Virus record (IMG/VR): IMGVR_UViG_3300010392_000686
Location: 1 to 30,835 of that record
Direction: 5' to 3' (one strand)
Length of the DNA stretch: 30,835 bases
Source of the DNA: a virus
This document shows positions 1 through 30,835 of this stretch, piece by piece (position 1 is the first letter of the stretch; every line of letters begins with the position of its first letter). The notes under the pieces are model-generated. The model was not told the origin of the DNA, ran no database searches, and saw nothing but the letters and a program-made list of their open reading frames with translations. Position numbers and translations under genes: made by a program.

Positions 1-935
<935 letters not shown>

Positions 936-954
936 AAAACGCGCCCCCCTGGCG

Positions 955-964
955 GTGCTAGACT
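955..964 (+). promoter_or_regulatory. GTGCTAGACT box (possible extended -10 promoter)
   Basis: The box reads as TGC plus TAGACT, resembling an extended -10 element, and lies 10 bp before the ATG at 975. A near copy (GTGCTGGACT) sits at 924-933 and encodes the VLD-stop end of the MuF protein. Other exact copies occur at 6639, 16722 and 17965, each near a gene boundary. No convincing -35 was found 16-18 bp upstream, so the promoter reading is tentative. Confidence 0.4.
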
Positions 965-974
965 GGCCCTGTAG

Positions 975-2096
975 ATGGTCGTACGATTCGACACCGGGAC
1001 GCTAGGATCCGTCAAGCGCACGCCGCAGGGCGGTATCCGCGTGCCCGCGAGCCTCACGCGGACGGGCGTGCTGGAGTACACGAACCCCGACGGCTCGATC
1101 CGGCGCGAGTACCGCCCGCCCGACGAAGTGTTCAACGCGGACAGTCTCGCGACCCTGGCGGACGCCCCGGTGACGAACCTGCATCACGGGCTTGTCGACG
1201 CCACGAACTGGCGGCGGGTCACCGTAGGATCGCTCTCGGGGGCGCCCCGCCAGGATGGGAAGTTCGTAGCGGGCGATCTGGTGATCCAGGACGCAACCAC
1301 GATCTCCATGGTCGAGAGCGGCGACCGGCGCGAAGTCTCGTGCGGGTACCGCTGCAAGCTGGACCGCACGCCCGGGACGACTCCCGAGGGCGAGCGGTAC
1401 GACGCGATCCAGCGTGCGATCAAGTACAACCATATTGCGCTCGTGCCGCGGGGCCGGGCCGGATCGGACGTCGTGCTCCGGCTCGACTCCGCAGAAAACC
1501 AGATTGACCCCGCGGGGTCGAAGGATGACACGACGATGAAAATCGAGCTGATCGAGGGCGTGGAGTACGAGATCGGGACCGCGGCGCACCGCAAGGCGGT
1601 CTCCGAGCGCGAGGACGCGGCCCGCAAGATGCGGGAGCGCATGGACTCGCTCTCCGAGCTGGAAGGGCGCGTCAAGGCGCTGGAGTCCGAGAACAAGACG
1701 CTGCGCGAGGACGCCGCTGGAGCGGACGCCCGGATCGCGGAAGCGGCCCGCTCGCGCGTGACCCTGATCGATCAGGCGAGCCGCGCGGGCGTCACCATGC
1801 GCGAGGACATGAACGACGACGAGATCCGCCGCGCGGTGATCGCCAAGGTGCTCCCGGACGTGGACCTGGAGGGGAAGGATTCCAGCTTCGTCGGGGGCGT
1901 GTTCACCGTCGCGCTCGGACAGATCAAGGGTGCCTCCGCGGCGGGCGTTCGCGAGGACGCGGTCCGATCGAAGCGCGCCACGTCCGAGACGCGCGAGGAC
2001 GCGGAGAGCAGCCTCCCGCCGGATCAGCTCGCGCGCCAGCGGATGATCCAGAACATGGGCAAGCGCCCCGAGAAGACCACGGTGGACAAGGGCTGA
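975..2096 (+). CDS. DUF2213-type prohead protease / scaffold protein
   Basis: This 373-residue protein has two parts. Residues 1 to about 175 match the DUF2213 phage family, viewed as prohead-protease-like: VPASLTRTGVLEY near the start, FN.DSLATLADAPVTNLHH, VSCGYRC, and a NHIALVPRGRAG block that probably carries the conserved active-site region. From about residue 200 the protein becomes highly charged and helical (repeated RMDSLSELEGRVKALESENKTLRE), typical of a coiled-coil scaffold, and ends in a basic, disordered tail. A protease-scaffold fusion just before the capsid genes fits capsid assembly. The start is ATG 975; no strong Shine-Dalgarno precedes it. The proteolytic role is family-based inference. 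Confidence 0.85.
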   Translation: MVVRFDTGTLGSVKRTPQGGIRVPASLTRTGVLEYTNPDGSIRREYRPPDEVFNADSLATLADAPVTNLHHGLVDATNWRRVTVGSLSGAPRQDGKFVAGDLVIQDATTISMVESGDRREVSCGYRCKLDRTPGTTPEGERYDAIQRAIKYNHIALVPRGRAGSDVVLRLDSAENQIDPAGSKDDTTMKIELIEGVEYEIGTAAHRKAVSEREDAARKMRERMDSLSELEGRVKALESENKTLREDAAGADARIAEAARSRVTLIDQASRAGVTMREDMNDDEIRRAVIAKVLPDVDLEGKDSSFVGGVFTVALGQIKGASAAGVREDAVRSKRATSETREDAESSLPPDQLARQRMIQNMGKRPEKTTVDKG

Positions 2097-2146
2097 ACCC
2101 CGGTCTGTCCGGACAAGAAAACGAACCCCTCTAGGAGATACGAAAG

Positions 2147-2662
2147 ATGCCGCAGACCAGCATTTCCGCCGCGCCCGCCGTGGGCTACGCAGGCCAGATC
2201 GGGGAGCCCGGAGCCCCTACCTACATGTTCAGCGCGACCGCCGAGGGCGCGAACGTCTCCGCGGGCATGCCCGTGAAGCGGGGCACCGATCCGCAGCGTC
2301 AGGTCGAGCCGTTCGAGGCGGGCGACGCGCCGGACCCCGCCATGTTCGCGGGCGTCGTGTTCCTGGAGACGAGCCGGCCCGAGGGCGGGATCTCCGACGG
2401 GGACCCGATCGCCGTGGCGCGTCTCGGCGTGCTCCTGATGGACTTCTCCGAGGCGGTGACCGCCGGTGAGCAGGTCGCGATCGTGCTCGCGACTGGCGAT
2501 CTCAAGGGCTACGCCCAGGGCACCGCGGCCGCGGCCATCCCCGCGGGCGAGGTGATCCTGCCCGGTCTCCGCATCTCCCAGACCATCTCCGCCGCGGGTC
2601 TCGCGCGCGTGGAGATCAACCTCTTCGGCAGCCAGGACGCGGCCACCGTCGGCACCCTGTAG
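2147..2662 (+). CDS. Capsid cement / decoration-like protein
   Basis: This 171-residue protein is rich in Gly, Ala and short beta segments and has no charged coil. Its composition and place immediately before the major capsid gene match small cement or decoration proteins (Gp24-like and DUF2190-type). These stabilise the shell by binding outside capsomers. The segment around AVTAGEQVAIVLATGDLKGYAQG resembles the beta-rich core of that group. A clear ribosome site (TAGGAG) precedes ATG 2147. The assignment rests on context and general resemblance, not on a diagnostic motif. Confidence 0.7.
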   Translation: MPQTSISAAPAVGYAGQIGEPGAPTYMFSATAEGANVSAGMPVKRGTDPQRQVEPFEAGDAPDPAMFAGVVFLETSRPEGGISDGDPIAVARLGVLLMDFSEAVTAGEQVAIVLATGDLKGYAQGTAAAAIPAGEVILPGLRISQTISAAGLARVEINLFGSQDAATVGTL

Positions 2663-2697
2663 CCTGAACCGCAGACCCGAAAAAAGGACAACGACAC

Positions 2698-3726
2698 ATG
2701 AAGCGCGCACACCCGCGGTCTCTGGCTCAGGCACAGGAGATCGCTCGACACCTGAACCTGATCGCCACCCACGATGGCGACGTCCGGCTCGACGCGGACG
2801 AGACGAACATGCTCGCGTTGGAGCTGGAGCAGATGCGCTCCCGCGTCTACGAAGCCGAGTACCCGGAGATGAAGGCGCGTCGCTTCATCCCGGTGACGAA
2901 CGAGATCGATCCCGGCGCGGAGTCGTTCTCGTACGAGGAGACGGACACCGTCGGCTCCGCCAAGGTGATCCGGAACATGGCGGACGACCCGCCCGCGGTC
3001 GAGACCAGCTCCGGCAAGATCACCCACTCCGTGGTCTCGCTCGGCGACTCCTGGACCTACTCGATCCAGGACATGCGGCGCGCCGCGTTCAGCGGTCGTC
3101 CGCTCTCCGCCCGCAAGGCGATCGGCGCCCGTCGGATCTGGGAGCGAGGTCTGGATCAGATCGCGGCTCTCGGGGCGCCGGACGACGGGATCCCGACCGG
3201 GCTCCTGAACAAGACCGTGGGCACGGGCGCGGGCCAGATCCGTGGCACCGCCATGACCCCCGCAAGCTGGCTCGCGTCGACGCGCTCCGCGGCGGGCATG
3301 GTCAACGATCTGAACAACGCAGTGGCGGCGCAGGTCACGGATTCGGCGGAGCTGTACACGCCGAACCTGCTCCTGCTCCCGACCGCGATCTACCTCGCGG
3401 CGGCGCACACCCGGATGAGCGCTGACAACTCGGAGACCGTGCTGGAGGCGTTCCTCCGCGCGAACCCGTACGTGGAGGACGTCCAGCCCTGGAACCTGCT
3501 CTCCGCCGTCGACGGGGCGAGCGGCAACAACTCGCGCGGCCTCCTGATGCGCCAGGATCCGGACGTCGTGGAGCTGGTGATCCCGCAGGAGTACGAGATC
3601 CTCCCCCCGCAGGCGCGGAACTACGCCTTCAAGGTGCTCGCGCACGGGCGCACCGCGGGATCGATCGTGTACCGCCCGCTGGGTCTCCGCTACCTCACTT
3701 CGCTGCCCGTCGATCCCACGCTCTAG
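2698..3726 (+). CDS. Major capsid protein (DUF2184-type)
   Basis: This 342-residue protein is the likely major shell subunit. The N-terminal half carries the pattern typical of DUF2184-family capsid proteins: a helical N-arm, then KARRFIPVTNEIDPGAESFSYEETD, then DSWTYSIQDMRRA and a long alpha helix with RKAIGARRIWERGLDQIAALG. The C-terminal half contains the PNLLLLPTAIYLAAAHT block and the final GSIVYRPLGLRYL strand. An AAAAAAGGA ribosome site precedes the ATG. A hairpin terminator follows the stop, as expected for a very highly expressed gene. A TCGTACGA palindrome lies immediately after the stop codon (3729-3736). Confidence 0.92.
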   Translation: MKRAHPRSLAQAQEIARHLNLIATHDGDVRLDADETNMLALELEQMRSRVYEAEYPEMKARRFIPVTNEIDPGAESFSYEETDTVGSAKVIRNMADDPPAVETSSGKITHSVVSLGDSWTYSIQDMRRAAFSGRPLSARKAIGARRIWERGLDQIAALGAPDDGIPTGLLNKTVGTGAGQIRGTAMTPASWLASTRSAAGMVNDLNNAVAAQVTDSAELYTPNLLLLPTAIYLAAAHTRMSADNSETVLEAFLRANPYVEDVQPWNLLSAVDGASGNNSRGLLMRQDPDVVELVIPQEYEILPPQARNYAFKVLAHGRTAGSIVYRPLGLRYLTSLPVDPTL

Positions 3727-3739
3727 GATCGTACGATCC

Positions 3740-3792
3740 CCACGCGAGCCCCGCCGGACAAGATCCCGGCGGGGCTTTCGAGGTAGGAGGAC
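3740..3792 (+). repeat. 53-bp terminator/RBS cassette, copy 1
   Basis: This 53-bp segment is identical to 8468-8520. It comprises the hairpin at 3747-3776, a short TTTCG tail and a strong ribosome site (GTAGGAGGA) for the next gene. Copy 1 follows the major capsid gene; copy 2 follows the tail tube gene. Confidence 0.97.
3747..3776 (+). terminator. Hairpin terminator / attenuator after capsid gene
   Basis: A perfect 11-bp stem (AGCCCCGCCGG, 3747-3757, with 3766-3776) closes an 8-nt loop and is followed by TTTCG. The T run is short, so termination is probably partial and would lower expression of the genes downstream of the capsid gene. Confidence 0.8.
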
Positions 3793-3799
3793 CACGAGC

Positions 3800-4102
3800 A
3801 TGCGAGTACGAAACCGCCACCGCTGCGCCAACGTCGCTGGGATCGAGCCGCTCCAGACGGGGGACGTGGATCCGTCCCTGCTCGATCGCTATCACGGGCT
3901 GCTCGTCCCGCTCGACGCGGACGAGCCGGACGAGTCCGAGGACGCGGGCGCGTCCGAGGAGGACCGCTTGAGCGCTCGCGAGGCCAAGCGCGCGATCCGC
4001 GAGTCCGAGGATCCGGACGAGATCCGGGCGTTCATCGGGGACCCGCGGTCCAGCGTCCACAACGTGGCCGTGCGCCGACTGCGGACCGTCACGGGGGGTT
4101 GA
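3800..4102 (+). CDS. Small acidic/charged head-region protein, unknown
   Basis: This 100-residue protein was not recognised. It begins with a basic segment (MRVRNRHRC), followed by a very acidic middle rich in Asp, Glu and Ser, and ends in a short helical domain (SAREAKRAIRESEDPDEIRAFIG, then VRRLRTV). The C-terminal pattern of repeated charged helices could be a small protein-protein or DNA-binding module. It lies between the capsid protein and the DUF4054-like connector, so a head-completion role is plausible. The ribosome site comes from the duplicated 53-bp cassette, which supports ATG 3800. Confidence 0.75.
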   Translation: MRVRNRHRCANVAGIEPLQTGDVDPSLLDRYHGLLVPLDADEPDESEDAGASEEDRLSAREAKRAIRESEDPDEIRAFIGDPRSSVHNVAVRRLRTVTGG

Positions 4103-4103
4103 C

Positions 4104-4388
4104 GTGACCCCCGCCGAGTTCAAGGCGCTGTTTCCGGAGTTCTCCCGCGCGGAGGACCCTCTCGTGCAGACCCGAATCACGTGGGCCGAGCAGCGCACGG
4201 ACGAAGAGGTGTGGGGGGAGAAGTACGATCAGGGCGTGGCCCTGCTCACGGCGCACTATCTGGCCTTGCTCCCGGAAGCGAAGGATCTCCGGAAGGGTGA
4301 GAAGCCCGGGGAGACCATGTACGAGCGCGAGCGCATGAAGGTCGCGCGCGTGGTCGCGTCCGGGTTCCGCCTGGCGGGGTTGCCGTAG
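4104..4388 (+). CDS. DUF4054-like head-tail connector
   Basis: This 94-residue protein begins MTPAEFKALFPEF, the usual opening of DUF4054 and related head-completion proteins. It continues with a helix ending in TDEEVWGEKYDQGVALLTAHYLAL, where the A.HYLAL helix is typical of that fold. Such proteins sit below the portal and join the head to the neck. The start is GTG 4104, preceded by a GGGGGG run. Its stop shares one base with the next GTG start. Confidence 0.82.
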   Translation: MTPAEFKALFPEFSRAEDPLVQTRITWAEQRTDEEVWGEKYDQGVALLTAHYLALLPEAKDLRKGEKPGETMYERERMKVARVVASGFRLAGLP

Positions 4389-4591
4389 TGGCGCGCCGGT
4401 CTCAGGTCTTGCGCTCGCGCGCGGCCCCTACGATGCGCGTACGCCCTCGCGCGTCCGCGGACGTGCGCCGCATCCTCTCGAACGCCCGACCGTCTCAGGG
4501 CTCATCCTCGGGCGTCCCCGCGGGGGCGATCACGACGGAGGCCGCGGACCCGATCACCACCGAAGCCGGATCGATCCTGATCCTGGAGTAG
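4388..4591 (+). CDS. Small basic protein, unknown
   Basis: This 67-residue protein starts at GTG 4388, overlapping the preceding stop by one base. The N-terminal half is Arg-rich. The C-terminal half contains a short repeat, ITTEA..DP followed by ITTEAG, and ends in SILILE. No family was recognised. The tight spacing on both sides (3 bp to the next ATG) supports it as a real member of the head-tail operon. Confidence 0.65.
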   Translation: MARRSQVLRSRAAPTMRVRPRASADVRRILSNARPSQGSSSGVPAGAITTEAADPITTEAGSILILE

Positions 4592-4594
4592 CCC

Positions 4595-5422
4595 ATGCCC
4601 ACCGCGATCTCCGCCCTCCCCGCTCACACGCCTCCCGTCTCGCACGCGGAGACGCTCCCGCTCGTTCAGGGCGGGACGACCGTCCAGGCGTCCGCGGGGG
4701 ACGTCCGCGGGCGGGCACGCCTGCTCTCGGGCTTCTCCAGCACGAGCCACTACGCAGCGCCCGCGGGATCGCTCCCGGGGCTCGTGGGAGGCTTCTCCAC
4801 GTTCGTGCTCGGACGGTTCCGCCGCGTGCCCACCGCGGATGAGATGATCTTCTCGTCCGCGGAGGTGTTCCTCGGGTCGGGGGGCTGGGCGCTCGGAGTG
4901 AACGCGGACCGCTTTCGGTTCCATCTCTCGCAAGCGTCGGACGGCGCCCTGCTCGGGAACTTCGTTGCCGCAGAACACACGATCTTGAAGCGGCTTGGGC
5001 GCCTGTTCCTGCTCGGGATGGCCTACAACGGCACCACGAGTCTCTGCACCGCGAACGGCGAAAACACCACGTTCTCGCATTCGCCCTCCGGCGGGTATCA
5101 GCCGTCCGCGGTGGGCGTGGCTCCGTACATCGGCCGGAACGCCAACGGCGGGTCTCCGCAGCCCGCGTCCAGCGTGGAGGTTGTGGCGGCGGGCTACACG
5201 TCCGCAGTTCTGACCCTGGCGGACTTCGCCGATCTCTGGCTCGCCTGCAACGACGCGCCCGAGGGCTTCGATCTGGGGAGCCTCGTTCCGTCGTCGTGGT
5301 GGAGCCTGGACGGGCTCACGAACCCGCCCGCCACCATGACGGATCAGGGCGCGGGAGGCGTGACGTTCACGCGCGCGGGCTCCGGGCTCACGCTCGCGCG
5401 CGCGCTTCCGAGGTTCGGATGA
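4595..5422 (+). CDS. Possible lectin-fold (LamG-like) virion protein
   Basis: This 275-residue protein is rich in Gly, Ser and aromatic residues, with alternating beta segments. Features such as FSTFVLGRFRRV, GRLFLLGMAYNGT, APYIGRNANGG and LADFADLWLACNDA resemble a concanavalin/LamG sandwich, which phages use for glycan binding or surface decoration. It has no signal peptide or membrane segment. It sits between head-completion and neck genes, an unusual place for an adhesin, so it may decorate the neck or capsid. Fold assignment is by eye and uncertain. Its stop overlaps the next start as ATGA. Confidence 0.72.
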   Translation: MPTAISALPAHTPPVSHAETLPLVQGGTTVQASAGDVRGRARLLSGFSSTSHYAAPAGSLPGLVGGFSTFVLGRFRRVPTADEMIFSSAEVFLGSGGWALGVNADRFRFHLSQASDGALLGNFVAAEHTILKRLGRLFLLGMAYNGTTSLCTANGENTTFSHSPSGGYQPSAVGVAPYIGRNANGGSPQPASSVEVVAAGYTSAVLTLADFADLWLACNDAPEGFDLGSLVPSSWWSLDGLTNPPATMTDQGAGGVTFTRAGSGLTLARALPRFG

Positions 5423-5613
5423 GCGGGGACGAAGCGCGGTCCGTGCTGGCGGTGGGTAGGCCCCGCACGCGCGGGCGGCGCGGCCTCGCTCGTACGATCC
5501 TGGAGCGCTCTCTCCCGCCGCGCGTGCGGTACGCAGCCCCCGCGGAGGATGAGTCCGAGCCCGGCGGGCTCGTGCAGGATGCGCTCGACGCGGCGGGGGA
5601 GCTGATTCCGTGA
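5419..5613 (+). CDS. Small basic protein, unknown
   Basis: This gene encodes 64 residues. The start ATG 5419 overlaps the preceding stop (ATGA), and its stop overlaps the next start (GTGA), so both ends are fixed by coupling. The N-terminal half is basic (GRPRTRGRRGLARTILERSL) and the C-terminal part acidic, ending LVQDALDAAGELIP. No family was recognised. Placement suggests a small structural or assembly protein of the neck. Confidence 0.7.
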   Translation: MSGDEARSVLAVGRPRTRGRRGLARTILERSLPPRVRYAAPAEDESEPGGLVQDALDAAGELIP

Positions 5614-6077
5614 GCGTCCGCGTTGTAGATCGCGGCGCGAACGCGGTTCTGCGCCTCTACCAGAGCGGGGCCAAAGACACGATCGATGTGGGCGTGCTGG
5701 GCTCGAAAGGGGAGCGCGAGAAGGGCGACGGAGTCACCGTGGCAGACGTGGCGGAGTGGGCCGAGTACGGGATCGGCCAGCCCCAACGCTCGTGGCTCCG
5801 AGGCTGGATCGATCAGAACGAGGAACTGATCCAGGCCCGGATCGATCGCGAGATGCGGGAAGTGATCAAGGCCAAGCGCACGAAGGCTCAAGCGCTCAAG
5901 CGGATCGGGGTCTGGCTGCAAGGCGAGCTGCAGATGAACATCGCCAACTTCCCGGACAACGGGCTCAAACCGAACGCGGAGAGCACGATCGCAGCGAAGG
6001 GTTCGAGCACGCCCCTGATCGACACCGGCCAGCTCCGATCGTCCATCTCTCACCGCGTGAACGGGGACGAGCAATGA
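5610..6077 (+). CDS. HK97 gp10-like / tail-completion protein
   Basis: This 155-residue protein resembles the gp10-like neck/tail completion family: a basic N-terminal region, EWAEYGIGQPQRSWLRGWIDQN, a helical stretch of Lys/Arg/Glu, and a C-terminal PLIDTGQLRSSISHRV, the characteristic ending of this group. These proteins act at the head-tail interface. The start is GTG 5610, coupled to the upstream stop, and the stop overlaps ATG 6074. The family match is good from the ending motif. Confidence 0.85.
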   Translation: MSVRVVDRGANAVLRLYQSGAKDTIDVGVLGSKGEREKGDGVTVADVAEWAEYGIGQPQRSWLRGWIDQNEELIQARIDREMREVIKAKRTKAQALKRIGVWLQGELQMNIANFPDNGLKPNAESTIAAKGSSTPLIDTGQLRSSISHRVNGDEQ

Positions 6078-6628
6078 ACTTCGCAGGCTATCAAACGGCG
6101 CTCGTGGAGGCGGTCCAGACCGCGGCGGCGGATGCCGATCTGGACGTCTCGTGGGATGAGCGTGAGAGCGGATGGCGCTCCCCCTCGCACGTCAAGCTCT
6201 CCGTGGTGTCGATCGTACGACTCGGACGGGACGAGACGCGGCGCGAGGAGAGCGGCGCGGACGATCTCCAGGAACGGATCTACGGCCCCCGCCGTCTCAC
6301 GATCCAGCTCATGATCGAGACTGACGACGCGGACCTGTCGTCGTCGTCGTGGGAGCTGGCGGATCGGATCGCGGCGGGTCTCCGGCGGGAGGACGTCCGC
6401 GCCCTGCTCGACGCGGCGGAGCTTGGCGTGTCCACGATCGGCACAGCCCGCCCGCTCTCGTACCGCGACCCTCACGGGGACTGGCGGACGCCCGTGGCGG
6501 TGGAGCTGGCCCTGAACACGCACACGGCCCACGAAGGCGCCTTGATCGGCAAGGTTCGGAGCGTCGAGTTCTCCGGGGCCGTGGAGGACGGGCCCGACGT
6601 CGGACCCGTCACGGTGGCGGAATCCTGA
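6074..6628 (+). CDS. Neck / tail terminator protein (LIC_12616-like)
   Basis: This 184-residue protein begins at ATG 6074 (ATGA overlap with the gp10-like stop). It has an N-terminal helix with DEREGWRSPS-like spacing, then strands around LTIQLMIETD and a central SSSSWELADRIAAGL helix, and later STIGTARPLSYRDPHGDWRTPVAVELAL. This arrangement matches phage neck/tail terminator proteins, which cap the tube and sheath below the connector. Position directly before the sheath gene agrees. Confidence 0.8.
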   Translation: MNFAGYQTALVEAVQTAAADADLDVSWDERESGWRSPSHVKLSVVSIVRLGRDETRREESGADDLQERIYGPRRLTIQLMIETDDADLSSSSWELADRIAAGLRREDVRALLDAAELGVSTIGTARPLSYRDPHGDWRTPVAVELALNTHTAHEGALIGKVRSVEFSGAVEDGPDVGPVTVAES

Positions 6629-6631
6629 CCA

Positions 6632-6648
6632 GCGCCCCGTGCTAGACT
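6632..6648 (+). promoter_or_regulatory. GTGCTAGACT box before the sheath gene
   Basis: This 17-bp segment is identical to 17958-17974 and ends in GTGCTAGACT. It lies in the 59-bp gap between the terminator-like and sheath genes, where it is not coding, so its conservation is at the DNA level. It would serve as an extended -10 for a separate late transcript of sheath and tube. No clear -35 is visible. Confidence 0.45.
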
Positions 6649-6687
6649 GAAACACGAGCCGGGGCAACCCGAAGGAAGCGAAAAAGC

Positions 6688-8001
6688 ATGGCACTCTCCG
6701 AGATCGTCAACGTCTCGATCCAGGCTGGCACGGTGAGCCCCGCGCGACGCGGGTTCGGCGTCCCCCTGATCCTGATGTATCACACCGCGTGGGCCACGGA
6801 CGAGATCCGGACCTACACCACGTTCACCGGAGTGGCGGCGGACTTCGCCAGCACCAGCCCCGTCTACAAGGCTGCCGCGGCCCTGTTCGCGCAGAGCCCG
6901 CGGCCTCCGTCGATCAAGGTCGGGCGTCTCGCGGCCCCCGCGACCCCGCACACCTACCGGATCGATCTGGCGGACATGGCGAGCGGCGCCACGGTCTCCG
7001 GCGCGGTCGTCTCGCCGGACGGCACGAGCACCGCGATCAGCGTGGCGTGGAACACGGACGTTGGCACGACCGCGGGCGATCTGGCGACGGCTCTTGCCGC
7101 GATCTCCGGGCTCGGAGCGACGGCGGGCGCGGACTACGTGGACGCGGACGCGGACGTCAACGGTGTGATCTTCTACTACGAGTTCACGACCGAAGGCGTG
7201 CACGTTCGGGATCGTACGGCCGACTGGGGCTATGACACGCGCCTTGACACGCTCGTCACGATCGACGGGGACTTCTACGTCCCGATCGTCGAGTGCGTCT
7301 CGCCCGTGAACATGGACAAGATCGCGCGGTGGGCTCTCGCGAACGATCGTCTCGCCGCCTTCGGTCCGCAGTACACGAAGCCGTCGCAGTTCCAGAGTTC
7401 GGAGTTCACTCTCGGGGCGGACTACACCGCCCTGCTCGCCAACGATCAGGCGTTCGGTCTGTTCACGAAGCAGCCCCGGTCCGCCTTCATCGAAGCGGCA
7501 TGGTTGGGGGACATGCTCCCGCGTGACCCCGGCTCCGCCACGTGGGCGTTCAAGGATCTGGAAGGCGTGGGCGCGGACGTGTGGACGAGCACGCAGCGGA
7601 CCACGATCGAGAGCGCGGGCGGGAACCACTACGCCACGGAGGCTCGCGTGGGGATCACGCGGCCCGGCAAGGCGTTCGGGGGCGAGTTCTTGGACGTCGT
7701 GCGCGGCCTGCACTGGCTGGAAGCGCGGATCCAGGAGCGGATCTTCGCGGCCATGATCTCGAACCCCAAGATCCCCTACACCGACGAAGGCTTCCAGATC
7801 CTCGTCAACGAAGTGGAAGGCCAGCTCCAGGAGGCCGAGGATCGGACCGTGCTGGACTCGGGCTGGAGCGTGACGATCACGGCAGCGCTCGATCAGGCCA
7901 CCGCGGATCGTACCGCCCGCGCGGTGCGCGGTCTGGAGTTCTCCGCCCGGCTCGCCGGCGCGGTTCACACTGTCAACGTGGCTGGCACGGTCACGGTCTA
8001 G
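6688..8001 (+). CDS. Tail sheath protein (DUF3383-type)
   Basis: This 437-residue protein fits the DUF3383 family of contractile sheath proteins. The opening MALSEIVNVSIQ, the segment RGFGVPLILMYHT, and the C-terminal IPYTDEGFQILVNEVEGQLQEA followed by a beta domain ending in VHTVNVAGTVTV are all characteristic. The sheath surrounds the tube and contracts during infection. A ribosome site (GAAGGAAG) precedes ATG 6688. The neighbouring DUF3277 tube gene supports the assignment. A near-copy of the palindrome (TCGTACGG) falls at 7212-7219. Confidence 0.93.
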   Translation: MALSEIVNVSIQAGTVSPARRGFGVPLILMYHTAWATDEIRTYTTFTGVAADFASTSPVYKAAAALFAQSPRPPSIKVGRLAAPATPHTYRIDLADMASGATVSGAVVSPDGTSTAISVAWNTDVGTTAGDLATALAAISGLGATAGADYVDADADVNGVIFYYEFTTEGVHVRDRTADWGYDTRLDTLVTIDGDFYVPIVECVSPVNMDKIARWALANDRLAAFGPQYTKPSQFQSSEFTLGADYTALLANDQAFGLFTKQPRSAFIEAAWLGDMLPRDPGSATWAFKDLEGVGADVWTSTQRTTIESAGGNHYATEARVGITRPGKAFGGEFLDVVRGLHWLEARIQERIFAAMISNPKIPYTDEGFQILVNEVEGQLQEAEDRTVLDSGWSVTITAALDQATADRTARAVRGLEFSARLAGAVHTVNVAGTVTV

Positions 8002-8015
8002 AAAGAGGGTAGCGA

Positions 8016-8456
8016 ATGGCGCTCAAGACATACGATCCCCGCAAGTTCGCTATCGTCTTCGCGGGTATCCTGGTGAACGAAGGGCTGGCGGACGGCACGT
8101 TCTGCACCGTCACCCCGACCACTCCGGGCTTCTCGTCCAAGGTGGGCACGGATGGCGAGGTCACGCGCTCGCGCTCGCACGACCGGCGGGCCGAGGTCAA
8201 GATCACGGTCATGCAGACGTCGGAGCTGAACGACCGGCTGTCCGCCGTCTACAACGCGGACCGCGCCGCGGTCAACGGGGCGGGCGTGGCCTCGTTCCGG
8301 ATCCAGGATCTCGCAGGGACGACCGTGCTCCGCGCGTCGAAGGCGTGGATCTCGGACGAGCCGGACGTGAGCCTGGAGGCGGAGGCGTCCACGCGCGAGT
8401 GGACGATCGAGCTTGCCGATCTCGACTCGACGCACGGAGGGAACCCCGACAACTAG
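8016..8456 (+). CDS. Tail tube protein (DUF3277-type)
   Basis: This 146-residue protein starts MALKTYDPRKFAIVFAG, a signature of the DUF3277 tube family, with the continuing RSHDRRAEVKITVMQTSELNDRL block and a C-terminal ARS.EWTIELADLDSTHGGN-like ending. It forms the inner tube through which DNA passes. It follows the sheath gene by 14 bp with a GAGGGTAG ribosome site. Length is normal. A strong hairpin follows the gene. Confidence 0.92.
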   Translation: MALKTYDPRKFAIVFAGILVNEGLADGTFCTVTPTTPGFSSKVGTDGEVTRSRSHDRRAEVKITVMQTSELNDRLSAVYNADRAAVNGAGVASFRIQDLAGTTVLRASKAWISDEPDVSLEAEASTREWTIELADLDSTHGGNPDN

Positions 8457-8467
8457 CCTACCGCGCA

Positions 8468-8520
8468 CCACGCGAGCCCCGCCGGACAAGATCCCGGCGG
8501 GGCTTTCGAGGTAGGAGGAC
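8468..8520 (+). repeat. 53-bp terminator/RBS cassette, copy 2
   Basis: This segment is identical to 3740-3792 over all 53 bp, including hairpin and ribosome site. It separates the tube gene from the tail-assembly chaperone gene. Confidence 0.97.
8475..8504 (+). terminator. Hairpin terminator / attenuator after tube gene
   Basis: The same 11-bp perfect stem (8475-8485 with 8494-8504) and 8-nt loop occur as after the capsid gene, followed by TTTCG. It probably lowers downstream transcription so that chaperone and tape measure are made at far lower levels than tube. Confidence 0.8.
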
Positions 8521-8529
8521 ACGGACACC

Positions 8530-9024
8530 ATGCGCGAACCCCAGGTGAGAGAGATCGACGGGTACAAGTTCGAGGTGATGCCGCTCGGCTTCAAGGCGGC
8601 GCGTTCTGCGTTCGTGAGGTTGACGAAGGCTCTCGGGCCCGCCCTCGCGCGCGCCGCGAACGCGGCCCCCGATCTGGAGTCGCTCCGGACGAGCGCGGCC
8701 CAGATGGATCTGGTCTCCGCGGTCTCCGAGCTGGCGGATCGCGTATCGGACGATGAACTGGAGTGGTTCGCGGACACGTTCGGCAAGACGACGCGCTTCT
8801 CTCGGACGGGGGAGCAGTGGCCCTACCTCACCGCGGACAACCGCGAGGCACTCTTCTCGGGCGGTAGTCTGCTCCTGTTCTTTCGCTGGCTCGCGTTCGC
8901 GTTGGAGGTGAACTTCGCGGATTTTTTCGAGTGGCTGAGGCGCGCCGGGGACGGCGGAGACCACGGCGCAGGAAGCGAGGCGGGGGAGATCGCCTCGACT
9001 CGCTCGACGTCCCCCGAGATCTAG
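8530..9024 (+). CDS. Tail assembly chaperone, short form
   Basis: This 164-residue protein is the zero-frame product of the chaperone pair that coats the tape measure during tail assembly (functional equivalent of lambda gpG). It contains an N-terminal beta segment (REIDGYKFEVMPLGFKAARSAFVRL), a helical middle (SAVSELADRVSDDELEWFADTFG), and a LLLFFRWLAFALEVNFADFFEWL helix around the slippery site. After residue 133 the zero frame runs on for 31 residues of low-complexity Gly/Ser/Thr sequence. Position between tube and tape measure, plus the frameshift site, makes the role well supported despite weak sequence conservation in this family. Confidence 0.88.
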   Translation: MREPQVREIDGYKFEVMPLGFKAARSAFVRLTKALGPALARAANAAPDLESLRTSAAQMDLVSAVSELADRVSDDELEWFADTFGKTTRFSRTGEQWPYLTADNREALFSGGSLLLFFRWLAFALEVNFADFFEWLRRAGDGGDHGAGSEAGEIASTRSTSPEI

Positions 9025-9182
9025 ACTGGACCGTCTGGCGCGTGGTCTCGTCCGAGCGGTACAGCGTCTCCCTGATCGAGCTGGAAGCCGAGTGGACCAT
9101 GGCGGACGTCGAGTCCGCGCATCTGACCCTGGACGTTCTAGAGGACGCGGAGACGCTGGCAACCCCTGAGGTAAAGACATGA
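8530..9182 (+). CDS. Tail assembly chaperone, -1 frameshift fusion
   Basis: A -1 ribosomal shift at 8922-8928 would join the first 133 residues of the short form to 84 residues encoded in the other frame, giving about 217 residues (equivalent of lambda gpGT). The added part has a very basic linker (RRGRRRPRRRKRGGG) and a compact domain beginning LDWTVWRVVSSERYSVSLIELEAEW, resembling the second-frame domain of other contractile-tail chaperones. The second frame has no convincing ribosome site of its own and ends overlapping the tape measure start (ATGA at 9179). Its coding through to that junction supports it being translated. Confidence 0.88.
8922..8928 (+). promoter_or_regulatory. Programmed -1 frameshift slippery site
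   Basis: The heptamer is T TTT TTC, where the zero-frame codons are TTT (8923-8925) and TTC (8926-8928). After slipping back one base both phenylalanine tRNAs re-pair with TTT. This is the ideal X XXY YYZ form. A run of six T is exceptional in this GC-rich sequence. Confidence 0.92.
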
Positions 9183-10642
9183 GCGCTCTCCGAGAAGTCT
9201 TCGCGCGGTTCAGTACACAGTTCGACGGCGCAGCCCTGGCGCGCGGTGATCGCCAGGTCCAGGGGCTCACGAACCGCTTCGGCGGGATCCTGTCCGGAGT
9301 CCGAGCGTTCGGCGCCGCGGTAGCAGGTCTTGCGATCGTTCAGACGATCCGGGGCTGGATCGGCGCGGTCCAGGACTTCGCCTCGGAGATGGCGGCTCTC
9401 GGGGATGAGCTGGACAAGACCAGCAAGGTGATCGGGATCTCGTCCGGGGACATTCAGTCCTGGCGCCACGCCGCGAATCTCTCTGGCGTGGGAGCCGAGC
9501 AGTTCACGCAAGCGCTGATCCGCCTGCAAAGCAACATGCGCACGAGCATGATCACCCCCACGTCGAACGCCGCGCTCGCGTTCGACCGCTTGGGGGTCTC
9601 TCTGACGGACAGCAACGGGGAGCTGCGGGACGTCTCGGACGTGCTTATGGACATGGCGGACCCGCTCCAGCAACTCACGTCAGACTCGGAGCGGGTCGCG
9701 CTCATGACCGCGCTCGCGGGACGCAGCGGAGCGCGTATGGGCCCGCTGTTCGCGCAAGGGCGCGCGGGCGTAGAAGAGATGCGGAACGAGCTGGAACGGC
9801 TCGGAGGCGGCGCGACGCCCGAGATGATCCAGGCCGCGGCGGACTGGACGGACGCGAACGCTCGCCTGGATCTGTCCATCCTCTCGATCAAGAGCCGTCT
9901 TGCGGTGGCTCTTCTCCCCGTGATGGAGAGCGGCATTCAGGCTGTCACGTCCCTTACGTCGTGGCTCGCGCGAAACGAGGAAGTTGTCACGCTCCTGAAA
10001 GTAGCCTTCATCGCGCTGGCGGGGGTCGTCACTGTCCTGACAATCAACCTCGCGCTGATCACGCTCCCGATCTGGCTCACGCTTACGGTCATCCTGGCGG
10101 TTGTCGTCGTCGCTCTCGGGGCGGTGATTCTGATCGTCCAGGACTTGATCGTCTGGTTCGAGGGCGGAAACAGCGTGATCGGGACCTTTATCGAATCGAT
10201 GCTTGCGCTCGCGGGGATCTCGTTGGAGGACGTCCGCCAGGAGTGGCGGGAGCTGCAAGACACGATCACGCGCGCGTATAACGCGGTGGCGGGGGCGATC
10301 GGGCTCCCCACGATCGACGGGGAGGGGGACACGCCCCCGCCCGCGTCCAGCCTGGCGAAAGCCGAGGGCGTGAACGACGACCCGCGCGGCGGGCGCGGCG
10401 CGAGCGGTTACGAGGGGACTCCGCTTCTCGCCAGGCTCCGCTCCGTGCTGGACGAGGGTCGCCCGTCTAGCAGCCCGCGGGATACGGTACGCGGTCGAAC
10501 GGAGCGGGAGCTGCGCGCGCAGAACGTCTCCCAAGCGTTCACGTTCAACGTCACTGGGGAGAACCCGGTTGCGATCGCCCGTGAAGTGGAGCGGCGCATG
10601 GACCGCGCGAACCGGGACGCGGCGGAGGCGCTTGGACAATGA
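9179..10642 (+). CDS. Tape measure protein
   Basis: This 487-residue protein determines tail length and occupies the tube lumen. It has an N-terminal amphipathic region, helical segments resembling tape measure repeats (SSGDIQSWRHAANLSGVGAEQFTQALIRLQ), and a long hydrophobic zone at about residues 271-324 (VAFIALAGVVTVLTINLALITLP onwards) that fits membrane insertion during DNA delivery. The C-terminal tail is rich in Gly and charged residues. With the usual ratio of about 0.15 nm per residue the tail would be about 70 nm, a short contractile tail. The start ATG overlaps the chaperone fusion stop. Confidence 0.92.
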   Translation: MSALREVFARFSTQFDGAALARGDRQVQGLTNRFGGILSGVRAFGAAVAGLAIVQTIRGWIGAVQDFASEMAALGDELDKTSKVIGISSGDIQSWRHAANLSGVGAEQFTQALIRLQSNMRTSMITPTSNAALAFDRLGVSLTDSNGELRDVSDVLMDMADPLQQLTSDSERVALMTALAGRSGARMGPLFAQGRAGVEEMRNELERLGGGATPEMIQAAADWTDANARLDLSILSIKSRLAVALLPVMESGIQAVTSLTSWLARNEEVVTLLKVAFIALAGVVTVLTINLALITLPIWLTLTVILAVVVVALGAVILIVQDLIVWFEGGNSVIGTFIESMLALAGISLEDVRQEWRELQDTITRAYNAVAGAIGLPTIDGEGDTPPPASSLAKAEGVNDDPRGGRGASGYEGTPLLARLRSVLDEGRPSSSPRDTVRGRTERELRAQNVSQAFTFNVTGENPVAIAREVERRMDRANRDAAEALGQ

Positions 10643-11286
10643 GCTTGACGATTGAGTGGGCCACGGACTCCGAGGCGGTGACGTCCGCGGGGGAGATCGA
10701 GATCTCGTCCTCGTTCCACGTGCTGGAGTTCGACGCGGTCACGTCCGTTCGCCACACGTGGGAGAGCGAGATCACGGAGCATGTGGTCGAGAGCGGGGCC
10801 GCGATCTCGGACCACAAGCGGCGCAAGCCTGATCGCGTGGAGATCCGAGCCATGGTCACGAACACGCCGATCGGAGCGCCTCCCCGCTCCGGGTTCGCAG
10901 TGTCAACCACGATCGCGAGTGTCCAGGCGGGCGCGGCGGACGCTGCCGTGCTCCAGTTCTCCGAGCCGTTCGATCGGATCGCGGACGTGCTCGCCACGCT
11001 CCAGCGGCTCCGCTCCGAGGCTATCGATCTGACGGTCGTCACGCGGGAGCGTACGTACGACAACGTCCAGATCACGAGTGCGACCGTCGCGCGCGAGAAC
11101 TCGGACGATTCGATCGAGCTGGATATCTCGATCGTGGAGGTTCGCCGCGCGGAGACGCAGACCGTTGAGGCTCCGCTCCCGCGCGAGCCGCGGGCGCAAG
11201 GGCGCTCCGAGACGTCCGCCGCCACGGACGCGGAGGACGCGACGGATCAGGACGAGAACTCGTGGCTGTGGGGGCTCGTGACATGA
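10639..11286 (+). CDS. Dit-like baseplate protein
   Basis: This 215-residue protein resembles the Dit-like family of contractile phages, which links tube and baseplate. Its N-terminal beta-rich domain includes a HVVESGAAISDHKRRKPDRVEIRAMVTNTPIG block, characteristic of that family, and a later DRIADVLATLQRLRSEAIDLTVVTRERTYDNVQI. The C-terminus is a charged, disordered tail ending SWLWGLVT. Start and stop both overlap neighbours (ATGA at 10639 and at 11283), so it belongs to a coupled baseplate operon. Confidence 0.8.
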   Translation: MSLTIEWATDSEAVTSAGEIEISSSFHVLEFDAVTSVRHTWESEITEHVVESGAAISDHKRRKPDRVEIRAMVTNTPIGAPPRSGFAVSTTIASVQAGAADAAVLQFSEPFDRIADVLATLQRLRSEAIDLTVVTRERTYDNVQITSATVARENSDDSIELDISIVEVRRAETQTVEAPLPREPRAQGRSETSAATDAEDATDQDENSWLWGLVT

Positions 11287-11621
11287 CGACTGCGCAGCAC
11301 ATCCCGACCCGCCCGCTACGCGCGGCGCAGTCGATCACGGTCACGCTCGACGGCGCAAGGTACCGCGTCGATCTGGACTGGAACGCCCGGATCGGGCGGT
11401 GGTTCCTCTCCCTGTTCGGGGCGTCGGGTTCGGCGATCGTACGATCGAAGGCGCTTGTGCTCGGCTCGGACCTGCTCCGCCAGGCGCGCCACTCCGAGGC
11501 GTGCCCGCGTGGGCTCCTGATCGTGCGGGACATGCAGGATCAGGACGCGGAAGCGTCCCTGGACTCTCTCGGGGTTCGGCACCGCCTGTACTTCGTGCCG
11601 CTCTCCGAGGTTGGGTTGTGA
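11283..11621 (+). CDS. Baseplate plug-like protein (Pam3 gp18-like)
   Basis: This 112-residue protein starts at ATG 11283, chosen over an upstream in-frame start because of the ATGA overlap. It matches the Pam3-type plug family (DUF6983): ITVTLDGARYRVDLDWNARI followed by GRWFLSLFG, a hydrophobic strand LVLGSDLLRQA, and the ending HRLYFVPLSE. In cyanophage Pam3 this protein plugs the tail tube at the baseplate. The small size and position between Dit-like and hub proteins agree. TCGTACGA (11437-11444) lies inside a 14-bp perfect palindrome here. Confidence 0.8.
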   Translation: MTTAQHIPTRPLRAAQSITVTLDGARYRVDLDWNARIGRWFLSLFGASGSAIVRSKALVLGSDLLRQARHSEACPRGLLIVRDMQDQDAEASLDSLGVRHRLYFVPLSEVGL

Positions 11622-12427
11622 TCCTGTTCGGTCGCCGCTGGCTCGTGTCGATCGGGGACGTGGACGTCTCCGCCTTCGATCTCTCGTTCGATGTGGTGAA
11701 GTCGACCGCGCGCGAGCCGAACACGGCGGAAGTCCGGATCCATAACCTGTCCTCGGGAACCCGCGTCCGTCTGGAGTCCACGCAAGCCCGGCGGCTCGTG
11801 GTACGCGCGGGCTACGAAGCGGACGGAGACCCGCCCCCGCTTCTGTTCCTTGGAGACTCGCGCCGGATCTACACGGAGCGGGAGGGCGCCGATCTCGTGA
11901 CGACCGTACAGGCGTCGGACGGCGGGCGGGAACTGCTCGCCGCGCGCATCTCTCGATCGTACGGCCCGGGGACCCCCAAGATCTCCGCCCTCCGGGACGC
12001 GGTGGACGCGCTCGGAATCGGGCGCGGAAACCTTGCAGACTACGCCTCCGAGCTTGGATCCGAGACGTTCGCGGACGGGTTCGTGGCGGACGGCCCCGCG
12101 CGGTCCGTGCTTCACACGCTCGTCCGGTCCGCGCGCATGCGCTGGAGCGTCCAGAACGGCGCCCTGCAGCTCTTGCGGGCGGGAGAGCCGCTCCAGGTCC
12201 AGGCGCCGCGCTTGAGCGCTGCTACGGGGCTCGTGGGTTCCCCCACGCGGGACGAAGCGGGCAAGGTCTCCGCGGTGTGCCTGCTCCAGCCCGGTCTGGA
12301 GCCCGGGCGGCGGGTCGTCCTGGCGGCGGAGCAGATCGAAGGCGGGTACGAGATCCGCCGCGTGGTCTACGCGGGCGCGTCCAGCGCGCAGCCCTGGTAT
12401 GCTACGATGGAGCTGGCGCCCCTATGA
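11618..12427 (+). CDS. Baseplate hub protein (gp27-like)
   Basis: This 269-residue protein starts at GTG 11618 (GTGA overlap). It contains the hub-type opening RRWLVSIGDVDVSAFDLSFDV.K, then EPNTAEVRIHNLSSGTR, a typical strand of gp27/protein D-like hubs, and a GR.LLAARIS..YGPGTP helix region. The later half has a DGFVADGPARSVLHTLVRSA segment and a C-terminal GGYEIRRVVYAG motif. The hub joins the tube to the spike. Family position between plug and spike strengthens this. Confidence 0.83.
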   Translation: MILFGRRWLVSIGDVDVSAFDLSFDVVKSTAREPNTAEVRIHNLSSGTRVRLESTQARRLVVRAGYEADGDPPPLLFLGDSRRIYTEREGADLVTTVQASDGGRELLAARISRSYGPGTPKISALRDAVDALGIGRGNLADYASELGSETFADGFVADGPARSVLHTLVRSARMRWSVQNGALQLLRAGEPLQVQAPRLSAATGLVGSPTRDEAGKVSAVCLLQPGLEPGRRVVLAAEQIEGGYEIRRVVYAGASSAQPWYATMELAPL

Positions 12428-13089
12428 CTCGTCCGCTCTCCACAGCCGAGACCCTTCGACGCGTGATCGAGTCGCACGCGCTGGATCTGCACGTGGCGCT
12501 GCCGGGCGTCGTTCGGTCGTACGATCACGAGACGCAGACGGCGGACGTGGAGCCGGGCGTCCAGCGCGTCCGGCCCGCGGAGGACGAAGACACGGACGCG
12601 GACTCGCCGGAGCGCCTCCCGGTGATCCCCGCCGTCCCCGTGGCCTGGCCTCGCGCGGGAGGTCACTTCGTGCACTGGCCGATGCAGGCGGGCGATTCTG
12701 TTCTGCTCGTCTTCTCGGAGTCCGACCTGAACGCCTGGCGGGAGAGCGGGGGCGTGGTGGATCCGGGGATCGGGGCACGCCATGGGCTCTCGGGCGCGAT
12801 CGCGATCCCGGGCCTGTACCCTCGGGCGGATGTGATCGCGAGCGCGGACGCGTCGAACGGCCGGATCGGGCGCGACGGAGGACACTACGTCGAGTTCCGG
12901 GCGGACGAGATCCGGATCGCGGGCGGAGAGGATCTCACCCTGGCGGACCCACTAGAGGCGCACTTGAAGGCGATCGAGCTAGCGCTTGGCACGATCGCCA
13001 CCGCGGCGGGAGCGGTGAACAGCTACGATCACGACGTCTTGTCCGCGGCGGGCTCGGACTACCGATCCGAGATCGCGAAAGGGGCTTGA
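12424..13089 (+). CDS. Baseplate spike, gp138/Mu gp45-like
   Basis: This 221-residue protein starts at ATG 12424 (ATGA). Residues about 21-112 form an OB-like domain of the gp138/gp45 type, with LPGVVRSYDHETQTADVEPGV and MQAGDSVLLVFSESDLNAW, followed by the conserved ARHGLSGAIAIPGLYP link. The C-terminal part continues with HYVEFRADEIRIAGGEDLTL, a beta-helix-like stretch that forms the trimeric spike, and ends in a helical tail. It would pierce the outer membrane. TCGTACGA occurs at 12517-12524. Confidence 0.86.
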   Translation: MTRPLSTAETLRRVIESHALDLHVALPGVVRSYDHETQTADVEPGVQRVRPAEDEDTDADSPERLPVIPAVPVAWPRAGGHFVHWPMQAGDSVLLVFSESDLNAWRESGGVVDPGIGARHGLSGAIAIPGLYPRADVIASADASNGRIGRDGGHYVEFRADEIRIAGGEDLTLADPLEAHLKAIELALGTIATAAGAVNSYDHDVLSAAGSDYRSEIAKGA

Positions 13090-13091
13090 CC

Positions 13092-13493
13092 GTGCGAGGC
13101 TTCAAGATCACCGCCAGCGTCTCCGCGGAGAATCCCGTGCTCGGAGATCTGTACCTCGACGGCGGAGACTTCGCCACGGTGGACGGGGCGGAGGCCACGG
13201 CGCAGGAGATCCGGACGCGCCTGCTCTTGTTCCGCGGGCACAACTTCATGGACGTGCGCGAGGGCGTGCCGTGGTTCCAGGCGGTGCTACGCAAGGGCGT
13301 GAGCCTGGCCCGCGTGAGAGAGATCGTACGGTCCACGATCCTGAACGCCCCCGCCGTTGTGGACGTCCCCCGCCTGGACGTGGCCCTGGACCGCGCCACG
13401 CGCGCGCTCTCGATCACGTACGAGGCTCGAACGATCGACGGGTTGACCGTCCGCTCCGAGGACTACGCGCCTCTATTGATTGAGGAAGGTTGA
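13092..13493 (+). CDS. gp25/W-like baseplate wedge protein
   Basis: This 133-residue protein is assigned to the gp25/gpW-like wedge group from VSAENPVLGDLYLDGGDFATVDGAEATAQEIRTRLLLFRGHNFMDVREG, where the EIRTRLLLF...FMDVREGVPW arrangement is typical. Start GTG 13092 has a good ribosome site (AAAGGGG, 7 bases upstream). A TTG at 13086, overlapping the previous stop, is possible but has poor spacing. Position just before the J-like gene is as in other contractile baseplates. Confidence 0.82.
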   Translation: MRGFKITASVSAENPVLGDLYLDGGDFATVDGAEATAQEIRTRLLLFRGHNFMDVREGVPWFQAVLRKGVSLARVREIVRSTILNAPAVVDVPRLDVALDRATRALSITYEARTIDGLTVRSEDYAPLLIEEG

Positions 13494-13494
13494 C

Positions 13495-14673
13495 ATGGCG
13501 GAACTGACCAGCGCGGGGCTCGCGATCCGGACGCAGGCGGAGATCCAAGCGGAGATGGAGACCGCGCAGCGCGCGAACATCTCCGATCGCCTGGACCTGG
13601 AGACGTCCTCCCCGCTCGGACAACTCAACCGCCTGATCTCCCGGGCGCAGCGGACCGTGGAGGAGGCGCTCCAGGCGGTCTATGCCGCGATCGATCCTGA
13701 CGGCGCCACGGGGGAGGCGCTCGATCGGATCTCCGCCATCACGGGGACGATTCGGGAGGCCGCCACGAGCACGCGGTCAACCGTCGTCGTCAACGTGGAT
13801 CCCGGGACGTACGCGATCGGCACACTGGCCGCGAGCGTCACCGGACGCCCCGCGGCGCGCTTCCTGAACGCGGAGGCGGTCGTCAACGGTGGGGGCTCCG
13901 CGGCGGACGTGTCCGCGGTGTTCGAGGCGGAGGACACGGGCGCAGTCTCGTGCCCGCAGGACACGCTCGTGATCGCCGGCCCGGTCTCGGGCTGGAACGG
14001 GATCACCTCGAACACGGAGGGCGCTCTCGGGTCGCCCTCGGAGTCCGACGCGGCCCTTCGTCTGCGACGGCGCCAGGAAGTGGAGTCTCCGGGCTCCGCG
14101 TCCGTGGACGGGATCGTGGCGGACCTGTCCCGGAACATTCCGGAGATCCAGTCCGTGTCCCTGATCGAGAACTACAACGACACGACCGTTGACGGGATCC
14201 CGCCGCACTCGTTCGAGGTTGTGGTGTTCGGTCCGGAGGTTCCGACCGCGGCGGACGATCAGGCGGTGGCGGATCAGATCTTCGCGTCGAAGGCGGCGGG
14301 CGTCGGGGCCTACGGCACGACGCTGGAGACCGTCACGGACTCCGAGGGCGTGAGCCACACGATCGGCTTCACGCGCCCCGCCGTGGTCGATCTCACGATC
14401 GCGCTCTCCGTGGACGTGGGCCCGGACTACGCGGGGGACTCGGAGCTGGCTTCGGCGATCGCGGAAGCCGCGGATCTGGCGTACGTCCCGGGGCTGAACG
14501 GCGCCGGAAGCCAGATCGCATGGTGGGCTCACGCGGTGGCGGGAGTCCTCCGCGTCACGAGCGTGACGATCAACGGCGGAGGCTCGTTCGGTACGTACGC
14601 GATCTCGTCCCGCCAGATCGCCCGGATCCAGTCAGGCAGCGTGACAGTCACCAGCACGGAAGCGACACCGTAA
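13495..14673 (+). CDS. Baseplate J-like protein
   Basis: This 392-residue protein matches the baseplate J family (PF04865), the outer wedge ring of simple contractile tails. Evidence includes an N-terminal helix with DGATGEALDRISAITGTIREAATST, VNVDPGTYAIGTLAASVTGRPAARF, the GWNGITSNTEGALGSPSESDAALRLRRR block and a C-terminal LTIALSVDVGPDY strand. Start ATG 13495 is preceded by GAGGAAGG; the upstream in-frame ATG is discarded because the ribosome site favours this one. Confidence 0.92.
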   Translation: MAELTSAGLAIRTQAEIQAEMETAQRANISDRLDLETSSPLGQLNRLISRAQRTVEEALQAVYAAIDPDGATGEALDRISAITGTIREAATSTRSTVVVNVDPGTYAIGTLAASVTGRPAARFLNAEAVVNGGGSAADVSAVFEAEDTGAVSCPQDTLVIAGPVSGWNGITSNTEGALGSPSESDAALRLRRRQEVESPGSASVDGIVADLSRNIPEIQSVSLIENYNDTTVDGIPPHSFEVVVFGPEVPTAADDQAVADQIFASKAAGVGAYGTTLETVTDSEGVSHTIGFTRPAVVDLTIALSVDVGPDYAGDSELASAIAEAADLAYVPGLNGAGSQIAWWAHAVAGVLRVTSVTINGGGSFGTYAISSRQIARIQSGSVTVTSTEATP

Positions 14674-14675
14674 CC

Positions 14676-15614
14676 ATGGCACTCCAGTTCAACAAAGTTG
14701 GCTCCGAGCCCGGGATCTCTGTCAATGAGACTCACGAAGCTTTTTTCGAGCTGAAAGCCGCGCTGAAAGCACAAGGCTGGACCGTGGCGCGTTCGTCCGA
14801 CGGAACGACGTACAACGCGGCGGGGGACCAGATCACGACCGCGGCTCATCTCGCGAACACGCGCGCCTGGTTCGAGATCGCGAACCCGGCGGGGACGGTC
14901 CATCTGACGTTCCAGCGCGTGAACGTCAACTATCAGTTCAGGATCAAGGTCTCCCCGTCCGCGTTCTCGTCGGGTTCCCCCGCCGCTACCGTCACCGGAT
15001 CCAGCACGAGCGAGACCGTGATCCAGGGCGGAGGCACGGACGCCAGCCCGACGGGAGGCACGCTCGGCGCCACGACGTCCACCGCGCGCGTCTATCAGAT
15101 CGCGGTGGACGACGCAGCGCCCTGGGGCTTCTACATGTGCGGGTATCGGAGCGCCGGTGCTACCGAAGATCTGACAATGTTCGTTGACCCGCTGCTCTCT
15201 GGATCGTACGATGCAACGGACGCGTTCCCGTTCGCGGTGTGTGTGGTAAGCAACCCCACGATCACGACGCTTACGACGTCAACCCCCACCTACCTGCACA
15301 CCCGGTACGGCTCGACGTGGCAGACGATCGGCGCCATGTCGACGGACGGATGGGGGAGCAGTTCTGCGGTGTTCCCCGGCGGGGTCGGAACGGACCCGAT
15401 CTCGGGGAGCGATCTCGTGCTGCCGTTCGTGTACGGGCGCGCCACGGGGCTCTCCGGCCCGAACGGATGGAAGGGGCTCAGTACCCTGTTCGAGCTTTCA
15501 GGCGCGATGCGCTCGAACGCGGACACCGCCACTGTGACAACGACCCGCGATCACATCTATCTGCTCGGCGGGGCTCTCCGCGCGGCCTGGAACGGCCAGA
15601 TCCCGGCGGTCTGA
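14676..15614 (+). CDS. Structural protein of the baseplate/fibre region, unknown
   Basis: This 312-residue protein was not recognised. Residues 1-70 look globular, with ELKAALKAQGWTVARSSDG. The rest is beta-rich and enriched in Thr/Ser/Gly, as in many virion surface proteins, with a GGTDASPTGGTLGATTST linker. It lies between baseplate J and a small Ig-like protein, the usual place of accessory tail or receptor-contact components. The start ATG 14676 follows the previous stop by 2 bp. TCGTACGA at 15204-15211 encodes Ser-Tyr-Asp. Confidence 0.7.
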   Translation: MALQFNKVGSEPGISVNETHEAFFELKAALKAQGWTVARSSDGTTYNAAGDQITTAAHLANTRAWFEIANPAGTVHLTFQRVNVNYQFRIKVSPSAFSSGSPAATVTGSSTSETVIQGGGTDASPTGGTLGATTSTARVYQIAVDDAAPWGFYMCGYRSAGATEDLTMFVDPLLSGSYDATDAFPFAVCVVSNPTITTLTTSTPTYLHTRYGSTWQTIGAMSTDGWGSSSAVFPGGVGTDPISGSDLVLPFVYGRATGLSGPNGWKGLSTLFELSGAMRSNADTATVTTTRDHIYLLGGALRAAWNGQIPAV

Positions 15615-15615
15615 C

Positions 15616-16035
15616 GTGGCGGACTTCGCTTCGACAGAGTACGGGGACACGTTCCAGGAAGCGCGCGGAGTGCTGGACGCGCGCACGTCCGCGGGCTACT
15701 TCCCGGGGGCGCCCGCCGCGGCGGAGGCAGACCCGCCCGTGATCACGTACGTGACGACTCCGGGCGCTCTGTCGGAGCGCAACGCACCGATCTCCGTTAC
15801 GGTCTCGGACGTGTCCTCGCTCTCCGCCGTTGTCATGTTCGCGAGGTTCTCCTCGGGCTACGCGGAGACCGTCTACGCGGGCGGCTCGTTCGAGGCTCCA
15901 TACCTCGGATCAAGCGTCGTTGCGGGAGGTCAAGGGCCCGAGTTCACGATCCGGCGCGGGTCGCCGTGGCCTTCGTCGTTCGATCTGGTAGTCCTCGCGG
16001 TGGACGAGCACGGCAACGCGGAGGCCAGCACGTGA
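15616..16035 (+). CDS. Small Ig-like domain protein
   Basis: This 139-residue protein has an N-terminal extension and then a segment with the look of an Ig-like beta sandwich: PPVITYVTTPGALSERNAPI, then VTVSDVSSLSAVVMFARFSSG, and a final LVVLAVDEHGNA strand with the typical D..GN turn. Such domains decorate phage surfaces or bind sugars. The start is GTG 15616 and the stop overlaps the following GTG (GTGA). The Ig assignment is by eye and moderate. Confidence 0.7.
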   Translation: MADFASTEYGDTFQEARGVLDARTSAGYFPGAPAAAEADPPVITYVTTPGALSERNAPISVTVSDVSSLSAVVMFARFSSGYAETVYAGGSFEAPYLGSSVVAGGQGPEFTIRRGSPWPSSFDLVVLAVDEHGNAEAST

Positions 16036-16733
16036 GCACGGCAACCTACACCCTTCCCGGTTCAGGTCTCGGGGTCTCGGGCGTCTCCCCGGGAGGCTCC
16101 GCGGGCAACCTGGAACTGATCGCGGACCACTGCGCGGACGCGCTCGCGCTCCTGATCCCCGAGTACGACGAAGCGGTCCGCCTGCACGCCCTGATCTGCT
16201 CCTACCTGGAGCGGCTCCAGGAGATCGAAGGCGCAACGCTTGACGTGTGGTCGGACGTGCTCTCGATCGAGACCGCGGCGGGTGATCAGCTCGATCTGGT
16301 CGGGCAGATCGTGACGGAGGCTCGCAACGGACGGAGCGATGCGGTCTACCGCCTGGCGCTCCGAGTCCGCGTCTTGATCAACCGGAGCGAAGGGAGAGCC
16401 GAGGAACTGATCCAGATTGTGCGCCTGTTCGAGAGCCTGGCGGACGAGTCCGGATCCTACGTCCGGCTCCGGGAGGGTCCCGGACGCGTGATCGTCTCGA
16501 TCGTACGAACCCCCATCAACACGCCCGCCGCGGTCCACTCCCGGCTCCGGGACGCGCGCGCCGCTGCGATCGCGCTCCAGACCGTCACCACGCCCGTGGG
16601 GGACGGCTCCGGACCCTCCCGATCGTTCACGCTCTCGCGCGCGGCGGACTACCCCGAGGGCTCGACGGAGCGCGGGCTGGGCCGGACGGCGGACCCGTCG
16701 CACGGGGGCTATCTCCCGCACGTGCTAGACTGA
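16032..16733 (+). CDS. DUF2612-like baseplate / tail protein I-type
   Basis: This 233-residue protein starts at GTG 16032 (coupled start). The core YLERLQEIEGATLDVWSDVLSIE, GDQLDLVGQIVTEARNGRSDAVYRLALRVRVLINRSEG is characteristic of DUF2612, a baseplate component analogous to P2 gpI that links J to fibres. The C-terminus contains SYVRLREGPGRVIVSIVRTPINTP. The protein ends VLD-stop within a GTGCTAGACT box. Palindrome TCGTACGA lies at 16501-16508 (Val-Arg phase). Confidence 0.84.
   Translation: MSTATYTLPGSGLGVSGVSPGGSAGNLELIADHCADALALLIPEYDEAVRLHALICSYLERLQEIEGATLDVWSDVLSIETAAGDQLDLVGQIVTEARNGRSDAVYRLALRVRVLINRSEGRAEELIQIVRLFESLADESGSYVRLREGPGRVIVSIVRTPINTPAAVHSRLRDARAAAIALQTVTTPVGDGSGPSRSFTLSRAADYPEGSTERGLGRTADPSHGGYLPHVLD
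16722..16731 (+). promoter_or_regulatory. GTGCTAGACT box overlapping a stop
   Basis: The 10-bp box encodes VLD and the first base of the stop codon of the upstream gene, 6 bp before the fibre-like ATG at 16738. The same box occurs at 955, 6639 and 17965. With such short spacing to the ATG, a transcript starting here would be nearly leaderless. Confidence 0.35.
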
Positions 16734-16737
16734 CGTC

Positions 16738-17436
16738 ATGGCGAAGCCGAGCACGGATCCGACGTTCGCGACGGATGCCACGTACGCCCTAGACGGGGAC
16801 GCGTGGTCGGGGGCGAACACGAAGGTTGACCCTGGCGCGGCGCGCCGCGCGGAGGGCTGGGAGCCGGACCTGCTCCCCGCCGAGTGGCTCAACCACGAGA
16901 TGAACTCGCACGGGGAGCACATCTCGTACATCGAAGACGTGCTGGAGGCCACGGACACGATCCCGCTCGTGACCCGCACCCTGATCGTCCCCCTCGGGCT
17001 GTTCATGCCGGAGGACTCCGAGGCCGAATGGCATGGGGACTACTGGCTGTTCAACCGCTCCAGCGCCCCGAGCACGCGGTCTCTGACGCTGGAGCTGGGC
17101 CGGGTTCTCACGAGCGGCGCCACGCTCCAGACCGTCCGCGCGCTCGTGACTCCGGGCCTGGCCCGAGTCGCCGCAAGCCGCGTCCGGGTGAGTGTCGAGC
17201 GGAACACGACCCTTGACCTGGACACGCCCGCCGCGGGCGCGTGGGCCGCGATCAACGGGTACGACGAAGACGACGGAACGGCGACGATCCAGACGATCAC
17301 GCACACCCTGAACTACGGCCACACGTCGACCACGCCCGCGCGCGTGGTCGTACGATCGGGCGTGGGAGATCTCGGGGATGATCGCGTGTACGCGGTGGAG
17401 CTGGGCTTCAATGATCCGGGCCCGCGGAGCTTTTGA
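16738..17436 (+). CDS. Tail fibre-like protein
   Basis: This 232-residue protein opens with a module common in tail fibres of many phages: KPSTDPTFATDATYALDGDAWSG, then TKVDPGAARRAEGWEPDLLPAEWLNHEMN, which forms the attachment domain. The remainder is beta-rich and threonine-rich, without a chaperone domain. It is the last structural gene before the lysis set, as is usual. Host range could be determined by this short fibre, although no receptor is known. TCGTACGA lies at 17348-17355. Confidence 0.82.
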   Translation: MAKPSTDPTFATDATYALDGDAWSGANTKVDPGAARRAEGWEPDLLPAEWLNHEMNSHGEHISYIEDVLEATDTIPLVTRTLIVPLGLFMPEDSEAEWHGDYWLFNRSSAPSTRSLTLELGRVLTSGATLQTVRALVTPGLARVAASRVRVSVERNTTLDLDTPAAGAWAAINGYDEDDGTATIQTITHTLNYGHTSTTPARVVVRSGVGDLGDDRVYAVELGFNDPGPRSF

Positions 17437-17437
17437 G

Positions 17438-17785
17438 ATGAGCGATTCTGACCCGTTCATCGCTGCGCTCTCCTCGCGGTTCGAGACCGTCACCGGGGGC
17501 GGCGGGATCCCCCATCCCGAGGAGATCCCCGGGCGTCTCTTCTCCCTGGAACGGACCGTCCTGGAGCTAGTCCGAGACCGCAAGGCGGAGCGGCGCGCGC
17601 GGTGGGCGCTGATCCTCGCGCTCGTGGGCGTGATCGGCGGCGGCTTCGGAACCGCTGCCGTTGCGGGCGGGGCCGCTGCCGTTGCGTACGGGGAGCTGCG
17701 GCAGACCGCGAGGCAGAACGCCGAAAGCATCGCGGACATGCGCTCGGAACTGCGCGCTTTGCGCTTGACATTGGACGACCGATGA
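17438..17785 (+). CDS. Membrane protein with C-terminal coil (i-spanin candidate)
   Basis: This 115-residue protein has a soluble N-terminal part, then a hydrophobic Gly/Ala-rich segment at about residues 56-84 (WALILALVGVIGGGFGTAAVAGG), and a C-terminal helical tail with LRQTARQNAESIADMRSELRALRL. A single membrane span followed by a coil, directly preceding and overlapping a small lipoprotein gene (ATGA at 17782), resembles an i-spanin/o-spanin pair, although the span is more internal than usual. A role in holin control is also possible. No family was recognised. Confidence 0.7.
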   Translation: MSDSDPFIAALSSRFETVTGGGGIPHPEEIPGRLFSLERTVLELVRDRKAERRARWALILALVGVIGGGFGTAAVAGGAAAVAYGELRQTARQNAESIADMRSELRALRLTLDDR

Positions 17786-17976
17786 CCCAGCGTGCCACCA
17801 TGCACAAGTTTCTGATCGTCCTCGCGTTCGCCCTCTCGGGCTGCGCCATCTCCCACGAGCCCGCCGCGGACAACGACGCGGGCTCTTGCCCGTTCGTCGT
17901 CGAGACGGACGCGGGCACGCTGACTCACGGGTCGTGCGTCCCCCGCCTACCGCCCCCGCGCCCCGTGCTAGACTAG
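17782..17976 (+). CDS. Small lipoprotein (o-spanin candidate)
   Basis: This 64-residue protein starts at ATG 17782, overlapping the preceding stop; an internal ATG at 17800 is an alternative. A lipoprotein signal is clear: hydrophobic FLIVLAFALSG followed by Cys21 (lipobox LSGC). The mature part is about 44 residues, with two further Cys and a proline-rich tail (PRLPPPRPVLD). Small proline-rich outer-membrane lipoproteins beside an inner-membrane coil protein are the usual o-spanin form. The role is inferred. Confidence 0.72.
   Translation: MTQRATMHKFLIVLAFALSGCAISHEPAADNDAGSCPFVVETDAGTLTHGSCVPRLPPPRPVLD
17958..17974 (+). promoter_or_regulatory. GTGCTAGACT box upstream of the holin-like gene
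   Basis: This 17-bp element, identical to 6632-6648, spans the end of the lipoprotein gene and lies about 75 bp before ATG 18049. The gap from 17977 to 18048 holds no gene, so the box may start a lysis transcript. A -35 is not evident. Confidence 0.45.
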
Positions 17977-18048
17977 GAGAGCGCGGGACGGTCTGCCCTT
18001 ACGTGGCCTCCCGGATCGTCCCGCGCGCTTCTCACGCTCGGAGGGTTC

Positions 18049-18279
18049 ATGCTCGCTCGGCTCCAGTGGCCCACTCTCGCCTTCGTCGCGCTCGCTCTCG
18101 TGGCGATCTGTGCAGTCGGCTTGTTCGGTGACCGCTTCGGCGTGCCCGCGGAGGCGCAGGCGGGCGCGCTCGCGTTCCTCGGCATGGTCGGCACCATGAT
18201 CGCGGGCGCCATGCGCGCGCTACTCCGGGACGCGGACGGGAACGGGATCCCCGACCGGTTCGAGGCGGGGGACGAATGA
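18049..18279 (+). CDS. Two-span membrane protein (holin candidate)
   Basis: This 76-residue protein has two hydrophobic segments, about residues 8-26 and 36-57, separated by a short loop with Pro and Ala, followed by a charged C-terminus. Small size, two spans and location before a TIM-barrel hydrolase-like gene suit a class II holin. The tail contains DADGNGIPDRFE, which matches the calcium-binding loop of thrombospondin type 3 repeats; this is unusual for a holin. Ribosome site GGAGGG precedes the ATG. Confidence 0.72.
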   Translation: MLARLQWPTLAFVALALVAICAVGLFGDRFGVPAEAQAGALAFLGMVGTMIAGAMRALLRDADGNGIPDRFEAGDE

Positions 18280-18710
18280 GCGGCCCCGATCGTACGATGC
18301 TAGCGATCATGGCTGCGGCCCTGATCGCGATCGCGACGCTCTCCGGGTGTTCGCCGGACGCCCGCCAGGCCGCGCTCTCGGGCGCGGCGGACGTGGTCCA
18401 GACCACGAAGGCGCGACGCGATGCGTTCTACCACGAGCGCGCGGAGCACTGCCTGGCGGCGGCGGAGACGTTCGACGCCTGGCGCGAGTGCTTCGCCCCC
18501 GCGTCCGGTCTCGGGCGCGCGGTGGACGTGTTCGTGGACGCCCTCCGAGCGGCGCAGGAAGCGCACGACGCGGGGGAGGCGGACGGGTTCACTGCGAAGG
18601 CGCGGGAGCTAGTCCAGGCCGCGGTTCACGTGGTCAACGCGTTCTCAACCGCCGGGCTTGAAGTGCCCGCCGCGGTGCTCCAGGTGGCCGCTTTCGCGGG
18701 GGAGATCTGA
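18276..18710 (+). CDS. Lipoprotein of unknown function
   Basis: This 144-residue protein starts at ATG 18276 (ATGA overlap). It has a lipoprotein signal (AIMAAALIAIATLSG followed by Cys25) and a mature helical domain with two further Cys. It is the second lipoprotein in the cassette. Its size is larger than typical o-spanins, so a superinfection-exclusion or envelope-interaction role is equally possible. The palindrome TCGTACGA lies at 18290-18297, inside the signal peptide region. Confidence 0.72.
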   Translation: MSGPDRTMLAIMAAALIAIATLSGCSPDARQAALSGAADVVQTTKARRDAFYHERAEHCLAAAETFDAWRECFAPASGLGRAVDVFVDALRAAQEAHDAGEADGFTAKARELVQAAVHVVNAFSTAGLEVPAAVLQVAAFAGEI

Positions 18711-19037
18711 ATGGACGTCCTGCTCAAGATCCTGACCGAAGCCGGCCCGTACGTCAAGCTGGCGTTCGAGCTTGGCGCCGCGGTGATCGAGGCCGCTCAG
18801 AACCGCGAGACCCACAAGACGGTGGGGGAGATCTTGGCGGAGCGCGTCCCCGACATGGAGACGATCCGGGAGCTGGAAACGCGAGCGCGCGAGCACTACG
18901 CGCGGCGCGCGAGCGTGCCCGCGAACCCGTTCGAGGTCTCGCCCGAGAAGGCGCGCGTCCTCCGCACGCTCGCGACCACGAGCGCGCCCACCGTCACGCT
19001 CTCGCGCGCGGACGTGCTCCGGGCCCTGGAGTCGTGA
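18711..19037 (+). CDS. Small helical protein, unknown
   Basis: This 108-residue protein begins directly after the lipoprotein stop. The N-terminal third is amphipathic (LLKILTEAGPYVKLAFELGAAVIEAA) and may associate with a membrane. The middle is charged and helical, and the C-terminus is a short Thr/Ser/Leu segment ending RADVLRALES. Its stop overlaps the following GTG start, so it is part of the same cassette. No family is recognised. Confidence 0.65.
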   Translation: MDVLLKILTEAGPYVKLAFELGAAVIEAAQNRETHKTVGEILAERVPDMETIRELETRAREHYARRASVPANPFEVSPEKARVLRTLATTSAPTVTLSRADVLRALES

Positions 19038-19861
19038 TCCGGCCCGAGGACGTCCGCGGGGCCGTGCGCCACGTGCTGGACGAGCACGCTGGCGCGTGCC
19101 GTCCGGAGCATCTCCTGATCGCGGACGCGGTCGTCAACCGCCTGGCGCCCCGCATTCCCGAGGGCGCGGGCCTGTTCGTCCGAGACCTGGACGATCTGGA
19201 CCCCGAGACCGCGGCGCGCTGGCTCCCGTGGGTGGCGGTCTGCGTCTCAGTCGAGGATCGCAAGACGAACCGGAGCCGCGCGTGGTTCGAGCGCTACCAG
19301 CGCGCGGGCGGGCGCGTGGCGGTCTGGACCTGGTTCTCCACGGACGCGGACGTGATCTCCGAGGCGATCGCGTTCGGGGCGTCCGTGGGCGCGCTCTGGT
19401 ACGTCCTGAACGGGGAGAAGGAGCTGCGCGGGCGCCACGCCCTGGCGCGCCGGCTTGCAGCGCACGCGCGATCCTCGTGCGACCAGCACGGGCTGGGCTT
19501 CGGCCTCGTGTCGTACTCCGTCGCGCACACGGTCCGGGACTTCCCCTGGCGGGCGTTCGCCGATCTCTGCGACTTTGGCATGCCCGAGATCTACGATCGG
19601 CGGGGGTCGTACGATCCGGACTATCCGCGGATCGCGATCGAGTCCTGGCGGGACGAAGGCTTCCGCCGGATCGTGCCCGCGTGCGGGATCTACGTCCGGC
19701 GCGCGGCGGGGGGCTGGCGCTGGCGGACCGCGGCGGAGATCCTCCGCCACGTGGGCCTGTTCCCGTCCGAGCACCGCGGCGCGATCTGCGCTTGGCCGAT
19801 CGGCACGAAGGGTCAGATGCCCGAGAGCGCCCTGATCGCGCTCTCGGGCGCCGTGGGCTAG
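19034..19861 (+). CDS. TIM-barrel glycosidase-like protein (endolysin candidate)
   Basis: This 275-residue protein has a small N-terminal helical domain (1 to about 45) and then successive strands matching a TIM barrel: VAVCVSVED, GRVAVWTWFS, ALWYVLNGEKE, LGFGLVSYS, FGMPEIYDRRG, RIVPACGIYV and GAICAWPIGT. E128, E130 and E185 are possible catalytic acids. Its position after the membrane and lipoprotein genes suggests it is the peptidoglycan-degrading lysin. No standard lysozyme motif was identified, so the activity is inferred from fold and context. Start GTG 19034 overlaps the preceding stop. The stop shares CTAG with the convergent gene. Confidence 0.72.
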   Translation: MIRPEDVRGAVRHVLDEHAGACRPEHLLIADAVVNRLAPRIPEGAGLFVRDLDDLDPETAARWLPWVAVCVSVEDRKTNRSRAWFERYQRAGGRVAVWTWFSTDADVISEAIAFGASVGALWYVLNGEKELRGRHALARRLAAHARSSCDQHGLGFGLVSYSVAHTVRDFPWRAFADLCDFGMPEIYDRRGSYDPDYPRIAIESWRDEGFRRIVPACGIYVRRAAGGWRWRTAAEILRHVGLFPSEHRGAICAWPIGTKGQMPESALIALSGAVG

Positions 19862-20271
19862 TCGTAATCGAGCCAGAGCGCATCCTCCGCGCACTCGTCG
19901 GACTCCAGACGGTCCGTGTGGCAGTCCGAGCACTCCGCGTCCTCGGGCCCGTCCAGAGTCAGGATCTCCGTCGCGCACGTCGCGCACGGAAGGGTCCGCC
20001 CGAGGTAGCAGGCATCCCAAGCCGCGCGGCCCTCGGAAGTCATCGGAGCGGCGAACCACTCTCCCAGCCCCTCCGTGGGGGAGACGTCACCGGCCTGCTC
20101 GCGCGCCACGTCCGTGTCCGAGATGACGTAGAAGTGGATCAGCCCGAGGATGCGCATCGGCGCTTCGTCCAGGACGGTGATCGTCTCCCCGTCCACCATG
20201 CGGAAGCGGGCGCCGGGCTCCGGGACGTGGGAGCCTTCGTGAAGGGTCCAGGGTGCGGTGATCTTGCTCAT
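19858..20271 (-). CDS. Zinc-ribbon protein, unknown
   Basis: This 137-residue protein has a beta-type N-terminal domain (residues 10-50, GARFRMVDGETITVLDEAPMR and FYVISDT) and a C-terminal zinc ribbon with C96-x2-C99 and C114-x2-C117 (CATCAT then CSDCH), ending in an acidic tail. Such proteins can be small regulators or adaptors of early phage proteins. It is transcribed from its own promoter (20314-20342) and convergent with the TIM-barrel gene. Function is unknown. Confidence 0.78.
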   Translation of the reverse strand: MSKITAPWTLHEGSHVPEPGARFRMVDGETITVLDEAPMRILGLIHFYVISDTDVAREQAGDVSPTEGLGEWFAAPMTSEGRAAWDACYLGRTLPCATCATEILTLDGPEDAECSDCHTDRLESDECAEDALWLDYD

Positions 20272-20313
20272 GTTCCTGCTCTTTCGTTCGGGCCGCGTCG
20301 TTGCGACTCAGGG

Positions 20314-20342
20314 ACCTTAGATCGTACGACCGCCGGAGTCAA
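20314..20342 (-). promoter_or_regulatory. Promoter for the zinc-ribbon gene, palindrome in spacer
   Basis: On the minus strand TTGACT (20342-20337) is followed after exactly 17 bp by TAAGGT (20319-20314), a good -35/-10 arrangement. The TCGTACGA palindrome (20322-20329) lies within the spacer, where a protein binding it could block RNA polymerase. An AGGA ribosome site precedes the gene start at 20271. Confidence 0.6.
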
Positions 20343-20356
20343 GCGCCCGGATCAAG

Positions 20357-20391
20357 AAAAAGCCCCGGCTCGTGGTGGGCCGGGGCTTTTT
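20357..20391. terminator. Bidirectional rho-independent terminator
   Basis: A 13-bp stem (20357-20369 with 20379-20391) has A5 on one flank and T5 on the other, with a 9-nt loop. It would end leftward transcription of the methyltransferase unit and insulate the zinc-ribbon promoter. It is the best terminator in the window. The rest of the 20272-20450 gap holds only the promoter. Confidence 0.92.
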
Positions 20392-20450
20392 CGGGTCGGG
20401 CTCTCGCTGAAAAGCCCTATGGGTCCGGGAGCTTGGGTGTTGCTTCGCTG

Positions 20451-21125
20451 CTAGACGTTCCTCGTTTGACCTGAACCGAACAGCTCGGACACCATGTCCG
20501 AGCGTGCCTCACCGCCCGGGAGAAGCCTCCCGTGCGCTCCGAAGACTGCGGCGAACAAGCGCCACCGCGGCCCCCGGTAGAAGAAAGTCACGGCAGAGTT
20601 GTTCCCGCCGCGCACCTTGCCGGTCTCCGGATCGATGAACTGGATCCGGCTCCGGAGCGTAGCAGACCGCCAGTCTAGGCGCAAGTGCTGCGCCTCGTGA
20701 ATGCGATCGAACCATGACGAGTCCGTGCGCGTGGGCACGAGGCTGATCAGCTCCCCGCGGTGGCGGGCGATCTTCTCGGCCCAGCCCACGCCGCGCCCGA
20801 GCACTCTGCCCTCGCGCTTCACGATCTTGCCGGGATCCACCTTGCCGGGCTTGCCTAGGTGCGCGCCCCAGGGCGGGTTGACGAACCCGGGGAGATCCTC
20901 GGGCCACGGGTCCGAGAGCCCGCACAGGCCTGCGTGCACGCCCGCGCCCACTCTCTCGGGCGTGGTCGGGCTCCAGAACAGACGGGCTCCCGTGGGGTTC
21001 TCGGGCGCGCTCGCGGGGTCAAACCCGATCGGGAACACGAGCCGGACGAGATCCAGTATGTAGCTCGGGGTCTGCCAGTCGGACGCCCCCGGCGCGTTGT
21101 GCTCTTTCGGCGTGACGTGCCCCAC
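20451..21125 (-). CDS. Phage N6-adenine DNA methyltransferase (Dam-type)
   Basis: This 224-residue protein matches the phage Dam family (PF05869). Evidence includes SDWQTPSYILDLVRLVFPIGFDPASAPEN near residues 15-43 and the catalytic NPPW tetrad at about residues 83-86 (GFVNPPWG). The SAM-binding function of the first block is inferred from the family. It transfers methyl groups to adenine N6. Its target site cannot be seen from the sequence. Start GTG overlaps the preceding gene's TAG by one base. The gene sits at the end of a leftward unit that stops at the hairpin 20357-20391. Possible roles are anti-restriction or marking of phage DNA. Confidence 0.88.
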   Translation of the reverse strand: MGHVTPKEHNAPGASDWQTPSYILDLVRLVFPIGFDPASAPENPTGARLFWSPTTPERVGAGVHAGLCGLSDPWPEDLPGFVNPPWGAHLGKPGKVDPGKIVKREGRVLGRGVGWAEKIARHRGELISLVPTRTDSSWFDRIHEAQHLRLDWRSATLRSRIQFIDPETGKVRGGNNSAVTFFYRGPRWRLFAAVFGAHGRLLPGGEARSDMVSELFGSGQTRNV

Positions 21126-21316
21126 TACGCCACCGCCCGGAGCGCGAGCGGCTCACACGTCGAACCCGCGCGCCTGTGCTCGGGGATGGACTCCCACACC
21201 GCACGCGTGCGGACGTGGATCTCGTCCCCTACGATCCGGTACCAGCGCCCCGCGCGCTGGAGCGTGCGCGCGAGCAAGAGCAGATGCGGTGTTCCGTCGG
21301 GCTTGATTTTTTGCAT
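21125..21316 (-). CDS. Small protein, unknown
   Basis: This 63-residue protein is upstream of and coupled to the methyltransferase gene. It starts at ATG 21316 with a clean AAAGGTG ribosome site 3 bases upstream, which supports the start. The sequence is basic with a central hydrophobic LLLLARTLQRAGRWYRIVGDEIHVRTRAVWESI. No family was recognised. It may be a partner or regulator of the methyltransferase, but only position suggests this. Confidence 0.68.
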   Translation of the reverse strand: MQKIKPDGTPHLLLLARTLQRAGRWYRIVGDEIHVRTRAVWESIPEHRRAGSTCEPLALRAVA

Positions 21317-21373
21317 GTCACCTTTCGTGGCACGACCGGACAGATCGTGCCGTGAGTTCTATCACTTGACCGC

Positions 21374-21401
21374 TTGAAGCGTGCTCGGGCGGTCCTACCT
21401 T
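21374..21401 (+). promoter_or_regulatory. Possible promoter for the Bro-N gene
   Basis: TTGAAG (21374-21379) and TACCTT (21396-21401) are separated by 16 bp and precede the Bro-N ATG at 21422; the ribosome site is GGAGGG. The -10 is poor, so confidence is low. The promoter of the opposite unit should also lie in 21317-21421 but was not recognised. Confidence 0.3.
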
Positions 21402-21421
21402 GATCGTCGGAGGGCAAGAAC

Positions 21422-21787
21422 ATGAGCAAGAACGAGGCTGAATCGGACAAGTTCCCGGGCGTGTTCGAGGGACAGGAGATCCGGCGATCGTACGACTCGG
21501 AGGGCGTGGCCTGGATCTGCGCGCGGGACATGGGGCGGGCTCTAGACTATCCGAGCGACGGAGGCAACCTGTCCCGGAACTTCCGCCACGTCTCGGAGTG
21601 GCGCGAGGCGTTCGATCTGGGGACGGACTACGTCCAGGACGAGCGCGGGCGGATCTGGCTCTCGCCTCACGGCGTGCTGCAGACCCTACGGATGATCGTG
21701 GCGGTCGAGCGCCAGGACCGGGCGGACGCGGCGGAGGAACTGCTCCGGCGCTGGTGGCGGAACATCCGCCGCGCCCGCGCTGCCTAG
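21422..21787 (+). CDS. Bro-N domain protein (antirepressor-like)
   Basis: This 121-residue protein consists almost entirely of a Bro-N domain, typical of phage antirepressors and DNA-binding regulators: FEGQEIRRSYDSEGVAWICARDMGRALDYPSDGGNLSRNFRHVSEW and an ending with VLQTLRMIVAVERQD and a tryptophan-rich helix. The usual C-terminal second domain is missing, so it may act by itself. It is the only rightward gene in the early region, between leftward units, and its stop overlaps that of the convergent gene in CTAG. This isolated orientation suggests separate control. Confidence 0.85.
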   Translation: MSKNEAESDKFPGVFEGQEIRRSYDSEGVAWICARDMGRALDYPSDGGNLSRNFRHVSEWREAFDLGTDYVQDERGRIWLSPHGVLQTLRMIVAVERQDRADAAEELLRRWWRNIRRARAA

Positions 21788-22398
21788 GCGCGCCGCGCCG
21801 CGATCGTGGCGCGTTTCTGGAACCGGACCCCGCGAACCTTGGGCGTGCGCCCTTCCCGGTTCGCGGTCCGGATCTCCTCGCTCATGCGGGTCTGGTTCAC
21901 GCTCCGGATCACGTACTCGGGCGGGAGCGCGTCCAGGTCGATCTCCACCGCCTCCCACGTCCAGCGCTCGGAGATCCCGTCCAGGCTCGCCACGTCCGCG
22001 GACAGCTCCGCCAGGGCCGCGTTCGCGGCCTCCGCGTCGTGGCGCTGGACCGCGTCCTGCGCGGCCTGCACGGCAGCTAGGCGGGCGCGCTCGCGCTTCT
22101 CCGCGGCTTCGGCCAGACGAGCCTTGATCATGCTCTCGACGCGATCCAGCTCCCGCCGCGGCCCGCGAAAGCGCTCGTCCACCGCGCGGCCCGCGGCAAG
22201 GTGCGGCGCCTTCATCGTCTTGCGCAGTTCGTCCGCGTCCGCCGCCAGGGTCTTGATCTGGCGGAGAAGCCGCGCCGCCAGGGACGCGTCCTCCGGGCGA
22301 TCGAGCGGGCTCACCGCCACCACGGACGAGATCGCGTCCGCGGTGGCGGTCACGCGCGCGAGCAGACCGTCCGCCCGCGCGAGCGCCTCACTCGCCAC
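21784..22398 (-). CDS. Coiled-coil phage protein of recombination-module type
   Basis: This 204-residue protein has a long helix (about residues 40-130) rich in Arg, Glu and Ala (LDRVESMIKARLAEAAEKRERARLAAVQAAQDA), followed by a small conserved domain with WTWEAVEIDLDALPPEYVIRSVNQTRMSEEIRTANREGRTPKVRGVRFQKR. That C-terminal pattern is common in phage proteins encoded near recombination and replication genes, but their biochemical role is not known. The start GTG overlaps the preceding gene by 11 bp. No nuclease or helicase motif is visible. Confidence 0.8.
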   Translation of the reverse strand: MASEALARADGLLARVTATADAISSVVAVSPLDRPEDASLAARLLRQIKTLAADADELRKTMKAPHLAAGRAVDERFRGPRRELDRVESMIKARLAEAAEKRERARLAAVQAAQDAVQRHDAEAANAALAELSADVASLDGISERWTWEAVEIDLDALPPEYVIRSVNQTRMSEEIRTANREGRTPKVRGVRFQKRATIAARRA

Positions 22399-23224
22399 GA
22401 GCCCACCGCATCTCGTGCCACAGGACCATGAGCGCGGTGCAGGTGAAGTGCGCCGCGTGGGGGAGACCGGAACCCTTGACGGGCGTCCCGTCCGGGAGGG
22501 CGTGGTCCAGGTCGATCGTGTCCGACGTGAACGCGTGTCGACACATCGCGCTGAGGTACTCGCGCCGGAACGCGTCCCGATCCTCCGCGGCGCGTCTCCA
22601 GTTGTCGGGATCGTACTTCGCCGCCCCGTGCTCGAACACCTGAACCACGACGTCCAGCGCCCCGTTCGCGTCCCGCTCGTCCGAGCAGAGCGCCCCTAGC
22701 CCCGCCCGGACGCAGAGCGCGGCGGACGCGGCCCCCGGCACGGCTTGGTACTCGGAGACCGCCTCCCCGAGAGATACCGCCGTAGCGGTGGCGGGATCCC
22801 CCACCGCGTGCGTCAAGGCGTCCAGCGGCATCAGCCACCACTGGCGCTTGACCCCGCGCGGCTTGAGATCGGCGCTCGGAGGCGGGGGCGCCGCACACTC
22901 CGCCCGCCAGCCCTCCAACGCGGTCCGGATCTCGCGCATGTCCGGGACGACGACCGTCCCGAGCCCGAGCGTGATCTCGCCCGCGTGCTCGTCCTCCCCG
23001 TAGAACGTCAGCTCCAGACTCGACGTGCGCCCGATCGGGATGACTGCGCTGCAAGGCCTATCCGCGAACTGGATCAGAACCTCCCGGAGCTGATCGTGCG
23101 GAACCCGGACGGTTGCGGCCCCGCCCGAGGACCGAACGACCGTCCAGTCCGTGGCCCCGCCCGGTACCTTGACGATCTGGAGCGCGTCCCCGTAGCTGTC
23201 TCTGTGGCTGTAAAGCATGCTCAT
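22388..23224 (-). CDS. dATP/dGTP diphosphohydrolase-like protein
   Basis: This 278-residue protein carries a domain like phage dATP/dGTP diphosphohydrolases (DUF5664) in its C-terminal part: VFEHGAAKYDPDNWRRA, REYLSAMCRHAF and a GLPHAAHFTCTALMVLWHE helix, with the AAKYDPDNW and LPH..H residues expected to bind metal and substrate. The N-terminal half is beta-rich and unassigned. The start ATG 23224 was chosen because it overlaps the upstream stop (ATGA) and has AAAGGAC 7 bases upstream. It would convert dNTPs to dNMPs and so shape the nucleotide pool. The reaction is inferred from the family. Confidence 0.83.
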   Translation of the reverse strand: MSMLYSHRDSYGDALQIVKVPGGATDWTVVRSSGGAATVRVPHDQLREVLIQFADRPCSAVIPIGRTSSLELTFYGEDEHAGEITLGLGTVVVPDMREIRTALEGWRAECAAPPPPSADLKPRGVKRQWWLMPLDALTHAVGDPATATAVSLGEAVSEYQAVPGAASAALCVRAGLGALCSDERDANGALDVVVQVFEHGAAKYDPDNWRRAAEDRDAFRREYLSAMCRHAFTSDTIDLDHALPDGTPVKGSGLPHAAHFTCTALMVLWHEMRWARGE

Positions 23225-23709
23225 CCTCTTGTCCTTTCGCATCCTGATCTACTCGTGCGGCGGAGAGCGTACAGGCCCAAACCCACCGCGTCAAGAACTT
23301 CCTTCGCGTGCGCCCCCGCCCCCGCCGCCGCGCGGTCCACGATCTCGCGCTCGTTCCCGGAGAGCGCGGACCGGATCCGGACGTGGTGGACGCGCTTGGG
23401 GATCGAACCCTTCCAGCGCGAGGGCGGGAGCAGACTCACGCGCAAGGCCACGAGCCCCGCCACTGCGCAGCCCACCGCCTGGACGCGGAGCAGATCGGCG
23501 GGCTGGCTCTCGACGCGGCCCGGGCGGATCTCCATCTCCTCGACAACCGCCCGATCGGCGCCAATCCCGAGCGCCCGCGCGTGCGCGTCGATCTGACCGT
23601 CGCTCGTGCGCTCGATCGTACGACTCACACCACACGAGACAAGCCTGCCCTCGGGCGTGAACCGCGCCCATCCGAGCGCCTTCGTCCCCGGATCGATCGC
23701 GACCAGCAC
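23221..23709 (-). CDS. RuvC-like Holliday-junction nuclease
   Basis: This 162-residue protein has the RuvC pattern: IDPGTKALGWA at residues 5-15 (D6), VVEEME at 55-60 (E57 or E58), and HAKEVLDAVGLGLYAL at about 134-149 (H134, D140), together forming the acidic active-site set. The SRWKGSIPK motif of phage RuvC-like nucleases is present at 97-105. It would resolve junctions or branched DNA before packaging. Start GTG 23709 overlaps the preceding TAG. TCGTACGA at 23616-23623 encodes Arg-Thr. Confidence 0.87.
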   Translation of the reverse strand: MLVAIDPGTKALGWARFTPEGRLVSCGVSRTIERTSDGQIDAHARALGIGADRAVVEEMEIRPGRVESQPADLLRVQAVGCAVAGLVALRVSLLPPSRWKGSIPKRVHHVRIRSALSGNEREIVDRAAAGAGAHAKEVLDAVGLGLYALRRTSRSGCERTRG

Positions 23710-24236
23710 TAGCGGATCTCCAGTCGCGCGATCTCGTCCAGGAACGCGGCGCGCGCCGCGGTCGGGCTCCAGGGCGTGATCGCGATGTGGTAGGGCACCG
23801 CGGGCAGATCCAGCGGGGGATCTTGCAGGTACAGAGACTCCGTCGCGAGCATGCGCGCGTCGACCATCTCCACCGCCGGATCGAGATCGTGGGGGATCTG
23901 GAAGCGGCGCCGGACCGCGTCTCGTACGATCCACTCCAGCGCATCCCAGGACGAGCCGAGAGCGCCCTTGACGGGCGTGGGCACGTCCCCCACGTACGCC
24001 TCTTGTGCGTCGTGCAAGAGCCCCTGCACCTGCACGCCGCGCCCGAAGCCCTCGCTCTGGAGCACGCGCGCGACTAGGACAGAGTGCTGCGCCACGCTGT
24101 AGAACTCGCGACAATGGCCGTTGAACCTGCACAGGTTTGATAGCGCGTGCGCGACGTCGGAGACGAGCACGTCCCCCGCCCTCGGCTGGTTCAGGTCAAA
24201 CGCTACTCCGCTCGCGGTCTGTATCCAGTGACTCAT
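23709..24236 (-). CDS. HD-domain phosphohydrolase
   Basis: This 175-residue protein is an HD hydrolase: IAH-like DVAHALSNLCRFNGH at 27-41, the motif H75-D76 with E79 (LLHDAQEA), and D127, the last conserved metal ligand (VEMVDARMLATE). HD enzymes of this size act as phage dNTP phosphohydrolases; the dATPase DatZ of cyanophage S-2L is of the same size and fold. Specificity cannot be told from sequence alone. The start overlaps the Nudix stop (ATGA). Confidence 0.87.
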   Translation of the reverse strand: MSHWIQTASGVAFDLNQPRAGDVLVSDVAHALSNLCRFNGHCREFYSVAQHSVLVARVLQSEGFGRGVQVQGLLHDAQEAYVGDVPTPVKGALGSSWDALEWIVRDAVRRRFQIPHDLDPAVEMVDARMLATESLYLQDPPLDLPAVPYHIAITPWSPTAARAAFLDEIARLEIR

Positions 24237-24649
24237 TCGTAACCCCAGATCTTTCTAGCATCCCGCGCGAGCCGATCATAGATCGCGCGGTGGAAATCGT
24301 ATTGCATAGCCCACGCGCACGAGCGCAGCTCGGAGAGCTGGCGCATGCGCGCGCGCATGTCCGCTTCTCCCGGACCCCAGCGGCGAAAGCTTGGGAAGCG
24401 GGCGCGGTAGGCGGTGACCTGGAACGGAACCGCGCCAGGCACGATCCCCGCCCCGATCTCGTACATCTCTTGCGGGAGCAACCACACGCCGGTCTCCTCC
24501 CCCATCTCGCGCCAGGCCGCGGCGCGAGCGTCTCTGTCCTCGGGCTCGATCTTTCCCCCCGGGAGGCACACACCCCGCTTGGGGTGATCGACCGTCCACC
24601 ACGTCCCCGGGATGTGCCCCGGGACTGCGATCACCACTGCTCGCTTCAT
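24233..24649 (-). CDS. Nudix hydrolase
   Basis: This 138-residue protein contains a Nudix box: GGKIEPEDRDARAAAWREMG followed by EETGV. It is close to G-x5-E-x7-REUxEExGU but with one extra residue before RE and Asp in place of the first Glu. The REMGEETGV catalytic part is intact. Nudix enzymes cleave nucleoside diphosphate derivatives and often clean nucleotide pools. Start ATG 24649 overlaps the polymerase stop (ATGA). Substrate unknown. Confidence 0.85.
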   Translation of the reverse strand: MKRAVVIAVPGHIPGTWWTVDHPKRGVCLPGGKIEPEDRDARAAAWREMGEETGVWLLPQEMYEIGAGIVPGAVPFQVTAYRARFPSFRRWGPGEADMRARMRQLSELRSCAWAMQYDFHRAIYDRLARDARKIWGYE

Positions 24650-26688
24650 GCCGCTGCCCTGATCCTCTCCTCTTCGAACCCGAACGCCCACGAGAGATGG
24701 ATCGGATCGGCTCCCGCGTCAAGCGCTTCTCGGATCTTTTCTGCGGTCTCGGGATGCATCGTACGATCCTCGTACGGGATCAGGCGCCCGGTCTCGTCGT
24801 ACGTCGGCTCCGCGCCCTTGCGCCAGCGGTAGGAGATCGCAGGCTCCGCGGCGGGGGGCGCGTCCGGACACCAGAGCCGGCCCGAGGTCTCCATGATCTC
24901 GACCATGCGCGCGGCGCAGTCGTGCATCGTCGGGATCGGGACTTCCGCGATGTACTCGTCATGTACGAAGTTCCACGGGCGCGCCTCGTTCAGCGGTCCG
25001 CGGTCCGCTCCGTAGAACTCGCGCGTAAGGCTCCAGCCCGCGTGCTTCGCCATGTCCGCGGTATGGCCCTGGAAGTACGAGTTCGCGGCGGACGTGTACC
25101 GCAGATCTCCGCGGAGCCGATCGGACATGAAGTGTCTAAGCGGCTGTCCCGTCTCCAGTAGCGCGTTGATGTGCTGGAAGTAGCCCCCCATCTCGGAATA
25201 GAGGCGGAACCACCACGCCCGCAGCTCCCGCGCCTCATCGTCCGTGAGGATCACGCCGTAGGTCTTGGCTGCGTAGAGGCGGAACTTCTCGACTCCGAGC
25301 CCGCCCGGGAAACCGAAGTTGGCCGCCTTCCCGCCCTGGCGCGCCTCCTTCGCCGCGCGCTTGGCGTCCGGACCGTGCGAGCCCTGTAGCGCCTCCATGG
25401 CCCACTCGTACTCCCACGAGCGCATGTGGGCGCCAAAGTTCATGTGCGCATCGCGGCCCGAGTTCAGGACCGCCCCGAGATCGCTCCCGAGTCCGAGCCA
25501 TGTGCAGACCTGAGAGAGCGAGTGCAGTTCCGCCGCGCGCCAGTCCACGGAGACGAGCACATAGCCCGGGCGTGCCACGTAGCACTCCCGGAGTCCCGGC
25601 TCACGGTTCAAGTTCTGGACTTGATCCCCGAACGACGCAAGCGGCTTTCCGGGCTTTACGTCCCCCATGGAGCTTGATGTTCGTCCCGTGTTCTTGAGCA
25701 CGTCGAAGAACGGCTGGATCGGGATCTCCCCCGCCAGCGCGAGCCGTTCCGCGCGCCGCCGCAACGTTCCAACCGACGTGTAGCGCGCGTAAGCTATCAG
25801 GATCTCGTCCCCCGTAGCAGCGCACGCGTCCGCGTCCAGGGCGGTGTATTTCTCCTCGGCTTCCGCGCGCTCGATCTCGCCTTCGTGGACGCGCCGCCGC
25901 CCCGTTTTCGTCAGCGGGATCGGGAGCCCCGCCGCGCTCCGCTCCAGTCGCATTCGCTCCGAGGCCCGCTTCGTGTTCTTGCTCCCGTCGGATCGTACGA
26001 GCCCCGCGATCTGGAGCCTCGCGCGGACGTCCTCGTGCTCGATCTCGACCTTGCGCGCGAACGCAGCAACCGCCCGGGCGTCGGTGCGCATGCCGCGGCA
26101 GCGCTGGAGATAGAGCGAGAAGCCCGCGCGCGCCTGGCGGTGCTCGTCTCGGAGGCACTCCGCGCGCGCCTCCTGTGCCTCGTACAGCGCGGAGACGTCC
26201 AGGTCCGCCAGAGCATACCGGCGCGCGTCCTCGGGCCAGAGATCGACCGCTAAGCCGTCCAGCTCCGCGTACCGCGTCCGCCACGAGCCCGGACCCTTGC
26301 TCTTGTCCCCCGCCTCGAACATGTGGGGGATCTTGTGGCGCTCTAGGCACGTCATGAGCCCGTGCGCCTGGAAGCGCGCCGCGGTGCCTTGCGCGATCCG
26401 GAGCAGCTTCTCCCGCAGCTCCGTGCACGTGACGCGATCGTCTGTGTAGGCGTCGAGCCAGAGCGGTAGCAGGCGCGGGCGGCTTGCGATCGTGCACGCC
26501 GCGTCGAAGGCGACGTTATGCCCTACGATGCGCGCGCCTCCGAGCAGCGCGCTCTCCAGCCGATCTAGTCCCGCCTCCCGCAGCTCGATCCGGTCTCCGG
26601 TCTCGTCGCGGGACTGGACGCAGACGACGCGGGGCGCCTGGCGCCCGGGCCTGATCGGGTAGGTCTCCGTGTCGAAGAACAGAATCAC
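24646..26688 (-). CDS. Family A DNA polymerase with 3'-5' exonuclease
   Basis: This 680-residue replicative polymerase has an N-terminal proofreading domain with exonuclease motifs D6/E8 (FDTETY), N58...D62 (HNVAFD) and D164 (ADLDVSALYE), then the polymerase domain. Motif A is VDWRAAEL (D382, E387). Motif B has R450, K454 and F458 in GKAANFGFPGG, at the same spacing as the E. coli Pol I O helix, but with Gly at the usual Tyr. Motif C is VHDE (H576, D577, E578). All catalytic residues are present. It lacks a 5' nuclease domain, as phage enzymes do. GTG start overlaps the upstream stop as GTGA. Two TCGTACGA copies lie inside. Confidence 0.95.
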   Translation of the reverse strand: MILFFDTETYPIRPGRQAPRVVCVQSRDETGDRIELREAGLDRLESALLGGARIVGHNVAFDAACTIASRPRLLPLWLDAYTDDRVTCTELREKLLRIAQGTAARFQAHGLMTCLERHKIPHMFEAGDKSKGPGSWRTRYAELDGLAVDLWPEDARRYALADLDVSALYEAQEARAECLRDEHRQARAGFSLYLQRCRGMRTDARAVAAFARKVEIEHEDVRARLQIAGLVRSDGSKNTKRASERMRLERSAAGLPIPLTKTGRRRVHEGEIERAEAEEKYTALDADACAATGDEILIAYARYTSVGTLRRRAERLALAGEIPIQPFFDVLKNTGRTSSSMGDVKPGKPLASFGDQVQNLNREPGLRECYVARPGYVLVSVDWRAAELHSLSQVCTWLGLGSDLGAVLNSGRDAHMNFGAHMRSWEYEWAMEALQGSHGPDAKRAAKEARQGGKAANFGFPGGLGVEKFRLYAAKTYGVILTDDEARELRAWWFRLYSEMGGYFQHINALLETGQPLRHFMSDRLRGDLRYTSAANSYFQGHTADMAKHAGWSLTREFYGADRGPLNEARPWNFVHDEYIAEVPIPTMHDCAARMVEIMETSGRLWCPDAPPAAEPAISYRWRKGAEPTYDETGRLIPYEDRTMHPETAEKIREALDAGADPIHLSWAFGFEEERIRAAA

Positions 26689-27197
26689 CGCGCGACCCCC
26701 CGCCCCTTACGACACGCCTTGCAGTGCGGTTGCCGTCCGTCGCGGTGCGCGCGGCTTCGGTGGTAGGCTTCCAGCGGCTTCGGCTCCGAGCACTTCCCGC
26801 ACACCTTGCGGGCCGCGTCAATCGGATTCTCACGGCTCCATTCGAGCAGGTTCGCGTACCACTCCGCGGCGGACGGGAGATCGTCCGGGTGTCCCGCCTT
26901 GCGCCACCACGCGAGGAACGCGTCCAGGCTCTCCCGGAGCTGCGCCCGGAACGCGGACGCGGTCACGGACGTGGCGGACGAGCCCGGGAGACGACACCGT
27001 CTCTCCGCCGCTGGCCAGTAGTCCCGGGACCCGCACTTGAGGCACTCTTGCGGACTGTCCGAGTCCCCGGGCTCGCTCCAGTCGTGCGTCTCGTGGAGAT
27101 CTAGGGGCTTCTCGGGGTCGTACGATCCAGCGGGATCAGCTTCGGCTCGCTCGATCGATATCGCATGGTTAATTGCGGCGAGATCTGATGTGTCCAC
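26685..27197 (-). CDS. Two-zinc-finger protein, HNH/endonuclease VII-like
   Basis: This 170-residue protein has an N-terminal Cys cluster (C52-x2-C55, then C68) and a C-terminal finger CGKCSEPKPLEAYHRSRAHRDGRQPHCKACRK (C133-x2-C136, C159-x2-C162), common next to HNH and endonuclease VII-like nucleases. The catalytic nuclease core is not obvious, so it may be DNA-binding only. It precedes the polymerase gene in the same coupled unit. Its GTG start is directly adjacent to a structured leader that can occlude the ribosome site. TCGTACGA at 27118-27125 encodes Ser-Tyr-Asp. Confidence 0.78.
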   Translation of the reverse strand: MDTSDLAAINHAISIERAEADPAGSYDPEKPLDLHETHDWSEPGDSDSPQECLKCGSRDYWPAAERRCRLPGSSATSVTASAFRAQLRESLDAFLAWWRKAGHPDDLPSAAEWYANLLEWSRENPIDAARKVCGKCSEPKPLEAYHRSRAHRDGRQPHCKACRKGRGVAR

Positions 27198-27283
27198 GGG
27201 GCGCTCCGTCTGAAAGAGAGCGCCCCGATCCGGCCCGTGAACGTGTGTTGCTTTGTGCGTTCGAGGGGACCGGATCGGGGCGC
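27198..27283 (-). promoter_or_regulatory. Structured leader with two exclusive hairpins over the RBS
   Basis: In the minus-strand RNA a 14-bp perfect stem (27283-27270 with 27233-27220) can form. A second 9-bp stem (27226-27218 with 27206-27198) has an 11-nt loop and contains the Shine-Dalgarno GGAG in its 3' arm, directly before the GTG at 27197. The stems share bases 27220-27226, so only one can exist at a time. If stem 1 forms, the ribosome site is free; if stem 2 forms it is buried. This is the layout of a translational switch. The ligand or protein is unknown. Confidence 0.65.
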
Positions 27284-28008
27284 GGGGTCGTGCTCCTGTT
27301 CTCGTTCAGTCGATCGGCCGGATCTCACCCGCCGCGTTGTAGACGTGCGTTCCGTGGCGCGGGTCCCCCGCCGGGAAGGCGAAGAACCCGTCCGGGATCG
27401 CGGGCGGGGCCGCGGGCGGGGCCGCGGGGGCGGCGGGGGCGGCGGGAGCCGACGCGGCGGAGGCCGCGGGGGTCGGGCTCGCCACGCTCGCGCTCGCGCC
27501 CTGCGCTCGCGCCAGATCGGCGGGATCGACGGGAGCCCAGCTGTGCTTCGTCATGGTCGAGTTCCTGGTCTTGTGCTCCCACGCCTCGGTGCGGAGCAGC
27601 TTCCCCTTGTGCGGGTTGTCCGCCGCGACCGCGGCCTCCATCTTGCTCTCGATCTCGGGGTCCGCGTCGATCTCCTCGGGAGTCATCCCGCAGAGAAGCC
27701 CGATGACAAGCTTCGTCTCCCCCATCCCGATCTTGCCCCACTGTCCGTCGATCTGCGTCGTCCAGGACCCTTCCGCGCCCACGGGCGTGGGCGCGACCCC
27801 GGGCGTCCGCTCGCTCGCGGGAAGCACGGGCGTGGCCTCCATGATGAACCGGAGTCCGTTGTGTCCCTGCTTCACGCTCAAGCGCTCGATCCGGACCGCG
27901 GGATAGATCCCCGCGTTGAAACGGGAACTGTTCCCGCGCGCGCTCGTCTGGCTGGCACCACTGAAAAATCCACTCATGTCCTGTCCTGTTCCTTCCGCCC
28001 CGATCCGG
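27221..28008. repeat. 13-bp CGCCCCGATCCGG element, three copies
   Basis: The 13-mer occurs at 27221-27233, inverted at 27270-27282, and at 27996-28008, thus on both sides of the ssDNA-binding-like gene. The first two form part of the leader stem; the third lies in the 73-bp gap upstream of that gene and is itself part of a GCCCC/GGGGC hairpin. A protein made by the gene or polymerase unit could bind them. Confidence 0.75.
27306..27977 (-). CDS. OB-fold-like ssDNA-binding protein candidate
   Basis: This 223-residue protein starts at ATG 27977 after an AGGACAGGAC ribosome site. Residues 15-150 look like an OB-type domain: RFNAGIYPAVRIERLSVKQG, GLRFIMEATPVL, GSWTTQIDGQW and a LRTEAWEHKTRNSTMTKHSW segment, resembling phage ssDNA-binding proteins found beside polymerases. 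A linker of Ala/Pro repeats (about 161-195) follows, then a short conserved-looking tail ending AAGEIRPID. The linker and C-terminal tip are typical of single-stranded DNA-binding proteins. It lies between the polymerase unit and the helicase, supporting the role. Confidence 0.75.
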   Translation of the reverse strand: MSGFFSGASQTSARGNSSRFNAGIYPAVRIERLSVKQGHNGLRFIMEATPVLPASERTPGVAPTPVGAEGSWTTQIDGQWGKIGMGETKLVIGLLCGMTPEEIDADPEIESKMEAAVAADNPHKGKLLRTEAWEHKTRNSTMTKHSWAPVDPADLARAQGASASVASPTPAASAASAPAAPAAPAAPPAAPPAIPDGFFAFPAGDPRHGTHVYNAAGEIRPID

Positions 28009-28050
28009 GGCTTGCCTGTCCTAGCACTAGCGCCTGAACGGCGCAAGATC

Positions 28051-29787
28051 TTACGTGACCTTGACCCATTGCGGTCCGGTCCTCTCGCGCGTCGTCTCCA
28101 GATCTTCGACGTCCTCCAGGTCCGCGTGACACAGCTTTTGTGCCTGTCCTGTGACGTCCTCCGCATACTCCGAGTCTTCGACCGCGCGCCAGAAACCCTG
28201 GGAATCTTCGACACAGCCGAATAGCACGTCTACGTGAACGGCGCCAGCTTTTTGTCCGTCGCGGTGCGTCCGCCCGAGTAGCTGTTCCCATTTCGCCCCG
28301 TTCGGCGGGACGTCAACGATCAGGTTCCTGTGCCATGCCTGGAGATTGCGCCCCGTGGCGTTCGCCTCGATCGAGACGACCGCCGGCCCGGACGCGGGGG
28401 CGTGCGACTCTAGCACGCGCCCCGTGCTCGCGTCAACCCCCATGTTCCCGTAGTACGGGAGTCCGTGGCGCGCCGCCAGGCGCTCCCCGATCGCGGGGCG
28501 CTCCGTCCAGATCAGGGGCGCGCTCGGTTGCTTGGCTGCCCACGCCGCGATCCAGTCGATCGTACGATCTGAGATCCAGACCGCTTCCGCGTTCGGCTTG
28601 AAGGTGGGCTCGATCGCGAGCCAGTCCGCCAACGTGCGCGCGGCGTGGGGGTAGTCCCCCGCCTCCACCGCGCGCCTGACCTGCAGCTCCGTGTCGAGCT
28701 GGCGCTTGTTGTTCGAGAGGATCTCCCGGCAGAGAGAAGCCCACGCGCGGCGCGCGTCCCGCCAGTCGTCTGGCGGGCGCGGGTTCCATCGCGAGAAGAA
28801 CCCGGACGCCAGCTCCCGCGCGTGCCTCCACATGGCCACGCCGTCCTCGATCGGCCACTCGTCCGGCGTGCTCCAGTCGTTTCGGAGCGTCTCGTACAGG
28901 TCCACGTGATCGGGGTCCAGCTCCACCGCGTGGGAGCGCACGACGAGATCGATCGGGAGCGGCGGATCCTGAGTCGCGACCACGCCCGGGCTCTCCAGCA
29001 TGCGGCGCCGGAAGGCCACTCGGAGCGGCTCCGCGGGCGTGCGTCGAAGGCGCCCGAGAGCGCCCGGGGCAAGGCGCCTGCTCGGATGGACGTTCACGTC
29101 CAGCGCCCGAGACCACTCGTCAAGATCGTTGAACTCTGTGGGGGTCGGGTTGTTCCCGCGGAGAGCCCACGACGAGAGATGCGCGAAGTCTCGGATCGAG
29201 CGCTTCGTGATCGTCCCGCTCATGGCCACGAACGCGCACGAGATCTCGCCCCGGTACGCGCGGCGCATGTAGCGCGCGAGCCGCTTTGTGCAGGCCGCGC
29301 TCCCGTTCTTGAGGTAGTGCGCTTCGTCCGCGATGATGAGGTCCGGCTCGTACTGCTCGATCAGATCCTTTCCCGAGATCCGGGAGAGGGTCTGGTACGA
29401 CTCGACGCGGACGAACGCGGGCAGGATCCAGTGCTTCCGCAGCTCCGTCTTCTCGCGCTCCGTCTTCTCCCGGAGATGCGCGGGAACGAGGACGAGCGGG
29501 CGCTTGACGCCCGGGAGCACGCGCGCCGCTAGCAGAGAGATCAGGGTCTTGCCTCCGCCCACGCGGATCGGGAACAGCCCGCCTTGCCACTGCGCGATCT
29601 CGGAGAGCGCTACGCCCTGGATCGGGCGGAGGCTCATCTGCCCGCGCGGCGTGCGCAGCGCTTGGGTCCAGCGCGCGGCCCACTCCGCCGCGCTCTCGGG
29701 CGTCCAGATCCGGCGCGGGATCGCTTCCACGCGTCGCAGCTCCGACGTGTCTTGTACGGCCCCGCGGCCGGTTCCGAACGCCCCCAT
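28051..29787 (-). CDS. SNF2-like helicase / DNA translocase
   Basis: This 578-residue protein is a superfamily 2 ATPase: Walker A GGGKT (77-81), motif II DEAH (154-157), motif III SGT (190-192), and motif VI QLLGRTHRDGQ (about 502-512). An N-terminal RPIQGVALSEI segment matches the Q-type motif. A helical insertion rich in Arg and Trp (about 310-400) separates the two ATPase lobes. It probably unwinds or remodels DNA during replication. It is a probable partner of the polymerase. TCGTACGA lies at 28560-28567. Confidence 0.92.
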   Translation of the reverse strand: MGAFGTGRGAVQDTSELRRVEAIPRRIWTPESAAEWAARWTQALRTPRGQMSLRPIQGVALSEIAQWQGGLFPIRVGGGKTLISLLAARVLPGVKRPLVLVPAHLREKTEREKTELRKHWILPAFVRVESYQTLSRISGKDLIEQYEPDLIIADEAHYLKNGSAACTKRLARYMRRAYRGEISCAFVAMSGTITKRSIRDFAHLSSWALRGNNPTPTEFNDLDEWSRALDVNVHPSRRLAPGALGRLRRTPAEPLRVAFRRRMLESPGVVATQDPPLPIDLVVRSHAVELDPDHVDLYETLRNDWSTPDEWPIEDGVAMWRHARELASGFFSRWNPRPPDDWRDARRAWASLCREILSNNKRQLDTELQVRRAVEAGDYPHAARTLADWLAIEPTFKPNAEAVWISDRTIDWIAAWAAKQPSAPLIWTERPAIGERLAARHGLPYYGNMGVDASTGRVLESHAPASGPAVVSIEANATGRNLQAWHRNLIVDVPPNGAKWEQLLGRTHRDGQKAGAVHVDVLFGCVEDSQGFWRAVEDSEYAEDVTGQAQKLCHADLEDVEDLETTRERTGPQWVKVT

Positions 29788-29789
29788 GA

Positions 29790-30020
29790 TCAGTCCTCAT
29801 CCTTCACGGACACGCCGATGGTGTTCGAGGCGTAGGGCGCCACCGCGATCGGGCTCATCCCGCGCACGGTGAGAACCCCCGCCGCTCCGAGCCCGCGGAG
29901 CACGCCCGGCTCCTTCGCTTCGATCGAGAGCGCCTCCGAGTCGTGCGGGGTTCCGAGCCAGACCCGATCCCCGGGCTCCATGATCCACTCCACGCCCGTC
30001 GTGGTCTCGACGCGCCTCAT
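29790..30020 (-). CDS. Small acidic protein, unknown
   Basis: This 76-residue protein starts at ATG 30020 with a GAGGGA ribosome site and overlaps the upstream stop (ATGA). It reads MRRVETTTGVEWIMEPGD onwards, a beta-rich small domain with Gly-rich turns, ending VSVKDED. It stops two bases before the helicase start. No family was recognised. Its position suggests a helicase partner, which is only inferred. Confidence 0.72.
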   Translation of the reverse strand: MRRVETTTGVEWIMEPGDRVWLGTPHDSEALSIEAKEPGVLRGLGAAGVLTVRGMSPIAVAPYASNTIGVSVKDED

Positions 30021-30166
30021 CGTCCCTCGCTCTCCACGAGCAGATGGAAAGAGAACAAGCACACGAGCGAGCACGCCACGCCTTCCCAGATCGCCCCGTG
30101 CGACCACGCGGTCATGGCCACGAGCGCGCCCGCAACGGACGCGGCCACGAGAAGGAACGTCCTCAC
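30017..30166 (-). CDS. 49-residue membrane protein, unknown
   Basis: This small gene starts at GTG 30166, overlapping the upstream stop as GTGA, and ends at TGA 30017-30019, overlapping the next start as ATGA. The peptide (MRTFLLVAASVAGALVAM...) has a hydrophobic segment at residues 3-19 and a second at about 27-43, then an acidic end, so one or two membrane spans are likely. Perfect coupling at both ends supports translation. Function is unknown; a small membrane protein in an early replication unit may affect host cell envelope or exclusion. Confidence 0.75.
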   Translation of the reverse strand: MRTFLLVAASVAGALVAMTAWSHGAIWEGVACSLVCLFSFHLLVESEGR

Positions 30167-30835
30167 GAGACGCTCCGGAGCGCGGACGCGATCACCCGGG
30201 CGATGGTCTCGGGCGTGACCCCGCCGTGCGTGAGCGCGGCCAGCGCTGCCTCGTACGTGGCCTCGTACGGGTCGGAGGCGGGCGCCTGCTCGGGCGGGGG
30301 CGCGGCGGGCGCCTGCTCGGGGGCGGGGGTCGCGAGCGTCTCCAGCGCCACGCTACGGAGGCGCTCCAGCCCGAACCGGCAACCCGAATCGACCTTGCCC
30401 TCTTGAAGCAGGTACGCTTTCAGCAGCGCGCGATCCTTCGTGGTCTCCGCGGTCGTACGATCCAGCGCGACGTGCGGCGCGGCGGGCGTGGGCGCGTCCG
30501 CCGGCATCTCGGGGGAGGCCTCGGGAGCCTCGCACGGGTTGATCGGGTCCGCCCCGTCCGCGGCATCGGCGATCGTGCGCGCATCCTTCCCCGCGTTCCG
30601 CAGGTACGCCTGCGCCGCGTTCTCGGGGACGACCACGAAGTGGGGCGCGCCGCTCGACGTCTTGCGGACGGAGAGCGAGGCCGCACCCATGGTCGCGAGC
30701 ACTCCCGCGTCGGGCGTGAACTGGAGCACGTCTCCGAGCTTGATATCCAGCGCGGGCTGGAGTAGCCTCCGAGCGTCGCTCCCGCCCTCGGACGCGGCGG
30801 GGGGCGCTACGGGGGGCGGGGGCGGGGGCGGCGCC
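30163..30835 (-). CDS. Early protein of unknown function (partial)
   Basis: The frame is open to the right edge, so the start lies outside the window. At least 223 residues are present. They show a proline-rich segment (from the window edge), then DIKLGDVLQFTPDAGVLATMGAA, SGAPHFVVVPENAAQAYLRNAG, a Pro/Ala-rich linker, a helical region and a further linker with APEQAPAAPPPEQAP, ending ETIARVIASALRSVS. Linker-separated small domains suggest an adaptor. No family was recognised. TCGTACGA lies at 30453-30460. Confidence 0.75.
   Translation of the reverse strand, partial: APPPPPPPVAPPAASEGGSDARRLLQPALDIKLGDVLQFTPDAGVLATMGAASLSVRKTSSGAPHFVVVPENAAQAYLRNAGKDARTIADAADGADPINPCEAPEASPEMPADAPTPAAPHVALDRTTAETTKDRALLKAYLLQEGKVDSGCRFGLERLRSVALETLATPAPEQAPAAPPPEQAPASDPYEATYEAALAALTHGGVTPETIARVIASALRSVS

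Follow-up and report, generated by a model that had tools for sequence, protein, structure and literature searches.

Palindromic sites that lie inside genes can be read by a DNA-organising protein, as is the case for Noc/NBS, MatP/matS and ParB/parS. The closest working model for the set of sites described here is provided by HIP1 and the alternate HIPs (highly iterated palindromes) of cyanobacteria (GCGATCGC, GGCGCC, TCGATCGA and others; Elhai 2015, PMC4390886), lineage-specific palindromic octamers that lie within genes at ~1 per kb and go together with methyltransferases. HIPs are known features of host genomes, where they reach densities of ~500-2500 per Mb, and the repair model put forward by Elhai predicts saturation at ~1 site per kb (PMC4390886). 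What highly iterated palindromes are for has been an open question ever since HIP1 was described in 1995.

The DNA analysed here, referred to throughout as the window, is a 30.8-kb fragment of a contractile-tailed phage (69% GC; the contig is incomplete). It contains 22 copies of the palindromic octamer TCGTACGA, corresponding to 713 per Mb or 0.71 per kb, and one of these, at 20322, occupies the spacer of a promoter-like pair. The first-pass annotation proposed that this placement might reveal the dispersed copies as operators. The reading preferred here, to which a probability of roughly 45% is attached, is that the copy at 20322 belongs to a genome-wide, lineage-specific, HIP-like palindrome that is made and kept by a DNA process tied to methylation, and that the copies are not promoter operators.

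Gene content and the promoter-like pair

Head and tail genes occupy the plus strand up to 19861, and include those for a Mu F-like protein, a DUF2213 protein, a PF09950 capsid and a DUF3383 sheath. The minus strand, from 30729 downwards, carries the genes for polymerase A, a helicase, nucleases, nucleotide enzymes and a methyltransferase. The last of these matches phrog_111 (E=7.9e-15) and, with a score below the Pfam cut-off (23.8 bits against 28.1; E=3.9e-5), PF05869; its NPPW motif fits the catalytic pattern (D/N)PP(Y/W/F), and its AlphaFold model was unusable (pLDDT 31). The minus-strand block also harbours a lone plus-strand gene, without counterpart in relatives, for a protein that had been called Bro-N. 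As a tentative one, this call survives: the PHROG anti-repressor family is matched with E=0.017, and the top Foldseek matches are Bro-N proteins (best E=2e-3, from a modest model with pLDDT 61), while a Pfam search gave no match. A tblastn search of the phage collection returned no relatives of either the methyltransferase or the Bro-N-like protein, and neither a repressor nor an integrase was recognised in the window.

A gap of 179 bp separates the methyltransferase gene, which ends at 20451, from gene 20271-19858; read leftwards, it contains first a terminator and then the promoter-like pair. The latter had been described as TTGACT and TAAGGT, 17 bp apart on the minus strand, with a palindrome copy between them, and this is borne out at 20342-20314, where the minus-strand sequence is CGC-TTGACT-CCGGCGGTCGTACGATC-TAAGGT-CCC, with precisely 17 bp between the hexamers. 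Measured against consensus, the pair is weak (8/12 positions), and a promoter scan with a threshold of 9/12 did not call it. Seven pairs of the same quality occur in the whole window, with 3.9 expected. Finding such a pair in the minus strand of the 179-bp gap has P~0.013 by a strict post-hoc criterion, and finding any pair of at least 8/12 there has P~0.12.

The terminator has the features of an intrinsic one, namely a GC-rich hairpin and then a U run, with fold z values of -5.16 on the minus and -5.23 on the plus strand; this strong predicted terminator separates the leftward operon from gene 20271-19858. With the terminator upstream, the gene would otherwise be promoterless, and needs a promoter of its own. 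The -10 element lies 43 nt upstream of its ATG, which is preceded by AGGA; together with the terminator, these features make a promoter at 20342-20314 credible, plausible and well placed as judged from the sequence, despite the poor -10 and the mildly significant consensus test. For the Cys-rich protein encoded by this gene, family searches gave no match, and tblastn of the phage collection gave no relative. Elsewhere, between 15 and 25 kb, the promoter closest to consensus is TTGACC-17-TACGAT at 15184-15212 (9/12); the -10 hexamer of this match is supplied by a TCGTACGAT copy within a structural gene.

Table 1. Positions of palindrome copies, promoter and terminator elements and selected genes in the window; the last three rows refer to contigs of related phages.
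Feature	Position	Strand	Remarks
TCGTACGA copy	266..273		
TCGTACGA copy	979..986		codons 2-4 of gene 975
TCGTACGA copy	2929..2936		capsid gene
TCGTACGA copy	3729..3736		intergenic, 2 bp past capsid stop codon
TCGTACGA copy	5490..5497		
TCGTACGA copy	6213..6220		
TCGTACGA copy	11437..11444		
TCGTACGA copy	12517..12524		homologous codons in relatives G006 and G002 also TCGTACGA
TCGTACGA copy	15204..15211		
TCGTACGA copy	16501..16508		
TCGTACGA copy	17348..17355		
TCGTACGA copy	18290..18297		
TCGTACGA copy	19607..19614		
TCGTACGA copy	20322..20329		within spacer of promoter-like pair
TCGTACGA copy	21488..21495		in Bro-N-like gene
TCGTACGA copy	23616..23623		
TCGTACGA copy	23922..23929		
TCGTACGA copy	24759..24766		polymerase gene
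TCGTACGA copy	25993..26000		polymerase gene
TCGTACGA copy	27118..27125		start of gene 26685-27197; possibly intergenic
TCGTACGA copy	28560..28567		helicase gene
TCGTACGA copy	30453..30460		
Gene served by putative promoter	19858..20271	-	137-aa Cys-rich protein, CxxC pairs, zinc-ribbon-like by eye
-10-like hexamer TAAGGT	20314..20319	-	3/6 to TATAAT, has TAnnnT
-35-like hexamer TTGACT	20337..20342	-	5/6 to TTGACA
Bidirectional intrinsic terminator (predicted)	20356..20392		arms 20356-20369 and 20379-20392, 14 bp each; A/T tracts on both sides
Orphan DNA methyltransferase (putative Dam family)	20451..21125	-	PF05869, phrog_111, motif NPPW
Bro-N-like (anti-repressor) protein	21422..21787	+	PHROG anti-repressor and Foldseek
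Orphan methyltransferase of G002	L009 10967-11479		
Orphan methyltransferase of G004	L189 1703-2563		
Orphan methyltransferase of G006	L193 4059-5042		

Distribution and spacing of the palindrome

The 22 copies compare with 0.46 expected from dinucleotide shuffles (none of 100 shuffles reaches 22), with ~0.8 expected from a model in which the sites are masked, and with 5.5 expected (z=7) under a null that preserves every protein and the codon usage. Genes contain twenty of the 22; both gene strands and every reading frame are represented. SYD, VVR and RT codons can encode TCGTACGA, but nothing of weight speaks for a compositional or coding artefact; the excess over the protein- and codon-preserving null, together with the use of all frames, refutes it and leaves it a negligible probability.

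Only two copies had been placed outside genes, one of them just behind the capsid gene, and this holds (3729 and 20322); a third, at 27118, would be added if gene 26685-27197 starts after its first GTG. Two wholly intergenic copies, with 0.67 expected, do not amount to a significant intergenic enrichment (P=0.14), and no significant excess was found within 60 bp of start codons (5 of 22, P=0.41). A start-codon-associated signal was also considered at a distance of up to 90 bp, and was rejected as unconvincing (10 of 22, P=0.06); a Chi-like or orientation-dependent signal is ruled out because the site is a palindrome.

The residues encoded by the copies are identical in relatives at 16 of 38 positions, with 19 expected, which is no higher than conservation in the rest of the genes, and the homologous places in relatives mostly encode different residues. 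Together with the use of all frames, this indicates that TCGTACGA is kept at the level of DNA and not of protein. The boundary of the octamer is sharp; versions with one mismatch are near background (24, with ~18 expected), with 9 against 7.2 expected at the outer position and 14 against 8.2 at position 4. The site is therefore all-or-none, unlike a degenerate set of operators.

Copies are also spaced apart, in a nearly even scatter. The gap between neighbours is at least 713 bp in 20 of 21 cases, and the finding of a single gap below 700 bp has P~1e-5, for a threshold that was picked after seeing the data. Tested against random placement, P is 2e-5 for the second-smallest gap and 4e-4 for the mean log gap; one 5.2-kb gap dominates the Greenwood statistic, which does not reach significance (P=0.35). 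The flanks tend to extend the palindrome, with GATC at 24 of 44 half-sites (background ~18%) and at least one side touching GATC in 20 of the 22 copies.

Related phages and candidate hosts

Relatives of the phage, which are tailed phages recognised by capsid (44-73%) and sheath (56-65%) identity or by polymerase identity (31-53%), each hold 0-1 copies of TCGTACGA. Those referred to individually are contig sets, namely G001 (L007 and L008), G002 (L009 and L010), G003 (L185 and L186), G004 (L187-L189) and G006 (L192 and L193). CTCGAG (XhoI) and GAGCTC (SacI) are totally absent from the window, G001 and G006, with 12-18 and 6-23 copies expected in the three; this strong shared signature suggests that the three experience similar restriction pressure and probably live in similar hosts. 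As G001 and G006 share the avoidance signature and yet hold 0-1 copies of TCGTACGA, the palindrome is not a plain host property, and a cause in the window's phage is more likely than one in a host common to them all. In the window, there is also a shortage of CGGCCG and GCCGGC, and GAGCTC is almost missing from G002-G004 as well.

G002-G004 have 0-1 copies of TCGTACGA but are rich in CTCGAG. The immediate flanks of this hexamer are complementary in 68 cases in G003 (31 expected), 79 in G004 (37 expected) and 42 in G002 (28 expected), with both G..C and C..G pairs; positions farther out show no covariation. Codon pairs (CTC GAG) were rejected as the whole explanation, since the flanks covary. 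These phages carry a different iterated palindromic octamer, CTCGAG with complementary flanks. Its copies are randomly spaced; those of G003 and G004 show no mutual avoidance, so the repulsion seen for TCGTACGA is not general. Orphan methyltransferases are encoded in the window, G002, G004 and G006; they are Dam-type in the first two and N6_N4_Mtase in the others, and in three of the four (window, G002 and G004) the gene lies near the same exonuclease gene. Because G002 and G004 share CTCGAG while their methyltransferase families differ, methyltransferase and palindrome do not track in a simple manner.

The palindrome could in principle be a signature of the host, that is, a HIP of the host genome acquired by the phage. 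HIPs are known from host genomes (PMC4390886), and, of the prophage sheath matches found, a Myxococcota genome has the best (E=3.7e-77, ~33% identity). All prophage-like sheath matches in the samples of Myxococcota, Alphaproteobacteria and Gammaproteobacteria are nevertheless distant relatives only (at most ~33% identity), and a sheath-alignment scan of genome contigs found nothing. A comparison of tetranucleotide composition with named genomes favoured no host clearly. TCGTACGA reaches at most ~44 per Mb in the genomes examined, as compared with 713 per Mb in the window, and the extended 14-mer occurs 0-1 times per genome in 264 Myxococcota genomes. Added to these figures is the lack of TCGTACGA in relatives that share the restriction-avoidance signature, and a host origin is regarded as improbable. 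A scan of genome contigs for the 14-mer GGATCGTACGATCC gave single matches among those listed, except for one Bacillus contig (Bacillus sp. FJAT-44742, L079), which has three sites inside 1.6 kb. Among viral contigs, the scan revealed no second enriched phage; those that have the 14-mer show no enrichment, apart from a tandem array in an unrelated one (L018:350-720), which consists of ~35-bp repeats with TTGGATCGTACGATCCAA-type inverted repeats.

Possible roles of the dispersed copies

If the copies were dispersed operators or stoperators, a phage repressor would bind the palindromes, block initiation at 20322 and stop elongation elsewhere. Of the operator proposal, the geometry and the promoter context are credible, with one copy indeed in a promoter spacer, and a Bro-N-like protein is encoded. 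As with the stoperators of cluster A mycobacteriophages (PMC6550527, PMC9283540), there are ~20-30 scattered copies, one of them at a promoter, of a motif that varies among relatives; a total of 22 in 31 kb is of a similar order to the cluster A figure, which goes up to 30 (PMC6550527), and motifs that differ between related phages would also suit divergent immunity systems. The set as a whole does not favour an extension to all copies. The stoperator motif of cluster A is 13 bp long and asymmetric, and mostly points one way relative to transcription, whereas the core in the window is a perfect palindrome inside genes, with copies on both transcription strands and no orientation signal. The copies are not concentrated at promoters or between genes (2 of 22, no more than chance); they use all frames, have a sharp boundary without a clear excess of near-misses, keep apart from each other, and are as frequent in late structural genes as in early ones. 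Moreover, a palindrome of just 8 bp is short for a repressor operator, and no repressor or integrase was recognised in this incomplete contig. The spacer copy hints only weakly at a set of operators, and this reading is considered unlikely.

In-gene dispersion, regular spacing and a perfect palindrome with graded flanks would suit architectural or partition-type sites, evenly spaced and bound by a DNA-organising protein according to the logic of Noc, MatP or ParB. However, the site density in the window is much higher than in those systems, no such protein was recognised in this incomplete contig, and TCGTACGA sites are missing from relatives that have the same genes for replication; an architectural role is also considered unlikely.

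The HIP-like reading draws on the promoter-terminator anatomy, the over-representation, the presence in genes in all frames, the sharp boundary, the repulsion, the absence from close relatives and the methyltransferase. In density, indifference to frame, flank extension and spacing, the set agrees with the cyanobacterial model. TCGTACGA octamers would arise and persist through a DNA-level process linked to DNA methylation. The simplest route would involve the phage's own orphan, putatively Dam-family methyltransferase, which we infer to recognise TCGTACGA, and a presumed process of repair or protection that reaches over ~1 kb. Most probably, the copy at 20322 is just part of the scatter, as the overall density would lead one to expect; it would lie between the -35 and -10 of a real, ordinary promoter, that of gene 20271-19858, largely by chance, and methylation or binding at this position could still modulate the promoter. 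A further-reaching version is possible but doubtful: each tailed phage of the group would have its own iterated octamer, as a phage counterpart of HIPs, and an interchangeable orphan methyltransferase, here with ~1-kb coverage and with one promoter brought under methylation or binding control.

A phage genome of ~30 kb with HIP-level density, whose relatives have either no such palindrome or another one, would be a much smaller system, and one more open to testing, than the genome of a cyanobacterium. There is also a note of caution in this case; where an octamer is found everywhere, a copy of it in a promoter spacer should not be taken for an operator.

The set differs from HIP1 in several respects. 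It belongs to a phage and not to a cyanobacterial genome, its sequence is TCGTACGA, its copies are spaced apart, and its one-off sites show no excess at the outer positions, which is where those of HIP1 mostly deviate. It resembles HIPs in being a palindromic octamer at HIP-level density, located in coding and non-coding DNA and in any frame, in that the palindromes differ between lineages, and in that a methyltransferase is encoded in the same genome; like HIP1, it has palindromic flank extensions, in this case to GATC. On the basis of these comparisons, the TCGTACGA set would be classed not as a member of HIP1, but as one that works like it.

Follow-up and report, generated by a model that had tools for sequence, protein, structure and literature searches.

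The window, by which we mean the whole stretch of DNA analysed here, is a 30.8-kb IMG/VR virus record (IMGVR_UViG_3300010392_000686, positions 1-30,835) with 69% G+C and no close nucleotide relatives among phage records. Its minus strand carries the following genes, whose starts were assigned by simple rules:

28051..29787, minus strand, SNF2-type helicase gene, upstream of the ssb-like gene and the anchor of the conserved gene order
27306..27977, minus strand, ssb-like gene (223 aa), the gene upstream of the stem 1 element
26685..27197, minus strand, zinc-finger (znf) gene (170 aa, GTG start), with homologs in the related loci L092, L096, L097 and L117 only
24646..26688, minus strand, family A DNA polymerase gene (680 aa; Pfam DNA_pol_A, E 1.4e-10; phrog_17, E 7.5e-38)
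24233..24691, minus strand, NUDIX hydrolase gene, overlapping the end of the polymerase gene
23709..24236, minus strand, HD deoxyribonucleoside 5'-monophosphatase gene (phrog_318, E 5.9e-51)

An earlier, sequence-only reading of this DNA linked the zinc-finger gene to the polymerase and the genes downstream, and the genes overlap as claimed, with the znf stop and the polymerase start sharing GTGA at 26688-26685. The GTG at 27197 is the sole standard in-frame start of the znf ORF. The window shows no sign of a phage RNA polymerase, so transcription is presumably carried out by the host polymerase.

Compared with its homologs, the znf protein has about 35 additional N-terminal residues (27096-27197), which the homologs lack and which include a GSYDP stretch encoded across a TCGTACGA site. 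This palindrome is present in 22 copies in the window against 1.05 expected, roughly every 1.4 kb and mostly within genes (e.g. at 266, 979, 2929, 3729, 5490, 6213, 11437, 12517, 15204, 18290, 21488, 23922, 27118, 28560 and 30453). This pattern is like that of HIP1, a highly iterated palindrome, and the seven related loci checked lack the word. The word ATCGTACGAT occurs 7 times against 0.07 expected, and other loci over-represent 8-mers of their own (GTTTAAAC in L012, CCTCGAGG in L040). A tandem 21-nt repeat, GCGGTCCCGCCCGAGGGCGGT, occupies positions 1-82 at the very start of the record.

The ssb-like protein has no match in Pfam and one marginal match, of unknown function, in PHROG, and a search with its profile against PDB sequences returned nothing useful. 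Weak matches to Pfam DUF669 and phrog_378 (SSB) were found in relatives only. The top Foldseek match of its AlphaFold model (pLDDT 87) is the OB-fold ssDNA-binding protein PrgE, although this match is weak (E 0.035, prob 0.85); RPA and Sulfolobus SSB rank below it, and no structural match is significant. A profile HMM built from the window protein places the gene behind the same helicase in 133 loci, of which 102 are distinct. Gene order and the weak fold match together suggest that the gene is SSB-like.

Around this gene, chiefly in the leader that separates it from the znf gene, are the following elements:

27996..28008, minus strand, second copy of CCGGATCGGGGCG, just upstream of the ssb ribosome site
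27283-27270, minus strand, 5' arm of stem 1 (GCGCCCCGATCCGG), pairing with 27233-27220
27239..27262, minus strand, small hairpin predicted within the stem 1 loop (GAACG 27262-27258 with CGTTC 27243-27239)
27233-27220, minus strand, 3' arm of stem 1 (CCGGATCGGGGCGC), forming 14 perfect pairs with the 5' arm across a loop of 36 nt
27227-27218, minus strand, 5' arm of stem 2 (CGGGGCGCTC), sharing 27220-27227 with stem 1
27212..27219, minus strand, U-rich tail TCTCTTTC, adjoining the 3' end of stem 1, with 5 U in 8 and a tail score of 2.1
27207-27204, minus strand, putative znf ribosome site GGAG, assigned from sequence, 6 nt ahead of GTG 27197
27206-27197, minus strand, 3' arm of stem 2 (GAGCGCCCCG), covering GAG of GGAG and the G of GTG

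The distance from the ssb-like stop codon to stem 1 is 22 nt, and the stem's end reads GCGC-TCTCTTTC. Perfect stems as long as stem 1 (14 bp or more, loop up to 60) are found twice in the window, whereas 40 dinucleotide shuffles of the whole sequence contain 0.075 on average. The second of the two lies at 20356-20392, where units converge; it is a clear bidirectional terminator, with tail scores of 3.75 and 4.38 compared with 2.1 for TCTCTTTC. The predicted energies of the isolated hairpins are -42.6 kcal/mol for stem 1 and -21.8 kcal/mol for stem 2, and the 126-nt leader as a whole folds with a z-score of -4.06, a stability equalled by 0/200 shuffles. Stem 1 was not listed by a standard terminator scan that allows loops of 3-8 only. 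Rfam covariance models gave no gathering-level match in the window, so no curated riboswitch family was recognised, and no viral contig carrying the same stem arms was found.

The sequence-only reading described a 14-bp and a 9-bp stem competing for bases 27220-27226. Both stems are real and they overlap, but stem 2 is one pair longer than stated (10, not 9), since the GTG start contributes a paired G, and the overlap covers 8 nt (27220-27227). Its loop is 11 nt long. Stem 2 would indeed mask the GGAG as that reading proposed, with the ribosome site and start codon lying inside the helix as in the masking hairpins of the T4 e/soc/49 type. Of 20,000 shuffles of the adjacent 24 nt, 3 gave at least 10 bp of complementarity to the region of the stem 1 3' arm, so that stem 2 is unlikely to be a chance product, although 0.5% of real 24-mers of this G+C-rich window show as much. 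The stems were also said to be mutually exclusive, which holds only in part, because upper stem 1 and the whole of stem 2 can coexist; the minimum-energy fold of the 126-nt leader combines stem 2 with a shortened stem 1.

Which stem prevails in prediction, where only nested folds were modelled, depends on the chosen ends of the RNA. The outer pairs of stem 1 have probabilities mostly of 0.7-1.0 across the stretches folded but 0.09 in one, and stem 2 reaches 0.91 when 27308-27160 is folded. In a growing RNA, stem 1 is predicted to be complete once its 3' arm has been made, at a point where stem 2 still lacks its second arm. For the ribosome site and start codon, the predicted cost of opening is about 7.6 kcal/mol in the full leader and 15-18 kcal/mol without the 5' arm of stem 1. 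The claim that stem 1 opens the site is therefore physically reasonable. The need for a ligand or protein to stabilise stem 1 finds no such support, as the stem is already stable and forms first. Since stem 1 wins in most contexts and opening is costlier without its 5' arm, stem 2 would be expected mainly in RNAs that lack this arm. One possibility is that it serves as a back-up lock where the RNA is 5'-truncated; another is that it simply results from the repetition of GCGCCCCG words.

Relatives of the locus were collected with polymerase and helicase alignments, which yielded 148 IMG/VR loci (some on shared contigs) and 9 loci in prokaryote genomes, chiefly Myxococcus prophages. Single-protein scans with the polymerase and the ssb-like protein gave no matches, and alignments were required to reach these relatives. 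The order helicase, ssb-like gene, (other genes), polymerase is common to them. The four znf-bearing loci are the closest, most of them also having the C-terminal motif of the ssb-like protein around GDPRHGTHYY, and their ssb-znf gaps differ in sequence.

Candidate terminators were ranked by stem, loop and tail with an ad hoc score whose scheme and thresholds were devised in this analysis. A hairpin with a U tail lies within 123 nt of the end of the ssb-like gene in 22/91 non-redundant loci, against 2.7 expected from shuffles. At a strict score of at least 40, 14/91 loci qualify after ssb, compared with 0.0 in shuffles, 0/90 before ssb, 0/91 inside ssb, 0/88 after the helicase and 0/88 after the polymerase. 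The last two controls are partly confounded, because genes are tightly packed there, and the before-ssb control is less so. In a wider set the numbers are 31/102 after ssb against 31/510 shuffles and against 3/98 and 3/98 in comparison sets; stem 1 of the window, with a score of 51.6, ranks fifth of these 31 despite its weak tail. The corresponding stems start mostly 3-24 nt past the ssb stop, and several are plain terminators (L048, L040, L020, L030, L135, L055, L096 and L097). Among the closest relatives, L096 and L097 have a GC-rich hairpin with a TTTGGTTC tail in the ssb-znf gap, which is an ordinary intrinsic terminator, and the other two (L092 and L117) show no clear U-tailed hairpin. 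Most related loci fall below the strict threshold, and in 28/100 no more than 60 nt lie between ssb and the polymerase start.

With respect to conservation in relatives, stem 1's kind of element is thus kept in position, whereas the stem 2 pairing does not recur. Pairing between the ribosome site and the terminator arm has a mean z of -0.34 over 16 loci, with only L040 comparable to the window, and we rejected it as a shared feature of the lineage. L067, which by its fold could be a second three-arm case, was not counted, its hairpin being below the terminator threshold. In the Myxococcus prophages L083-L090, ssb and polymerase are separated by about 80 nt (e.g. L083:6914-6994) that hold two conserved hairpins, with GGCCC-ACG(T/A)CAC-GGGCC in 8/8 of the gaps; this element fails the terminator score.

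Hairpins also follow virion genes. An exact 53-nt direct repeat, which contains an 11-bp hairpin, a short U tail and a ribosome site, occurs in the window at 3740-3792 after the major capsid gene (phrog_264, E 2.6e-63) and at 8468-8520 after a tail-tube-like gene. In the seven relatives with an identifiable capsid gene, a strong hairpin lies directly 3' of it, and several of these are U-tailed (e.g. in L169 and L170). The hairpins after capsid genes favour the view that terminators are generally placed behind genes whose products are abundant.

We hypothesize, with a probability of about 0.74, that stem 1 and TCTCTTTC form a leaky intrinsic terminator that holds expression of the polymerase unit down while that of the SSB-like protein stays high. 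Stem 1 is a stable G+C-rich hairpin of the kind found in intrinsic terminators, and it lies shortly past a stop codon, at a position conserved in relatives. Most transcripts would stop behind the ssb-like gene, and a read-through minority would carry the znf-polymerase-nudix-HD unit; with few transcripts reading through, the SSB-like protein would be made in excess over the polymerase. On the read-through RNA, stem 1 would already be folded and the GGAG site left only weakly structured. Stem 2 would mask the GGAG mainly in RNAs that, through cleavage or an internal start for example, lack stem 1's 5' arm, and would be a back-up lock at most. The tail score of 2.1 and the loop of 36 nt weaken the case for a terminator, and the host's terminator rules may differ. 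The surroundings of the element nevertheless point to a transcription signal rather than a ligand switch, and the terminator is better supported than a switch operated by a ligand or protein, as is clear from the relatives.

The leader could instead control translation through three arms, with the 5' arm of stem 1 acting as an anti-sequestor and the shared segment, once freed, allowing stem 2 to mask the znf ribosome site. The trigger might be the SSB-like protein, bound to the 5' arm or the loop, or else cleavage of the RNA or an internal start, and the overlapping genes would pass the masking of znf on, lowering translation of the polymerase. We consider this account unlikely. It would explain why stem 2 is exact over 10 bp, is centred on the ribosome site and start codon and is so rarely matched in shuffles, and it draws on the higher opening cost upon removal of the 5' arm and on the closeness of the two folds, whose predicted winner changes when other ends are chosen (the outer pairs of stem 1 range from 0.09 to 1.0). 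The early formation of stem 1 and its dominance in most contexts argue against such control, as does the lack of recurrence of the pairing, and the account has no ligand, binding-protein or promoter support. In particular, no promoter-like site was predicted in the leader, where sigma-70 type sites were sought, which may not be the host's rules. A combined arrangement seems somewhat less probable again, in which the 3' arm would be both terminator strand and ribosome-site lock and the 5' arm the anti-sequestor, so that the polymerase unit would be translatable only from transcripts that come through ssb. Such a dual role would hard-wire the order in which SSB precedes polymerase.

Two further readings concern repeated words, and both are far less probable. 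As the sequence-only reading had noted, the stem arms match an element on the other side of ssb: the 13-mer CCGGATCGGGGCG of the stem 1 3' arm recurs at 28008-27996, where it overlaps a 6-bp hairpin (28011-28006/28002-27997). This match is beyond chance, being the longest word shared by two ssb flanks among 101 loci, with a maximum of 11 in 1,500 mismatched pairings. The same arms might act as DNA, as a repressor operator or another DNA-binding site with the RNA stems as a by-product. The recurrence of CCGGATCGGGGCG before ssb would suit this, as would the presence of GCGCCCCG three times in alternating orientation within 87 bp. The absence of predicted sigma-70 type sites from the leader goes against it, and the relatives differ in sequence yet keep the hairpin-plus-U-tail form, which fits an RNA role; we regard a DNA site as very unlikely. 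Autoregulation as in T4 gp32, which was also put forward on the strength of the match, appears the least probable of all. Here the SSB-like protein would bind CCGGATCGGGGCG before ssb and in the leader and repress translation of both units, and T4 gp32 and gp43 are indeed both autogenous repressors (PMC535899, PMC3014915). No comparable word is shared by the ssb flanks of other loci, and we rejected the repeated word as a lineage feature, since it occurs only in this window. The gp32 operator needs a pseudoknot and UUAAA repeats (PMC535899); the window element is G+C-rich and folded, and TTAAA is absent from both 27308-27195 and 28054-27977, so that neither ssb flank offers the UUAAA of that operator. 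We found no positive evidence for this autoregulation.

The leaky terminator has counterparts in well-studied phages. The closest published parallel is the set of predicted terminators in T4-like genomes, found after gene 32 (SSB) in 5/6 and after gene 23 in 6/6 (PMC1524935). There too the SSB gene is directly followed by a hairpin, as is a virion gene of high expression, and the positions are conserved. The lineage of the window differs in having a family A polymerase, a SNF2-type helicase, 69% G+C and a weaker U tail, and in that a downstream stem shares the 3' arm of the terminator and covers the next ribosome site. In T7, genes 11 and 12 are expressed solely via read-through of the terminator behind capsid gene 10 (PMC5592923). 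The likeness to this T-phi terminator lies in partial termination inside a gene series with downstream genes reached by read-through, although T-phi is recognised by T7 RNA polymerase and the window element presumably by the host polymerase. The T4 gp32 operator, a pseudoknot followed by UUAAA repeats (PMC535899), likewise combines an SSB gene with RNA structure close to a ribosome site, but it sits before the ssb gene itself, and the window element contains neither UUAAA nor A+U-rich sequence. Hairpins that mask ribosome sites are known from T4 genes e, soc, 49 and I-TevI (PMC3014915), where, as in stem 2, the ribosome site and start codon are inside the helix. In gene e long transcripts are locked and short ones open (PMC3014915); the logic predicted for the window runs the other way, since a long transcript contains the 5' arm, which breaks up the lock.

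The comparison of about 100 related loci shows that an uncultured phage lineage recurrently puts hairpin terminators behind its SSB-like gene, and in the relatives checked the capsid gene is likewise followed by strong hairpins. This solution matches that of T4-like and T7 phages, in which abundant proteins are made in excess over their operon neighbours. T4-like phages have documented terminators behind their SSB and capsid genes, so this kind of element is already known, and the window adds an instance whose twist is possibly new: if stem 2 is functional, a simple three-arm design would join termination and translation.
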